From the NCBI RefSeq assembly GCF_015476545.1, contig NZ_JADMKV010000016.1:1-64000 (forward strand): 64,000 nucleotides of DNA, given 5' to 3'. The notes below the pieces were generated by a model. It had not been told where the DNA came from. It saw only the letters and a list, made by a program, of their open reading frames with translations, and did no database searches. Source of the stretch: Methylobacter sp. BlB1. GTDB taxonomy: Bacteria > Pseudomonadota > Gammaproteobacteria > Methylococcales > Methylomonadaceae. The position numbers and the translations under genes are program-made. Of this stretch, positions 1 to 64,000 are shown in pieces; position 1 is the first letter of the stretch, and each line of letters opens with the position of its first letter.

Positions 1-47
1 TTTGGCACATCGTGATGCCGCAGGGAAGAGGAGGAGTCCATACCATT

Positions 48-78
48 ATCCTACGCGCTAGCGTATTGCGCCCTACGG
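48..78. repeat. Fragment of a dispersed palindromic repeat
   Basis: The stretch has the look of the dispersed TATTGCGCCCTACG-type repeats scattered through many gammaproteobacterial genomes. ATCCTACGCGCT (48-59) recurs in inverted orientation at 1116-1127, and GAGGAGTCCATA (31-42) recurs directly at 1137-1148. Both copies bracket the accessory patch. The rest of 1-361 shows no gene I can support; it also holds a short direct repeat CCCTCGGTAAT at 241-251 and 268-278. The family assignment rests on memory of such repeats, not on a search. Confidence 0.35.
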
Positions 79-361
79 ATTGCGCCTTACCAGTTGGCGT
101 CTGGAATGTCTGGGTAAGAGAAAACATGAGCACCAGCGCCTTAAGGAGGCAAAGAGCGAAATCATCGCTCGCGGTCGCCTAGCGATGATAACTTCATTGC
201 AAGTTTATCAGTCAATGGTTAAGCTGTGTAGCGACAAAGTCCCTCGGTAATTAGTCCGTCAGTTCCCCCCTCGGTAATCACACTCTTACAAATTAGGGCT
301 GAACCTCAACTAGACAATATCAGATTTGATCTGCTTTTTTAAAACCGTTCGCGTCGGACCT

Positions 362-859
362 ATGGAAAATAATGTGCACTTTCTGAATAAATTTATGTTC
401 GCTCTGGCCTATCTGGGTATTGCTGGTCTCGTCTTTTTAGATACTGTCATTTTTTTATTCATTATATTTACGCTGAGTGCAGGAGTTGATCTTCTTAATG
501 TTCTCTATCTTTCAGCGCTAGGCGCTATCTGGAGTGTCATTCTGCTTGTGATTTTTGCCCTCACAGGATCTAAAAGCTTCGTAAATAAATTTGTGTTCGC
601 TCTAGCCTATCTGGGTCTTGCTTGCCTCGTTTTTTTAGATACTGTCATTTTTTTATTTATTATATCTATGCTGAAAAGCGCAAGCGTTGATCTTTTTTAT
701 GTTCTCCTTCTTTCAGCACTAGGCACTTTCTGGAGTATCATTCTGCTTGGGATTTTTGCTTTCAAAGGATTTAAAAGCTTTGAAAGATATTTGTTGGCGG
801 TCTGTACAGTGCTGCCAGTAACTACTTTGGTATACCTGATATGGTTTCGGGGTCGGTAA
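362..859 (+). CDS. Hypothetical five-helix membrane protein with internal tandem duplication
   Basis: I do not recognise a family. From the ATG at 362 the protein has 165 residues, almost all hydrophobic. It is made of two near-identical halves of about 66 residues, each beginning NKF(M/V)FALAYLG and each predicted to hold two membrane helices separated by a short loop, followed by a fifth helix (about LLAVCTVLPVTTLVYLIW) ending in a basic tail. An upstream in-frame TTG at 326 is possible, but the ATG is preferred. It is visibly more AT-rich than the neighbouring ilv genes and sits beside decayed mobile DNA, so it may be accessory. No partner gene is near. An inner-membrane location is inferred; function is unknown. 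Confidence 0.6.
   Translation: MENNVHFLNKFMFALAYLGIAGLVFLDTVIFLFIIFTLSAGVDLLNVLYLSALGAIWSVILLVIFALTGSKSFVNKFVFALAYLGLACLVFLDTVIFLFIISMLKSASVDLFYVLLLSALGTFWSIILLGIFAFKGFKSFERYLLAVCTVLPVTTLVYLIWFRGR
386..781 (+). repeat. In-frame 198-bp tandem duplication inside the membrane protein gene
   Basis: Unit 1 covers about 386-583 and unit 2 about 584-781. Both start AATAAATTT and keep phase (period 198 bp, 66 codons). Nucleotide identity is high across the first third of each unit, including the shared run TTTTTTAGATACTGTCATTT, which suggests a fairly recent duplication rather than an ancient two-repeat fold. Confidence 0.75.
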
Positions 860-999
860 CCAAAACATGTAACAAATGTAACTTGAGGCACATTTGGCGG
901 AAGACTGACACAGGCATTTATCCTAATGTTGGTCCCAGTATGCTAGGTTGTGTTGACATTTACCACGAGTTTCAGAGAAATTGCGCCATTTTTTGAGCA

Positions 1000-1134
1000 A
1001 TGGCGAATCGACTGGTACTCAGTGATGACGAATGGCGTTATATTTTCCCCATTCTGGCGAAGCATCAGCATGTTTATGTGGGATCAGAACAAGCCCTTCG
1101 CAGCTTCATGACCTCAGCGCGTAGGATGCAATAA
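1000..1134 (+). pseudogene. IS5-type transposase, N-terminal stub
   Basis: A 44-codon reading frame starts with ATG at 1000 and encodes MANRLVLSDDEW followed by RYIFPIL and HVYVGSEQALRSF. This matches the start of IS5/IS4-superfamily transposases of the DUF4096 type (LSDDEW..I.P.L then a VYVG segment). It ends at a TAA at 1132 after a sequence that resembles the dispersed repeat, not transposase. The catalytic DDE part is absent, so this is a relic. A TTGACA at 953-958 may be the old promoter. It abuts the broken rtcB and may mark the event that truncated it. Confidence 0.7.
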
Positions 1135-1164
1135 TCGAGGAGTCCATATATGCGGTGAGGTACG

Positions 1165-1562
1165 AACCGCATCGATCGCGTTATGAAAGCTGGGGTGCGG
1201 CCAATCTTTAACCTACCTTAGTCGGCGGCAGTGAATTGCCACCACAACTACGTCAGCCGTGAACGTCATTATGGCAAAGACGTATTGGTAATCCGCAAGG
1301 ACACCAAATCGTTTATCGTCCTCTGACTGGGCAACGAGGAAAGTTTTTGCAGTTGCAGCCACGGCACCGTGTAAATCATGTCAACAACGACGGCGAAAAA
1401 GCAAGTGTCGCTTTAAGAGCATATCGCCGCACCCAAGGGCGTGGAATGCCGCAAAGATCAGCCGGTGATCGATGCAAACCCGGACGACTACAAACCCATC
1501 AAGCAGGTCATGCAGGCGCAAAGCGATCTGGTGAAAAGCAGGTGATTTGGGCCAAAGGCTAA
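1165..1562 (+). pseudogene. rtcB: RNA-splicing ligase RtcB, 3' remnant
   Basis: The reading frame from 1231 gives VNCHHNYVSRERHYGKDVL, then KSFIV, LGNEESFCSCSHG, VECRKD and VMQAQSDLV, in the order found in the C-terminal part of RtcB, the GTP-dependent RNA ligase that joins 2',3'-cyclic phosphate ends. It is broken. The segment joining the RK-rich strand to KSFIV has lost about 20 codons, in-frame stops occur at about 1324, 1372 and 1414, and a frameshift near 1540 is needed to reach the usual C-terminus (KQVIWAKG, stop at 1562). The N-terminal two thirds are missing; weakly matching codons extend back to about 1165. The gene cannot make a functional ligase. Confidence 0.88.
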
Positions 1563-1594
1563 CAATATCTTTTATACAAACTAAACCTGAAAGC

Positions 1595-1623
1595 AAAAAA
1601 AAGCCCGTCTAAAACGGGCTTTT
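1595..1623 (-). terminator. Rho-independent terminator of ilvC
   Basis: The inverted repeat AAAAGCCCGT / ACGGGCTTTT has a 5-base loop and is followed on the minus strand by a run of T residues. It lies about 25 bases past the ilvC stop. A T run on the plus strand is shorter but could also stop readthrough from the rtcB relic. Confidence 0.88.
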
Positions 1624-1646
1624 TAAAACAGTTAAACTGAATTTGA

Positions 1647-2678
<1,032 letters not shown>

Positions 2679-2739
2679 TTAAGTTTTTAAAATTTCAAAC
2701 CAGAACCGGCTGACCGGATTCTGAATAACCAAAGCAGAA

Positions 2740-3231
2740 CTACAGGTGCAGTCCTTTCTCGCCGCGCGAAATGCCGGTCGGACCGGAGCGCACGACTTCA
2801 ATAATATTGCCTGAGTCAATCGCCGCAATGAATGCATCCAGTTTATCCGACGTACCGGTCATTTCAACCACATAGGATGTCGGCGTCACGTCGATGATCC
2901 GGCCGCGGAAGATATCGGTCAGGTTTATGATTTCTCCGCGCGTCTGGTCCGTGGTTTTGACTTTCACCATCATCAGTTCGCGTTCAATGTGCGAGGACTC
3001 AGCCAGATCGATCAGCTTGACCACATCGATCAGCTTGTTGAGCTGCTTGGTGATCTGCTCGATGATGTCATCACTGCCGCGCGTGACCAATGTCATTCTG
3101 GACAGGCTGGGTTCTTCCGTCGGCGCTACGGTCAGCGACTCAATGTTATAGCCGCGCGCTGAAAACAGGCCGGCAACGCGCGATAATGCACCGGCCTCAT
3201 TTTCCATCAGTATAGAAATAATATGTCTCAT
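2740..3231 (-). CDS. ilvH: Acetolactate synthase small (regulatory) subunit
   Basis: It is the regulatory partner of the catalytic subunit IlvI and confers valine feedback control in the family. The 163 residues begin [19 protein letters not shown], the N-terminal ACT domain (about residues 4-78), with the ligand-site segment NEAGALSRVAGLFSARGYN. A second ACT-like C-terminal domain follows. Its ATG shares one base with the TAA of ilvI (TAATG), so translation is probably coupled, which suits stoichiometric production of the two subunits. Confidence 0.96.
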   Translation of the reverse strand: MRHIISILMENEAGALSRVAGLFSARGYNIESLTVAPTEEPSLSRMTLVTRGSDDIIEQITKQLNKLIDVVKLIDLAESSHIERELMMVKVKTTDQTRGEIINLTDIFRGRIIDVTPTSYVVEMTGTSDKLDAFIAAIDSGNIIEVVRSGPTGISRGEKGLHL

Positions 3232-4967
3232 TATGCCAGTTCCCTGTCGGTCGGTGTTCCCGGTGCTACTCTCAATTTCATGTCATGATGGCCTTTGCCG
3301 GCTTCGATCATCGGATAAACGTTCTCGGTCCGGTCGGTTATGATGTCCAGGAACACCGTGCGGTCTTTCATCGCAAAGGCTTGCTCCAGCGCCGGCCGCA
3401 CTTCTTCCGGCTTGTCGATGCGCATGCCGACATGGCCATAGGCGTCGGCCAGTTTCACGAAATCGGGAATCGTGTCCATATAGGAATGTGAATAGCGGCT
3501 TTCATACGTGAACTCCTGCCATTGGCGTACCATGCCCATGTAGCGATTGTTCAGGTTGACGATTTTGACCGGCGTATTGTACTGCAGCGCCGTCGATAAT
3601 TCCTGAATGCACATCTGGATGCTGGCTTCGCCCGTAACGCAGGCTACATCGGCTTCGGGAAAGGCCAGTTTGACACCGATCGCGGCCGGCAAACCGAATC
3701 CCATCGTGCCCAGACCGCCGGAGTTGATCCAGCGACGCGGCTTGTCGAAATGATAATACTGAGCCGCATACATTTGATGCTGCCCTACATCCGAGGTGAT
3801 GTATGCATCGCCTTTGGTCACTTCATAAAGCTGCTCGATCACATACTGGGGCTTGATGATGGCGCTGTTTCTATCGTATTCCAGGCACTTGACGGCTCGC
3901 CATTTTTCGATCTGATTCCACCAGCTTTCCAGTTTCTTCTTGTCCGGCTTCTTGTCGCTTTCCTTGATCATTTCCAGCATTTGTTCCAGCACCGGCTTAA
4001 CATCGCCGACGATGGGCACATCGACTTTAACGGTCTTGGAGATAGACGCAGGATCGATATCGATATGGATAATCTTGGCGTACGGGCAGAACTGATCAAG
4101 CTTGCCGGTGACACGGTCATCGAAGCGCGCGCCGATTGCGATGATCACATCGCTCTCGTGCATGGCCATATTGGCCTCATAGGTGCCATGCATGCCCAGC
4201 ATGCCGACGAACTGCTTGTCTGTCGCGGGAAACGCGCCCAGCCCCATCAAGGTATTAGTGACCGGATAGCCCAGTAGGTGAGCCAGTTTCGTCAGTTCCT
4301 TGCTGGCCTCGCCCAGCACGACGCCGCCGCCTGAATAAATCATCGGTTTTTCTGCGTCCAGCAACAGATCAACAGCTTTTTTGATCTGGCCTTTGTGCCC
4401 AGCTACGGCCGGGTTGTAGGAACGCATGGTGACTTTTTTGGGATATTTGTAAGGAACCTTGATTTTGGGATCGGTGATATCCTTAGGTATATCGATAACG
4501 ACCGGTCCTGGGCGTCCTGTGGTCGCTACGTAAAACGCCTTTTTGATTGTTTCGGCCAGTTTGTTCACGTCCTTGACCAGGAAATTATGCTTCACGCACG
4601 GCCGGGTAATGCCGACCATGTCGACTTCCTGGAAGGCGTCGCTGCCAATCACCGGCGATGATACCTGACCGGAAATGACGACCAGCGGAATCGAATCCAG
4701 ATAAGCGGTGGCAATACCGGTTACGGCGTTGGTCGCGCCCGGTCCGGAAGTCACCAGCACCACGCCGGGCTTTCCGGTTGCACGGGCATAGCCGTCGGCA
4801 GCATGGGTTGCCGCCTGTTCATGCCGGACCAGAATGTGTTTGACGTCGTCCTGCTGGAAAATGGCATCATATAAATGCAATACCGCTCCGCCAGGATAGC
4901 CAAAAATATATTCCACGCCTTCGTCTTTGAGACTCTGAATTACGATTTGTGCGCCATTTAGCTCCAC
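3231..4967 (-). CDS. ilvI: Acetolactate synthase catalytic subunit
   Basis: This ThDP-, FAD- and Mg2+-dependent enzyme condenses pyruvate with pyruvate or 2-oxobutyrate, the committed step of branched-chain amino acid synthesis. The 578 residues show the N-terminal ThDP-binding domain with the catalytic glutamate in [19 protein letters not shown], the FAD-binding middle domain and the C-terminal ThDP motif. That motif reads TGEASIQM instead of GDGS, a variant I recall from beta- and gammaproteobacterial homologues. Translation probably starts at GTG 4967 (VELNGAQIV) behind a GAGGAAA ribosome site. It is first of three ilv genes. Confidence 0.95.
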
Positions 4968-5420
4968 GCTAATTTCCTCAATAAACTTAATAGGACTTTT
5001 GATTCAAGCCGATTATATTCGTTTTTCAAAATTCAGGCCCGATGTCGCCGGTATTATTTTGAAAAAAGTTGCATAAACTACTGATATTGTCTTATTCCGT
5101 CAAGATAATCTGGACTATTTTACTCGGTTCTTAATCAAATTGTAATTTTGACCTGATGTTAAATTACGGATCGTTTTTTTATGCCGTTTAACATCCAACA
5201 CTATAACTCTTTGACTGCCTCAGCTAAAGTGCGTATAGATGCGTATATGCTTGTGTTTAATAAACGCCTGCGGTCGAATATCCTATAGGGCGCAGGTAAA
5301 TTCGACTCTATAATTGCGCAATATCAATTTTGATATTGACTGTACGGTTTAATGCTTGTCTAGCCTATGACAATCCATTATTGTTCTAAAAATCACGCAC
5401 TCACATAAGGAATCGATAAA
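4968..5420. promoter_or_regulatory. Divergent intergenic region between ilvI and pfp
   Basis: The 453 bases between the divergent ilv operon and pfp hold no supported gene. They contain a perfect 20-bp palindrome CAATATCAATTTTGATATTG at 5319-5338, about 80 bases before the pfp start and so in its likely promoter region, and a direct repeat TGCGTATA at 5230-5237 and 5240-5247. A TATAAT occurs at 5309-5314 without a good -35. I found no leader peptide rich in Leu, Val or Ile codons ahead of ilvI. Confidence 0.5.
5075..5103 (-). promoter_or_regulatory. Possible sigma-70 promoter of the ilv operon
   Basis: On the minus strand TTGACG (5103-5098) and TAGTTT (5080-5075) are separated by 17 bases. 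This would start transcription about 100 bases ahead of ilvI. The -10 match is weak, so the call is tentative. Confidence 0.35.
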
Positions 5421-6680
5421 ATGTCAATAAAAAATGCTTTCTATGCCCAGTCAGGGGGAGTTACGTCTGTCATTAACGCCAGCGCATGCGGAGTTATAGA
5501 AACCGCTCGGCAGCATCCCGACAAGATAGGCACAGTCTATGCCGGCTACAATGGCATTATCGGTGCCTTAAAGGAAGAGTTGATCGATACCAGCCTTGAA
5601 TCGGATGCCGCCATTGCCGCGTTAAGACACACGCCGGCCGGCGGCTTCGGTTCCTGCCGCTACAAACTGAAGAGCCTGGAACAAAACAAGGCCGAATACG
5701 AGCGTCTGATCGAAGTCTTTAAAGCGCACAATATCGCTTACTTCTTCTATAACGGAGGCGGTGATTCTCAGGATACCGCCTATAAAGTTTCTCAGTTGGG
5801 CGACCAGCTGGGTTACCCAATCACTTGTGTCGGCGTGCCCAAAACCGTGGACAATGACCTGCCCATTACCGATACCTGCCCGGGTTTCGGCTCTGTCGCC
5901 AAGTACATCGCCGTTTCAATGCGCGAAGCCAGCTTCGACGTGGCCTCCATGTGCTCCACATCCACAAAGGTTTTCGTGCTGGAAGTCATGGGGCGTCATG
6001 CCGGCTGGATCGCCGCGGCAGGCGGACTGGCGGCCGATGCCGACAACGACATCCCGCTGGTTATCCTGTTTCCCGAAGTCAAGTTTGATCAGGCCAAGTT
6101 TCTGGCCAAGGTTGATGAAAAAGTCAAAGCGCATGGCTACTGTTCTGTCGTTGTCTCGGAAGGCGTGAAAGGCGCCGACGGCAAGTTTCTGGCCGAGGCC
6201 GGCGGCACCGACGCGTTCGGCCATGCCCAATTGGGCGGCGCGGCACCGGTGGTCGCCAATATTGTCAAAGAGGCATTGGGCTATAAGTATCACTGGGCGG
6301 TCGCCGATTATCTGCAAAGAGCCGCGCGCCATATCGCTTCGAAAACCGATGTGGATCAGGCTTATGCCATGGGCAAAGCCGCAGTGGAACTGGCTATCTC
6401 AGGCAAGTCGGCGGTCATGCCCACTATTGTCAGGACATCGGACTGGCCTTATCAATGGCATGTAGGCCATGCCGAGCTCAAGGATGTCGCCAACGTTGAG
6501 AAAATGATGCCGGCCGAGTTTATTTCGGACGACGGCTTCGGCATTACCGAAGCGTGCCGCCGTTATCTGCAGCCCTTGATCATGGGTGAAGATTATCCGC
6601 CTTATAAAAACGGCCTGCCGGATTATGTGACCATGAAAAAACAGATGATCGCTAAAAAGCTGGCTGACTTTTCCATCTAG
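5421..6680 (+). CDS. pfp: Pyrophosphate-dependent 6-phosphofructokinase
   Basis: It phosphorylates fructose 6-phosphate reversibly with PPi in the cytoplasm. The 419 residues show the phosphofructokinase fold, with GGGDSQDT at 112-119 and PKTVDND at 140-146. Asp115 sits where ATP enzymes have Gly (GGDGS) and Lys141 where they have Gly (PGTIDND). These two residues are the known determinants of PPi use, so donor specificity is well supported. AAGGA before ATG 5421 is a good ribosome site. In Methylococcus the gene lies beside a membrane H+-pyrophosphatase gene; here only remnants of that gene follow. Confidence 0.93.
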   Translation: MSIKNAFYAQSGGVTSVINASACGVIETARQHPDKIGTVYAGYNGIIGALKEELIDTSLESDAAIAALRHTPAGGFGSCRYKLKSLEQNKAEYERLIEVFKAHNIAYFFYNGGGDSQDTAYKVSQLGDQLGYPITCVGVPKTVDNDLPITDTCPGFGSVAKYIAVSMREASFDVASMCSTSTKVFVLEVMGRHAGWIAAAGGLAADADNDIPLVILFPEVKFDQAKFLAKVDEKVKAHGYCSVVVSEGVKGADGKFLAEAGGTDAFGHAQLGGAAPVVANIVKEALGYKYHWAVADYLQRAARHIASKTDVDQAYAMGKAAVELAISGKSAVMPTIVRTSDWPYQWHVGHAELKDVANVEKMMPAEFISDDGFGITEACRRYLQPLIMGEDYPPYKNGLPDYVTMKKQMIAKKLADFSI

Positions 6681-6725
6681 CTTGTCCTGGCCTTTTCTGA
6701 AGGGCAAGGAGGCAAGTACATACCG

Positions 6726-6757
6726 ATAACCACGGAAACCGGGCTTTCCGTGGTTAT
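6726..6757 (+). terminator. Strong hairpin after pfp
   Basis: ATAACCACGGAAA and TTTCCGTGGTTAT form a perfect 13-bp stem with a 6-base loop about 45 bases past the pfp stop. The following T run is short (TTG), so it may terminate weakly or protect the 3' end of the transcript. Confidence 0.6.
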
Positions 6758-6776
6758 TTGGTAAGGACAGACTCTG

Positions 6777-7017
6777 CTGAACACTATTCCGCCTAACCAG
6801 TCGCTCGTCTCTGCCCTGATCGTGTCTATCAGCGCTATTTCATACGGCCTGCGGTTTCGCCCTGGGTGCATCGTGCCCAGCACTGGCTGGCTTTACGGGT
6901 ATAAATATTTCGGTTCGCGCCAATGCCTGCACGGTTTAAGCCGCCCGTACGGGCACGTCCCATGCATTTCTGATCGCCATCCGGGGCGACTCCATTACCG
7001 GCTTAAAGCCGATGGAC
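6777..7017 (+). pseudogene. hppA: Membrane H+-pyrophosphatase HppA, N-terminal remnant
   Basis: The frame through 6777-6850 reads SALIVSISAISYGL, like the first helix of HppA. A shifted frame from 6847 then reads ACGFALGASCPALAGFTG, INISVRANACTV, a stop (TAA near 6937), AARTG and AIRGDSITGL. This follows the family order GF.IGA.CSG.AGY.GM.ISVRAN, then an AA..G..AL..AF..G..TG segment. About 40 codons between the two parts are missing, and no start-to-end frame survives. The position directly after pfp matches the pfp-hppA pairing of methanotrophs. The region is otherwise non-coding and ends at the 3' end of the convergent DUF2797 gene. Confidence 0.78.
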
Positions 7018-7836
7018 TTATTCTGCAGTAAACTCGACCTCGTAACCGGAAAATTTCCGAATATTAATGACGCCTGTGTCCAGTATCAGATACTGGCCTT
7101 TAATGCCATGCAGAACGCCTGCAACTTCGGATTGCGAATCAAGATTGAAGGATTTGACCTTTACCGGATAATTGTCGACCGGATAATGAATATCGACCGC
7201 TTGCTCATGCGCCAGAAATTCAATCGCCTGTGAGCCGAAGCGCTCGCTTATATCCGCCAGTTCCGTTTTGCACACGACGATCAGTTCATCGCGTTTGGCG
7301 GCCAGATCAACCGGCTCGGCATGATTTTTCAACATCTGCTGCCAGCTGGTCTTGTCGCTGACATGCCGGGCGATGGCGACCTCAACCAGGCCGGAAATAT
7401 AGCGCGACTGCGCTTTAAAAATCGGTAAGGCCTGTACGGCGCCCTGATCGATCCAGCGCGTCGGGATCTGACTCTGACGCGTAATGCCCACTTTGACGCC
7501 GGAGGAGTTGGCCAGGTAAACGATATGCGGCTGAAAACAAAATTCGGCCGCCCATGCCGGCTCCCTGCAGGTACCTGCCTCAAAATGGCAGGTTTCCGGC
7601 TTCACAATACACATATCGCATTGCGCCAGCGTAGAAAAACAGGGATAACAATAACCTTGGCTGAAACTTTTCTTGGTCTGCCTGCCACAATGCACGCAAA
7701 AAATCCTGCCGGTATAGGTAAGTTTGATCGGCTTGCCGATCAGCGGATTCAATGGAATCAGCCGATCCGTTAACGGCAATTCATACCGAACCGGATTGTC
7801 CAGTTGGGTATGCATTTTTCTTAATTGTCCCTGCAT
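7018..7836 (-). CDS. DUF2797 family protein
   Basis: The 272 residues match the conserved DUF2797 family, which has no settled function. A zinc-ribbon-like region with CVHCG, CYPCF and CDMC motifs lies near residues 45-75, followed by the conserved CREPAWAAEFC segment and the VYLANSSGVKVGITR segment, which recalls a GIY-YIG-like core (inference). AGAGGA precedes the ATG at 7836. It is convergent with pfp and divergent from ppa with a 75-base gap. The protein appears intact and is probably cytoplasmic and metal-binding. Confidence 0.8.
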   Translation of the reverse strand: MQGQLRKMHTQLDNPVRYELPLTDRLIPLNPLIGKPIKLTYTGRIFCVHCGRQTKKSFSQGYCYPCFSTLAQCDMCIVKPETCHFEAGTCREPAWAAEFCFQPHIVYLANSSGVKVGITRQSQIPTRWIDQGAVQALPIFKAQSRYISGLVEVAIARHVSDKTSWQQMLKNHAEPVDLAAKRDELIVVCKTELADISERFGSQAIEFLAHEQAVDIHYPVDNYPVKVKSFNLDSQSEVAGVLHGIKGQYLILDTGVINIRKFSGYEVEFTAE

Positions 7837-7911
7837 GCAGGTATTCCTCTAAAAAAGCTGGTAACAACTGATATAATGTCATGATTTGATAATCTACTAA
7901 AGAGGACAAGC

Positions 7912-8460
7912 ATGTCACTAATGAGCGTTTCGTCTGGAAAAGATCTTCCGAACGATATTAATGTTGTCATTGAAATACCTGCCTATAGCGACCCGGTCAA
8001 GTATGAAGTCGATAAAGAGACCGGCGCACTGATGGTAGACCGCTTCATGGGCACGTCGATGCAGTACCCGACCAACTACGGCTATGTGCCGCATAGCCTT
8101 TCAGATGACGGTGACCCGGTTGATGTTCTGGTGATTACGCCTGCACCGTTGTTGAGCGGTTGCGTGGTGCGCTGCCGTCCTATCGGCGTCCTGAAAATGA
8201 CTGATGAAGCCGGAGCAGATGCCAAGGTGCTGGCCGTGCCGGTGGAAAAGCTGACGCCGTACTATAACCGTGTGAAGACTTACGAAGACATTCCCGAAAG
8301 TAAATTAGCCAAAATCGCGCATTTCTTTGAGCACTACAAAGATCTGGAATCGGGCAAATGGGTCAAAGTTGAAGGCTGGTTTGGCCTGGAAGAAGCTCGG
8401 GAAGAAATCATGTCAAGCATAGAACGTTATAAAGCGGCCAAGAAGAAACCGCACTTCTAA
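7912..8460 (+). CDS. ppa: Soluble inorganic pyrophosphatase, family I
   Basis: It hydrolyses PPi to phosphate in the cytoplasm with Mg2+. The 182 residues contain the family signature [10 protein letters not shown], with the three metal-binding aspartates, preceded by [24 protein letters not shown] and the catalytic-region KVLAVP follow. AGAGGA lies 9 bases before ATG 7912. Its place between two hppA remnants is notable, because a soluble enzyme dissipates the energy of the PPi that pfp and an H+-pyrophosphatase would conserve. A hairpin follows the gene. Confidence 0.96.
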
Positions 8461-8482
8461 ACATTGTTATCAGCTATGCAGA

Positions 8483-8503
8483 GGGGGCGGTAGCAGCGCC
8501 CCC
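8483..8503. terminator. Hairpin between convergent ppa and moaE
   Basis: GGGGGCG and CGCCCCC pair around a 7-base loop in the 63-base gap between the two convergent stops. There is no T run, so it may act as a weak bidirectional terminator or 3' stabiliser. Confidence 0.5.
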
Positions 8504-8523
8504 ACAAACTATTCGGTCACCTT

Positions 8524-8973
8524 TCAGCGCTTATAACCGTCGGTATTTTTCTCGACCCAGCGCTGATCCTCCGACTTTAAAACTTCCTTTTTCCAGAAAG
8601 GCGCTTTCGACTTTAGCGCTTCCATAATATACCGGCTCGCATCAAACGCATCGCCGCGGTGTGATGTCCAGACCGCTACCAGCACGATGGGCTCATTAGG
8701 CAGAATATCTCCCACGCGATGCACGACCAGCGCATCGATAATCGGCCATTGCTGCTGCGCTTCGGCAACGATTTTTTCAAGCTGCTTTTCGGTCATGCCC
8801 GGATAATGCTCGAGATTCATGGCTTTGACATCATCGCCTTCATTGAAATCGCGCATTGTGCCGATAAAGAGGCTGGTCGCGCCGAATTTGCCGGCCATAT
8901 GCTGCGCCGCGTTTTGATAGGCCTGAACTTCATGCCAGGGATCAAAACCTTCCGCACAAATTTTTACTGTCAT
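8524..8973 (-). CDS. moaE: Molybdopterin synthase catalytic subunit
   Basis: MoaE takes sulfur from thiocarboxylated MoaD and inserts it into cyclic pyranopterin monophosphate to give molybdopterin. The 149 residues contain FIGTMRDFNEGDDV, LEHYPGMTEKQL, VVHRVGDI and the C-terminal KSKAPFWKKE with the conserved active-site lysines. moaD is immediately upstream with a 2-base gap, so the two subunits are co-expressed. Confidence 0.95.
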   Translation of the reverse strand: MTVKICAEGFDPWHEVQAYQNAAQHMAGKFGATSLFIGTMRDFNEGDDVKAMNLEHYPGMTEKQLEKIVAEAQQQWPIIDALVVHRVGDILPNEPIVLVAVWTSHRGDAFDASRYIMEALKSKAPFWKKEVLKSEDQRWVEKNTDGYKR

Positions 8974-8975
8974 TA

Positions 8976-9215
8976 TCAGCCTCCGGTTACCGGCGGAAAA
9001 AAAGCCACCTCATCGCCGTCTTTGACAATACTGTTCCAGTCCACATATTCCATATTGACAGCTGCCAGCAGATTATCCGGCAGCGGCTTGCCGGCGTTGG
9101 CGCGGCGCCATACATCGCTGACAGTGGCAATGCCCTCAAACTCAAGATCGTCTTCCGAGCGCCCCAGGCTTTCTTTCAAACTGGCGAAATAACGCACTTT
9201 AATTGACATAGTCAT
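8976..9215 (-). CDS. moaD: Molybdopterin synthase sulfur-carrier subunit
   Basis: The 79-residue ubiquitin-fold protein begins MTMSIKVRYFASLKE and ends with the essential PPVTGG tail, whose terminal glycine is adenylated and then thiocarboxylated. NPLL-type core residues and DGDEVAFFPP are conserved. It is the first gene of moaD-moaE. The adenylating enzyme (MoeB) is not in the window. moaC starts on the other strand 168 bases away. Confidence 0.93.
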   Translation of the reverse strand: MTMSIKVRYFASLKESLGRSEDDLEFEGIATVSDVWRRANAGKPLPDNLLAAVNMEYVDWNSIVKDGDEVAFFPPVTGG

Positions 9216-9383
9216 TCACGCGGCCATAAAAAAAATAGATAATAATACTTTGAACCTCGCCTCGGCAAAACGGCTCAGATAATGACAAGCATGGTTACAT
9301 ATATCTCGCCTTCCTGCACTTTCATAACACGACTTAGCAGTTGCCAGGCCCTTTCATTCCTTTAACGATAATTCTACTGATTT

Positions 9384-9860
9384 GTGACTCAACTAACCCA
9401 TTTTAATCAAGCCGGCGAAGCCCATATGGTCGATGTCGGCGACAAAGCGATCACTCAGCGCACGGCCGTCACCGAAGGCTATATTGAAATGCAACCGGAA
9501 ACGCTCAAGTTGATCATCGAAGGCGGACATAAAAAAGGTGATGTGTTGGCTATCGCTAGAATTGCCGGCATCATGGCCAGTAAGAAAACGGCCGATTTGA
9601 TTCCGCTCTGCCATCCTCTGCCCATCACGCATGTAGACATCAGCCTGACCGCGGAAACCGATAAAAACCGCGTACGCTGCCAGACCACGGTCAAAACCAA
9701 CGGCCAGACCGGCGTAGAAATGGAAGCGCTTACCGCCACGCAGATCGCTTTGCTGACTATTTACGACATGTGCAAGGCCGTGGATCGGGGCATGGTCATT
9801 CAATCCGTCCAGCTGTTGGAAAAAGACGGCGGCAAATCGGGACACTGGCAACGCCAATAA
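9384..9860 (+). CDS. moaC: Cyclic pyranopterin monophosphate synthase
   Basis: MoaC, with the radical enzyme MoaA, makes cyclic pyranopterin monophosphate from GTP. The 158 residues carry [29 protein letters not shown] and [16 protein letters not shown], the conserved active-site segments. Translation appears to begin at GTG 9384 ([18 protein letters not shown]) with no strong ribosome site. It is divergent from moaD. moaA is not in the window. Confidence 0.94.
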
Positions 9861-9906
9861 ACCCTCTGCCATAAATCTTCTCCCGGATACATTCTCTGCC
9901 GCGGCC

Positions 9907-10078
9907 GGTCTTATTTTCCAGCTTGGCCCCAAGGTTTATGAGATAGCCAAGCCTCCATAAAAATCTCGCTGATGGCCATGCCGGCGGTCATGATAGGTTT
10001 TCTGATTTTTTACAGCCCTCTCATCCTTAGCGGGGCTTGAAGAGAATTCGGTTCGCCGCACAGCAGACTACTGGCCAT
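9907..10078 (+). pseudogene. hppA: Probable second remnant of H+-pyrophosphatase HppA
   Basis: One frame reads GPKVYEIAK (9925-9951), resembling the RPV.EIAKAS segment of HppA. A shifted frame at 9963-10037 reads ISLMAMPAVMIGF, then a hydrophobic stretch ending LILSG, resembling ISMEATALPALVI...LSG. A third frame gives GLKRIRFAAQQTTG, resembling GLFGIAI.A...TG. The segments follow the family order but need two frameshifts and a deletion. Strand and order agree with the fragment at 6777-7017. Each piece alone is weak. Confidence 0.42.
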
Positions 10079-10142
10079 TGATCATACTCATGGGCATGGG
10101 GCGGACCGCCTAGGAACTCACATGAATAGCGATAGGAATTGG

Positions 10143-10973
10143 CTATGACTTATTTTTTCTTAACCCGGCTAATGCCTTAAACAGTTTCCCGGCTTTGCCG
10201 TTGTCAGGCTTTTGCTGAGCAAATAATTCATCACGGCGGACCAGATTCAGCCATTTTTCATATTCTCTTTGCGTTTCTTCCAGTTTGCTGCGAATTATTT
10301 TTTTATGTTCACTGGTAATCTCAAGCCGAATGAAATCGCTGTCTATCCTGAGCATGAACCGGGCAACTTCATCCAACAGATCATCATCGACTTCTTCAGG
10401 GGCAAAGCTTTTTTTATAGACGCCAAAATTCTCGTGATTATTGATGAGTATTTTTATATTTGAGGCGGCATAATCCACTTCAAACTTAAATCTTACCGGA
10501 ACTTTCCGCATCACCGTAAAACTGGCATTTTGTACCGTACCGACGCCCTGGAAATACTTCCATTCAAAAGGCACCTTGTGCGCGCTTAAAAAGGCAACCT
10601 CCTGCTCAATCAGACTTCTTCCTTGCAGATGATAAGTAAATGTACCTTCGTTCTGGCAGAAGAAATTGACATTGACCTGCATAAGTTTATCGGGATCGGC
10701 ATATCCCATAATGCCGTCGGTGTTTATTCTGTATCCGGTCTGGATCAGTCGGCCGAACTGGGGGTATCTGGAACTATAATCATCAATGAAAACGGCCTGT
10801 TCAAGATAAGTTAAATGCTCCACCATTTCTTTCATGAATACAAAAATGCTTTGCATTTTGGGCAGGATCGATTTCTTATAGCGCGCAGCCAATTCTTGCT
10901 CAATAGTTTGTTGATCCAGCGCATCATCTTGCTTTCGATTTACCTGATCCCTTAATTGCTCAAGAACCCCCAT
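10143..10973 (-). CDS. Conserved hypothetical protein, unknown function
   Basis: I do not recognise the family. Starting at ATG 10973, behind AAAGGAG, the protein has 276 residues, no signal peptide and no membrane helix. The N-terminal 40 residues are polar and probably helical (RDQVNRKQDDALDQQTIEQ). The middle is a mixed alpha/beta region with NVNFFCQNEGTFTYHLQG and FKFEVDYAASNIKILINNHE. The C-terminus is a charged helix (IIRSKLEETQREYEKWLNLV) ending in a lysine-rich tail. It lies after thiC on the same strand, past a hairpin, so is probably a separate unit. It is likely a cytoplasmic protein. Confidence 0.65.
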   Translation of the reverse strand: MGVLEQLRDQVNRKQDDALDQQTIEQELAARYKKSILPKMQSIFVFMKEMVEHLTYLEQAVFIDDYSSRYPQFGRLIQTGYRINTDGIMGYADPDKLMQVNVNFFCQNEGTFTYHLQGRSLIEQEVAFLSAHKVPFEWKYFQGVGTVQNASFTVMRKVPVRFKFEVDYAASNIKILINNHENFGVYKKSFAPEEVDDDLLDEVARFMLRIDSDFIRLEITSEHKKIIRSKLEETQREYEKWLNLVRRDELFAQQKPDNGKAGKLFKALAGLRKNKS

Positions 10974-11014
10974 AGTCACTCCTTTAGCTTTTATTACAGA
11001 TTACTGCAATAAGT

Positions 11015-11053
11015 GTAGCGCAGATTTCATAATAAATATGGGATCTGCGCTAC
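11015..11053 (-). terminator. Hairpin after thiC
   Basis: GTAGCGCAGAT and ATCTGCGCTAC form a perfect 11-bp stem with a 17-base AT-rich loop, starting 11 bases past the thiC stop. There is no clear T run, so its strength as a terminator is uncertain. Confidence 0.5.
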
Positions 11054-11063
11054 TTTAGCGCCT

Positions 11064-12944
<1,881 letters not shown>

Positions 12945-12971
12945 TCAATAAAACAAGACGCAGGGAAGTGT

Positions 12972-13056
12972 GGGCTTTCCTACGCCGGTATTAACCGGGG
13001 TCAGGTTCAAAGGGTTTCTCTCAGCCTCAAGACGTATCTCGAAGCACCCCTAGCCT
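12972..13056 (-). promoter_or_regulatory. TPP riboswitch (THI element) of thiC
   Basis: Read on the minus strand the leader gives AGGGGTGCTTCGAGAT, then GGCTGAGAG, ACCCTTTGAACCTGA and GTTAATACCGGCGTAGGAAA. These are the conserved pyrimidine- and pyrophosphate-sensing elements of the TPP aptamer, in order. It ends about 43 bases before the thiC ATG. In this arrangement TPP usually lowers thiC expression by sequestering the ribosome site or terminating transcription. Confidence 0.95.
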
Positions 13057-13073
13057 TTACGGATAAGGGCGCT

Positions 13074-13102
13074 AAGTTAAAGGAAAATGACCTGTTTTGC
13101 AA
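13074..13102 (-). promoter_or_regulatory. Possible promoter of thiC
   Basis: TTGCAA (13102-13097) and TAACTT (13079-13074) are 17 bases apart on the minus strand and would start transcription just before the riboswitch. The -10 match is modest. The remainder of 13103-13470 shows no supported gene. Confidence 0.4.
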
Positions 13103-13472
13103 GCCAGCGCCGCATTGTGGCATTTATAAAAACCTTATAAATCAAAAGCTTTTATTTAAAGACTAACTTAAAATTATCCTTTCGATTCAAATTAAAGCAC
13201 TACTGCCCTTAGGCATTGAGATAAAATGCTATGATGTGCCATCTTGAAGAAGGCGCGGACTGAACCAGGTATCGGCCAGAATCGAGCCGGCGGTCCATCG
13301 TTATCTGCCAATTACAGTTGCCATTATTTCGGCTATATTGCTTAAACATAGGCGCAAACGGTATCGCCAATTGGATGGATAGAAAAACTTATTACCTCTG
13401 TCTGCCCGGAAATGTCCCGCTGTTTCCTGTACAAAATTGTCGCGTTAGAAAAATGATTTTTTCCAACAGCAG

Positions 13473-13481
13473 TGTTAGAAT
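13473..13481 (+). promoter_or_regulatory. Possible extended -10 promoter of minCDE
   Basis: TGTTAGAAT fits the extended -10 pattern TGnTAnnnT and would start transcription about 25 bases before minC. No convincing -35 was seen. Confidence 0.35.
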
Positions 13482-13512
13482 CTCCCAACTAGTGACTAAC
13501 CAGATTTAACGG

Positions 13513-14250
13513 ATGTCGACAGACCCTCAACAAACGCCTCATCTCCCGCCCGCCCTGGAATTTAAGAGCAGTACATTTTCTGTACCTGTCTTGGTTTTAT
13601 TCGATAACGATACGGCAGTGATCGAACAGCAACTCCAGGAAAAAGTTCGTCTGGCGCCTGAGTTTTTCAAAAACTCACCGCTGGTGTTTGACCTGCAGGA
13701 ACTGAATAGGCAGGAGCGCGAGATTGATATTGACGTACTGACGAAAATCATCCGCAAACTTAATTTACTGCCGATTGGCATACGCGGCGGCAACCCGCAG
13801 CAGAACCAGCAGGCCATAGCGCAGGGCATTCCGGTCCATTCAATTCATAGCAGCAGCGCCTCCGCGCCTGTAGAAGCTGTGAAACAGAAAAAAACCGCTC
13901 CGGAACCCACCCCAAAAGCAGAGCCTGTAATGAGCACGCTTATTACGCATCCCATCCGTTCCGGCCAGCGCCTCTATGCCGAGGGAGATTTGATCATTCT
14001 GGCTCAAGTCAGTGCGGGCGCCGAAATCATGGCCGAAGGCAATATTCATGTTTATGGAACATTAAGAGGCCGAGCACTGGCCGGTGTGCAGGGCAATCCG
14101 GAAGCGCGCATTTTCTGTTCCGATTTGCAGGCTGAGCTTATTTCGATTGCCGGCACCTACAAAATCAGTGAAGACCTGAACGAATCCGTCAGCAACAAGC
14201 CCGTCCAGATCTATTTGCAAAACGAAAATTTGATCATTAAAGATCTTTAA
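13513..14250 (+). CDS. minC: Septum site-determining protein MinC
   Basis: MinC inhibits FtsZ ring assembly away from mid-cell. The 245 residues have the N-terminal FtsZ-inhibiting domain (about 12-110), a proline-rich linker with KQKKTAPEPTPKAEP, and the C-terminal beta-helix domain (about 140-245) with IRSGQRLYAEGDLIIL, VSAGAEIMAEGNIHVYG and LRGRALAGVQGN, which binds MinD. It heads minC-minD-minE. Confidence 0.96.
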   Translation: MSTDPQQTPHLPPALEFKSSTFSVPVLVLFDNDTAVIEQQLQEKVRLAPEFFKNSPLVFDLQELNRQEREIDIDVLTKIIRKLNLLPIGIRGGNPQQNQQAIAQGIPVHSIHSSSASAPVEAVKQKKTAPEPTPKAEPVMSTLITHPIRSGQRLYAEGDLIILAQVSAGAEIMAEGNIHVYGTLRGRALAGVQGNPEARIFCSDLQAELISIAGTYKISEDLNESVSNKPVQIYLQNENLIIKDL

Positions 14251-14279
14251 TTAATACCGCTAACTTGGAGGAACAACCC

Positions 14280-15089
14280 TTGGCAAGAATCATCGTCGTA
14301 ACATCCGGAAAAGGGGGTGTTGGCAAAACAACAACGAGTGCGGCCATCTCCATGGGGCTTGCAAAAAAAGGCTTTAAAACAGCCGTCATTGATTTCGACG
14401 TAGGCTTACGCAACCTGGATTTGATCATGGGCTGTGAACGCCGTGTCGTTTATGACTTTATCAATGTCATGAATGGCGAAGCCAACCTGAACCAGGCATT
14501 GATTCGCGATAAACATTGCGACCAGCTTTACATTCTGCCCGCTTCCCAGACGCGCGACAAAGATGCGTTAAGCATCGAAGGCGTAGGCAAGGTATTGGAA
14601 GAATTATCCAAAGATTTTCAGTATATTGTCTGCGATTCCCCGGCCGGCATCGAGAAAGGCGCTCACTTAGCCATGTACTTCGCCGACGATGCCTTCATCG
14701 TGACCAACCCGGAGGTTTCCTCGGTTAGAGACTCAGATCGCATGCTAGGGCTTTTAGCGAGCAAATCGCGCCGGGCCGAGCGAAACGAGGAGCCGATTAA
14801 AGAATACCTGCTATTGTCCCGCTACTCGCCGGATCGCGTAAAACTAGGGGAAATGCTCAGCGTGAAAGACGTGCAGGAAATTTTATCCCTGCATTTACTG
14901 GGTGTAATTCCGGAGTCGAAATCGGTATTGAATGCGTCAAACTCAGGCGTTCCTGTTATTCTGGATGAAAAAAGCGATGCCGGCCAGGCCTATGCCGATA
15001 TCGTTGCCCGCTATTTAGGCGAGGAGAAACCCCATCGTTTTATTGATGAGAAAAAAGGTCTTTTCGGGAAGCTTTTCGGGGGTAAATAA
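14280..15089 (+). CDS. minD: Septum site-determining ATPase MinD
   Basis: MinD is the membrane-cycling ATPase that recruits MinC and is released by MinE. The start is chosen at TTG 14280, because the upstream in-frame codons overlap the ribosome site GGAGG (14267-14271) and the product then begins with the typical ARIIVVTSGKGGVGKTT. The protein has 269 residues with the deviant Walker A motif GKGGVGKT, IDFDVGLRN, and the C-terminal amphipathic membrane helix near KKGLFGKLFGGK. It shares one base with minE. Confidence 0.96.
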   Translation: MARIIVVTSGKGGVGKTTTSAAISMGLAKKGFKTAVIDFDVGLRNLDLIMGCERRVVYDFINVMNGEANLNQALIRDKHCDQLYILPASQTRDKDALSIEGVGKVLEELSKDFQYIVCDSPAGIEKGAHLAMYFADDAFIVTNPEVSSVRDSDRMLGLLASKSRRAERNEEPIKEYLLLSRYSPDRVKLGEMLSVKDVQEILSLHLLGVIPESKSVLNASNSGVPVILDEKSDAGQAYADIVARYLGEEKPHRFIDEKKGLFGKLFGGK

Positions 15090-15358
15090 TGAGTTTACTC
15101 GACTATTTTAGAAGCAATAAGGCCAGCTCGGCATCGGTGGCGAAAGAAAGGCTGCAAATTCTGGTGGCTCATGAGCGATCCTCCAGAAACCAGCCCTCCT
15201 ACCTTCCTCAGTTGCAAAAAGAGCTGCTGGAAGTTGTAAGAAAATACATTAACGTAGGGCAGGATGCCATTTCAGTTAATTTTGAACAGGATGACGATCA
15301 GGAAATACTCGAATTAAATATCGTATTGCCTGATCATCACACTAATAAGAAGTCTTAA
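15089..15358 (+). CDS. minE: Cell division topological factor MinE
   Basis: MinE stimulates MinD ATPase and drives the pole-to-pole oscillation. The 89 residues show the N-terminal membrane and MinD-contact region (MSLLDYFR, then ASVAKERLQILVAHERS) and the C-terminal dimerisation domain (LPQLQKELLEVVRKYI). The ATG overlaps the minD stop by one base (TAATG), so translation is probably coupled. Confidence 0.96.
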   Translation: MSLLDYFRSNKASSASVAKERLQILVAHERSSRNQPSYLPQLQKELLEVVRKYINVGQDAISVNFEQDDDQEILELNIVLPDHHTNKKS

Positions 15359-15393
15359 TTTTTTAATCAACCCTATACATCAAGGTGATCAAT

Positions 15394-15591
15394 ATGTCTT
15401 ATACAATCGGCGAGGCTGCGGGTAAAATCTGGCGTTATCTGGAGGAGAATGGTCCCGCCAGCGTATCTAAAGTGACTTCTGAAACAGGGATCAGCAAAAA
15501 TGATATTCAACGCGCAATTGGCTGGCTGGCTAAAGAAGACAAGCTATCCATTGAAATGAAAGGCCGCGCTGAAACCCTTTCATTGAAATAA
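15394..15591 (+). CDS. Small winged-helix protein (DUF2582-like)
   Basis: The 65-residue protein from ATG 15394, behind AAGGTG, reads MSYTIGEAAGKIWRYLEENG, then SVSKVTSETGISKNDIQRAIGWLAKEDKL. This is a single winged helix-turn-helix of the DUF2582/wHTH_10 type. It has no other domain, so it is probably a small DNA-binding protein or an adaptor. It follows minE by 35 bases and may be cotranscribed. A target cannot be inferred. Confidence 0.8.
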   Translation: MSYTIGEAAGKIWRYLEENGPASVSKVTSETGISKNDIQRAIGWLAKEDKLSIEMKGRAETLSLK

Positions 15592-15604
15592 AGCATAGAT
15601 CAAG

Positions 15605-15635
15605 GGCTAAAGTTAAAAACCCCAGCACTTTAGCC
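15605..15635. terminator. Hairpin between convergent winged-helix gene and mgtE
   Basis: GGCTAAAG and CTTTAGCC form the core of a stem flanked by CAAG/CTTG pairing, with an A/C-rich loop, in the 55-base gap between the two convergent stops. It probably serves as a bidirectional terminator although T runs are short. Confidence 0.55.
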
Positions 15636-15646
15636 TTGCAGTTGCC

Positions 15647-17005
15647 CTACACCAGAAACAGGGTTGCCAGCCCCAGGAAAGCCATAAAGCCGATCACATC
15701 GGTAACCGTAGTCAATAGCACACCACCTGCCAAGGCAGGATCTACGCCTATCTTTTGCAGTGCCAGCGGAATGCTCGCACCAGCCAATGCGGCGCAAACC
15801 AGATTGATAAGCATGGCGCTGCCCAGCAATAATCCGATACTGCTGCTTTGAAACCAAATCCCTGCAATGCAGGCAACGATAACTGCCCATAAAGCGCCGT
15901 TCACAACACCGACAGCGATTTCCTTTCGAAACAGCCTTATGGCATTGATGCTGCTGATCTGCCGCAACGCCAATCCACGTATCACCAGGGTCAGCGTCTG
16001 ACTTCCGGCAACACCGCCCATACTGGCGACAATAGGCATCAATACCGCCAACGCGACAATCCGGTCTAAAGTTGCCTCAAACAAACCGATAACCCAGGAT
16101 GCCAGAAAAGCCGTCAGCAGGTTAATGCCCAACCAGATTGCACGCCGCTTGGCGCTCGTCATCACAGGAGAAAATATGTCCTGTTCTTCATCCAGGCCCG
16201 CCATACTCATCAGTGAATGATCCGCTTCCTCGCGAATAACATCGACGATGTCGTCGACCGTGATTCTTCCCAGCACCTTACCGTCTTCCGCGACAACAGG
16301 CGCGGAAATCATATCGCGCTGCTCAAATAATAAAGCGACTTCCCCGGCCGGCATCTGATAAGGGATGCCGCTCATACTGAAATCCATCACTTCCGACACC
16401 ATGGCATGAGGATTTTTGGTCAGCAATACGGCTAAAGGCAAAACGCCCTGAAAATGATCGTTTCGGTCAACAACGACCAAGTTGTCCGTCGCTCTGGGCA
16501 TGGATCCGCGCTTTCTTAAATAGCGCAGCACAACATCCAGCGACACGTCGGCGCGCACGGTCAATACATCAAGGCTCATTAAACCGCCCGCGGTATTATC
16601 ATCGTACGATAAAGCCGATTCCAGGCGACGCTTTTCCTGTATGCCGATCGATTCCGTCACTTTGGAAAGCAGCGGCTCGGGAAGCGTATGCAGCAGATCG
16701 ATCAGATCATCCGACTCCAGACTTTCCACTGCAGTAGTCAGGTCTTGCCAGTCAGTAATTTCTATGAGCCCGTTCGCCACCTCGACATGCAGATCGACCA
16801 GAATCTCTCCAACTGTGTTCAGCGGAATCAGTTTCCAGATTACTTTTCGGTCTTCAGGCGCCAGCGATTCGATTAAAAGCGCTATTTCCGCGGGGTATAA
16901 TTCTTGAATAAACTGCCTGACTTCATTCTCTGAGCCTGAACCCAGCAGTTCTGTCATGCGTTTGAGGAGAAGCTCGTTATTGTCCTGTTGTGCAGTAGCT
17001 GACAT
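15647..17005 (-). CDS. mgtE: Magnesium transporter MgtE
   Basis: MgtE is a dimeric Mg2+ channel of the inner membrane gated by cytosolic Mg2+. From ATG 17005 it has 452 residues: the N domain (about 1-120, superhelical), two CBS domains (about 125-245), then the connecting helix and five membrane helices. These include the conserved LMPIVASMGGVAGSQTL pore segment and GASIPLALQKIGVDPALAGG. A GTG at 17032 could add nine residues. It is last in the minus-strand run that starts with the CaCA antiporter gene, 75 bases after rapZ. Confidence 0.95.
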   Translation of the reverse strand: MSATAQQDNNELLLKRMTELLGSGSENEVRQFIQELYPAEIALLIESLAPEDRKVIWKLIPLNTVGEILVDLHVEVANGLIEITDWQDLTTAVESLESDDLIDLLHTLPEPLLSKVTESIGIQEKRRLESALSYDDNTAGGLMSLDVLTVRADVSLDVVLRYLRKRGSMPRATDNLVVVDRNDHFQGVLPLAVLLTKNPHAMVSEVMDFSMSGIPYQMPAGEVALLFEQRDMISAPVVAEDGKVLGRITVDDIVDVIREEADHSLMSMAGLDEEQDIFSPVMTSAKRRAIWLGINLLTAFLASWVIGLFEATLDRIVALAVLMPIVASMGGVAGSQTLTLVIRGLALRQISSINAIRLFRKEIAVGVVNGALWAVIVACIAGIWFQSSSIGLLLGSAMLINLVCAALAGASIPLALQKIGVDPALAGGVLLTTVTDVIGFMAFLGLATLFLV

Positions 17006-17079
17006 AGAAGAAATATCCGTAAAAACCGGCACAACAGCCCCATGCTGCGTCAGTTTCAGTTGATCAATGCAGAAAAAGA

Positions 17080-17937
17080 CTAATGCAATTCTCTATGGCG
17101 AACAATTACGTTCAGAGAACAATTCTTAAAATGCTGGGCTAATGAATCAACCAGATAAACCGATCGGTGCTGCCCGCCTGTGCATCCGATTGCAACGGTT
17201 AAGTAACTCCGGCCTTCTGCTTCAAACCGAGGTATCCAGCGTTGAAGAAAATCGGTAATATCTTGAAAAAACTCAGCGACTAAGGACTCGCCTTTAAGAA
17301 AATCCGCTACCGGCTTATCCTTTCCGGTCAAACCGCGCAATTCCGGGATCCAGTGAGGGTTTGGCAGAGAACGGGCATCAAATACAAAATCGGCATCCAG
17401 CGGCACGCCATGCTTAAAACCAAACGACTGAAACTGTAAGGCAATATGCTGGGCATTCCTTTCGCCGATCTGCTCTTTGATCAGCTCCCGCAACTGATGG
17501 TAATGCGTTCGACTGGTATCGATGACGACATTGGCATGTCGGGCAATCGGGGTCAGCATTTCCCTTTCGATTTTCAGCGCTTCTTTTAACGGTATATTAA
17601 AGTCCGTCAGCGGATGGCGCCGCCGGGTTTCGCTATAACGCTTCAATAATGTCGATTCTTCAGCCTGCATGAATATGATTTCGCAATCTATCCCTTTGCT
17701 GCGAATCAGGTTCAGGCAATCCGAGAAACTGAGCAGGCTTTCGCTCTGGTTCCTGGCATCAATGCCGATCGCGGTTTTTTTATAAGTTTTTTTATCGGCC
17801 AGCATGACGTGGTTGATAAAGTCTTCCAGCAATGTGACCGGAAGATTATCGATACAGAAATAACCACAATCCTCTAGCGTTTCTAGCGCGATACTTTTAC
17901 CGGAACCGGAAAGGCCGCTGACGATTAACAGTTTCAT
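17080..17937 (-). CDS. rapZ: RNase adapter protein RapZ
   Basis: RapZ binds glucosamine-6-phosphate, GTP and, in enterobacteria, directs RNase E to the GlmZ small RNA. From ATG 17937 the protein has 285 residues, close to the enteric length. The N-terminal Walker A is GLSGSGKSIALE, CGYFCIDNLP follows, and the C-terminal domain has FVFDARSLPNPHW and IGCTGGQHRSVY. A longer version from TTG 17952 would begin inside a hairpin and is less likely. It follows hpf directly; the usual ptsN gene between them is absent. Confidence 0.94.
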   Translation of the reverse strand: MKLLIVSGLSGSGKSIALETLEDCGYFCIDNLPVTLLEDFINHVMLADKKTYKKTAIGIDARNQSESLLSFSDCLNLIRSKGIDCEIIFMQAEESTLLKRYSETRRRHPLTDFNIPLKEALKIEREMLTPIARHANVVIDTSRTHYHQLRELIKEQIGERNAQHIALQFQSFGFKHGVPLDADFVFDARSLPNPHWIPELRGLTGKDKPVADFLKGESLVAEFFQDITDFLQRWIPRFEAEGRSYLTVAIGCTGGQHRSVYLVDSLAQHFKNCSLNVIVRHRELH

Positions 17938-17948
17938 AATAATTAGCT

Positions 17949-17977
17949 GCAAGGTTAAAAGCTTATTTTAACCTTGC
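17949..17977 (-). terminator. Hairpin between hpf and rapZ
   Basis: GCAAGGTTAAAA and TTTTAACCTTGC pair perfectly over 12 bp with a 5-base loop, in the gap between the hpf stop and the rapZ ATG. The stem ends only 11 bases before the ATG, so it could limit rapZ translation, attenuate transcription or be a processing site. Confidence 0.55.
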
Positions 17978-17987
17978 AGTTTACACC

Positions 17988-18278
17988 TTATCTATGGCTT
18001 CCGATTTTTTCTTTATGCTTGATAATCTGGCGATCCAATTTATCAACCATACTATCGATGGCTGAGTACATGTCTTCCTGCTCATCTTCAGCAAACAATT
18101 TTGCACCGCTCAGCTGCAAGGTGGCTTCGGCTTTCTGGACTAATTTTTCAACACTCAAAATAACATGGACATCAGTCACATGGTCAAAATGACGCGCCAG
18201 CGTTTCAAATTTATTTTCTACGTGCGCTTTTAACGCATCGGTTATTTCAAGATGATGGCCTGTTATATTAACTTGCAT
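17988..18278 (-). CDS. hpf: Ribosome hibernation-promoting factor, short form
   Basis: The 96-residue protein begins MQVNITGHHLEITDALKAHV, the hallmark of the HPF/YfiA fold, and lacks the long-form C-terminal domain. It binds the 30S decoding site and helps form inactive 100S ribosomes in stationary phase. It lies between rpoN and rapZ, the conserved position of hpf in gammaproteobacteria. Confidence 0.95.
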   Translation of the reverse strand: MQVNITGHHLEITDALKAHVENKFETLARHFDHVTDVHVILSVEKLVQKAEATLQLSGAKLFAEDEQEDMYSAIDSMVDKLDRQIIKHKEKIGSHR

Positions 18279-18329
18279 GGAATAAACTCCTAAGGGTGAA
18301 AGATTGGTTTTTATTGTTATCAGCCAGCG

Positions 18330-19778
18330 CTATAAAATGCGCTTTCTCTGACTGGACGGCGAAATCAACATCGCTTCACGATACTTCGCAACTGTCCTTC
18401 TCGCGACATTGATGCCTTTTTCTTTTAATAAGTCCGCTATTTTACTATCGCTTAACGGTCTTGCCGGATTTTCACTTCCGATTAATTCTTTAATAAATGC
18501 CCTGATAGCCGTAGCTGAACATTCTCCGCCGCTTTCCGTCGACACATGACTGGAAAAGAAGTATTTGAATTCGACGATGCCGTTCGGCGTATGCATGTAT
18601 TTCTGCGTCGTCACGCGCGATATGGTTGACTCGTGCAATTCCAGTTCCTCGGCAATATCTCTGAGCACCATGGGCTTCATCGCTATAGGACCATGCTCAA
18701 GAAACGCCGGCTGCTTTTCCACGATACAGCGCGCCACGCGCAGCAAAGTATCATTACGGCTGTGCAGGCTCTTGATAAACCATCTGGCCTCCTGCAAGTG
18801 ATCCTTCATGGCCGCATTGTCTTTGCTGTTGTCGGATCTTTTGATCAGCGACGAATAAAAAGGATTTATGCGCAGCTTGGGCGCAATGTCCGGATTAAGA
18901 TGCACTTGCCATGTACCGTTCTGTTTGGTCACATAGACGTCAGGGATCACATATTCGGACTCGGCCTCCTGTACGCGCGCGCCGGGCTTGGGATCCAGAG
19001 TCCTGATCAACGCGATGATCGCCTCCAGCTGGCGCTCTGTGACGCCTAATCGGCGCATCAGCTTTGACTGGTCGTGCGAAGCCAACAAATCCAGATGCCG
19101 CGAAACGAGAACCAGCGCCTCTTCCTTGAAAGGCGTCGAGTCCGGCAACTGCTGCAGTTGTATTCTCAGACAATCGCTTAAATCAACCGCCGCGACGCCT
19201 GCCGGATCAAAATTCTGCACGCGGTGCAATACCGCCTTAACTTCGTCAAAATCAAGATCTTCCAACTGCACCTGCAGGCCCTGAAAGATGTCATCCGGGC
19301 CGGTTCTCAGATAGCCGTCCTCATCCACCGCATCGATAATAGCCATGGCGATGGCGTGATCGCGCTCGGAAAAACGGGTCAACTCCAATTGCCACAGCAA
19401 ATGGTCCAGCAATGTTGAAGACTTGCTGCGCTGCGGTTCAAATTCGCCGGCATCATCGGAAGAACCGGCCCCCGCAGCCATCACGCTGTCATAAACGTCC
19501 TCCCAGGAATATTCCAGCGGCAATTCCTCCGGAATATCGGTTTGCGAGCCTTCGCTGGTCTGCAGATCCGAATTGTCAATTTTCTTTTCGGATGCCGGCT
19601 CAGCCTCCGGCGACACGCTTTCTTCTTCATTGATCTCCAGCATTATATTGGATTCCAGCGCCTGTTGTATTTCCTGCTGCAGATCCAGAGTCGACAATTG
19701 CAGCAATCTGATCGCCTGCTGCAATTGCGGCGTCATAGTCAGTTGCTGGCCCAGCCGAAGATGTAAGGATTGTTTCAT
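18330..19778 (-). CDS. rpoN: RNA polymerase sigma-54 factor
   Basis: RpoN directs RNA polymerase to -24/-12 promoters. The 482 residues have region I (MKQSLHLRLGQQLTMTPQLQ, glutamine-rich, contacts activators), an acidic region II (about 50-115), the core-binding domain and the C-terminal RpoN box VARRTVAKYR with the preceding helix-turn-helix. It starts at ATG 19778, about 30 bases after lptB. The NtrX-like protein elsewhere in the window lacks the loop needed to contact it. Confidence 0.97.
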   Translation of the reverse strand: MKQSLHLRLGQQLTMTPQLQQAIRLLQLSTLDLQQEIQQALESNIMLEINEEESVSPEAEPASEKKIDNSDLQTSEGSQTDIPEELPLEYSWEDVYDSVMAAGAGSSDDAGEFEPQRSKSSTLLDHLLWQLELTRFSERDHAIAMAIIDAVDEDGYLRTGPDDIFQGLQVQLEDLDFDEVKAVLHRVQNFDPAGVAAVDLSDCLRIQLQQLPDSTPFKEEALVLVSRHLDLLASHDQSKLMRRLGVTERQLEAIIALIRTLDPKPGARVQEAESEYVIPDVYVTKQNGTWQVHLNPDIAPKLRINPFYSSLIKRSDNSKDNAAMKDHLQEARWFIKSLHSRNDTLLRVARCIVEKQPAFLEHGPIAMKPMVLRDIAEELELHESTISRVTTQKYMHTPNGIVEFKYFFSSHVSTESGGECSATAIRAFIKELIGSENPARPLSDSKIADLLKEKGINVARRTVAKYREAMLISPSSQRKRIL

Positions 19779-19808
19779 CGGAATAAGATCTTTTCTAACT
19801 ATTTTAAC

Positions 19809-20534
19809 TTAAAGACTAAAGTTATCGCCTAAATAAACTTTTCGTACTTCCTGATTGGCAACGATGGCTGCTGCTCCGCCTTCTGCGATCACCCTGCCAT
19901 CGGCAAGTATATACGCTCGATCACAAATACTTAATGTTTCTCTGACATTATGCTCGGTAATCAATACACCGATGCCCCGATATTTTAAATGCTCAATGAT
20001 CTTTCTGATATCCTCTACCGAAATCGGATCAACACCGGCGAAAGGTTCATCAAGCAAGATGAATTGCGGATTGGTGGCCAATGCCCTGGCAATTTCAACG
20101 CGCCGGCGCTCTCCGCCGGACAACCCCACGGCAATCTGGTCGCGCAGATGCAGGATATGAAACTCCTGCAGCAACTCTTCTATTACCAGTTCAGCCTGCC
20201 CCTTGGTTAAATCGGAACGAATCTGCAGTACGGCGCGCAAATTATCCGCCACACTCAGCTTGCGGAACACCGAAGGCTCCTGCGGCAAATAACCGATGCC
20301 CAATTGCGCCCTTAAATGCATAGGATGATGGGTCAAATCGTGCGAGTCCAGCATAATCTGGCCTTCATCGGCCTTAATCAAACCCACCATCATATAAAAA
20401 CTGGTCGTTTTACCGGCCCCGTTAGGTCCCAGCAAGCCGACGACTTCGCCGGTATTGACATGCAATGACACACCGTTGACTACATTGCGCTTGTTGTAAT
20501 TTTTAATCAGCTGTTTTGCTGCTAATTTAGCCAT
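19809..20534 (-). CDS. lptB: LPS export ABC transporter ATPase LptB
   Basis: LptB drives extraction of lipopolysaccharide from the inner membrane with LptF and LptG. The 241 residues contain Walker [10 protein letters not shown], the Q-loop [10 protein letters not shown], signature LSGGERRR, Walker [14 protein letters not shown] and the H-loop TEHNVRETL. LptF and LptG are not in the window. It follows lptA by two bases. Confidence 0.96.
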
Positions 20535-20536
20535 TG

Positions 20537-21055
20537 TTACTTAGCTTCTTTGGGTTTCGGTTTCAGTATGACGCGCACGCGCTTTGAGTCGGAAGACTTT
20601 TCGCCGGCTCTGACGACCGAATTTTTACTGTCGTATTCGATTAATTTGCTGGAATAAGTGGCATTGCCCTGCCAGACTGTCGCATCATCGATCAGAATCA
20701 GCAGGTTCTTTTTAGGATAATACTCGCCGATCATGGCTTCACCGGTGATATCTTCCTCACCCTCGTTGGGCTTTTGTCTGAATTTTGCCTTGTTGCCTGT
20801 AAACACCAGTTTTTCGGCGTCGCCGTCGACAAAATAAACCACCAACTTATCGGAATTGACTTTAATACTGCCCTGAATGGAAACCACGTTGCCGGTATAA
20901 GTGCTTATGGCTTTGCTGTCGTCATAAGTCGCCGTGTTGGAATCTATCGTGATAGGCTGTTCGGAATCACTTTCCAGCGCCACGGAGGCAGAGTCATATA
21001 AACCTAAGAATAAGGCAAAGCAGCAAAAAATTGCCGATTTTTTATTTCGTTTCAT
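20537..21055 (-). CDS. lptA: LPS transport periplasmic protein LptA
   Basis: LptA forms the periplasmic beta-jellyroll bridge that carries LPS to LptD. The start is placed at ATG 21055, behind GAGGAA, giving 172 residues with a signal peptide ([18 protein letters not shown]...). The OstA/LptA domain follows, with [30 protein letters not shown] and [11 protein letters not shown]. The gene overlaps lptC by 14 bases. The C-terminus is lysine-rich. Confidence 0.93.
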
Positions 21056-21608
21056 ATTTTCCTCGCACATTAGCGAGCAATTTAATATTAATCGGGTTGG
21101 AAAAAACGAGTTTCATGCCGGTACCCGTAGTCACATTGGGAGGACTGATCAGTTCCGCCCATTCATCTGTTTCCGCATAACTGGTTTCCGGCTTAACTCT
21201 GACATTGGAGGTGTTGATGATAAGCTGGTTGACGCCCTCGCCCTTGGCTCTCTCAACGTGGACCTTCCCCGTCAGCAGCAAATCCTTGCCATCGGCGGAT
21301 AAAACGCCGGTTTCAGATTTAACGACCCAGGGCGGCGTTTTCTCCTTGTGGAAAGACATCACGGGCTTTTCCAGATGCGTTGTGCCGTCATCGCTGTAGT
21401 GCGTCATTTTATCGGCAAGCAATTTATTTTTTAATTTGCCTGCTTCATTCATTTCCCACTTCGTATAGCCTGTACTGAAATAATCAGGACTGTGAGGCGG
21501 AGCCGGAGCCCGCAGCTCATCCAGTCCGGTCAATTTAACCAGCCACCAGCTCATTACTGCAATAATGATAGTGTACAGGTAAATATATTTGCCGCTTAGA
21601 TTGATCAT
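21042..21608 (-). CDS. lptC: LPS export protein LptC
   Basis: LptC is the bitopic inner-membrane protein that passes LPS from LptBFG to LptA. The 188 residues have one N-terminal membrane helix (YIYLYTIIIAVMSWWLV, about 8-24), then a periplasmic domain with DYFSTGYTKWEMNEAGKL and LLLTGKVHVERAKGEG. The ATG overlaps the kdsC stop by 4 bases (ATGA). Confidence 0.92.
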   Translation of the reverse strand: MINLSGKYIYLYTIIIAVMSWWLVKLTGLDELRAPAPPHSPDYFSTGYTKWEMNEAGKLKNKLLADKMTHYSDDGTTHLEKPVMSFHKEKTPPWVVKSETGVLSADGKDLLLTGKVHVERAKGEGVNQLIINTSNVRVKPETSYAETDEWAELISPPNVTTGTGMKLVFSNPINIKLLANVRGKYETK

Positions 21609-22150
21609 TTCAGATAAGCATTCACAACGTCTTCAAAGCGTCCCTGGGCCTGCATGATCAGATCGCAAACTTCCCTGACCGCACCGTGTCCGCCGGGCAA
21701 AGTCGTGCACCAGTCGGCGTGCTGTTTGACGGCAAAATTCGCATCGTCAACCGCAATGGCAAGACCGACTCGGGTCATGATCGGCAGATCCAGCAAGTCA
21801 TCGCCGACATGGGCCGCCTGGTCCGGCGTAATCCGCAACTTATCGATGATTTCATCAAACGCGGCAATTTTGTTTTCATGGCCTTGGTAGACATATTCGA
21901 TGCCCAGACTTTTCATACGCAGCGCTACCGAGTTCGATTTGCGCCCTGAAATAACGGCGACTTCCACGCCGGTCTGCCGCAACAGCTTGATACCGTGCCC
22001 ATCGCGTGCATGAAAGGCCTTGTATTCATTGCCTTCATTGTCGAAAAAAAGCTTGCCGTCCGTTAAGACGCCATCCACATCCAGGATCAGGAGTTTCAGC
22101 TTTTTGGCCTTTTCCAGCACGGCCTGCATTTGTCCTGTTTCTGTCATCAA
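21605..22150 (-). CDS. kdsC: 3-deoxy-D-manno-octulosonate 8-phosphate phosphatase
   Basis: KdsC removes phosphate from Kdo-8-phosphate in LPS core synthesis. The 181 residues are a small C0-type HAD phosphatase with the nucleophile motif LILDVDGVLTDG, VISGRKS, and the GDDLLDLPIM metal-binding motif. It overlaps kdsD by 4 bases and lptC by 4 bases, so the three genes are translationally coupled. Confidence 0.95.
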   Translation of the reverse strand: MMTETGQMQAVLEKAKKLKLLILDVDGVLTDGKLFFDNEGNEYKAFHARDGHGIKLLRQTGVEVAVISGRKSNSVALRMKSLGIEYVYQGHENKIAAFDEIIDKLRITPDQAAHVGDDLLDLPIMTRVGLAIAVDDANFAVKQHADWCTTLPGGHGAVREVCDLIMQAQGRFEDVVNAYLK

Positions 22151-23124
22151 ACTATTCCCGCATGAATCAAGTCATGCATATTTAAAGCCCCTATCGCGCA
22201 TCGCTGCCCGTCGACGACAATCAATGCGTTGATTTTTTTCTGTTCCATGATGCGCATGGCTTCGGCGGCCAGGATATCGGCCGTAATAACGGTGCAATGC
22301 GGCGTCATGACTTCGGTAATGGCGGTACGGTGAATGTCCAGATTCCGCCCCAGCATGCGCCGCAAGTCGCCGTCGGTAAAAACCCCGACCACCCGGTTAT
22401 CGGCATCGACGACCGCAGTCATGCCCAGTTTTTTTTCGGTCATTTCCAGCAGCGCCTCGCTGATCAATGCCGTCTCCGGAACGGACGGCACTTTACTGCC
22501 CGCATGCATGATATCGCTCACCATCAATAATAGCCGTTTTCCCAGACTGCCGCCGGGATGCGACAAGGCGAAATCATCGCGCGTAAATCCGCGTGCTTCG
22601 AGTAATGAAACAGCCAAGGCATCGCCCATTACCAGCGCCGCGGTCGTGCTGGAAGTCGGCGCCAACCCCAACGGGCAGGCTTCCTGCTCAACACCGACAT
22701 GAATGTGGACCGTTGCAAATTTAGCCATCGTGGAAGCGGGGTTTCCGGTCATCGCGATTAAAGGCACGCCCAATCGCTTGATAATCGGCAGGATAGTCAA
22801 AACTTCGCCGGTTTCGCCGGAATTTGACAGCGCTAGCACCACGTCCTGACGCGTAATCATACCCAGATCGCCATGGCTGGCTTCGCCCGGATGCACAAAA
22901 AAAGCCGGCGTTCCCGTACTCGCCAGCGTCGCGGCAATCTTGCCGGCGATATGCCCTGACTTGCCCATACCCGTAACGACAACGCGGCCGGTACAATTGA
23001 ACATCAACTTGCAGGCGGCAACAAAATCATCATTGATCTGCTCGGTCAATGCGGCAATCGCGCGATTTTCCACCTGGATAACAGCCAGCGCCAGTTCGCG
23101 GAGCTTTTGATCGTGTATCTTCAT
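22147..23124 (-). CDS. kdsD: D-arabinose 5-phosphate isomerase
   Basis: KdsD makes arabinose 5-phosphate from ribulose 5-phosphate for Kdo. The 325 residues have an N-terminal SIS domain (about 30-180; VVVTGMGKSGHIAGKIAATL, FFVHPGEASHGDLGMI and SNSGETGE) and a C-terminal CBS pair (about 200-325). The catalytic-region histidine is in HPGGSLGKRLL. It lies between the antiporter gene and kdsC. Confidence 0.95.
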   Translation of the reverse strand: MKIHDQKLRELALAVIQVENRAIAALTEQINDDFVAACKLMFNCTGRVVVTGMGKSGHIAGKIAATLASTGTPAFFVHPGEASHGDLGMITRQDVVLALSNSGETGEVLTILPIIKRLGVPLIAMTGNPASTMAKFATVHIHVGVEQEACPLGLAPTSSTTAALVMGDALAVSLLEARGFTRDDFALSHPGGSLGKRLLLMVSDIMHAGSKVPSVPETALISEALLEMTEKKLGMTAVVDADNRVVGVFTDGDLRRMLGRNLDIHRTAITEVMTPHCTVITADILAAEAMRIMEQKKINALIVVDGQRCAIGALNMHDLIHAGIV

Positions 23125-23139
23125 GTTCTGCCGGCAATA

Positions 23140-24108
23140 TCAAACGGCAACCGCGCTTTGATAAAGAAACCATCCATAGACAGTATAAACCGACACTAAG
23201 CCGAGCCCTTCCATGCGACTGATATGCCCGGCTTTTGAAATGCCATAACCCAAAATAAACAATGCGCCGGTAAAAGCCAGCATGACCGGAAAATCGCGAG
23301 TCAGCACACTCTCGGCAACCGGCCCCGGCGCCAGCACGCCCGGCACTGAATAAACAGCCAGCAGATTATAGATATTCGAACCAACGACGTTTCCGACCGC
23401 CAAATCATCCTCACCTTTCAAAACACTGCCGATTGATGCGGCCAGTTCCGGCAGGCTCGTGCCTACAGCAACGATCGTCAGGCCAATCACTACATCACTG
23501 ACGCCAAAAAACTGAGCGATATTGACCGCTGACATCACCAATACGCGAGAGCTCAGCAATAACCCAACCAATCCAAACCCGAAATACAGCCATGCTTCCT
23601 TATTAGGCAAATTCTCGGACAGTTCGGCTTCCATCTCCTCCCCCAAAGGATCGCGTTGTTTTTCATTAGATGCTGTACGGATCAACCATCCTGTAAAGGT
23701 GACCAACCCTACCAGCATCAAAGCGCCGTCGAAAAAATCCCATCCATCCAGGGACAGCAGGTAAGCGCCGATACTGAGAGCCATCAATACCGGCAATTCT
23801 CTTTTTAAAATGCCGGAATGAAACGCCAAAGGCGCCACCAGCGCCGTAGAGCCCAGGATCAAACCGATATTGGCTATATTGGAACCCAATGCGTTGCCTA
23901 TGGCCAGACCGGCATTTCCCTGCCATGAAGCAATGGTTGATACCAGGATTTCCGGCGCAGATGTGCCTACGCTGACTATCGTCAGACCGATGAGCAATGG
24001 AGAAACGCCGAGATTTCTGGCAATGGAGGCCGTTCCCGTAACGAATTTATCCGCTGAATAGACTAAAATAGCTAATCCTGCTAGCAGAGCAATAAAGTTG
24101 ATGACCAT
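23140..24108 (-). CDS. Calcium/sodium antiporter, CaCA family (YrbG-like)
   Basis: From ATG 24108 it has 322 residues with about ten membrane helices. The two inverted alpha-repeats of the CaCA family are clear: SVGTSAPEILVS with GNALGSNIANIGLILG in the first half, and AVGTSLPELAASIGS with GNVVGSNIYNLLAV in the second. These carry the acidic ion-binding residues. It heads the kdsD-kdsC-lpt operon, as yrbG does in E. coli. A TTG at 24123 is an alternative start. Exchange of Ca2+ for Na+ is the family assignment; the substrate here is not proven. Confidence 0.9.
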   Translation of the reverse strand: MVINFIALLAGLAILVYSADKFVTGTASIARNLGVSPLLIGLTIVSVGTSAPEILVSTIASWQGNAGLAIGNALGSNIANIGLILGSTALVAPLAFHSGILKRELPVLMALSIGAYLLSLDGWDFFDGALMLVGLVTFTGWLIRTASNEKQRDPLGEEMEAELSENLPNKEAWLYFGFGLVGLLLSSRVLVMSAVNIAQFFGVSDVVIGLTIVAVGTSLPELAASIGSVLKGEDDLAVGNVVGSNIYNLLAVYSVPGVLAPGPVAESVLTRDFPVMLAFTGALFILGYGISKAGHISRMEGLGLVSVYTVYGWFLYQSAVAV

Positions 24109-24892
24109 GGAGTTCCAGCTCAAAAATTGCGTATTATGCCATGTTTATCTCATTCATGTACTATGCATGATAAGCCCTCTACCATGACTCCATGCATGTC
24201 GAGATTTATCGATGCAGCGTTATAAAAACAAATACACATCCTTAAATTAATACATCCGCCTATTTGCTCAACACATTGATCATTGGAGAGACAAGATTCA
24301 CCCATTGCCGAATAGATTCTGTTTTAAAGATTACTGCAAACAGCGGGCGAAATTGAAATTCGGCTAGCAATTTGGGCAATTCTGCAGCGGCAAGGGCTTG
24401 CCAACATAAATGCGGAGATAAGACTGGAGCAGTAACAGCGACACTGTGAAGAAATTTATCACATACCGGCTTTGGGGTTATCTTCTGTACTATTTATTTC
24501 AATTAGCCAAATGCGGGATTGGCAATCATGCAAACGTATTTTCCCGACAACAGTAATTCCTCCTTCAAAATTTCCTATAACTTTGACGCCCCTGCACTGG
24601 CCCGACTCTAGTCTTAGACGCCGATTTCCTGCAGGAAGTCGGCAATTATCTGTATCATCAATAAAAATCTCCGGCAGTTCTTGAGCTTGTTTTTCGGCAA
24701 AAACCATTGGCCATAAATCAGCATCGCCATTATGCTATTAGCTTCGCACATAGTCAGTGTCCACAATCCGATATCGCCCGGGCGATGACTGCCAAGCCTC
24801 CAGTGAACACTATGAAGATTTGCTTCAATAAGGCCCTGTTCTGGCGGGCTTGTTATTAGACTGCGCTCTTACCCAAATTCAGACTTTAATTC
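24109..24892. other. Intergenic region without a supported gene
   Basis: About 780 bases separate the antiporter and cobB. A minus-strand frame at 24459-24707 encodes 82 residues (MVFAEKQAQELPEIFIDDTD...) that I cannot assign; it could be a decayed gene. A 14-bp palindrome ATCGCCCGGGCGAT lies at 24773-24786. I looked for a cobalamin riboswitch ahead of cobB and saw no B12 box. Confidence 0.4.
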
Positions 24893-26194
24893 ATGGCATC
24901 TTCATCCTTACCTCAACATTGCTCCGCTATGCTAATCAGCGCGCCTGCTTCCGGCCAGGGCAAAACCACCATTACCGCCGCGCTGGCTTACTATCACCGC
25001 CAACAAAACCGCAAAGTTCGGGTATTCAAGACCGGCCCCGATTTCATCGATCCGCAAATCCTGGCCCATGCCTCGGGACAACCGGTGTATCAGCTCGATT
25101 TGTGGATGATGGGCGAAGCGCATTGCCGCGAACTGATATATCGCGCCGCCGCCGACGCCGACCTCATTCTGATTGAAGGCGTGATGGGCTTGTACGATGG
25201 CGACACCAGCAGCGCCGATCTGGCGCAGGCCTTGTCTGTGCCTGTTGCGGCAGTGATAGATACCCAAGGCATGGCGCAAACTTTTGCCGCCGTCGCGTAC
25301 GGTCTGGCCAATTATCGGCCGCAACTGCCGTTTGCCGGCGTGATCGCCAACAAGGTCGGCAGCCCAGGTCACGCCAGGCTGCTGGAAGAAGCACTGCCGG
25401 ATGCGATGCCGTTGCTGGCGATAATGGCAAAAGACGAAACGGTCGGCTTGCGGTCGAGGCATCTCGGTTTGCTGCAGGCCGATGAAATCGGCGATCTCGA
25501 CCTGCGACTGGCGCGCGCCGCCGAATTGCTGAGCAGTCTCGCGCCCTGCCGTTTACCAAACAGCGTAGCTTTTGAGCCTGCCGAAGCCATGCCGCTGCCT
25601 CGCCTGCTGGCAGGCAAGCGCATCGCCGTCGCCCGCGATGCGGCGTTTTCGTTCATTTATCAGGCCAATCTCGATTGTCTTCAGGCCATGGGTGCGGAAC
25701 TGCGGTTTTTCTCGCCATTGGCCGACAGCGGCCTGCCGGACGCCGACAGCCTGTATTTGCCCGGCGGCTATCCGGAACTGCATTTGCAGACCCTGGCCAA
25801 TAATCTGGCGATGAAGCAGGCCCTGCAGACCCATCATCGGGCCGGCAAACCAATCTATGCCGAATGCGGCGGTTTTTTGTATTTATTGAATAGCCTGGCA
25901 GATCGAGACGGCAACCGCGCAGAAATGGCCGGCCTGCTGCCCGGCAGCGCCCGGATGCAGAGCCGGCTGGTCAATCTCGGCATGCACAGCTTGCAGCTGG
26001 AGCAAGGCGAGATCCGCGGCCACAGCTTTCATCATTCACAACTGGAAACGACTATGGAGCCGTTGACCCTGTCCGTACCGCAACGCAGCTTCGGCCACGG
26101 CGAAGGTTTTTTTCGTTCCGGACGCCTGCAAGCCTCTTACCTGCACAACTATTTTCCATTTAATCCCCAGCTTGCCGCGGGGTTCTTTTCATGA
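24893..26194 (+). CDS. Cobyrinate a,c-diamide synthase
   Basis: It amidates side chains a and c of (hydrogeno)cobyrinic acid with glutamine and ATP in corrin synthesis. The 433 residues have the N-terminal P-loop domain (SAPASGQGKTTITAAL near residue 16, FKTGPDFIDP, EGVMGLYDG) and a C-terminal class I glutaminase domain with the cysteine in YAECGGFLYL (near residue 325) and HSFHHS. Both CbiA (anaerobic route) and CobB (aerobic route) have this layout, so I leave the symbol open. No other cobalamin gene is in the window. It sits between the divergent lpt and mla operons. Confidence 0.9.
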   Translation: MASSSLPQHCSAMLISAPASGQGKTTITAALAYYHRQQNRKVRVFKTGPDFIDPQILAHASGQPVYQLDLWMMGEAHCRELIYRAAADADLILIEGVMGLYDGDTSSADLAQALSVPVAAVIDTQGMAQTFAAVAYGLANYRPQLPFAGVIANKVGSPGHARLLEEALPDAMPLLAIMAKDETVGLRSRHLGLLQADEIGDLDLRLARAAELLSSLAPCRLPNSVAFEPAEAMPLPRLLAGKRIAVARDAAFSFIYQANLDCLQAMGAELRFFSPLADSGLPDADSLYLPGGYPELHLQTLANNLAMKQALQTHHRAGKPIYAECGGFLYLLNSLADRDGNRAEMAGLLPGSARMQSRLVNLGMHSLQLEQGEIRGHSFHHSQLETTMEPLTLSVPQRSFGHGEGFFRSGRLQASYLHNYFPFNPQLAAGFFS

Positions 26195-26669
26195 CCGACC
26201 AGCCTTCGGCAACTGCTCCTGCGTTGCTTAAAGCGCCTACTGCTGGTACTCTACTACACGCCATCCATGGCGTTATGCAATCTCTGCATTCCCCCCAACC
26301 GCGTGGTTTACACGGGAGGCAGAGGGCGCCTGGAACATCAATATAAAGCACTAGGAAAATCAAGGCATGCCATCTTACGGCAACTTCATAAATTTATCTG
26401 GGAACATTAGCAAGCATTTGAATTTCAAAGCCTTCGCGTCCTTCATTGTGAAATGCTCAGGCTAAATCAGGCAAAAGATTTCTTCCCCTCTGACCTCTCT
26501 TTAGCGGCTCACCCTTATAGTATTTCCGAAGCTCACGCTTCCCATCCTATGTGCTGAACCGATGCGGCGAAGTGCTACTTTTTCTTTCTCAAACAACCGT
26601 ATATTGACTTGACAGGGACTAGTCATAGAAAATAGCGGGTTTAGATTCTGAAATATATCCTGACCACGC
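26195..26669. other. Intergenic region with a truncated coupled reading frame and a possible dispersed repeat
   Basis: An ATG at 26191 overlaps the cobB stop (ATGA) and opens a 51-codon frame, MTDQPSATAPALLKAPT..., ending at 26346. This overlap is typical of operon genes, so it may be the stump of a lost neighbour. From about 26235 the DNA (CACGCCATCCATGGCGT and following) resembles a dispersed repeat. The rest shows no gene. A weak promoter for mlaF, TTGACT (26604-26609) with TAGAAA (26626-26631), is possible. Confidence 0.35.
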
Positions 26670-27527
26670 ATGGATAACAGCGTTTCCTCTCAAAACAGCT
26701 TAGTTTCTGTTCACAATTTGTCATTTTCCCGGGGCAATAAGAAAATATTTGACGATATTTCGCTGGAATTCGAACGCGGTAAGATTACCGCCATCATGGG
26801 TCCCAGCGGCACGGGCAAAACCACGCTGTTGAAACTGATCGGCGGCCAATTGTTTCCCGACCACGGCTCTGTGACGGTAGACGGGCAGAATGTCCACCGC
26901 TTGCGCCGGTCGGAATTGTACAATTTGCGCAAACGCATGGGCATGCTTTTTCAAAGCGGCGCCTTATTAACGGATATGAACGTATACGATAATGTGGCGT
27001 TTCCGTTGCGCGAGCACACCCATCTGCCCGAATCCATGATCCGCACGCTGGTGTTGATGAAACTCCAGGCCGTAGGACTGAGAGGCGCACGCGACCTGAT
27101 GCCTAATGAGTTGTCCGGCGGCATGGCCAGGCGCATCGCCCTGGCCCGCGCAATCGCCCTGGACCCGATGATGATCATGTATGATGAACCGTTTACAGGT
27201 CAGGACCCGATTTCCATGGGCGCACTGGTGCACCTTATCAAATCGTTGAATAATACCCTGGGCTTGACCAGCATTATCGTCTCGCACGATGTCCATGAAA
27301 CGGCGGCGATCTCCGATTATATTTACGTATTATCGGAAGGCAAAGTCGTCGGCCAGGGCACGCCGAAAGAAATTCAACAGTCGGAATCTGAATGGGTTCA
27401 ACAATTCATGACCGGAGCGGCAGACGGCCCGGTGCATTTTCATTACCCTGCAACAGACTATGTTGACGACCTGCTGTCATCCAAAAAACGTTCTGGCCGG
27501 GTATCAAAGCGTTACGGGCAGCTATAA
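26670..27527 (+). CDS. mlaF: Phospholipid transport ABC ATPase MlaF
   Basis: MlaF powers the MlaFEDB complex, which moves phospholipids between inner and outer membrane to keep outer-leaflet asymmetry. The 285 residues contain Walker [10 protein letters not shown], signature [15 protein letters not shown], Walker [14 protein letters not shown] and the H-loop SHDVHE. Start is ATG 26670. It heads mlaF-mlaE-mlaD-mlaB with short gaps. MlaF has a longer C-terminal tail than in enteric homologues. Confidence 0.95.
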
Positions 27528-27529
27528 AC

Positions 27530-28309
27530 ATGACTCAATTTCTACAATTTTTAGGCAGAACGACACGCACCGGTTTTACCAAGCTGGGACGCGGCACATT
27601 CTTCCTGCTGCATACGCTTGGCGGCATCGGCAGCATTTTGCCGCGGCCCAGGCTGATCCTTAATCAGATGTATGCGGTCGGCGTCCTGTCCTTTCTGATT
27701 ATCACCATCTCTGGGCTGTTTGTCGGCATGGTGCTGGGGCTGCAGGGCTTTTACATCCTGTCCGATTTCGGCGCCGAAGAGACGCTGGGCCTCATGGTCG
27801 CGGCATCGCTGGTCAGGGAATTGGGCCCGGTTGTGACAGCCTTGTTGTTCGCCGGCCGGGCCGGTTCCGCTTTAACGGCGGAAATCGGCCTGATGAAAGC
27901 GACTGAGCAGCTTTCCGGCATGGAAATGATGGCCGTCGACCCGATCAAGCGCATTATTTCGCCGCGCTTTCTGGCCGGCTTGCTATCCATGCCCTTGCTG
28001 GCGGCTTTATTCAGCATGATCGGCATCCTGGGCGGACACATGGTCGGCGTCGGCCTGCTGGGCGTGGACGAAGGCTCTTACTGGTCACAGATGCAGGCCG
28101 GCATCGATTTCCAGGATGATATCGTCAACGGCGTCATCAAGAGCATTGTTTTCGGTTTTGTCGCCACCTGGATAGCGCTGTTTGAAGGTTATGACACCAT
28201 CCCGACTTCCGAAGGGGTCAGCCGCGCCACTACACGTACCGTCGTCAATTCAGCTTTTAGTATTTTAGGTCTCGATTTCATCCTGACCGCACTCATGTTC
28301 GGAGATTAA
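27530..28309 (+). CDS. mlaE: Phospholipid transport permease MlaE
   Basis: MlaE is the inner-membrane permease of the Mla complex. The 259 residues have five or six helices with the conserved [39 protein letters not shown] and [13 protein letters not shown] segments of the MlaE/YrbE family. It begins two bases after the mlaF stop. Confidence 0.95.
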
Positions 28310-28314
28310 TTTAA

Positions 28315-28794
28315 ATGCAGCACACCAGTACCCAGGACACGCTTGTCGGGCTTTTTGTCGCCGCAGGCATCGTCGGCCTGCTCTTTCTTGCCTTGCAAGT
28401 CAGTAATTTGAGCACTTTTATTGAGGAAGACACCTACACTGTGGCTGCACGCTTTGAGAATTCCGGCGGACTGAAGGTTAAGTCGCCGGTTTCCGTAGCC
28501 GGCGTTAAAATAGGCCAGGTCAAAGCCATCAGCTTCGACCCGACCACTTATGAATCCGTCGTTGAAATGCATATCAACGCGAAGTACAACACCCTCCCGG
28601 ATGATACCAGCGCCAGCATTTTTACCGCCGGCCTGCTAGGCGAACAATACGTCAACCTGGTGCCGGGCGGCTCGGAAGAATATCTGAAAGAAGGCAGCAC
28701 GATTGAAATCACGCAGTCCGCCATCATCCTGGAAAAAGTAATCGGCCAATTCCTGTTTAAATCAGCCGAAGAAAAAGCGGAAACGAAAAAGTGA
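28315..28794 (+). CDS. mlaD: Outer membrane lipid asymmetry protein MlaD
   Basis: MlaD is a bitopic protein whose MCE domain forms a hexameric ring that holds lipid in the periplasm. The 159 residues show an N-terminal helix (TLVGLFVAAGIVGLLFLAL) and one MCE domain (about 38-115; VAARFENSGGLKVKSPVSVAGVKIGQV, then FTAGLLGEQYVNLVPG). It overlaps mlaB by 4 bases. No mlaC follows. Confidence 0.95.
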   Translation: MQHTSTQDTLVGLFVAAGIVGLLFLALQVSNLSTFIEEDTYTVAARFENSGGLKVKSPVSVAGVKIGQVKAISFDPTTYESVVEMHINAKYNTLPDDTSASIFTAGLLGEQYVNLVPGGSEEYLKEGSTIEITQSAIILEKVIGQFLFKSAEEKAETKK

Positions 28795-29123
28795 GCGGGC
28801 TGAATATTATTGATCAGGGAGCGGGACACTTCATTATCGATGGCGATTTGACCTTTTCAACGATAGATAAGAAAACAGTCAAATCATTTGACTTCTTGAA
28901 GACGGCAAAACACATCACCATCGATCTCAGCCGGGTCACATCTACGGATAGTGCCGGGCTTGCACTCATGATCGAATGGATAAAGTATACGCGCGACCAT
29001 AAAATCCAGCTGCACTTTAAGAACATTCCTAAGCAGCTGCTCAACCTTGCCAGATTGAGCGGCTTTGACAAGACGAACCATTTTACAAGTCAGCCAGATT
29101 CGCCAGAGTTTACTGATCTTTAG
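28791..29123 (+). CDS. mlaB: STAS-domain protein MlaB
   Basis: MlaB binds MlaF and is needed for complex assembly and activity. The 110-residue STAS domain includes LTFSTIDKKTV and DLSRVTSTDSAGLALMIEWI, with the conserved threonine/serine site (TDSAG). Its start overlaps mlaD (GTGAGC at 28791), taking the place that mlaC occupies in E. coli. Confidence 0.9.
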   Translation: MSGLNIIDQGAGHFIIDGDLTFSTIDKKTVKSFDFLKTAKHITIDLSRVTSTDSAGLALMIEWIKYTRDHKIQLHFKNIPKQLLNLARLSGFDKTNHFTSQPDSPEFTDL

Positions 29124-29138
29124 CATTTATCGAGATAA

Positions 29139-30419
<1,281 letters not shown>

Positions 30420-30429
30420 AGGATCAGCC

Positions 30430-31056
30430 ATGCTGACTATCGCCGTATCCAAAGGCCGAATTTATGAAGAAGCCCTGCCCTTCCTGGAAGAGGCAGGCAT
30501 CACGCCGATCGACGACCCGAAAACATGCCGCAAGCTGATTTTGCAGACCAGCCGCGACGACGTTCAACTGGTCATCATCCGTGCTACTGATGTACCTACA
30601 TTTGTAGAATATGGCGCCGCAGACCTCGGCATCGCCGGCAAGGATGTGTTGCTGGAGCACGGCGCCGAAAGCCTGTACGAGCCGCTGGACCTGAAGATTG
30701 CCTGCTGCCGGCTCATGACCGCCGCGCCCAAGGATGCGCCGGACATCTCGGGCAGAATCCGCGTGGCGACCAAATACGTCAAAACCGCCCAACGCTATTT
30801 TGCCGGCCGAGGCATTCAGGCCGAAATCATCAAGTTATACGGCTCCATGGAACTGGCGCCCCTGGTTGGCCTGGCCGATTGCATCGTTGACCTCGTCGAT
30901 ACCGGCAACACCCTGAAAGCCAACGGTCTCGAACCGCGCGATCTCATCATGAACATCAGCTCCCGCCTGGTCGTGAACAAGGCGGCCATGAAGATGAAGC
31001 ATCAGGCCATTCAGTCACTACTCGATCAATTTGAAAAAACCCTTGCGGAAAGATAA
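30430..31056 (+). CDS. hisG: ATP phosphoribosyltransferase, short form
   Basis: HisG starts histidine synthesis by joining ATP and PRPP. The 208 residues lack the C-terminal regulatory domain of the long form, so activity in this family needs HisZ, which is not in the window. [34 protein letters not shown] and the PRPP loop [16 protein letters not shown] are present. The gene starts 10 bases after murA. Confidence 0.95.
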
Positions 31057-31060
31057 CGCC

Positions 31061-32371
31061 ATGTCCGATTTAAACATTACCAAACTGGATGCCTCATCAG
31101 CTGATTTTGACCGGCAATTGAAAAATCTGCTGGCCTGGGATGAAACCGACGATCTGGAAATTCATCAACGCGTGCTGTCCATCATTGCCGACGTGCGCAA
31201 AAACGGCGATAAAGCCGTGATCGAATACACCAACCGCTTCGATCACTGCCAGATCACCGATGCCAGCCAGCTCGAACTGTCCCGGGATACGCTGAAATCA
31301 GCCTGGGAAAAACTGCCGGCCGATCAAGCCAAGGCATTGCAGACAGCGGCCGACCGCATCCGCGCCTATGCGGAAAAACAGAAGATGGAGTCATGGCAGT
31401 ACACCGAAGCCGACGGTACGCTGTTGGGACAGAAAGTCACCCCGCTGGATCGCGTAGGGCTTTATGTGCCGGGCGGCAAAGCGGCTTATCCGTCTTCGGT
31501 GCTCATGAACGCTATCCCGGCCAAAGTCGCCGGTGTCGGCGAACTGATCATGGTCGTGCCCACGCCGCATGGCGAAACCAATGAGCTGGTGCTGGCGGCC
31601 GCTTATCTGGCCGGCGTCGACCGCGCCTTTGCCATCGGCGGCGCACAGGCTGTCGCAGCGCTCGCTTACGGCACGGAAACGGTGCCGGCTGTGGCCAAAA
31701 TTGTCGGCCCCGGCAATATCTATGTCGCCACGGCCAAAAAACTGGTTTTCGGGCAAGTCGGCATCGACATGATTGCCGGCCCTTCGGAAATCCTGGTGAT
31801 CTGCGATGGCAAAACCAACCCGGACTGGATTGCCATGGACCTGTTCTCGCAGGCCGAGCACGATGAAGACGCGCAAGCCATCCTGATCAGTGATGACGCA
31901 GATTTTCTGACTGCCGTCGAGCAGAGCATCCGCAAATTATTGCCGCAAATGGAGCGGGCCGACATCATCAGAACCTCGCTGACCACGCGCGGCGCTCTGA
32001 TCAAGGTCGGCAATTTAAAAGAAGCCGCCGAGGTGGCCAACATCATTGCGCCGGAACATTTGGAACTATCGGTTGAAAATCCGACCGCCTTATGTGAAGA
32101 CATCCGCCATGCCGGCGCCATTTTCATGGGCCGCTATACTGCCGAAGCCTTAGGCGACTACTGCGCCGGCCCCAACCATGTCTTGCCGACATCGAGCACC
32201 GCCCGCTTCTCATCGCCTTTGGGCGTTTACGATTTCCAGAAGCGTTCCAGTCTGATCAACTGCTCCGAAGCCGGTGCAGATCAGTTGGGCAAGACCGCAT
32301 CGATACTGGCGAGAGGTGAAAGCCTGACCGCCCATGCGCGCTCTGCCGAATACCGAATAAAGTCAGAGTAA
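31061..32371 (+). CDS. hisD: Histidinol dehydrogenase
   Basis: HisD oxidises histidinol to histidine in two NAD-dependent steps, with Zn2+. From ATG 31061, 4 bases after the hisG stop, it has 436 residues. Family segments are [30 protein letters not shown] (split by the nucleotide site), [36 protein letters not shown] with the catalytic-region histidine, and APEHLEL. A strong hairpin follows before hisC. Confidence 0.96.
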
Positions 32372-32375
32372 GGCC

Positions 32376-32413
32376 CAAGATGCAGGGCGGATAAGTCTTC
32401 GCCCTGCATCTTG
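32376..32413 (+). terminator. Perfect 14-bp hairpin between hisD and hisC
   Basis: CAAGATGCAGGGCG and CGCCCTGCATCTTG pair fully around a 10-base loop, starting 5 bases after the hisD stop. No T run follows and hisC starts 36 bases later on the same strand. It may reduce readthrough, protect the upstream mRNA or be a dispersed palindrome. Confidence 0.55.
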
Positions 32414-32449
32414 CCAGTTACTTTTCACCTTTGCCCTGAATCTTAATGT

Positions 32450-33538
32450 ATGCCACAAAATGATCTGATTGCCTCCGTGTTCCGCCAGGAAGTGCGGGCC
32501 TTGTCTGCCTACAAAGTGGCCGATGCCACAGGCCTGATCAAACTCGACGCCATGGAAAATCCCTATACCTGGCCCGATGATATCAAGGCCAGCTGGCTGG
32601 AAGCGCTGAAAGACTGCGCGCTGAACCGGTATCCTGATCCTGAAGCCAAAGCGCTCGCAGCAACGCTGAAACGTTTGAACCAGCTGCCCGATCAATTCGA
32701 ACTACTGCTGGGCAATGGCTCCGATGAAATCATTCAATTGCTGCTGATGGCGCTGCCATCGAATGCTTGCGTAATGGCGCCTGATCCTGGCTTTGTCATG
32801 TATAAACAACTGAGCCACTGTCTGGGATTGAATTATCATGGCATTCCGTTACGGGCCGACGATTTCGATCTGGATGTGCCTGCCATGCTGTCTGCGATTG
32901 AAGCGCATCAGCCTTCGGTTATTTTTCTGGCCTATCCCAACAACCCGACCGGCAACCTGTTCAGCGAAGACGCGATGCTGGCGGTTATCAAGGCGGCCAA
33001 TGGACTCGTGGTCATTGATGAGGCTTACGCGCCTTTTGCCGATGCCAGCTTTATCGACCGGCTGGATCAATTCGATAACCTTCTGGTCATGCGTACCGTC
33101 TCCAAACTGGGACTGGCCGGTCTGCGCCTGGGTTATATTGCCGGCAGCCGTGCCATTATCGAGCAACTGAACAAAATCCGCCTGCCTTATAACATCAACA
33201 GCCTCACGCAAATCAGCGCCGACTTTGCCTTGTCCAATAAATCGCTGTTTGACAACCAAACCCGGCAGATCTGCGCTGAGCGAGCCGGCGTATTTGAACA
33301 ACTGAATGACATGGACGGCATTACCGCCTACCCAAGCGCGGCTAATTTCATTCTGTTCCGGACGCCGAAAAATCAGGCCGACAGCATTTTCGCTTCATTA
33401 AAAGAGCAAGGTGTTTTAATAAAGAATCTGGCGCCGCAAGGGGGATTATTAAGTGATTGCCTGCGCGTCACGATTGGCACGCCGGAAGAAAACAAGGCTT
33501 TTCTTGCGGCATTAAGAAAAAGTCTGGCCGGTCATTGA
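32450..33538 (+). CDS. hisC: Histidinol-phosphate aminotransferase
   Basis: HisC is a PLP enzyme that transaminates imidazole acetol phosphate. The 362 residues have LDAMENPYTWP at the N-terminus, LGNGSDEIIQLL, the FLAYPNNPTGN substrate/PLP segment, VVIDEAYAPF and the PLP lysine in TVSKLGLAGLRLGY. The C-terminal arginine is in CLRVTIGTPEEN. It is the last his gene here; the remaining his genes are elsewhere. Confidence 0.95.
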   Translation: MPQNDLIASVFRQEVRALSAYKVADATGLIKLDAMENPYTWPDDIKASWLEALKDCALNRYPDPEAKALAATLKRLNQLPDQFELLLGNGSDEIIQLLLMALPSNACVMAPDPGFVMYKQLSHCLGLNYHGIPLRADDFDLDVPAMLSAIEAHQPSVIFLAYPNNPTGNLFSEDAMLAVIKAANGLVVIDEAYAPFADASFIDRLDQFDNLLVMRTVSKLGLAGLRLGYIAGSRAIIEQLNKIRLPYNINSLTQISADFALSNKSLFDNQTRQICAERAGVFEQLNDMDGITAYPSAANFILFRTPKNQADSIFASLKEQGVLIKNLAPQGGLLSDCLRVTIGTPEENKAFLAALRKSLAGH

Positions 33539-33732
33539 GCTGACTATCAAACCGTTGACTGTACAGATACAGAGATTGTGATGCCGTCTATGTATTTGCC
33601 CTGGATGCCGATTCCCGGACCATTGCGCATAAACGCTTCAAAACACATAAGTTGTAATGGTATATTGGCATCGATAAAAACTATAAAATCATGTGCTCTT
33701 TAAAGCACAGACCCAATCAGGAGACTTTATAA

Positions 33733-34335
33733 ATGAATAATGAAGGCGTCGATAAGTCCAAGCGCCAGTTTTTAACCACGGCGTTGACCGTGGTTGGGGC
33801 GGTCGGCACAGGCTATCTAGCGGTTCCGTTTCTGGCTCAAATGCAGCCCAGCGTTAAAGCGATGGCGGCCGGGGCACCTGTTGAAGTTGACATCAGCAAA
33901 ATGGAACCTGGTCAATTGCTCAGAGTCGAGTGGCGCGGCAAACCGGTCTGGATTCTGAACAGAACGCCGGAAGTCCTTGAGACGCTTAAAACACTTGATA
34001 ATGAGCTTCGTGATCCGCTCTCGCAGGAATCGATACAGCCGTCCTCGAGCAAGAACCAAATGCGTGCGATCAAACCTGAGATTTTCGTTGCCATTGGTTT
34101 ATGCACGCATCTGGGCTGCTCGCCTACTTACCGTCCGGAAATTGCCCCTAACGATCTGGGCGATAAATGGAAAGGCGGCTTTTTCTGTCCTTGCCATGGC
34201 TCCTGGTTCGATCTGGCCGGCCGTGTTTATCGCGGTGTGCCGGCGCCTACCAATCTGGAGATTCCACCCTACCGTTATGTTACCGACACGCAGATCATCA
34301 TTGGCGAAGAAGCTACCGCGGGGGCAAGCGCATGA
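33733..34335 (+). CDS. petA: Ubiquinol-cytochrome c reductase Rieske iron-sulfur subunit
   Basis: This subunit passes electrons from ubiquinol to cytochrome c1 in the bc1 complex. The 200 residues have an N-terminal signal anchor with a KRQFLTTAL motif (Lys-Arg in place of the usual twin arginine at 10-11) and one helix. The 2Fe-2S site has CTHLGCSP and CPCHGSWFDLAGRV. GGAGA precedes ATG 33733. It overlaps petB by 4 bases. Confidence 0.95.
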   Translation: MNNEGVDKSKRQFLTTALTVVGAVGTGYLAVPFLAQMQPSVKAMAAGAPVEVDISKMEPGQLLRVEWRGKPVWILNRTPEVLETLKTLDNELRDPLSQESIQPSSSKNQMRAIKPEIFVAIGLCTHLGCSPTYRPEIAPNDLGDKWKGGFFCPCHGSWFDLAGRVYRGVPAPTNLEIPPYRYVTDTQIIIGEEATAGASA

Positions 34336-35732
34336 AACCATCACGTCTAACAACATACGGCAACTGGGTCCTGGACCGTTTTCCGCTCACCAAACTCTGG
34401 AATGACCACATGGCGCAATACTATGCGCCGAAAAACTTCAATTTCTGGTATTTCTTTGGCTCACTGGCCCTGCTGGTGCTGGTCAATCAGTTTGTGACCG
34501 GCATTTTGCTGACCATGAACTATAAGCCGGATGCGCAGCTGGCCTTCGACTCTGTCGAATACATCATGCGCGACGTCAACTGGGGCTGGCTGGTGCGCTA
34601 TATGCACTCCACCGGCGCTTCGGCCTTTTTCATTGTGGTTTATCTGCATATGTTCAGAGGCTTGCTGTACGGCTCATTCAAGCAGCCTCGCGAATTGATC
34701 TGGATCTTCGGCATGCTGATATTCGTTGCACTGATGGCCGAAGCCTTCATGGGCTACCTGCTGCCTTGGGGACAAATGTCTTACTGGGGCGCTCAGGTTA
34801 TCATTTCACTGTTCAGCGCCATACCCGTAGTCGGCGATGAATTGTCGCTCTGGGTTCGCGGCGATTATGTCGTATCCGATGCCACGTTAAACAGATTCTT
34901 TGCCTTTCATGTTATCTCGGTGCCATTGGTTCTGGTATTACTGGTTTTCCTGCATATCGTAGCGCTGCATGAAGTAGGCTCCAACAACCCGGACGGTATC
35001 GAAATCAAGAAAAACAAGAACGCCAACGGCATTCCGCTGGATGGCATTCCTTTTCATCCTTACTATACCGTTAAAGATATCGTCGGCGTCGGCGTATTTT
35101 TAGTGTTTTTCGCGACCGTCATTTTTTACATGCCGGAAATGGGCGGTTATTTCCTGGAGCACGCCAACTTTATTCCGGCTGACCCGATGAAAACGCCCGA
35201 ACATATTGCGCCGGTCTGGTATTTCACCCCATTTTATGCCATTTTGAGAGCGATTCCTGACAAATTCGCCGGCGTTATCGGCATGGGCGGCGCCATTGTC
35301 GTGTTGTTCCTGCTGCCGTGGCTGGATCGCAGCGAAGTCAAATCCATCCGCTACCGCGGCGGCACCTATAAAAAAGCCCTGTTGCTTTTCGTCATCAGCT
35401 TTCTCGGCTTAGGCTATCTAGGCACGCAACCCGCAACGCCGGCAGCGACAACCGTGGCTCGTATTTTTACGGCGATTTATTTCGGCTTCTTCCTGCTGAT
35501 GCCGCTGTATACGCGTTGGGAAAAAGCAAAACCGTTACCGTCACGCGTGACGGATCAGCCAAGCCTTGAAGACCGCATTCCTGCACTGATAGAAACTTAT
35601 CATGAAATGACTGTGCAGAAACCGGTCACCCAAGAAGACGGCACAACAGTTATGAAGAGAAGACCCCATCCTGCAGGCATTCTCAACGTCATCACTCGAC
35701 TAGCAATAAAACTAAAAAAGAGCCTCGATTGA
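34332..35732 (+). CDS. petB: Ubiquinol-cytochrome c reductase cytochrome b
   Basis: This is the membrane core of the bc1 complex, with two b hemes and the Qo and Qi sites. The start is ATG 34332, overlapping the petA stop, giving 466 residues and eight helices. The heme histidines lie in YMHSTGASAFFIVVYLHMFRG (split pair) and in FAFHVISVP / FLHIVALHEVG. The Qo segment reads PVW instead of PEW (IAPVWYFTPFYAILRAIP). The C-terminal tail of about 60 residues is polar and basic. Confidence 0.94.
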   Translation: MKPSRLTTYGNWVLDRFPLTKLWNDHMAQYYAPKNFNFWYFFGSLALLVLVNQFVTGILLTMNYKPDAQLAFDSVEYIMRDVNWGWLVRYMHSTGASAFFIVVYLHMFRGLLYGSFKQPRELIWIFGMLIFVALMAEAFMGYLLPWGQMSYWGAQVIISLFSAIPVVGDELSLWVRGDYVVSDATLNRFFAFHVISVPLVLVLLVFLHIVALHEVGSNNPDGIEIKKNKNANGIPLDGIPFHPYYTVKDIVGVGVFLVFFATVIFYMPEMGGYFLEHANFIPADPMKTPEHIAPVWYFTPFYAILRAIPDKFAGVIGMGGAIVVLFLLPWLDRSEVKSIRYRGGTYKKALLLFVISFLGLGYLGTQPATPAATTVARIFTAIYFGFFLLMPLYTRWEKAKPLPSRVTDQPSLEDRIPALIETYHEMTVQKPVTQEDGTTVMKRRPHPAGILNVITRLAIKLKKSLD

Positions 35733-35733
35733 T

Positions 35734-36456
35734 ATGAAAAAATTTATCACCCTATTTTTGTTGTTGATTCTGCCTTTGGGCGTTCATGCATCTGAAGGCA
35801 TGCCATTGCAGGAGGCCGATATCGATCTGTCCGATAGCGCATCCTTACAGCGCGGAGCCAAGCACTTCGTAACCTATTGCCTGGGCTGTCATTCGATAAA
35901 ACATATCCGTTATCTGCGCATTGCCCTCGATCTTGGCGTCGACGAAAAGAAAGTTTTGAAAGACATTGCGCCGGAAGGGGCCGGTATTTATGACCAAATG
36001 CACACGGCGATGAATGCGCATGACGCAGAAAAATGGTTTGGCATTCAGCCCCCCGATCTGTCATTGGTCGCCCGCTCACGCGGCGCTGATTGGCTGTACA
36101 GTTATTTAAAGGGATTCTATACCGACAAAACCAAAGTCTTGGGCACAAACAATGCGGTTTTTCCGGATGTCGGCATGCCTAATGTATTCTGGCAATTGCA
36201 AGGCGAACAGAAACCCCTTTATAAAAAAGTGGATGGCAAACAGGTTATTGATAAACTGGTTATAGAAGAACCAGGCGCTTTAACTGAACTAGAGTTCGAT
36301 CGCGTAGTCAACGATCTGGTCAATTTCCTGGTTTATGTCGGAGAACCCGTGCAACTGGAAAGGCAGCGCATGGGCAAATATGTCATATTCTTTATTTTCA
36401 TGTTTGTCGGCATAGCCTATCTGCTGAAACGAGAGTATTGGAGAGATATTCATTAA
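35734..36456 (+). CDS. petC: Cytochrome c1
   Basis: Cytochrome c1 receives electrons from the Rieske centre and passes them to soluble cytochrome c. The 240 residues have a signal peptide (MKKFITLFLLLILPLGVHA), the heme c motif CLGCH at 49-53, a methionine ligand region near VGMPNVFWQLQG and a C-terminal anchor helix (YVIFFIFMFVGIAYLL). It begins one base after petB and ends the petABC operon. Confidence 0.94.
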   Translation: MKKFITLFLLLILPLGVHASEGMPLQEADIDLSDSASLQRGAKHFVTYCLGCHSIKHIRYLRIALDLGVDEKKVLKDIAPEGAGIYDQMHTAMNAHDAEKWFGIQPPDLSLVARSRGADWLYSYLKGFYTDKTKVLGTNNAVFPDVGMPNVFWQLQGEQKPLYKKVDGKQVIDKLVIEEPGALTELEFDRVVNDLVNFLVYVGEPVQLERQRMGKYVIFFIFMFVGIAYLLKREYWRDIH

Positions 36457-36543
36457 TTTACGACGCTGAAAACAGGGACGTTTTCTTGTCATATACATTT
36501 GATTCTAATATCGTCTGCCGGTCAAAAACCTGATCTTCCGTGT

Positions 36544-36549
36544 TATAAT
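36544..36549 (+). promoter_or_regulatory. Likely -10 element of sspA
   Basis: A perfect TATAAT lies 46 bases ahead of the sspA start. The -35 area around 36521 (GTCAAA) is poor, so the promoter may need an activator. Confidence 0.45.
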
Positions 36550-36594
36550 GCCCGCTTTTACCGCCCCACACCGTCCTAAATGAGGTTGTTATTC

Positions 36595-37230
36595 GTGGCA
36601 AATATTAATACTCGTAAATCTGTAATGACGCTTTTTTCATCTCCAACATGTGCCATGAGCCACTGCGCCCGCTTTGTCTTACACGAAAAAGGGGTTGTCG
36701 CAGACATTGAATATTATGATCCGAATAACCCACCTGAGGATTTGCTTGAACTGAATCCGACAGGCGTATCCCCGACGCTGATAGAGCGGGACCTGGTTCT
36801 CTATGATTCGCGCATTATTATGGAATATCTTGACGAGCGCTTTCCGCATCCTCCATTGCATCAAATGGACCCGGTTTCGCGCGCCAACGCCAGGATGCTG
36901 ATTAAACGCATAGATCAGGACTGGTATCAATTACTTGACGAGATCTTATATTCGGGCGAGAAAAAGTCGGCCCGGGCTAAAAAAATGTTGAAGGAAAGCC
37001 TGCTGTCCGCCGCGCCTATTTTTGCGGCCAGACCTTATTTCATGAGTGACGAATTTTCGCTGATCGATTGCGCGCTCGCTCCTTTATTATGGCGATTGCC
37101 GAGCATAGGCATTGATGTGTCGACACCGAGCGAAGCTATTACAAACTATGCCCAACGCATATTCAGAAGACCTGCATTCAAGCGCAGCCTCAGCGATGCA
37201 GAAAAAGAAATGGCTGAACCACCAAAATGA
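36595..37230 (+). CDS. sspA: Stringent starvation protein A
   Basis: SspA is a GST-fold protein that binds RNA polymerase and aids survival in starvation and acid. The start is set at GTG 36595, because the upstream ATG (36580) overlaps the ribosome site TGAGGT. The 211 residues then begin MANINTRKSVMTLFSSPTC, aligning with enteric SspA (212 aa). The thioredoxin-like part ends near YLDERFPHPPL and the helical C-terminal domain follows. It overlaps sspB by 4 bases. Confidence 0.93.
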   Translation: MANINTRKSVMTLFSSPTCAMSHCARFVLHEKGVVADIEYYDPNNPPEDLLELNPTGVSPTLIERDLVLYDSRIIMEYLDERFPHPPLHQMDPVSRANARMLIKRIDQDWYQLLDEILYSGEKKSARAKKMLKESLLSAAPIFAARPYFMSDEFSLIDCALAPLLWRLPSIGIDVSTPSEAITNYAQRIFRRPAFKRSLSDAEKEMAEPPK

Positions 37231-37604
37231 CTTCTTTAAAACCCTATTTAATCCGTTCAATCTACGAATGGATCATTGATAACCACCTGACTCCGCATTT
37301 GCTGGTAGATGCTGAAAACAGCAGCGCGGTTCTGCCGCAGGAATATATTGAAGACGGTAAAATCGTCTTGAATATACGGCCTGAAGCCATACAAGGACTT
37401 TCTCTGGGCAATGAGGAAATTCAATTCAACGCCCGGTTTGGCGGCAAACCGATGCATATCGTCACACCGATAGCCGCTGTGATGGCCATCTACGCCAAAG
37501 AAAACGGCAAAGGCATGATCTTCGATCATGAAGACACGGAAGGCGATGAACCGCCTCCTGAGAAAACCCCGCCTAACAAACCTAATTTACGTATCGTAAA
37601 ATAA
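37227..37604 (+). CDS. sspB: ClpXP protease specificity-enhancing factor SspB
   Basis: SspB delivers ssrA-tagged proteins to ClpXP. The 125 residues begin MTSLKPYLIRSIYEWIIDN, contain the tag-binding NARFGGKPMHIVTPI segment, and end with an acidic, proline-rich linker and the short ClpX-binding tail PNLRIVK. It is translationally coupled to sspA (ATGA). Confidence 0.95.
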   Translation: MTSLKPYLIRSIYEWIIDNHLTPHLLVDAENSSAVLPQEYIEDGKIVLNIRPEAIQGLSLGNEEIQFNARFGGKPMHIVTPIAAVMAIYAKENGKGMIFDHEDTEGDEPPPEKTPPNKPNLRIVK

Positions 37605-37610
37605 TTTCCT

Positions 37611-37638
37611 TGCCCAATCTGCCCAAGGCGATTGGGCA
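37611..37638. terminator. Hairpin between convergent sspB and DUF1820 gene
   Basis: TGCCCAATC and GATTGGGCA pair over 9 bp with a 10-base loop in the 40-base gap between convergent stops. It is a plausible shared terminator, without a T run. Confidence 0.5.
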
Positions 37639-37644
37639 GGCGCT

Positions 37645-37977
37645 TTATTGCTTATCCGGCGTATAAAGCGCAGACAACCGGCCACGATCCTCTGCCGCAT
37701 CCTTGGGAATAGCCACAATCTTTGCCGTCCCTCGCTTTTTTACCTGATCGATACGGATAATCTTGTGCATAGGAATAAAAGAGCGATTGACGCCCTCAAA
37801 CTCAGACCGGAGCCGCTCTTCCGTTGGATCGACAACAATTGAGCTTTTCTCGCCGAAAATGAAATCCTCAACAATTACAAATCCATAGAGTTCCGCTTGA
37901 TAGACGCTCTTAACGTAAACTTCATAAACCTGCTCCTGATTGATAAAAGCGACTTTATAAATATGTTTTTCCGACAT
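37645..37977 (-). CDS. DUF1820 family protein
   Basis: The 110 residues from ATG 37977 read MSEKHIYKVAFINQEQVYEV, then LYGFVIVEDFIFGEKSSIVVDPTEERLR and FIPMHKIIRIDQV, matching the DUF1820 family of proteobacteria, which has no assigned role. The beta-rich pattern suggests a small cytoplasmic barrel-like protein (inference). A longer frame would add seven hydrophobic residues from 37998 and has no better ribosome site. Confidence 0.8.
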   Translation of the reverse strand: MSEKHIYKVAFINQEQVYEVYVKSVYQAELYGFVIVEDFIFGEKSSIVVDPTEERLRSEFEGVNRSFIPMHKIIRIDQVKKRGTAKIVAIPKDAAEDRGRLSALYTPDKQ

Positions 37978-38064
37978 GCCGATTATGAACCCGAACAAAG
38001 ATAAACTTCCGATATTTTAACCGGATTCAGATGCTTATACACTAAGGGATCCCATGCAAAGCAT

Positions 38065-38565
38065 TTACAGTAAAGGAATATAGTCCGTGCCCTTCGAATC
38101 AACATCGTACAATCCAGCCAAATGATCTTCTTTATAAATGCAGAAGGTGCGCCTGACGATCTCCGCCAAACCTTCAACTAACTCATAATCAGCAAGATTT
38201 TCCAAATCGACCCATTTGGCATCGGCAATATCGCTCTGAGCTATCGGCACAGCCTGTTCTTCGCCAATTAACAAAGCCAAATAGTCAATAATCACATAGT
38301 GAAAATTCTCAATCCGCCTTTCGACTACCGCCACAATATTTTTAATGTCCGTTTCCAGACCCGTCTCCTCTTTAATCTCCCGCTTACAGGCTTCTGTTAA
38401 AGACTCGCCCGCCTCCAATTTCCCGCCAGGTATGGACCACAAACCCATCGCCGGCGGCTGATTGCGCTTTATCAATAAAACCTGATTTTGCCGATTGAAG
38501 ATGATTCCACCGACACCAATAGCGGGTATAGGAAATAAGCTTACAGTGTTGTCCGGTGTAATCAT
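38065..38565 (-). CDS. Nudix hydrolase, ADP-ribose pyrophosphatase-like
   Basis: The 166 residues from ATG 38565, behind AGAGGTTGAG, carry the complete Nudix box GGKLEAGESLTEACKREIKE followed by ETGL (GX5EX7REUXEEXGU), in a typical Nudix fold. IPGG precedes the box and HYVIIDYLAL follows. Substrates in the family are nucleoside diphosphates linked to other moieties; which one applies here cannot be read. It stands alone, convergent to nothing and divergent from the cytochrome gene. Confidence 0.88.
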   Translation of the reverse strand: MITPDNTVSLFPIPAIGVGGIIFNRQNQVLLIKRNQPPAMGLWSIPGGKLEAGESLTEACKREIKEETGLETDIKNIVAVVERRIENFHYVIIDYLALLIGEEQAVPIAQSDIADAKWVDLENLADYELVEGLAEIVRRTFCIYKEDHLAGLYDVDSKGTDYIPLL

Positions 38566-38706
38566 ACTCAACCTCTGAACTTTTTTATTATCACTTAATC
38601 TTTTTAGTTGTATAGTAAATGCTCCCAATAACAATAAGACAGACGCCTGTCATATTGCGTCCAGTTCAATAATCATCTAAAGCCCAATACTTTTGTGAGG
38701 TGAAAC

Positions 38707-39273
38707 ATGGTTGTATTCAAGCAAATCCTTACGCTATTTCTATGCCTGGCCTGGTCTGCAACTGTGCCGGTTTCGGCTGCCGATGCTGCAGCCGGCGAAA
38801 AAAAAGCAGAAACTTGCGGCGGTTGCCACGGGCCCAAAGGCAATAGCAGCAATCCCCAATGGCCTAGTCTTGCGGGCCAGCAATCAAACTATATCATTAA
38901 CCAACTGAATGCCTTCAAAAAGGGAGAGCGTAGCAATCCTGTCATGCAACCGATGGCGGCCAGCCTGTCGGATGAAGATATAGCAAATCTAGCCGCTTAC
39001 TTTTCAACCCAGAAAGCCGAAAAAGCCGGCGGCGATGCTGCGCTGGCTCAAACCGGCAAAGCTAAAGCGGGCATGTGCCTGGGATGTCATGGCGCATCAG
39101 GCGAAGGCAATGGCCAGTTTCCGAGACTTGCCGGACAACACCCTGAATACCTGGCCCAGCAGTTGAAAAGCTTCAAAGACGGTTCGCGCAAAGGCGGACC
39201 GATGCAGGCTATTACCGCGAATCTGTCCGAAGAAGACTTTAAAGCCTTGGCCGCCTACTTTGGCTCGCTATAA
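38707..39273 (+). CDS. Diheme cytochrome c4-like protein
   Basis: The 188 residues have a signal peptide cleaved near VSAADA, then two class I cytochrome domains. The heme sites are CGGCHG (near residue 37) and CLGCHG (near residue 124). Candidate methionine ligands are in NPVMQPMAASL and GGPMQAITANL. This is the cytochrome c4 layout of periplasmic electron carriers serving terminal oxidases. AGGTGAAAC precedes the ATG. A strong terminator follows. Confidence 0.93.
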   Translation: MVVFKQILTLFLCLAWSATVPVSAADAAAGEKKAETCGGCHGPKGNSSNPQWPSLAGQQSNYIINQLNAFKKGERSNPVMQPMAASLSDEDIANLAAYFSTQKAEKAGGDAALAQTGKAKAGMCLGCHGASGEGNGQFPRLAGQHPEYLAQQLKSFKDGSRKGGPMQAITANLSEEDFKALAAYFGSL

Positions 39274-39372
39274 TGCCGGATGCTTTCATAACGTCCGCCA
39301 TTGTCATGAGGTCAAGCAAGGTCGATAATCTCCTGTGACGATAAACACCAATGGTCGGAAAATAGGTGAATA

Positions 39373-39398
39373 AAAAAGGCGGTAAAACCGCCTTTTTT
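39373..39398 (+). terminator. Rho-independent terminator after the cytochrome c gene
   Basis: AAAAGGCGGT and ACCGCCTTTT pair around a short AAA loop and are followed by TTTAT. A run of A on the other arm makes it potentially bidirectional. It is about 100 bases past the cytochrome stop. Confidence 0.88.
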
Positions 39399-39483
39399 AT
39401 TGCCTTTTCTTATCCCTGAGCAAAGCTAAATGCTTTATCATTAGCGCATTTTATAACAATAAGCCCAAAGGGCGATTTAAGAA

Positions 39484-41727
39484 ATGCGTAACCATTCAGA
39501 AGCAAAAACAGACCGAAATCTATCTCTGATATTCTTGTTTGCAGCGACATTATTTACCAGCGCCTCGCTGATGTTCGTTCTGCAACCCATGTTCGGAAAA
39601 ATTTTATTACCTTTACTGGGAGGCTCTCCGGCAGTCTGGAACACCTGCATGGTGTTTTATCAAAGCATTTTGTTTCTCGGGTATCTGTACGCCCACTATA
39701 TTTCGACGCGCCAAAGCCAGCACCGGCAAATTCTAATACACGCAGGCGTGATGCTGATCAGCTTTCTGGCCCTGCCACTGGCATTGCCTGAAAACACGGC
39801 TCCGCCGACAGACAGCGACCCGACCTTCTGGCTGTTCTGGACCTTGCTTTTGGCTATCGGCCTGCCCTTTTTTGTGGTTTCGACCACCGCGCCCTTGATT
39901 CAAAAATGGTTTTCCAATGTCGGCCATCACACCAGTCATGATCCTTATTATCTCTATGCAGCCAGTAATGCTGGCAGCCTGATAGCCCTACTGAGCTATC
40001 CCTTTATTTTAGAACCAAACATAGGGCTGGCTGACCAGAAAACCTACTGGAGCATCGGCTACCTGCTGCTTTGCTTGCTGATCGCCGGTTGCGCATTTAT
40101 TTTATGGAAAACCCGGCTACAAGCCGAGACTTCGCAAGAAAACCTGCTGGAAAGCAATGAGCTGAGCCCTTACACTCAACTGCACTGGCTGGCGTTGGCC
40201 TTTGTCCCCTCCAGCCTGCTGCTGGGTTTGACCAATTTCATCAGCACCGATATCGCCTCGGTGCCGCTGCTGTGGATCATTCCGTTAACGTTGTATCTCT
40301 TGTCCTTTATTATTGTTTTTTCCAAATGGAATCCTGTCATTCATCCATTAATGGTCAGGCTGCAGCCTATTGTACTGCTGCCGTTTATTGCTTACTCGTT
40401 CATTAATCCGGCAGTTCTGCCCTATTGGATGGATCTGATGCTGCACCTGCTGGCTTTTTTTCTGGCCGTCATGGTCTGCCATGGCGAACTGGCTAAAAGC
40501 AGGCCCCATACCCGTCATTTAACAACCTTTTACCTGATCATGTCATTTGCGGGCATGCTGGGCGGCATGTTCAATACTTTCGTGGCGCCGTTTGTCTTTA
40601 ATGGCGTCTACGAATACCCGATCATGATAGTTGCGGCATTATTGCTGCGCCCTGGCCTGAAATCATCAATAGGCAAATATAAAATGGCTTGGGCGGCGCA
40701 ATTGATATTGCCGGCAACGCTTGTCATCATTGGCCTGCTTATTTACTCCAGCAGCGATAATCTGCCTCAATATCTCGATACGATCGGTGTCGGCCTGATT
40801 TTAATAGCCGGCTTGACTTATGCCTTCCGACAACAGCCGATTACGCTTGCCTTGCTTACCGGCACGCTTATCTTCTTTACACAGGGCCTGCATGGACTGC
40901 TGTCCAACACGCTTTATCAGGAGCGCAGCTTTTTTGGCGTCCTTTCGGTGAGAGAGAGCGTGTTAGCCGATGAGCAAAATCATCCGGAAAAATACCATGA
41001 GCTCTTCCACGGCACGACCAAACACGGAGCGCAACGCCTGACGGCAGCCCACATTCAAACGCCGCTGACTTATTACAGCCGCCCAGGGCCTATGGGCCAG
41101 CTGTTTAAAGAATACGATAATGCCGATCAGAACTGGCACATCGGTGTCGTAGGCCTTGGCGCTGGTGCTTTGACCTGCTATGCCAAGCAGCAACAGGAGT
41201 GGACCTTGTACGAAATTGATCCGCTGGTAGTCGAAGTCGCAAGTAATCCGGCCTATTTCAGTTATCTTAAGCTATGCAGCCATAATGCAGCCATGCGCAT
41301 AGGCGATGCCCGCCTGTCGCTGGAAAAAGACCCTGATAAGAAATTCGATTTGCTGGTCATGGATGCGTTCAGCTCGGACTCGGTGCCAACGCATCTGCTG
41401 ACTCAGGAAGCCCTGAAGCTTTATTTCAAGAAACTGAAGCCAGACGGCATCCTGGCATTTCACATAACCAATCGTCATCTGGCGCTTAAGAAAGTATTAT
41501 CCGATCATGCCAGACAGTTGCATTTAGCGGCTATGATTCAGGAATTCAAACCGCAACAAGAAATTCCGCTGGTCGTGGCGACAGATTGGGTGGTTATGGC
41601 AAATCGCGCTGAAACGCTGGAACCACTGCGCCTAAGCCGCCTTGGCCATTGGCAGAAATTGCCGTTGTATTTTGACGTGAAGCCGTGGACGGATGATTTT
41701 ACCAATATCGTCAGCATCTGGAAGTAA
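39484..41727 (+). CDS. Fused membrane/spermidine synthase-like protein
   Basis: The 747 residues have two parts. Residues 1 to about 480 contain some twelve membrane helices (FLFAATLFTSASLMFVLQPM at the start). Residues from about 550 form a spermidine-synthase-like methyltransferase fold with GVVGLGAGALTCYAKQ, an acidic nucleotide-site residue in TLYEIDPLVVEVA and LLVMDAFSSDSVPTHLL. Such proteins are annotated as fused MFS/spermidine synthase, but polyamine synthesis has not been shown and the membrane part is not a clear transporter. No speD-like gene is near. A perfect palindrome follows. Confidence 0.85.
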   Translation: MRNHSEAKTDRNLSLIFLFAATLFTSASLMFVLQPMFGKILLPLLGGSPAVWNTCMVFYQSILFLGYLYAHYISTRQSQHRQILIHAGVMLISFLALPLALPENTAPPTDSDPTFWLFWTLLLAIGLPFFVVSTTAPLIQKWFSNVGHHTSHDPYYLYAASNAGSLIALLSYPFILEPNIGLADQKTYWSIGYLLLCLLIAGCAFILWKTRLQAETSQENLLESNELSPYTQLHWLALAFVPSSLLLGLTNFISTDIASVPLLWIIPLTLYLLSFIIVFSKWNPVIHPLMVRLQPIVLLPFIAYSFINPAVLPYWMDLMLHLLAFFLAVMVCHGELAKSRPHTRHLTTFYLIMSFAGMLGGMFNTFVAPFVFNGVYEYPIMIVAALLLRPGLKSSIGKYKMAWAAQLILPATLVIIGLLIYSSSDNLPQYLDTIGVGLILIAGLTYAFRQQPITLALLTGTLIFFTQGLHGLLSNTLYQERSFFGVLSVRESVLADEQNHPEKYHELFHGTTKHGAQRLTAAHIQTPLTYYSRPGPMGQLFKEYDNADQNWHIGVVGLGAGALTCYAKQQQEWTLYEIDPLVVEVASNPAYFSYLKLCSHNAAMRIGDARLSLEKDPDKKFDLLVMDAFSSDSVPTHLLTQEALKLYFKKLKPDGILAFHITNRHLALKKVLSDHARQLHLAAMIQEFKPQQEIPLVVATDWVVMANRAETLEPLRLSRLGHWQKLPLYFDVKPWTDDFTNIVSIWK

Positions 41728-41734
41728 CCTTGCT

Positions 41735-41762
41735 AGCCGGCGCTTTAGCTAAAGCGCCGGCT
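41735..41762. terminator. Perfect 28-bp palindrome between convergent genes
   Basis: The arm AGCCGGCGCTTTAG is followed directly by its exact complement, 8 bases after the spermidine-synthase-like stop and 45 bases before the convergent GT39 stop. It can fold as a long stem with a minimal loop in either transcript. No T run follows. Confidence 0.6.
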
Positions 41763-41807
41763 GTGCGCCAGAAATCGTTTACAAGCAGTGCGTTATTACA
41801 AATGACG

Positions 41808-43433
41808 TTATGAGGGTTTCAGCACAGAGCCAAGACTGGGGTTTTCAAGAAGCGTCTTGCATGAAAGCAAGCCTATATTCTGGCTTTTATAAGGATAATG
41901 ATAGCTGATAATTGACTCGGGCAATGCGTCCGCATCCTTATAAGTGACAATAATGTAACCATCCTGATGACGCTTGGCCCAGTCATACAGACCATTGAAA
42001 TCCATCATTACCGCAATCGGCTGTTTGAGCCGTCCGGCAAAATGATATTGACCGTGGTATTTGCTGCCATAAAAAGAAATGGCTCTGTTCTCGTCCATTA
42101 AGCTGGCAATTTCTTGAGCCGCCGCTTTGGTATCGTAATGGTCTGCTTTAATCTCAAAAAAAGCGCATGAAATCGCCAATGACGCCACAAGCGATGCTAT
42201 GCAGAGATAAAAGGCGGAATCCGGCGCATCCTTGGCCTTGGCCAGTCCTATAGCAATGGAAATCGCCAATAGCAAAACGCCCCATACTGGCGAAATTAAC
42301 GATAGCTCAGCGCGCCACTGATAATGATCATTCAAGGCTGGCACAGCCGTCATAATCATGCCCAATAAGGCAAATATTCCCACAACAGCAAGATGAGCCC
42401 GCTTCCAGCAAATTTGATCGGTTATTTCATCGGCAGCCCGCGCCAATATCAACGCCAAAGCAGGCAGCAAAGGCAATAAATAATGGATGCGCTTGCCGCT
42501 GACCAGCGAAAAAGCGATAAAAACCGGTACTGCCCAGGCCAGACAAAAACGTATGCCGACATCATTAAAATTCAGCTTCCTGAGCCCTGTCCATACGGGT
42601 TTCCAAAGCAACCACGGCAACAACAATAACGGCAATATTTCCAAATACCACCACCAAGGCAGCCGATGGGCAAAAGACTCGATCAGGCGACCGCTGGTCT
42701 GCCCTAAAAAAATTGCCTTTCTGTAAGCATCACCGCCAGCCATGCCGGCAGGTATCGCCCAGCACAAGGCCATACCTGCGCCTATTAAAACAGCGACGCC
42801 AATATGATAATACCAATGCCGCCAGCAAAACCCGGCAGTCTGGAGCCACCATGGCGCTAATAATGCAACAGGCAATAAATGCAGCAAAATCACCGGACCT
42901 TTTGTTAAGACGCCCGCCCCTATCGCCAATCCAAGCAACAGCAAATACTTAAAAGATAAGTCCGAATAAGCGAGTTTCAACAGGCTATAGATGCCCAGCA
43001 ATGCAAAGAAAGCCAGCATCATATCGAACATCGTCAACGTACTGAAGACAATCCAGAAAAAGCATCCCAGCAAGATCAAAGGCGCTAGCGCTTCGATTTG
43101 CTTTCTATCCGGCCATAAAGTCCGGGCAATGTCACGGGACAAGAACAAGGATGCCAGCGAGAATAGCGGCCCGATAAGCCGCAATGACCAATCGTTGACG
43201 CCCAATACCAGCCAACTGAGTTGCATCAGCCAGAATAACAACGGTGGTTTATGACTATAGCTGTCACCGTTTAGATAAGGAACGAGAAAATCTCCCCTGA
43301 CCCACATTTCCCAGGCAACAGCGGCATAACGGGTTTCATCGACCGGGATTAATGGGCGCGTAGAGAGATTAACCGCGATTAAGCCCCCCCAAAGAAAAAA
43401 AATCCAAAATCGGGCAGGCAAGAATTGATACAT
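41808..43433 (-). CDS. GT39-family glycosyltransferase, ArnT-like
   Basis: The 541 residues have an N-terminal helix, then the GT-C first loop with the conserved acidic pair in LIPVDETRYAAVAWEMW, where catalysis occurs in this family, followed by about ten more helices and a C-terminal periplasmic domain. SHKPPLLFWLMQL is typical of ArnT/PMT-type enzymes, which transfer a sugar from a polyprenyl-phosphate donor. It ends a three-gene set with a LAB_N protein and a GT2 enzyme that could make the lipid-linked donor. Lipid A is a plausible acceptor but is not proven. Confidence 0.87.
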   Translation of the reverse strand: MYQFLPARFWIFFLWGGLIAVNLSTRPLIPVDETRYAAVAWEMWVRGDFLVPYLNGDSYSHKPPLLFWLMQLSWLVLGVNDWSLRLIGPLFSLASLFLSRDIARTLWPDRKQIEALAPLILLGCFFWIVFSTLTMFDMMLAFFALLGIYSLLKLAYSDLSFKYLLLLGLAIGAGVLTKGPVILLHLLPVALLAPWWLQTAGFCWRHWYYHIGVAVLIGAGMALCWAIPAGMAGGDAYRKAIFLGQTSGRLIESFAHRLPWWWYLEILPLLLLPWLLWKPVWTGLRKLNFNDVGIRFCLAWAVPVFIAFSLVSGKRIHYLLPLLPALALILARAADEITDQICWKRAHLAVVGIFALLGMIMTAVPALNDHYQWRAELSLISPVWGVLLLAISIAIGLAKAKDAPDSAFYLCIASLVASLAISCAFFEIKADHYDTKAAAQEIASLMDENRAISFYGSKYHGQYHFAGRLKQPIAVMMDFNGLYDWAKRHQDGYIIVTYKDADALPESIISYHYPYKSQNIGLLSCKTLLENPSLGSVLKPS

Positions 43434-43457
43434 TGGCAGTAAAAAATGAGAAAAAGC

Positions 43458-43736
43458 TTATTCGACTTTCAGATTCTTGTGTTCGTAAATAACAAAATAC
43501 AGATTTCGCAGATAAATGAACAAACCGGTTAATTGACCCACAATGAAAACAGGATCCTGTCGATGCACCGCATAAGCAAAAAGCGTAACTCCACCGGCGA
43601 TACTGAAATACCAGAACGCTATAGGAAACACACTTTTCTTCTCGCGCTCGCTTTTAAGCCATTGCACGATAAAGCGAGCCGAAAATAACCCCTGCCCCAA
43701 AAAACCGATAACTAGCCAAATATTCTCGGTGTCCAT
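43458..43736 (-). CDS. Lipid-A-disaccharide synthase N-terminal-like (LAB_N) protein
   Basis: The 92 residues are the small LAB_N membrane domain: WLVIGFLGQGLFSARFIVQW, then SVFPIAFWYFSIAGG and QDPVFIVGQLTGLFIYLRN, with three short helices. It stands as a separate gene between the GT2 and GT39 genes, 24 bases before the latter. In related clusters this domain accompanies lipid A or undecaprenyl-sugar modification enzymes. Its molecular role is unknown. Confidence 0.88.
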   Translation of the reverse strand: MDTENIWLVIGFLGQGLFSARFIVQWLKSEREKKSVFPIAFWYFSIAGGVTLFAYAVHRQDPVFIVGQLTGLFIYLRNLYFVIYEHKNLKVE

Positions 43737-43737
43737 T

Positions 43738-44460
43738 TCAAATTTCCTTGATTATTGGCAGTTTTGCCCGTTGCTTCAACCATATAACGCCCAACAAATC
43801 GGTAATTCCTACCCAAAGCCGGTCCAAAGTGCCATATTTAGAATACCCCGCCATTCTGGGGCGGTGATTGACAGGTTCAGAGATTACCTGCCCTCCGGCT
43901 CTTAAAATTAAAGCCGGCAAAAAACGATGCATATGATCGAAATAAGGCAATTCAAGAAATTTGTCCCTTAAAAACACTTTTAGCCCGCATCCTGTATCAG
44001 GCGTATTATCTCCCAGCAACCGGGAGCGCACTGTATTAGCCACTTTAGATGAAAATAGCCGCCAGGCAGAATCATGGCGTTTATTACGCCATCCCGCCAC
44101 CATCCATAAGTGGTTCAGGTTTTTGTTTTGTCGCATAAATACTTCATACAAGCGGGGAATATCGGCAGGGTCATTCTGACCATCACCATCCAAAGTTGCT
44201 ATATAGGGATAATTTGCAGCCTTGACTCCTGTATGAATCGCCGTGCTCTGCCCGCAGCTTTGCTCGTGACGAATGACTCTCAGCGCCGCAACCTGTTGAA
44301 GCGCATGCTGTAAAACAGCCGCAGTATCATCGTTGCTGCCGTCATCAACATAAATAATTTCATAAGCTTGCGCCTGACTCATCGCCTTAACGATTTCTTC
44401 AGTCAACGAGAGAATATTATCGGCTTCATTATGAACAGGAACAACAATAGATATTTTCAT
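43738..44460 (-). CDS. Glycosyltransferase family 2, polyprenyl-phosphate sugar synthase-like
   Basis: The 240 residues begin MKISIVVPVHNEADNILSL, with the nucleotide-binding YVDDGSNDDT, the metal-binding DGDGQNDPAD and the TGCGLKVFLRD segment of dolichyl-phosphate-mannose-synthase-like enzymes. It lacks C-terminal helices. It likely transfers a sugar from a nucleotide to undecaprenyl phosphate, giving the donor for the GT39 enzyme encoded next to it. It starts the three-gene set and lies one base before the LAB_N gene. Confidence 0.9.
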   Translation of the reverse strand: MKISIVVPVHNEADNILSLTEEIVKAMSQAQAYEIIYVDDGSNDDTAAVLQHALQQVAALRVIRHEQSCGQSTAIHTGVKAANYPYIATLDGDGQNDPADIPRLYEVFMRQNKNLNHLWMVAGWRNKRHDSAWRLFSSKVANTVRSRLLGDNTPDTGCGLKVFLRDKFLELPYFDHMHRFLPALILRAGGQVISEPVNHRPRMAGYSKYGTLDRLWVGITDLLGVIWLKQRAKLPIIKEI

Positions 44461-44493
44461 ATGACCTCCTGAGCAGGAGATTCCTAAAACTCA

Positions 44494-44535
44494 TAAAAAA
44501 AGGGCGGCACTCTGAGACGAATGCGACCCTTTTTT
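44494..44535 (-). terminator. Rho-independent terminator of rplM-rpsI
   Basis: On the minus strand AAAAAAGGGTCGCA pairs with TGCCGCCCTTTTTT with one mismatch and one wobble pair, closing with a T run, about 35 bases past the rpsI stop. Confidence 0.75.
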
Positions 44536-44569
44536 AGTTGTATGTATAACCTTAGTTATACATAAATAA

Positions 44570-44962
44570 TTAACGTTTGGAGTATTGTGGACGTTTTCTA
44601 GCTTTGTGGAGACCCACTTTTTTACGTTCTACCACACGTGAATCACGTGTAACGAACCCGGCTTTTCTAAGCGGTGAACGTAATGCTTCATCATATTCCA
44701 TCAATGCACGTGTCAGACCGTGACGAATGGCACCAGCCTGACCAGAAGGACCTCCGCCTTTAACAATCACGTTAACGTCGAATTTGGCTTCCATATCGAC
44801 GCACTCCAGCGGCTGACGCGAAACCATCTGGTCGGTTTTACGGCCAAAATATTTTTCGATGCTGACGTTGTTAATTGTGATTTTTCCAGTGCCTGTTGTT
44901 GCGTAAACGCGCGCTACTGCACTTTTACGACGGCCTGTTCCATAATACTGAGCTGCTGCCAT
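44570..44962 (-). CDS. rpsI: 30S ribosomal protein S9
   Basis: The 130 residues match the S9 length. [19 protein letters not shown] at the N-terminus, RQPLECVDM and [19 protein letters not shown] in the middle and the C-terminal [17 protein letters not shown] tail that reaches the P site are all present. It follows rplM by 11 bases in the conserved operon. Confidence 0.98.
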
Positions 44963-44973
44963 GGTCTACCCGT

Positions 44974-45402
44974 TTAAAATTCTAAAACTTTTGGCTGTTG
45001 AGCCTGATGATCGTGTTCGGGACCTGCATAAACTTTCAATTTCTTGAACATTGCACGACCCAGTGGATTGTTTGGTAACATTCCTTTAACCGCAGTAGTA
45101 AGAATACGATCAGGGAAGGTTTTTCTTAATTTGCCCAGACTAACGGTTTTCAGATTACCAATATAACCTGTATGGTGCTGATACAATTTGTCTTTTTCTT
45201 TATTGCCAGTAACGCCGATTTTTTCTGCATTTACTACAATAATGTAATCACCGGTATCAACGTGCGGCGTATATTCTGGTTTGTGTTTACCGCGAAGACG
45301 ACGCGCAATCTCAGAAGCAAGACGACCCAGCGTCTTCCCTTCCGCATCAATTACGTACCAATCGCGCTTAACTTCTGCTGGCTTTGCACTAAATGTTTTC
45401 AT
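44974..45402 (-). CDS. rplM: 50S ribosomal protein L13
   Basis: The 142 residues match L13 exactly in length and motifs: [52 protein letters not shown] and [22 protein letters not shown]. It is the first gene of rplM-rpsI. An autoregulatory leader is known in E. coli; I did not resolve one here. Confidence 0.98.
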
Positions 45403-45531
45403 CGTTACTTAGTCTTTCTGTTAAAGGCCCAATAAAAGAGCGAGAATTCTACTAAACGCCATCAATTTTTTCAAGTTTATTTATTACTTCAGACGCATCA
45501 ATAACATATGATAACAAATCACCGGCGTTCC

Positions 45532-46893
45532 TCATAATTTAATATTCAATGAATGCAGTTTCCGATAAAGATGCGTACGCTCCATGCCCACAGCGGCCGC
45601 TAACTTTGCCACACTGCCGCCATTTTTTTCAAAATGGTATTCCAAATACGCTTTTTCAAAATGATCTCTGGCTTCTTTCAACGGCAGACTGAAAAAATCA
45701 GGGACTGACGAAGCATTGTAAACGTCACTGACCACTGACCCCAGCGCCAGCTTGACTTCGTCCAGTTCGATATCTTCCCCGACTCCGAGAATCATGAGCC
45801 GCTGCACCAGATTTTTCAATTCGCGCACATTGCCGCGCCAGCTGTAATTGCGCAGAAAATTCTGCGCCGCTATGGAAAACCGGCGAAACGGCAGCTTATC
45901 CTGATTAACGAAATAATCGACATAAAAACTCAGCAATGCCGGCACATCCTCACTGTGCTCCCGAAGCGGCGGAATCTCGAGCGTAACCTCATTAAGCAAA
46001 TAATACAAATCCTGCCGGAAGCGGCCCGCCTTGACTTCCTCATCCAATGCAATCCGGGTTGAAGCAACCACTCTGACATCGACGCGGACTGCTTGGCTGC
46101 CGCCTACCCGCAGAAAAGAACTGGACTCCAATGCACTGAGCAGCCTTAACTGGGTTTCTTTATCCATGCCGCCGATTTCGCCTAAAAACAGTGTTCCGTT
46201 ATGGGCCCGCTCCAGCAGTCCCGGATAAACTTTGCCGCCATCCTCTTTGCCAAAGAATTCTACGGCTGAGTTTTCCGGCGAGATGCTGCCTACGGCCACA
46301 TCGATAAAAGGGCCATGCCGATGAGCGCTGTTATTATGCAAATAGCGCGCATACATCTCTTTACCAACCCCCGCCTCGCCGACCAGCAGCACACGAGCCT
46401 CATGCTGCGCAAGACGCTTTAACTGATCCTTGGTTCTTGCCACTGTGGCGCTCTTGCCCACAGGCTCAACATCAGTGATCAGCTGCTGCTTGAGCCCTGC
46501 ATTCTCTTTTTGCAGATTACTGGCTTCCAGAGCTCTTTCAACAATCAATAACAGCTTTGCCATCGACAAAGGCTTTTCAAGAAAATCGTAGGCGCCCAGG
46601 CGAGTTGCCTCGACAGCAGCTTCTACAGAGCCATGTCCGGACATCATGATTACGGGGCAAAGCTCCTCATCTTCGACAACCCATTCTTTCAGCAGCGTAA
46701 TCCCATCGCTGTCCGGCATCCAGATATCGAGAAGAATCAGATTGGGATCGTTAATTTTTTTTAACTCCCGGGCTTCGCTGGCGTTTTCGGCCATAGTGAC
46801 CTGATACCCTTCATCCTCAAGAATTTCGCATACTAGGCGGCGAATATCCGGCTCGTCGTCTACGACTAATATTCGTGGTGTATTTGCATTCAT
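45532..46893 (-). CDS. ntrX: NtrX-like response regulator with degenerate AAA+ domain
   Basis: The 453 residues comprise a receiver domain (1-125, phosphoacceptor Asp56 in LILLDIWMPDSDG, Lys107), an AAA+ domain (about 145-385) and a Fis-type helix-turn-helix at the C-terminus (KLAAAVGMERTHLYRKLHSL). Walker A is GEAGVGKE (172-179). The GAFTGA loop that contacts sigma-54 is replaced by DGGKVYPG (218-225), and the Walker B aspartate is Gly238 in TLFLGEIGG. It is therefore unlikely to open sigma-54 promoters and may act as a DNA-binding regulator. It forms a pair with the adjacent kinase. Confidence 0.9.
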   Translation of the reverse strand: MNANTPRILVVDDEPDIRRLVCEILEDEGYQVTMAENASEARELKKINDPNLILLDIWMPDSDGITLLKEWVVEDEELCPVIMMSGHGSVEAAVEATRLGAYDFLEKPLSMAKLLLIVERALEASNLQKENAGLKQQLITDVEPVGKSATVARTKDQLKRLAQHEARVLLVGEAGVGKEMYARYLHNNSAHRHGPFIDVAVGSISPENSAVEFFGKEDGGKVYPGLLERAHNGTLFLGEIGGMDKETQLRLLSALESSSFLRVGGSQAVRVDVRVVASTRIALDEEVKAGRFRQDLYYLLNEVTLEIPPLREHSEDVPALLSFYVDYFVNQDKLPFRRFSIAAQNFLRNYSWRGNVRELKNLVQRLMILGVGEDIELDEVKLALGSVVSDVYNASSVPDFFSLPLKEARDHFEKAYLEYHFEKNGGSVAKLAAAVGMERTHLYRKLHSLNIKL

Positions 46894-46914
46894 ATTGTTG
46901 AGAGGTTTTAAAAT

Positions 46915-49056
46915 TTAAATAGCGGGCAATTGGATTATAAAACCGGCCCCCGCTTTACGGCTGGTATCAACCCATATGGCTCCGCCATGTTCTTCGACTA
47001 TTTTTTTGACAATGGCCAGGCCCAAGCCTGTCCCTTTGGCCTTGGTCGTCACATAGGGTTCAAAAATCTTCTCAATCTGATCCTCTTTGATACCAGGACC
47101 GTCATCATAAAGCGCAATTTCGATAAAATCGCTATTGTTTTTGCGCAATCGATTCAGGTTTACTTCAATCTGGCCTTTTGCATCGATCGCTTCCAGCGCA
47201 TTTTTGATCAAATTATGCAGAACCTGCCTGATACTGACAGGATCGCCCTTAATCATCAGCAGGCCTGCCTCATAATCGACTTTAAACTTGACGCCCGGCT
47301 GAACCGCATAAAGCGCCAGCACCTCCTGCACCAAGCCTGGCAAGTCAATATCCGCCGTCTGTTTCTTTGAAGGCTTGGCATATTCCGAGAAATCATCCAC
47401 CATTTCCTTCATCGCTTCAACCTGCTGTACGATGGTTCGCGTGGAACGCTGCAGAATATCCGCGTCAGTAGCAGCCAGCTTGTCAGCCAGTTTATGCTGC
47501 AACCGCTCTGCCGACAATTGTATCGGTGTCAAGGGATTCTTGATTTCATGCGCCAATCGTCTGGCCACTTCGCCCCAGGCCGCGTTCCTTTGTGCCTGGA
47601 TCAGATCAGTTACATCATCAAAAACCACAACCGAGCCTACCCGGCGGCCTTCCTGGGAAAAAAGAGGCGTACCCCGGCATAACAGTTCACGCCTGCCATT
47701 TTGCCCCAAAAAGGCAATCCGATGCTGCCAGATATCATCGGCCTGCTCCAATAAGCGCTGAATGACTTTTAGAGGCTCGGCCAGCTCGGCATAGCCGTGC
47801 GCTATATCCAATAATGTCTGCCCGATAAAGTAACTGACCGGAATATGAAAAATTCTATAAGCCGCCTGATTAACCGTGCGGATTTTATACAACGCATCAA
47901 AACTTATGACACCGGCCGTCAAGTTCGCCAGAATCGTCTCCAGATAAGCCCGCTGATTTTCGACTTCAAGGCCGGCCAACCGGGTTTCATCCCGAGCCCG
48001 GGCAATACGAAGCGTCATCTCATTGAACGACTCCACCAAAAAACCCAGATCATCCTGCACAGCAACCGGCAACTGCTGGTCATAATGCCCGGAAGCTACT
48101 GCCTGTGTGCCTTTAACCAGCTCCTTGACCGGCGCGATAATATTACGGATGCTGATAAAGGCCACCCAGATAGCCGCCAGCAAACTCATTAACAAGACGA
48201 GCGACAATGCCAGAGAGAAGCTTAATTTTAGTGAATCCCTTAAAAAGTGCATCTCCTGGTAACGCACAAAGGCGAATTCCACCGAGTCGGCCAAATCGGC
48301 AATTCTGACCGGCACCGGATACAAGGCCTGCAGATACTGCGGCTCTTCCGCTTTGACAGCCACAATAACCCGGATCATTAATTGGTCTTCACGCACGGGC
48401 GCTAAAGCGACATATTCCTCATGCTGCCTTAATTGCAACCAGATATGCTCATCCGGCAGGCTCGGCAAGATATCGCCGGGATTAATGCTGCTCGAAGCAA
48501 TAATTCTGCCCTGACGGGAAAACAGCGTCATCTCAGACGCTTCCGAAAGCTCGCGCAGATTCTCTATTTCCAGAGTAGCCAGACTTTCCGAGGCATCTTG
48601 CAATCTGTCGGTTAATTGTTGCGTTTGTCTTAAATGCCAGCGCATGCGTTGATCCAGCGATGCCTGGCTCAGCTCCAGCGAATCCTCCATGGCTTTATCG
48701 ATTTCCACGTTGAACCAGCTGTCTATGCCCTGATGCAGGAACTGCATGGAAAAATAAAACACGATGGCGGCAGGTACCAAAGACAGCACCACAAACAGCG
48801 AGACCATGCGCGTGGTTAATCTGGAACCTGCCTCACGCTTCTTTAACTGCCGGGTCAATGAATAAATATTGGCTCCGACCAACCCCAGCAGCACGACCGA
48901 ACCCAAGGCATTGACCAAAAGCAGCCATGAATACATCGCGCTCAATTGCGAAGATTCCTGAGTCGCAGAACTCATCAGCTGCAATGACAGCAGAATGAGA
49001 CCGAACAGAACCAGAACAGAAAGACCGACAGGCGGCTTTATTTTTTCAGGGACCAT
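46915..49056 (-). CDS. ntrY: NtrY-like membrane sensor histidine kinase
   Basis: The 713 residues have two or three N-terminal helices (VGLSVLVLFGLILLSLQLM; LLLVNALGSVVLLGLVGANI; MVSLFVVLSLVPAAIVFYF), a periplasmic sensor of about 180 residues, a fourth helix, a HAMP domain (about 310-365), a PAS domain and the kinase core. The phospho-His motif is HEIKNPLTPIQLSAERLQHK and the ATP site has NLIKNALEAI, DDGPGI and GTGLGLAIVKKI. It lies 21 bases ahead of ntrX and overlaps the DUF4390 gene. Its signal is unknown; nitrogen and redox roles are reported for relatives. Confidence 0.92.
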   Translation of the reverse strand: MVPEKIKPPVGLSVLVLFGLILLSLQLMSSATQESSQLSAMYSWLLLVNALGSVVLLGLVGANIYSLTRQLKKREAGSRLTTRMVSLFVVLSLVPAAIVFYFSMQFLHQGIDSWFNVEIDKAMEDSLELSQASLDQRMRWHLRQTQQLTDRLQDASESLATLEIENLRELSEASEMTLFSRQGRIIASSSINPGDILPSLPDEHIWLQLRQHEEYVALAPVREDQLMIRVIVAVKAEEPQYLQALYPVPVRIADLADSVEFAFVRYQEMHFLRDSLKLSFSLALSLVLLMSLLAAIWVAFISIRNIIAPVKELVKGTQAVASGHYDQQLPVAVQDDLGFLVESFNEMTLRIARARDETRLAGLEVENQRAYLETILANLTAGVISFDALYKIRTVNQAAYRIFHIPVSYFIGQTLLDIAHGYAELAEPLKVIQRLLEQADDIWQHRIAFLGQNGRRELLCRGTPLFSQEGRRVGSVVVFDDVTDLIQAQRNAAWGEVARRLAHEIKNPLTPIQLSAERLQHKLADKLAATDADILQRSTRTIVQQVEAMKEMVDDFSEYAKPSKKQTADIDLPGLVQEVLALYAVQPGVKFKVDYEAGLLMIKGDPVSIRQVLHNLIKNALEAIDAKGQIEVNLNRLRKNNSDFIEIALYDDGPGIKEDQIEKIFEPYVTTKAKGTGLGLAIVKKIVEEHGGAIWVDTSRKAGAGFIIQLPAI

Positions 49057-49628
49057 AAATACCAGTCACTGGATAAATACCATTGAGGATTAATATAGGC
49101 GATCGGGCGTAGCGGCAAAGGCAGTGCGTCGCGTTCGAACCTGACCTTTACGCCGACGCTATAATCTGTGTCCGAAGCGACTTCGGCCTTATCCATAATG
49201 GGGATATTGCGTATTGTCGACATCGCATGCAAGGCTGCGGACAGTGTGGAAAAGTTATCGACTGCATCACTGCTTTCATCTCTGACCCGGTACATATTCA
49301 ATAAAGCATGATACTGGATACGATAACGTATTTCTTTATCAAGCAGCTTTTTGTTCCAGAGATAATCGCGGTGCTGCTGAACCTTAACCAGCACAGTCCA
49401 GAACAAAGGAATTCCGTTTTGCAATGCGTCCTTGGCGCTATCGCTGAGCTGATAATTGATATCGGCCGATAAAACATAGCTATTTTCCCGCAGAATCAAC
49501 TCGGCCTTTTTGATGCTGACTGAAAACTCATCGGCATGAACAGATGCTGGCCACAGCAGCAGATAAAACAGACAGATCAACAACAACCGGAATTTATCGC
49601 TTAATGATGCGGGCATAATAAAAGCCAT
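49038..49628 (-). CDS. DUF4390 family exported protein
   Basis: The product has a signal peptide (LLLICLFYLLLWPASVHA) followed by about 160 residues of the DUF4390 family: ADINYQLSDSAKDALQNGIPLFW and YRIQYHALLNMYRVRD, ending WYLSSDWYLWSL. Start may be ATG 49628 or 49616; both overlap the end of rsmB by 20-35 bases. It lies between rsmB and ntrY, an order conserved in beta- and gammaproteobacteria, so a role linked to NtrY sensing is plausible but unproven. Confidence 0.85.
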   Translation of the reverse strand: MAFIMPASLSDKFRLLLICLFYLLLWPASVHADEFSVSIKKAELILRENSYVLSADINYQLSDSAKDALQNGIPLFWTVLVKVQQHRDYLWNKKLLDKEIRYRIQYHALLNMYRVRDESSDAVDNFSTLSAALHAMSTIRNIPIMDKAEVASDTDYSVGVKVRFERDALPLPLRPIAYINPQWYLSSDWYLWSLKK

Positions 49629-50880
49629 CCATCGCAGACTCTCCGGTAAAAATCTGCCGCCCAAATTCCCTGGCCGACCCCCAGCCCGCCTCTATAGGCA
49701 ATTGTGACGCATCGATGTGCTCCGCTAAAAAGGCCTCAATCTGTTGCTCATTTTCCTGCTTTAAAACGGAACAGGTGGCATAGAGCAGTATGCCGCCGGG
49801 CGCCAGAAGCGGCCAGATCGCACCGAGAATATTTTTCTGCAGCGACTGGAGCTGCGCAATATCCTCGGCCCTGCGCAACAGTTTAATGTCGGGATGGCGG
49901 CGGATGACGCCCAAGGCCGAACACGGCGCATCCAGCAAAATCCGCTCAAACGGCTGACCGTCCCACCAGGCTTCAGGATTTGCCGCATCGCCGACCAGCA
50001 AGCCGGCTTCCAATTTCAGTCTCTGCAAATTGTCGCTGACGCGTTGCATGCGGGACGCATCGATATCGACAGCCACCAATTCCTTCAATTGCGGTTGGCT
50101 TTCAAGAATATGCGCAGCTTTGCCGCCCGGGGCTGCGCAAACATCAAGCACCCGATGCCCCGGTTGAACATCGAGCAATTGCGCCGCCAATTGCGCCGCC
50201 GTATCCTGTACCGAAACCAGCCCCTGCTCGAAGCCAGGCAGCAAGTCAACCGGAACCGGCTTATCGAGCATCAGCGCTGAAGGACAGAAATCGACCGGCA
50301 CAGCGCTGATATCGCGCTCTGCCAATTGATTCAGATAACGTTCGCAGCTGATGCGCGCCAAATTGACGCGCAGGACCATCGGTGGCTGACGATTGTTTTC
50401 CAGGAACAGTTGCGCGGCCTGCTGCGGCCAATCCTGTTGAATCTTGTCGATGAGCCAGCGAGGATGGCTGAAGGCGGCCGATGGTTCCTGATCAGCTTGC
50501 TGGTCAAGGCGGTCCTGCTCCCGCAGATAGTTTCTGAGCACCGCATTAACCAATGCCTTGGCCCAGGGCTTTTTACGGGCGGCCGCAACCGTTTCGGATA
50601 CCGCGGCATGAGGCTTAACCCTCATGAATTGAAGCTGATACAAGCCGATTAAAATCAACGATTTGACATCGATATCCTTCAATGGCTTATCGAGCAATTG
50701 ATTTAAGATGAAATCCAGCCGGTGGTAATACCGGCAGACGCCGTAACAGAGTGCCTGGATAAACGCCTTGTCCTTAACAGACTCAACGGTAGGTATAACG
50801 CTGTCCAGCGCAGCCGTTAAAGACTGCCCGTCCTGCAACACCCGGGATAGCACCCGGGCGGCGATCAATCTTGAATTCAC
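49594..50880 (-). CDS. rsmB: 16S rRNA (cytosine967-C5)-methyltransferase
   Basis: RsmB methylates C967 of 16S rRNA. The 428 residues have an N-terminal NusB-like RNA-binding domain (about 1-140) and a Rossmann methyltransferase domain with VLDVCAAPGGKAAHILE, VAVDIDASRM and the two catalytic cysteines in LLDAPCSALGVIRRHPDIK and YATCSVL. It follows fmt by 7 bases. Confidence 0.96.
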   Translation of the reverse strand: MNSRLIAARVLSRVLQDGQSLTAALDSVIPTVESVKDKAFIQALCYGVCRYYHRLDFILNQLLDKPLKDIDVKSLILIGLYQLQFMRVKPHAAVSETVAAARKKPWAKALVNAVLRNYLREQDRLDQQADQEPSAAFSHPRWLIDKIQQDWPQQAAQLFLENNRQPPMVLRVNLARISCERYLNQLAERDISAVPVDFCPSALMLDKPVPVDLLPGFEQGLVSVQDTAAQLAAQLLDVQPGHRVLDVCAAPGGKAAHILESQPQLKELVAVDIDASRMQRVSDNLQRLKLEAGLLVGDAANPEAWWDGQPFERILLDAPCSALGVIRRHPDIKLLRRAEDIAQLQSLQKNILGAIWPLLAPGGILLYATCSVLKQENEQQIEAFLAEHIDASQLPIEAGWGSAREFGRQIFTGESAMDGFYYARIIKR

Positions 50881-50887
50881 TGTCTGT

Positions 50888-51811
50888 TCAACCCAACTTC
50901 AGCGCATCGACGTCATGAGCATTAAGAAAAGCCTGAATACTCATGCGTTTCCCTCCCGGCAGTTGCACTTCATGCAACCGCAACATGCCCTTGCCGGTAG
51001 CAACATCCATTGTTTTATTGACGCATCGCACACTGCCGGGGTCCGCACTGGTATCGGCATTGATGGCCTCGGCATGCCAGATTCGCAATACTTCGCCCCG
51101 GCAAAGCGTCTGGGCGACAGGCCAGGCATTCAAGCCCCGAACCTTTCTGGCCAATTGTTCGGCCGGCTGCGTCCAATCCAGGACGGCTTCGCTTTTTTCC
51201 AGCTTCTCCGCATAAGTCACCAGCGCCTCATCCTGCTTTTCCGCATGCACGGCTCCGGCTTCTATTTGCTTCAGCACTTTAGCCAGGCCGATTGCTCCCA
51301 ACTGCGCCAGCTTGTCATGCAGATCGCTGGCCGTATCGTTTGGCCCGATCACGCATTCTTCTTTATGCAACATATCGCCGGCATCGAGTTTTCGCACCAT
51401 CTGCATGATTGTCACGCCGGTTTTTTCATCACCGGCCATGATGGCGCGCTGGATGGGCGCCGCCCCGCGCCAGCGCGGCAATAGCGAGCCATGCACATTG
51501 ATACACCCCAGGCGAGGCGTATCCAGCACAGCCTGCGTCAATATCACGCCATAGGCGACAACCACCATAAGGTCGGCGTTAAACGAAGCAATTTGCTGCA
51601 AATCCTCGTCGGTCTTCAATGTCTCCGGCTGAAAAACAGGAATGCCCGCTTTCAAAGCCAGTTCCTTGACGGGGCTCGGCTGTAATTTACGCCCTCTGCC
51701 GGCGGGACGGTCGGGCTGAGTATAGACGGCGCAAACCTCATGCTCCGAGTCCAGCAGCATCTGCAGGGTAGGCACGGCAAATTCGGGCGTGCCGGCAAAA
51801 ATAATCTTCAT
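50888..51811 (-). CDS. fmt: Methionyl-tRNA formyltransferase
   Basis: Fmt formylates initiator Met-tRNA with 10-formyl-THF. The 307 residues show FAGTPEFAVPTLQMLL, the catalytic region in GCINVHGSLLPRWRGAAPIQ and the C-terminal OB-like domain. It starts two bases after def, as in most gammaproteobacteria. Confidence 0.97.
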   Translation of the reverse strand: MKIIFAGTPEFAVPTLQMLLDSEHEVCAVYTQPDRPAGRGRKLQPSPVKELALKAGIPVFQPETLKTDEDLQQIASFNADLMVVVAYGVILTQAVLDTPRLGCINVHGSLLPRWRGAAPIQRAIMAGDEKTGVTIMQMVRKLDAGDMLHKEECVIGPNDTASDLHDKLAQLGAIGLAKVLKQIEAGAVHAEKQDEALVTYAEKLEKSEAVLDWTQPAEQLARKVRGLNAWPVAQTLCRGEVLRIWHAEAINADTSADPGSVRCVNKTMDVATGKGMLRLHEVQLPGGKRMSIQAFLNAHDVDALKLG

Positions 51812-51813
51812 GA

Positions 51814-52320
51814 TCAGCTGTGTTCCATCTTATGGATTTTTTCCAGTTTTTTCTTGATGCGCTGCCGCTTTAGCGGCGAGATATAATCGACGAACAGCTT
51901 GCCATCCAGATGATCCAGTTCATGCTGTACGCAGACGGCCAGCAAATCCCTAGCTTCAAACTCAAAAGGCTGTCCATCCCTGCCGAGAGCTCTTACTCTG
52001 ATATGCTCGGCCCGTTTTACTTTTTCGAAAAAACCGGGCACAGAAAGACAGCCTTCTTCAGACTCCTCTACGCCGTCTTTTTCAATGATTTCGGGGTTAA
52101 TCAGGAATAGCGGCTCATTTTTTTCTTCACTGACATCAATCACGACAATACGCTGATGAATGTTCACCTGAGTGGCGGCCAGCCCTACTCCGCGTGATTC
52201 ATACATCGTTTCAAGCATATCATCGGTTATTTTTCTGATTTGATCGTCGACCGTTTTGACAACAGTGGCTTTCTTCCGCAACCGCTCATCCGGAAACTCG
52301 AGGATAGTTAAAATACTCAA
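51814..52320 (-). CDS. def: Peptide deformylase
   Basis: Def removes the formyl group from nascent proteins with Fe2+. The start is placed at TTG 52320, after GGAGAG, giving 168 residues that begin [18 protein letters not shown] like enteric Def (169 aa). Upstream in-frame GTG overlaps the ribosome site. The active site has [18 protein letters not shown] and [11 protein letters not shown], with the metal cysteine and two histidines. Confidence 0.95.
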
Positions 52321-53416
52321 CAAACTCTCCACAAAAATATAATTGTATAGGAATTCTATATGATTTTGGACAGAATCTAAAACCCATTGTTACCAATGGA
52401 CTAACGGCATAATTTGCCTTTGATATCCTAATTTTAAAGACCCTATGCCCCATTGACAGACTAAGGGGATAGAAATGGATAAAAGTTCCATATAGGCATC
52501 TTAAGCGCTGGTGAACTGATGCAGCAAAAAACGGCATTTCACAAACCAGGCATTCAGGAAAATTCAGTCGGAGACTCCGCTTCAAAAACATCAAAGCATG
52601 CGGAAAATATACGCCGTCATGAATTGTGGAGCGTGTCCAATGAAATATTGGGCATGTAATTAAGATGCAAGGATTAGGCAAGAAGCCGCACAGCACCCAC
52701 TTGATTATTAACCATGCGGTCGACTACGAAATTAGCCAAGACCCAACCTAATAACTCACTATAACAAAAAATAATAAATTATTGATTTATATAAATTATA
52801 ACTTCTTGACAACCCCCAGCTGCTTCTGAAAAAATCTTAGCTCTTTAAATAAAAAAACCGCAAGTCCACATGGAACCCCACAAAATTTCCCTTCAAGAGC
52901 TAGCCGATATCATAAAATCATCAATCGTAATCAGCACTACCAGCCATACCGGAATTCTGATTCATATCATTGCGCATCCCATATTCGGCAAGGCAGCAAC
53001 GATTCAAGTCGATGATGGTGCGTTGCTGGTCAGGGATTTGTGAGCGCAATAAACGGCCGGTTAACCCCTCTACTTCACATTTTTCACTTAATAAAGCCAA
53101 CTTGTGAGCCTTGCCGCCAAGTCCGGGGCGATGCCTGGCTTTCTTCGCCGCGCTCGGCATCATCATTCTTTAAAAATGACGCAAGATACCTGAGCCTTAA
53201 TTCAAAACCGGCAAACTTCACATATACCAAAATGCTGCTATCTTTAATCGTATAAAGCGACGGCGCAGAGGCGCCGCACTTTCTTGCAGATCCACCAAAG
53301 GCGAATTAGCTTTCTCATTAAAATCAATATATTGCGCTTTTGTTAGATTTCCATATGAATTCATCTAAACTTTGGATTCAGACAGACTTAAAAAAGACCT
53401 CCTTCAGGAATCAAAT
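52321..53416. other. Largely empty 1.1-kb intergenic region
   Basis: Apart from a candidate 57-residue frame at 52870-53043, no gene is supported between def and the LysM gene. A stretch at 52760-52800 is very AT-rich. TTGACA lies at 52806-52811 with no clear -10. A minus-strand frame at 52921-53166 (81 codons) overlaps the small plus-strand frame and matches nothing I know. Confidence 0.45.
52870..53043 (+). CDS. Candidate small protein, unknown
   Basis: An ATG at 52870 opens 57 codons: MEPHKISLQELADIIKSS, then a beta-like hydrophobic stretch, HPIFGKAATIQVDDGALLVR and DL at the end. The amino-acid pattern looks protein-like (helix then strands), but there is no clear ribosome site. It may be a decayed fragment. 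I recognise no family. Confidence 0.3.
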   Translation: MEPHKISLQELADIIKSSIVISTTSHTGILIHIIAHPIFGKAATIQVDDGALLVRDL

Positions 53417-54529
53417 ATGGCTTTTCGAACACTTATTGGATGTATAGCTGCTCTCTCTTTCAGCATAAGCGCATGGGCTGACGAGATACAAATAAATCCG
53501 TCTCATCCCGACCAATACACCGTCGTCAAGGGCGATACATTGTGGGATATATCCGGCAAATTTTTAAAGCATCCTTGGCAATGGCCCGAGTTGTGGAGCT
53601 ACAATTCCCAAATTCAGAATCCACATCTGATTTATCCTGGCGATACGATTTATTTCTCCATGGTCAACGGCAGGCCCCAGCTCAGCTTGTCCAGACCTGG
53701 CTTTTCCGGTACCCAGCAGCAATCGCCATGCGTTCTGAAGGAACAGGACGTTAAAGACGGACGCACGTACTTTGCCGCTTCCGGTGACGGAAAACTATCG
53801 CCCTGTATCCGGGAAACCAGTCAGGAAGAAGCGATCAAATTGATTCCAAGCGATGTCATAGCACCGTTTTTGACTTCTCCACGGGTCGTCAGCGAAAAAG
53901 AGCTTAATGAAGCGCCTTATGTCGTTGACTTTGCCGGCGAGCATTTATTGGCGGGCACCGGCGACAGGCTCTATGTCCGCTCAATCCTCAAACCGGAAAC
54001 GCTGTCATATACCGTCTACAGAAAGGGAGAGCCTTATGTCAGCCCCGACACCGGAGAGCTTTTAGGCTATGAAGCCAAATACATTGCCGACGCCACTTTG
54101 CAGCAGGAAGGCGATCCTGCGACCTTATCCATCAGCAAAGTAGCCAGTGAGATCCGCATGGGCGACAGAATAATGTCCACGCCTGAAGAAGAACTGACTC
54201 TAACTTATTTCCCTCGCCCGCCTGAGGAAAGTATTAAAGGCAACATAATCAGCGTACTTGATGGCGTTTCTCAAATTGGACGCTATAATGTCGTAGTGAT
54301 CGACAAAGGCACGGTTGACGGTCTTCTGCCCGGCCATGAACTGGATATCTATCAAAATGGCAGAATTACCCGGGACCCGTTCAGCGCCATTCAAAACGAC
54401 GCTGTTAAATTGCCTGACGAACTGGCCGGCACGCTGATGGTTTTCCGTCCTTTTGAACGCATCAGTTATGCCTTGGTCATGAGAGCCTCACGCAACATTC
54501 ATGTATTAGACAAAGTCCAAACCCCCTGA
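53417..54529 (+). CDS. LysM-domain exported protein
   Basis: From ATG 53417, with AGGA 7 bases ahead, the protein has 370 residues: a signal peptide (MAFRTLIGCIAALSFSISAWA), then one LysM domain (about 31-80; YTVVKGDTLWDISGKFL, then NPHLIYPGDTIYF), then about 280 residues of beta-rich sequence. LysM binds peptidoglycan, so a periplasmic cell-wall association is expected. It precedes dprA, a placement common in gammaproteobacteria and betaproteobacteria. Confidence 0.92.
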   Translation: MAFRTLIGCIAALSFSISAWADEIQINPSHPDQYTVVKGDTLWDISGKFLKHPWQWPELWSYNSQIQNPHLIYPGDTIYFSMVNGRPQLSLSRPGFSGTQQQSPCVLKEQDVKDGRTYFAASGDGKLSPCIRETSQEEAIKLIPSDVIAPFLTSPRVVSEKELNEAPYVVDFAGEHLLAGTGDRLYVRSILKPETLSYTVYRKGEPYVSPDTGELLGYEAKYIADATLQQEGDPATLSISKVASEIRMGDRIMSTPEEELTLTYFPRPPEESIKGNIISVLDGVSQIGRYNVVVIDKGTVDGLLPGHELDIYQNGRITRDPFSAIQNDAVKLPDELAGTLMVFRPFERISYALVMRASRNIHVLDKVQTP

Positions 54530-54579
54530 ATATTTCCATCCGCCAAACCGACAACGACATCAAATACTGGCTTGCGCTT

Positions 54580-55632
54580 TTGCGTACGCCAGGATTTGGC
54601 TGCCGGACATTTCTCAAAATACTCGAAAGCCATACGCCTGGGCAGCTGTTTGCGGAATCGGCGTCAAGACTTGCGACGTTACGGTTAACGAACGCTGTAA
54701 TCGAGTCCATAAGAAACCCGGACTGGACGGCTATCGATTATGATCTCGCCTGGCTGGAACAGGAAAACAACCATGCCCTTACCCTCTGTGATCCTAATTA
54801 TCCTGCCCAGTTAAAAGAAATAGCCGACCCGCCGCCCGTCCTATTTGTGCGCGGCAACCCTGATCTCTTGAAACTGCCGCAAATCGCCATGGTCGGCAGC
54901 CGCAATCCATCCGTTTCCGGCATGGAGACCGCCAGAGACTTCGCCAGAACGCTGAGCCGGCACGGCTTTGTTATTACCAGTGGCCTGGCTTTAGGCATCG
55001 ACGCCGCCAGCCACCGCGGCGCACTCGATGCGCACGGATACACTATCGCAGTCGCAGGCACCGGTCTGGATCGTGTCTACCCAGCCCGGCACAAAGACCT
55101 GGCCACCGAAATCGTCAATACCGGCGCCATCGTTTCAGAGTTTCCGCCTGGCACGACGGCTAAAGCCAACCATTTTCCCCGGCGTAACCGCATCATCAGC
55201 GGATTGTGCCTGGGCTTGCTGGTCGTTGAAGCGGCCAAACAAAGCGGCTCATTGATTACGGCCCGAATGGCTTTGGAACAGAACCGCGAGGTGTTTGCGA
55301 TTCCGGGGTCCATCCATAATCCGCTGGCCCGGGGCTGCAATTCACTGATTCGGGAAGGGGCAAAACTTGTCGAAACCACGCAGGACATCATGGAAGAATT
55401 ACATCAATATAATCAACGGGATGACATTTCAGCACCACTGCCCGTGCAAACAACACTTGACCTGGAGCAGCAAACATTATTGAATCTCGTCATGTTCAGC
55501 CCAACTTCTATCGATATGCTGGTTGAAAATACCGGGCAATCCGTGGAAGTGATTTCATCAATGCTACTGGTTTTGGAACTGCAAGGATACATAGAAGCGA
55601 CTGCTGGTGGTTGCTATACACGCATAAAATAA
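54580..55632 (+). CDS. dprA: DNA-processing protein DprA
   Basis: DprA loads RecA onto incoming single-stranded DNA in natural transformation. The Rossmann-like domain has VGSRNPSVSGMETARDF, ITSGLALGIDAASHRGAL, VAGTGLDRVYPARH and ISEFPPGTTAKANHFPRRNRI (split), followed by a C-terminal winged-helix-like domain. The first canonical start is TTG 54580, but conserved N-terminal sequence (DNDIKYWLALL) continues upstream in frame to a CTG at 54526 that overlaps the LysM stop. The true start may be a rare codon (CTG 54526 or ATT 54532). No ribosome site decides it. Confidence 0.93.
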   Translation: MRTPGFGCRTFLKILESHTPGQLFAESASRLATLRLTNAVIESIRNPDWTAIDYDLAWLEQENNHALTLCDPNYPAQLKEIADPPPVLFVRGNPDLLKLPQIAMVGSRNPSVSGMETARDFARTLSRHGFVITSGLALGIDAASHRGALDAHGYTIAVAGTGLDRVYPARHKDLATEIVNTGAIVSEFPPGTTAKANHFPRRNRIISGLCLGLLVVEAAKQSGSLITARMALEQNREVFAIPGSIHNPLARGCNSLIREGAKLVETTQDIMEELHQYNQRDDISAPLPVQTTLDLEQQTLLNLVMFSPTSIDMLVENTGQSVEVISSMLLVLELQGYIEATAGGCYTRIK

Positions 55633-55651
55633 ACAGCACAGACCATACCCT

Positions 55652-56119
55652 ATGAAAGAAAATATTTTTGATGTCCTGATGTATTTATTTGAAAATTATA
55701 TGGAAGATGAAATCGAAATACTTCCAGACAGCGATATCATCAGAACCGAATTGATGGAAGCCGGCTTCGAGCAGGTCGAGGTTAATAAAGCGTTCGACTG
55801 GCTTGAATCGCTCAGCCTTCAACGCCCTATACAATCGACGACATCGCCCGCCTTCCGTATTTTCTGTAGCGAGGAACAAGAAAAGCTGGATCTTGAATGC
55901 CGCAACCTGCTCATATTTCTGGAAAACAGCGGCATTCTGAACTCAACCAACCGCGAAATTGTCATCGACCGTGCCATGGCATTGGAAAATGAGGAAATAT
56001 CGTTGGAAAAACTGAAATGGATCGTGTTGATGATATTGTTAAGTCAGCCGGATGAAGAACTTGCTTTCTCAAGAATGGAGGACATCGTTTATGACCTCGT
56101 TCCGACTTATTTACATTAA
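55652..56119 (+). CDS. smg: Smg/DUF494 family protein
   Basis: The 155 residues begin MKENIFDVLMYLFENYME, then LMEAGFEQVEVNKAFDWLESL, the usual Smg (DUF494) pattern. It is an all-helical cytoplasmic protein of unknown function. It lies between dprA and topA, its conserved place, 20 bases after dprA. Confidence 0.93.
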   Translation: MKENIFDVLMYLFENYMEDEIEILPDSDIIRTELMEAGFEQVEVNKAFDWLESLSLQRPIQSTTSPAFRIFCSEEQEKLDLECRNLLIFLENSGILNSTNREIVIDRAMALENEEISLEKLKWIVLMILLSQPDEELAFSRMEDIVYDLVPTYLH

Positions 56120-56142
56120 TACCCACTCGCTCGCATTATTAA

Positions 56143-58452
56143 ATGAGTAAAAATCTTGTCATTGTAGAATCGCCTGCAAAAGCCAAAACCATAGAAAAAT
56201 ATTTAGGTAAAGATTTCCAAGTTCTAGCTTCCTACGGACACGTGCGCGACCTCGTCCCCAAGGAAGGCGCCGTTGATCCCAGCCATGACTTTGCCATGAA
56301 ATACGAGGTCATCGAGCGCAATCAACGCCATGTCCAGACCATCAGTAAAGCGCTCAAAACCGCTGATACCTTATATCTTGCGACCGACCCGGACAGAGAG
56401 GGCGAAGCTATCTCCTGGCATCTCTATGAGCTGCTGAAGGAAAAAAAATTGCTGAAAGACAAGCCGGTGCACCGTGTCGTCTTTCATGAAATCACCAAAA
56501 GGGCCGTTACCGACGCCATCGCCCATCCTGCGGAACTGTCCACCAACCTGATCAACGCTCAGCAGGCCCGCCGCGCGCTCGATTATCTGGTCGGGTTTAA
56601 ATTATCGCCGCTGCTATGGAAAAAAATCCGCCGCGGCTTATCGGCAGGCCGCGTGCAAAGCCCGGCCTTGCGCATGATCGTCGAACGCGAGCAGGAAATC
56701 GAAGCCTTCAAATCGCGCGAATACTGGACCATTGATGCCTTGCTGACTGCGCATGACCAAGCCTTCAAGGCCAAATTGACGCATTTTGCCGGCGAAAAGC
56801 TGAGCCAGTTCAGCATCGATAATGAAACACAGGCGGAACAAACCCGCCAAGCCCTGCTCGAGGCCGCGGACGGCCAGCTAATCGTTGCCAAGCTGGAAAA
56901 GAAACAGCGCAAACGCAACCCTGCGCCGCCCTTCATCACTTCGACGCTGCAACAGGAAGCGGCCCGCAAGCTGGGCTTCACGACCAAGCGCACGATGATG
57001 GTCGCACAGCAGCTCTACGAAGGCATCGATATTGGCGGCGAAACGGCCGGCCTGATCACTTACATGCGTACCGACTCGGTTAACCTGTCGATGGAGGCGG
57101 TCGATGAAATTCGCGAACTGATCGCGGAAAATTACGGCGCCGGCAACGTGCCCAAGGAACCACGCCAGTTCAAGACCAAATCCAAGAATGCACAGGAAGC
57201 GCACGAAGCCATACGTCCGACCTCTGCGCGCCATCTGCCTAATGCTATCAAGAAGTATTTGAGCGATGAGCAGTACAAGCTCTATGACCTGATCTGGAAA
57301 CGCACCATTGCCTGCCAGATGATTCACGCGACCATCAACATGGTCGCGGTCGATTTGAGCTGCGGCGACGGCCAGCATGTTTTCAGGGCAACAGGCTCGA
57401 CGATCGCCACGCCCGGCTTCATGTCCGTTTATTTGGAAGGCATGGACGACACGACCGAAGGGGACGATCAAGAAAGCTACCTGCCGCCGCTGGAAGAAGG
57501 CCGCCCCGTGCCGCTGAACGATATCATCGCCGCCCAGCACTTCACCGAGCCGCCGCCGCGCTACGGCGAGGCCAGCCTGGTCAAGGCGCTGGAAGAGCAC
57601 GGCATCGGCCGGCCGTCGACCTATGCGTCGATCATTTCGACGCTGCAGAACCGGGAATACGTCACGCTGGAGAACAAACGTTTCCATCCGACCGATGTCG
57701 GCCGAATCGTCAACAAGTTTCTGACCGAACATTTCACGAAATACGTCGACTATGACTTTACAGCGAATCTGGAAGACGAGCTCGACGCCGTCTCGCGCGG
57801 CGAAAAGGACTGGATTCCCTTGATGCACGCTTTCTGGAATCCTTTCAATACGCTGATTCATGAAAAAGAAGAAAGCGTCCAGCGCAAAGACGTGACGCAG
57901 GAAGCCATCGATGAAAAATGCCCTGAATGCGGCAGCGCCCTGTCGATCCGGCTGGGCCGGAACGGCCGATTCATCGGCTGCACGAATTATCCGACCTGCT
58001 CTTATACGCGCAATCTGAATGACGACAATACACCTGACGAGCCTGAAGTCATAGAAGGCCGAATCTGTCCCAAGTGCGACTTGCCGCTCGTGATCAAATC
58101 GGGCCGCTATGGAAAATTCATCGGTTGCAGCGGCTATCCCAAATGCCGTCATATTGAACCGTTGGAAAAACCTTTGGATACGGGCGTGGAATGCCCGAAA
58201 TGCAAAAAAGGCAATATTCTCAAGCGCAAATCCAAAAGCAACAAAGTCTTCTACTCCTGCTCGGAATACCCGAAATGCGATTATGCCTTGTGGAATGCGC
58301 CGATCGCGGAAAGCTGCCCTGAGTGCAATTGGCCGGTTCTGACTGTCAAAGTCACTAAAAGGCATGGCGCAGAAAAAGTCTGCCCGCAAAAAGACTGTAA
58401 ATACGCAACTCCTTATGAAGGCGATCCTGCCGATGCCGAGGGGCCTAAATAA
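56143..58452 (+). CDS. topA: DNA topoisomerase I
   Basis: TopA relaxes negative supercoils. The 769 residues show the TOPRIM domain (NLVIVESPAKAKTIEKYLG, DPDREGEAISWHL), the active-site tyrosine in LITYMRTDSVNLS, and four C-terminal zinc-ribbon-type segments with paired cysteines (CPECG...CTNYPTC; CPKCD...CSGYPKC; CPKCK...CSEYPKC; CPECN...CPQKDC). AGTAAAAATC follows ATG 56143. It is intact. Confidence 0.97.
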   Translation: MSKNLVIVESPAKAKTIEKYLGKDFQVLASYGHVRDLVPKEGAVDPSHDFAMKYEVIERNQRHVQTISKALKTADTLYLATDPDREGEAISWHLYELLKEKKLLKDKPVHRVVFHEITKRAVTDAIAHPAELSTNLINAQQARRALDYLVGFKLSPLLWKKIRRGLSAGRVQSPALRMIVEREQEIEAFKSREYWTIDALLTAHDQAFKAKLTHFAGEKLSQFSIDNETQAEQTRQALLEAADGQLIVAKLEKKQRKRNPAPPFITSTLQQEAARKLGFTTKRTMMVAQQLYEGIDIGGETAGLITYMRTDSVNLSMEAVDEIRELIAENYGAGNVPKEPRQFKTKSKNAQEAHEAIRPTSARHLPNAIKKYLSDEQYKLYDLIWKRTIACQMIHATINMVAVDLSCGDGQHVFRATGSTIATPGFMSVYLEGMDDTTEGDDQESYLPPLEEGRPVPLNDIIAAQHFTEPPPRYGEASLVKALEEHGIGRPSTYASIISTLQNREYVTLENKRFHPTDVGRIVNKFLTEHFTKYVDYDFTANLEDELDAVSRGEKDWIPLMHAFWNPFNTLIHEKEESVQRKDVTQEAIDEKCPECGSALSIRLGRNGRFIGCTNYPTCSYTRNLNDDNTPDEPEVIEGRICPKCDLPLVIKSGRYGKFIGCSGYPKCRHIEPLEKPLDTGVECPKCKKGNILKRKSKSNKVFYSCSEYPKCDYALWNAPIAESCPECNWPVLTVKVTKRHGAEKVCPQKDCKYATPYEGDPADAEGPK

Positions 58453-58507
58453 GGTTGCCAATTCAAATACCCGCTGCGCCCTACTACGGCGCAGTTTTTG
58501 ATCGCCT

Positions 58508-59065
58508 ATGGCTTATTATTCCAATTTTAAGATAAGAAATGCCGTCCGCCATATCAAAGCCGGGGAAGTCATCGCCTATCCGACTGAGGCGGTCTACGGT
58601 TTAGGCTGCGATCCGCTCAATGAGGACGCGGTCCTGTCTTTACTCGACATCAAGCAGCGTCCTATAGATAAGGGCCTGATTCTTATCGCTTCTTCATTAC
58701 AGCAATTGCAGCCCTACCTAATCTTGAATCAGGCGATGATCGGGCGCATCGCGCCGACCTGGCCCGGTCCTGTCACCTGGGTGATTCCGGCCCAGTCCTG
58801 GGTGCCTGTCTGGTTGACCGGAGCCCATGATTCACTGGCGGTCAGGATCACGGATCATCCCGTTGCCCGCCGCTTATGCGCCTGCTACGGCGGCCCTATC
58901 GTATCGACCAGCGCCAATGCCAGCACCCGCCCCGCCATCCGACAGGCGCGCAAACTGGTGCAGGCTTTTTCGGGCAGCGGCGTTTTCATCCTGCACGGTC
59001 CCACAGGCGGCCTTACACAGGAAACGGCTATTTATGACGCAGTCAGCGGGAATCGCCTGCGTTAA
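58508..59065 (+). CDS. tsaC: Threonylcarbamoyl-AMP synthase
   Basis: TsaC makes the threonylcarbamoyl-AMP used for t6A37 in tRNAs. The 185 residues carry the YrdC fold with AGEVIAYPTEAVYGLGCDP, DIKQRPIDKGLILI, and SLAVRITDHPVARRLC and VSTSANAST. The length fits the short TsaC form. Its 3' end overlaps the convergent hydrolase gene by 23 bases, an unusual antisense overlap. Confidence 0.95.
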   Translation: MAYYSNFKIRNAVRHIKAGEVIAYPTEAVYGLGCDPLNEDAVLSLLDIKQRPIDKGLILIASSLQQLQPYLILNQAMIGRIAPTWPGPVTWVIPAQSWVPVWLTGAHDSLAVRITDHPVARRLCACYGGPIVSTSANASTRPAIRQARKLVQAFSGSGVFILHGPTGGLTQETAIYDAVSGNRLR

Positions 59066-59882
59066 ACGCCACATTTCCGGCCTGGATTTTTCCGAGTATC
59101 GAAGGCCATGCCTCTGCCCAGCAGCATTGATGATCAAAATCTCTGTAGATAATGGCTTGCGCGCGACTGTGGGTCTTGGCGAACGCTTCGATGATAAACG
59201 GCGGCACGTTATCATCCTTGCCGCCGGCCAAATGGAACTGCCTGATCATGGGCGGCAGTTCGGGCCCGACTGCCGGGTTTAGCGAATCACTGAGCGGCAG
59301 ATAGCCGTGAAATTCGCTCCATGCCTTGATATCGAGGTTGGCCGCCACTGTCACGATGGCTTTGATCTTATCGATATAGGGCGCGATCAGCATGGCCAAT
59401 GTGCCGCCGCCGCTGTAGCCAACCAGCACGATCTCATTAAAATCAGTTGTTTCAAGCCATTGCTGCAAAGCCGCCGCCATGCTTTCAACGACCGGCTTCG
59501 AATAGCGGTGCGACGTCCAAAACTTATTGTGGCAAGGCTCGGTACCGCTAAAACCGTGATAACAGGGCCGGCCCAGCAAGATAGACGGCTCGCTGTCCTG
59601 CACCATCAGTTTCAGTATGATCGGACTGCGCGAGGTCGGGTCGCCTGCAATCCAGCGCTGCTGCCAGGGCGTACCGTCGCCGTCCAGGTAAACGTGCAGC
59701 GTTTTACGGTCCGTGTTTTTTACGGCATTGATATGGCTATAGATACGATGCGCGAACCGGTCGGTTCTGACCGTCAGTTCCTCAAAGCCCAAAGTGTCCG
59801 CCGCATCGGCAAAACGCTCGGAAGGCGTCGCGCAGGCACTTAACAGCATCACAGACGCCCATACATAATGGCGCATTTTCAT
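59043..59882 (-). CDS. Predicted alpha/beta hydrolase lipoprotein
   Basis: The 279 residues begin with a lipoprotein signal (MKMRHYVWASVMLLSACA, lipobox LSAC with Cys17). The nucleophile elbow is VLVGYSGGGTLAM; LYLDGDGTPW-like and HPSILLGRPC-type segments precede it, and the likely catalytic histidine is near HQCCWAEAWP. Substrate cannot be read. The 4-base overlap with the phosphopantetheinyl transferase gene indicates coexpression. Confidence 0.82.
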   Translation of the reverse strand: MKMRHYVWASVMLLSACATPSERFADAADTLGFEELTVRTDRFAHRIYSHINAVKNTDRKTLHVYLDGDGTPWQQRWIAGDPTSRSPIILKLMVQDSEPSILLGRPCYHGFSGTEPCHNKFWTSHRYSKPVVESMAAALQQWLETTDFNEIVLVGYSGGGTLAMLIAPYIDKIKAIVTVAANLDIKAWSEFHGYLPLSDSLNPAVGPELPPMIRQFHLAGGKDDNVPPFIIEAFAKTHSRAQAIIYRDFDHQCCWAEAWPSILGKIQAGNVAFNAGDSR

Positions 59883-60571
59883 ACGATCAGATCATTGACT
59901 CTGATTCGGGCCAGTTCCCTATTGTCTACCACCAGCGCGGCGCAGCGATCCTGCCCCAAATCAAGATCGCGCACGCGCCATGCAGAAGCAGGGCCGCATT
60001 CCTCGGGAACTCTTAAAAATTCCACCGGATGCACGGGATTGATGACGCACCGGTTTACGCCCAGGCCCAATCCCCGCCCTGTCGCTTTGACAAATGCTTC
60101 CTTGCGGGTCCAGAAACGGTAAAACTCGCGCGTCTTCATGGCGTCGGGCAAGGCATGCCAGTAAGCGGCTTCTTCATCGGCCAAACATTTGTGGACCAGT
60201 TCGGCCAGAGTGGTCCTGTTTTTACAGCATTCGATATCGATGCCCAATTGGCAATTCCAACCCAACGCCATGATCAGGTACGAGCCTGAATGGGACAGGT
60301 TGAATGCCAGTTGCGGATGATCGATCAGATAGGGCTTGCCGTGCTCGCTTTTGCCAATCTGGATGGCTACCGGGTTTTCGTTAAGATAATCCGTCAGCAG
60401 CAGTCTTAGGCGCCCATGTACTTCGACATAACGCCGATGTAATACAGGCTTTGTGATTCTCTCGGCATGCGCCTGCTCGGCCGCGTCCAACAAAGCATAG
60501 TAACGCTGGTAATGCAGTTCTTCCGTCGAAATAAGCCCTTGCCAGATATCGACCGTGTTTTTATCCGGCAT
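59879..60571 (-). CDS. 4'-phosphopantetheinyl transferase, Sfp type
   Basis: It activates acyl or peptidyl carrier proteins by adding phosphopantetheine from CoA. The 230 residues contain FNLSHSGSYLIMAL, GIDIECC with the metal aspartate and glutamate, and FYRFWTRKEAFVKATGRGLG. This is the longer Sfp class rather than AcpS. No carrier-protein gene is near. It starts 3 bases after ggt's stop on the same strand. Confidence 0.9.
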   Translation of the reverse strand: MPDKNTVDIWQGLISTEELHYQRYYALLDAAEQAHAERITKPVLHRRYVEVHGRLRLLLTDYLNENPVAIQIGKSEHGKPYLIDHPQLAFNLSHSGSYLIMALGWNCQLGIDIECCKNRTTLAELVHKCLADEEAAYWHALPDAMKTREFYRFWTRKEAFVKATGRGLGLGVNRCVINPVHPVEFLRVPEECGPASAWRVRDLDLGQDRCAALVVDNRELARIRVNDLIV

Positions 60572-60574
60572 GCT

Positions 60575-62251
60575 TCACTTCCAACTGTAAACGCTGGCCC
60601 GTCCCTCGCCGCGCGGGTCGCTAGCCGCCGTCAGTGTGCCCGTGGTTTTTTCGCGCATCACCGCCTGCATATTGCCGTAACGGTAACGCGCTTCTTTCAA
60701 TTGATGGCCGCGAGCTGTAAGACTACTCATCTCATCCGTGGTCAATGCTTCTTTTTCGTACTCAATCGCATCGGGAATGAACTGATGATGAAAACGCGGC
60801 ACGCGAACCCACGAATCCGGGCCGTTGCCATCGGCAAAATCCAGCACGCCCAGCAAGACCATCGAAATAATGCGGCTGCCTCCCGGCGTACCCAGCACGG
60901 CGACGCGCTTGTCATCCTCCAGAAAAGTAGGCGTCATGCTAGAGAGCATGCGCTTGCCCGGCGCTATGGCATTGGCCCGGCCGCCGACCAGGCCATAAAC
61001 GTTCTTCGCGCCCGGCAGGCTGACGAAATCGTCCATTTCATCGTTCAGCACCACGCCGGTGCCGGCCGCAACCAGGCCGGCACCGAATGGAAAGTTGACG
61101 CTGAGCGTAGCTGCAACACGGTTGCCCTCGGCATCGATGATGGAAAAATGCGTCGTATGGGGTCCATCCGCTCCATCCTGTATGTCGCCGGACAGCATCG
61201 TGCTCGGCAATGCCTTATCCGGCCTCAGGCTGCTTCTTAATCCGGCCGCATAGTCCTCATTCAGTAGACGCCGGACCGGCACGTCGACAAAATCGGCATC
61301 GCCCAGATACAAGGACCGGTCATGGTAGGCGCGGCGCATGGCTTCGGCTATCAGATGCTTGCGCGTTACGTCATCCGCGTGCTTCAAATCGTAGCCGGAC
61401 AGAATGTTCAATGCCTCGATCAATACGATACCGCCCGCTGAAGGGGGCGCCGCGCTGGTAACTTTTATGCCGCGATACCATCCTCTGACCGGTTCCCGTT
61501 CGACTACCCGATAATTCGCCAGATCCTGTAAAGTCCAGATGCCGCCGGCCTTTCGGACGCTGCCTACGAGCTTTTCGGCCACATCGCCGTCATAGAAACC
61601 GTCCCGGCCGTCTTCAGCCAATTGCGTCAGGGTATTCGCCAAATCCGGCTGGCGCAGTATCGATTTGTATTCCGGTACATTGCCGTTATCGAGAAACTGC
61701 CGCGCCGTCTCCGGGTCTTTTTTCATTACGTTAATTCTGAACTTGAGCAGTTTGCGGTGTATCTCGCCAATGGCAAAGCCGTCCCGCGCATAACGGATTG
61801 CCGGCGCCAAGCTCTGCGCCAGAGGCAGGCGGCCGTATTTTTCCGACAGATGCACCAGCGCCGCCGGCATGCCCGGTATCGCGGCCGCCAGCGCACCGTC
61901 GACCGATAAGCGCGGCACGACTTCGCCGTTTTTGTCGAGGAACATATCGCGATGGGCCGCCAGCGGCGCTTTTTCGCGCCCGTCTATCATCGTTTCAAAG
62001 CCATCGTTAGCCCTGTGCAGCAACCAGAAACCGCCGCCGCCCAGCCCCGATCCGGACGGTTCGACCACGGCCAGCGCGGCACTGACCGCGACCGCCGCAT
62101 CGAACACATTGCCGCCTTTATTAAGAATTTCAAAGCCGGCTTCAGTCGCTAAAGGATGTGCGCTGGCAATGGCGGCCTTGCCGTCGGCATGAACCTGCGT
62201 TCCCCAAAAAACAGCCGTTAATATCAGCGCTGCACAACATTTCTTTAACAT
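60575..62251 (-). CDS. ggt: Gamma-glutamyltransferase
   Basis: Ggt cleaves glutathione in the periplasm. The start is ATG 62251, after AGGGGAAAAG, giving 558 residues with a signal peptide (MLKKCCAALILTAVFWGTQVHA). The large subunit has SAHPLATEAGFEILNKGGN and EPSGSGLGGGGFWLL. Autocleavage is expected before the threonine in GPHTTHFSIIDAEGN, and the small subunit ends VYSWK. The lid and oxyanion residues (SMTPTFL, GTPGGSRI) are present. Confidence 0.94.
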   Translation of the reverse strand: MLKKCCAALILTAVFWGTQVHADGKAAIASAHPLATEAGFEILNKGGNVFDAAVAVSAALAVVEPSGSGLGGGGFWLLHRANDGFETMIDGREKAPLAAHRDMFLDKNGEVVPRLSVDGALAAAIPGMPAALVHLSEKYGRLPLAQSLAPAIRYARDGFAIGEIHRKLLKFRINVMKKDPETARQFLDNGNVPEYKSILRQPDLANTLTQLAEDGRDGFYDGDVAEKLVGSVRKAGGIWTLQDLANYRVVEREPVRGWYRGIKVTSAAPPSAGGIVLIEALNILSGYDLKHADDVTRKHLIAEAMRRAYHDRSLYLGDADFVDVPVRRLLNEDYAAGLRSSLRPDKALPSTMLSGDIQDGADGPHTTHFSIIDAEGNRVAATLSVNFPFGAGLVAAGTGVVLNDEMDDFVSLPGAKNVYGLVGGRANAIAPGKRMLSSMTPTFLEDDKRVAVLGTPGGSRIISMVLLGVLDFADGNGPDSWVRVPRFHHQFIPDAIEYEKEALTTDEMSSLTARGHQLKEARYRYGNMQAVMREKTTGTLTAASDPRGEGRASVYSWK

Positions 62252-62392
62252 CTTTTCCCCTGATCGAGTTGTATTTGAAGAATGGAACTTCCTGCCTACC
62301 CGGCAATAAACACGAATTATTTTGCGAGCCGTCCGGCTTCGATAATCAGGCCGCGCACCGGCAATTGCATTGGCCCAACATATTGGCTCGTA

Positions 62393-62422
62393 TTGTGCCG
62401 TATCTATGATATGTGATATATA
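62393..62422 (+). promoter_or_regulatory. Possible promoter of the SmbP-like gene
   Basis: TTGTGC (62393-62398) and an extended -10 TGATATATA (TATATA at 62417-62422) are separated by 18 bases, about 75 bases before the start of the SmbP-like gene. The fit is fair. Confidence 0.4.
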
Positions 62423-62498
62423 ACAAAAGCCTTGGTAGTTCCAATAAAACGAGGCGCTAATAATAACTCTAAACATAAACAAACAAGGATATGCTGTT

Positions 62499-62840
62499 AT
62501 GAAAACATATATTACCGCTTTAGCAGGTGCTTTCGCTCTTTGCCTGAGCGCCCAGTCCAATGCAACAGAACATCATACAGCGCAAGCGCTAGAACATTCA
62601 GCCATGGCGACGGCCCATGGACAGGATGGCCACGCCGACCAGTTGCTCAAGCATGCGGAAGAAGGCTTGAAACATGCTGAAGCTGCGGAAAAAGAACATG
62701 CTGAAGCGCATAAACATATGACAGAAGCAGTTGATCATTTAAAACAATCCATAGAACATGCCAAAAAAGGCCATGCCGATGTAGGCACTAAACATGCCGA
62801 AGAAGCGATGGTGCATATGCGCAAATCCATAGGCCAATAA
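62499..62840 (+). CDS. SmbP-like small His-rich metal-binding periplasmic protein
   Basis: The 113 residues have a signal peptide (MKTYITALAGAFALCLSAQSNA) and a mature part of about 91 residues with roughly 15 histidines. These recur in near-heptad spacing in a helical pattern (KHAEEGLKHAEAAEKEHAEA, then HLKQSIEHAKKGHADV). This matches SmbP of Nitrosomonas, which binds Cu and other divalent metals. In a methanotroph it could buffer copper (inference). AAGGAT precedes ATG 62499. A hairpin follows. Confidence 0.85.
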   Translation: MKTYITALAGAFALCLSAQSNATEHHTAQALEHSAMATAHGQDGHADQLLKHAEEGLKHAEAAEKEHAEAHKHMTEAVDHLKQSIEHAKKGHADVGTKHAEEAMVHMRKSIGQ

Positions 62841-62862
62841 GCAAGCCCAATAATGCTGAAAA

Positions 62863-62889
62863 GAGGGTGCTATGCATCATTGCACCCTC
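62863..62889 (+). terminator. Terminator-like hairpin after the SmbP-like gene
   Basis: GAGGGTGC and GCACCCTC pair around an 11-base loop, about 22 bases past the stop. The 3' T run is weak (CTTATT). Confidence 0.55.
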
Positions 62890-62950
62890 CTTATTAATCG
62901 ATTTCATTGAAAACTCCGATCGCTTCGCGCATCAAGAACTTGATCCTCAT

Positions 62951-63833
62951 GTCAGATAAAGAATACACGCTCGGCTTCATCGGCATCGGCCTGATGGGCA
63001 AGCCGATGACTTTGCGCCTGCTCGATGCAGGCTTTAAGGTCAACGTCTGGAACCGCACCCCCGAAAAGCTGCTTCCGGTTACTGAGGCCGGCGCACAAGC
63101 CTGCAGCTCAATAGTAGAGCTGGTTCAAGCATCCGATGTCGCCATTTTGTGCCTGGCCGATACGGCCACCGTCGAATCCATCGTTAAAACCGACATTCTG
63201 GCCAGCGGTTCGGCCGGCAAGCTGCTGATCGACTTGTCCAGCATTCATCCCGAGACAACGCGGCAACTGGCCGCTGCACTGCACGAAACCTGCGGCATGG
63301 GCTGGGTCGATGCGCCGGTCTCGGGCGGCGTCGTCGGCGCCCAGCAAGGCAATCTCGCGATCATGGCCGGCGGCAGCGCCGAGAACATTGCTGTCGCGCG
63401 CCATGTGCTGGCGCCGTTGTATCAGCAATTGACGCACATGGGCGATGTTGGCAGCGGCCAGATGACGAAAATCTGCAATCAGATGATCGTCAGCTGCAAT
63501 GTCATGGTCATCGCCGAAATGATGGCGCTGGCCAGGCAGGCCGGCGTCGATGCCGAAAAGATACCGACCGCCCTGGCCGGCGGTTTCGCCGACTCCAGGC
63601 CGCTGCAGATCGTCGGCCCCGAAATGGCGACCGGGACATTTGAGCCGGTCAAATGGCGCGTCAAGACCTTGCTGAAAGACCTCAACATGGCCGTCGACGT
63701 CTCGACCCGGCAGGGCAATGCCGTGCCGATGTCCGCTCTGGCCGCGCAACTGATGCAGTTGCATGGCCGGCAGGGCTTTCTGGAGCAGGATCCGTCTACA
63801 TTAATCAAGCTGTTCAGCAAAGCCGATGCTTAA
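62951..63833 (+). CDS. NAD(P)-dependent reductase, 3-hydroxyisobutyrate dehydrogenase family (tartronate semialdehyde reductase-like)
   Basis: From ATG 62951 the protein has 293 residues. GFIGIGLMGKPMTLRLLDAG is the N-terminal Rossmann site, DAPVSGGVVGAQQGNLAIMAGG the substrate segment, and GQMTKICNQMIV carries the catalytic lysine. Homologues include tartronate semialdehyde reductase, 3-hydroxyisobutyrate and succinic semialdehyde reductases. The overlapping next gene, hydroxypyruvate isomerase, favours tartronate semialdehyde reductase in the glycerate route. An upstream start at 62907 is less likely. Confidence 0.86.
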
Positions 63834-64000
63834 ATTTACCGCCAATCTGAGCCTGCTGTTTACCGAAGCGGATCTAATAGAACGCTTCGAGGCAGCCAGC
63901 CGACAGGACTTTACCGCCGTTGAGATTCAGTTCCCGTATACGCTGGACGCCCAAACATTAAAAAATGCCCTAACGGCGGCCGGGCAAAAGCTGGTGCTGT
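63826..64000 (+). CDS. hyi: Hydroxypyruvate isomerase, 5' part
   Basis: The frame begins at ATG 63826, 8 bases inside the preceding gene, and runs off the window after 58 codons. MLKFTANLSLLFTEADLIER and FEAASRQDFTAVEIQFPYTL align with the start of Hyi (MLRFSANLSMLF, then a GF..VE..FPY segment), a TIM-barrel isomerase that interconverts hydroxypyruvate and tartronate semialdehyde. Only the first beta-alpha units are visible. Confidence 0.85.
   Translation, partial: MLKFTANLSLLFTEADLIERFEAASRQDFTAVEIQFPYTLDAQTLKNALTAAGQKLVL

Follow-up and report, generated by a model that had tools for sequence, protein, structure and literature searches.

The window, the whole 64,000-nucleotide stretch that we analysed, comes from the one genome that represents this species, a 4.87-Mb draft in 227 contigs (99.97% complete) that carries a gene for a particulate methane/ammonia monooxygenase subunit. 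This gene and the relatives of the organism point to a probable gammaproteobacterial methanotroph. On the forward strand of the window, pfp (positions 5421 to 6680) encodes an intact 419-amino-acid phosphofructokinase (Pfam PFK, E 1.3e-49), presumably PPi dependent, as its family would imply. Downstream of pfp lie a hairpin with a 14-bp stem (6728 to 6755, forward strand) and then the remnant of an hppA gene, which extends from 6774 to about 7005. These are followed by an intact convergent gene for a DUF2797 protein (7018 to 7836, reverse strand; PF10977, E 7e-106) and by intact ppa (7912 to 8460, forward strand; PF00719, E 9.1e-60), encoding a soluble family I inorganic pyrophosphatase of 182 amino acids.

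The sequence-only reading had recognized the remains of an H+-pyrophosphatase gene directly after pfp, and both a six-frame Pfam search of the whole genome and alignment to an intact orthologue bore this out. The H_PPase family (PF03030) matched the forward strand at 6835 to 7017 with an E value of 2.3e-8 and a score of 34.3 bits, above the curated cut-off of 29.7; the match covered profile positions 62 to 122 and contained one in-frame TAA. The orthologue was taken from the nearest congener (G002), whose Pfp protein is 99% identical and whose intact hppA (locus L063, 6872 to 8920) encodes 682 amino acids. At the DNA level, the remnant aligned to this gene in two pieces, both on the forward strand. 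The first (about 6774 to 6850, aligned to L063 6872-6963) corresponds to the first helix and lies inside a 5.5-kb colinear match to G002. The second (6851 to 7002, aligned to L063 7133-7291; blastn E 6.8e-56, 89% DNA identity) contains the in-frame TAA and reads GFALGA...ISVRAN...IAIRG.SITG in translation, and the earlier assignments to the first helix and to the GF.IGA..AG..GI.ISVRAN segment were both correct. The likeness to an intact K+-independent HppA is close where sequence survives, but only about 229 of 2,049 nucleotides (~11% of the gene) are left, and the active site is absent.

The three congeneric species that we compared (G001, G002, and G003) all carry an intact hppA on the same strand, 172 to 180 bp after pfp, and the window is colinear with each of them on both sides of the remnant, with the DUF2797 gene followed by the soluble pyrophosphatase gene. 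Compared with G002, the start codon of the remnant has changed from ATG to CTG, and three deletions (15, 176, and 1,638 bp) have left the segments 6774 to 6807, 6808 to 6850, and 6851 to 7002. The 15-bp deletion sits after 6807, the 176-bp deletion forms the joint between the two aligned pieces, and the 1,638-bp deletion removed the remainder of hppA, including its stop codon, leaving a scar (7003 to 7017, forward strand) that runs as far as the stop codon of the DUF2797 gene on the opposite strand. The frame is disabled by the loss of the start, the TAA, a frameshift, and the deletion of ~89% of the gene; the frameshift, stop, and deletion noticed earlier were all present and were joined by the start loss and further deletions. 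The 176-bp deletion is flanked by ACGGCCTGC and ACGGCCGGC, copies of a 9-bp direct repeat that differ at one position, as would be expected if slippage or microhomology had produced it. In G002, the 7-bp repeat CCATTAC stands at either end of the stretch removed by the large deletion (L063 7281 and 8909), but the junction that it predicts is not the one observed, and we rejected it as the origin of that deletion.

Substitutions were polarised against G003. On the remnant's own branch, we counted 17 nonsynonymous and 4 synonymous changes over ~75 codons, versus 42 and 92 on the branch of the intact G002 gene (Fisher p 3.8e-5), and the counts for the remnant were compatible with a rough expectation under no selection (p 0.47), although this test is coarse because the remnant is short. 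Small as they are, these numbers fit neutral drift of a sequence no longer under selection at the protein level. The branch of the intact G002 hppA was longer in the tree, and relaxed selection on that gene before the loss was considered and rejected, since its ratio equals that of G003 (42:92 versus 22:51, p 0.88). Pairwise dN/dS against G002 was between 0.02 and 0.06 for pfp, ppa, ilvB, and ilvC (0.056 for ppa). The value for pfp, 0.025 (about 0.03), indicates strong purifying selection, and pfp is therefore still selected. Each of the four genomes compared within the genus (G000, the genome studied here, to G003) has pfp as its sole PFK-family gene, together with a gene for fructose-1,6-bisphosphatase. 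The view that the pyrophosphatase at this locus has been lost while the kinase is intact held.

A search for an intact hppA elsewhere in the genome found one. The six-frame search returned two PF03030 matches, the remnant and a gene on contig C143 (11806 to 13836; locus L066, 3789 to 5876; E 2.8e-257), which is syntenic, is shared by the four species compared, and has kept its catalytic motifs. With nonsynonymous-to-synonymous counts of 6:40 on the branch of this genome and 6:36 on that of G002, the C143 gene is under purifying selection. In the published classification (PMC10897367), Lys 12.46 and Thr 12.49 mark K+-independent H+-pyrophosphatases, and the combination of Ala 12.46 and Gly 12.49 with Glu 6.53 is given for Na+ and dual Na+/H+ pumps, both of which require K+. 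The pfp-linked HppA of all three congeners reads GNTTKAVT (Lys 12.46, Thr 12.49), a region deleted in the remnant, and the retained C143 protein reads GNTTAAIG and SDIFESY, giving Ala 12.46, Gly 12.49, and Glu 6.53. Judged by the signature of its orthologues, the lost copy would be of the K+-independent H+-pump type; the retained copy is predicted to be K+ dependent and possibly Na+ pumping, its signature alone not fixing the pumped ion. A tree of 54 HppA proteins from the order separated the K+-independent and the K+-dependent proteins into two fully supported clades, with every pfp-adjacent copy in the former. The C143 enzyme shares a Pfam family with the lost pump but differs from it in clade, in locus, in being intact, and in its residues at positions 12.46 and 12.49. 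The C143 gene did not join the K+-dependent copies of its own family but clustered with those of other families in the order; given the long branches, this suggests transfer or differential loss only tentatively.

The genome and its congeners also have two soluble family I pyrophosphatases, the second of which here is an open frame of 231 amino acids on contig C150 (146160 to 146678). Taken together, these results leave us in little doubt that the remnant arose by recent pseudogenisation of the pfp-linked gene for a K+-independent H+-pyrophosphatase, a loss that would have been tolerated because the K+-dependent membrane pyrophosphatase and the two soluble enzymes still cover PPi turnover. The ancestor of the genus would have had the order pfp, K+-independent hppA, DUF2797 gene, and ppa at this locus, with another hppA, of the K+-dependent type, at a different place. 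The pfp-linked hppA of this species alone would then have lost its start codon and gained a stop codon and a frameshift, and the three deletions, of which at least one fell between short direct repeats, would have taken ~89% of its length; pfp would meanwhile have stayed under purifying selection as the only phosphofructokinase gene. We infer that the surviving paralogue supplies the function of the lost copy, just as we infer the ion that it pumps. Since the second pump and the two soluble pyrophosphatases have been kept, the event is therefore well supported as ordinary, lineage-specific gene loss with a paralogue retained, and its physiological consequence should be modest. What would have changed is the set of pyrophosphatases: membrane PPi coupling is predicted to be kept, and its pfp-linked K+-independent version is gone.

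A stronger proposal, that the species relies solely on the unlinked, K+-dependent pyrophosphatase, that this enzyme is Na+ coupled, and that PPi-dependent glycolysis is therefore linked to the sodium gradient in place of the proton gradient, strikes us as unlikely. We also think it rather improbable that selection favoured loss of the H+ pump as an adaptive switch directing PPi energy into a K+-dependent Na+ or Na+/H+ gradient. The three signature residues of the retained copy match those of Na+ or dual pumps, and the lost type is already less constrained than the other hppA in the sister species (64:143 versus 27:142, p 0.001), as a switch of this kind would have it. However, this lower constraint fits plain dispensability, as it matches what may be the more dispensable of two copies; the retained copy shows no sign of change on the branches of this genome and G002, and the signature leaves the ion unfixed. 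An assembly or sequencing artefact, in which an intact hppA really lies here and was collapsed or misjoined by short-read assembly, might be suspected in a draft of so many contigs with an hppA paralogue elsewhere, but it is very improbable: the start loss, the 15-bp deletion, the TAA, and the excess of nonsynonymous changes are independent lesions, unlike the product of a misjoin, the paralogue belongs to a different clade and is too diverged for collapse, and the flanks of the remnant lie inside the contig and are colinear with three other species. Just as hard to sustain is the idea that destruction of the pfp-linked pump ended membrane-coupled use of PPi in the organism, given the intact C143 gene, which has its catalytic motifs and is under purifying selection. 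The earlier expectation that PPi use would change unless another hppA existed was right as to the type of pump, but coupling itself is not abolished, because that intact copy exists. Ordinary pseudogenisation with the paralogue retained is the reading that we carry forward.

Discussions of pfp and hppA usually treat the two genes as a coupled unit for recovering the energy of PPi. One report describes them as forming an operon in ammonia oxidisers (PMC5960693), another describes their co-localisation across many chemoautotrophs (PMC4949241), and a methanotroph model assumes that the pump supplies PPi to the kinase (PMC4658805). We examined 104 loci carrying this type of pfp, 24 in the order and 80 in public records, some of which were truncated. 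In 54 of them hppA lay near pfp, and it lay on the same strand within 1 kb in at least 39, a figure that is too low because loci in reverse orientation were counted as they stood. No hppA was found in 35 pfp loci that had at least 2.5 kb of sequence on the counted side. The pairing, which the sequence-only reading had described as common in methanotrophs, is recurrent but not obligatory, and it is far from universal. The present locus resembles the pair of methanotrophs, ammonia oxidisers, and sulfur-oxidising symbionts in its intact pfp and in the place and orientation of hppA, and a K+-independent hppA stands intact beside pfp in the three congeners as well as in other families of the order; the locus differs in that hppA is dead. 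Three species of the genus with both genes can be set cleanly against a fourth that lacks hppA yet has a strongly selected pfp, a natural comparison suggesting that the linked pump can be dispensed with where another type of pump exists.

The hairpin between pfp and the remnant (fold of −19.2 kcal/mol, z −4.3) has been kept in the four species with paired stem changes, according to an alignment read by eye. It is not a dispersed repeat, being present in a single copy in the genome, nor does it look like an ordinary intrinsic terminator, since it lacks a U-tract and was not called as one; an Rfam search of positions 5000 to 8600 gave no match. It might control the relative expression of pfp and hppA or terminate the pfp transcript. 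As for the distribution of pfp, most other genera of the same family are without this type and have only PFK-family matches of about 30% identity. The genus studied here, together with G016, carries a pfp similar to the one found in other families of the order, and the genus has no second PFK; it looks as though one type of pfp has been replaced by another.
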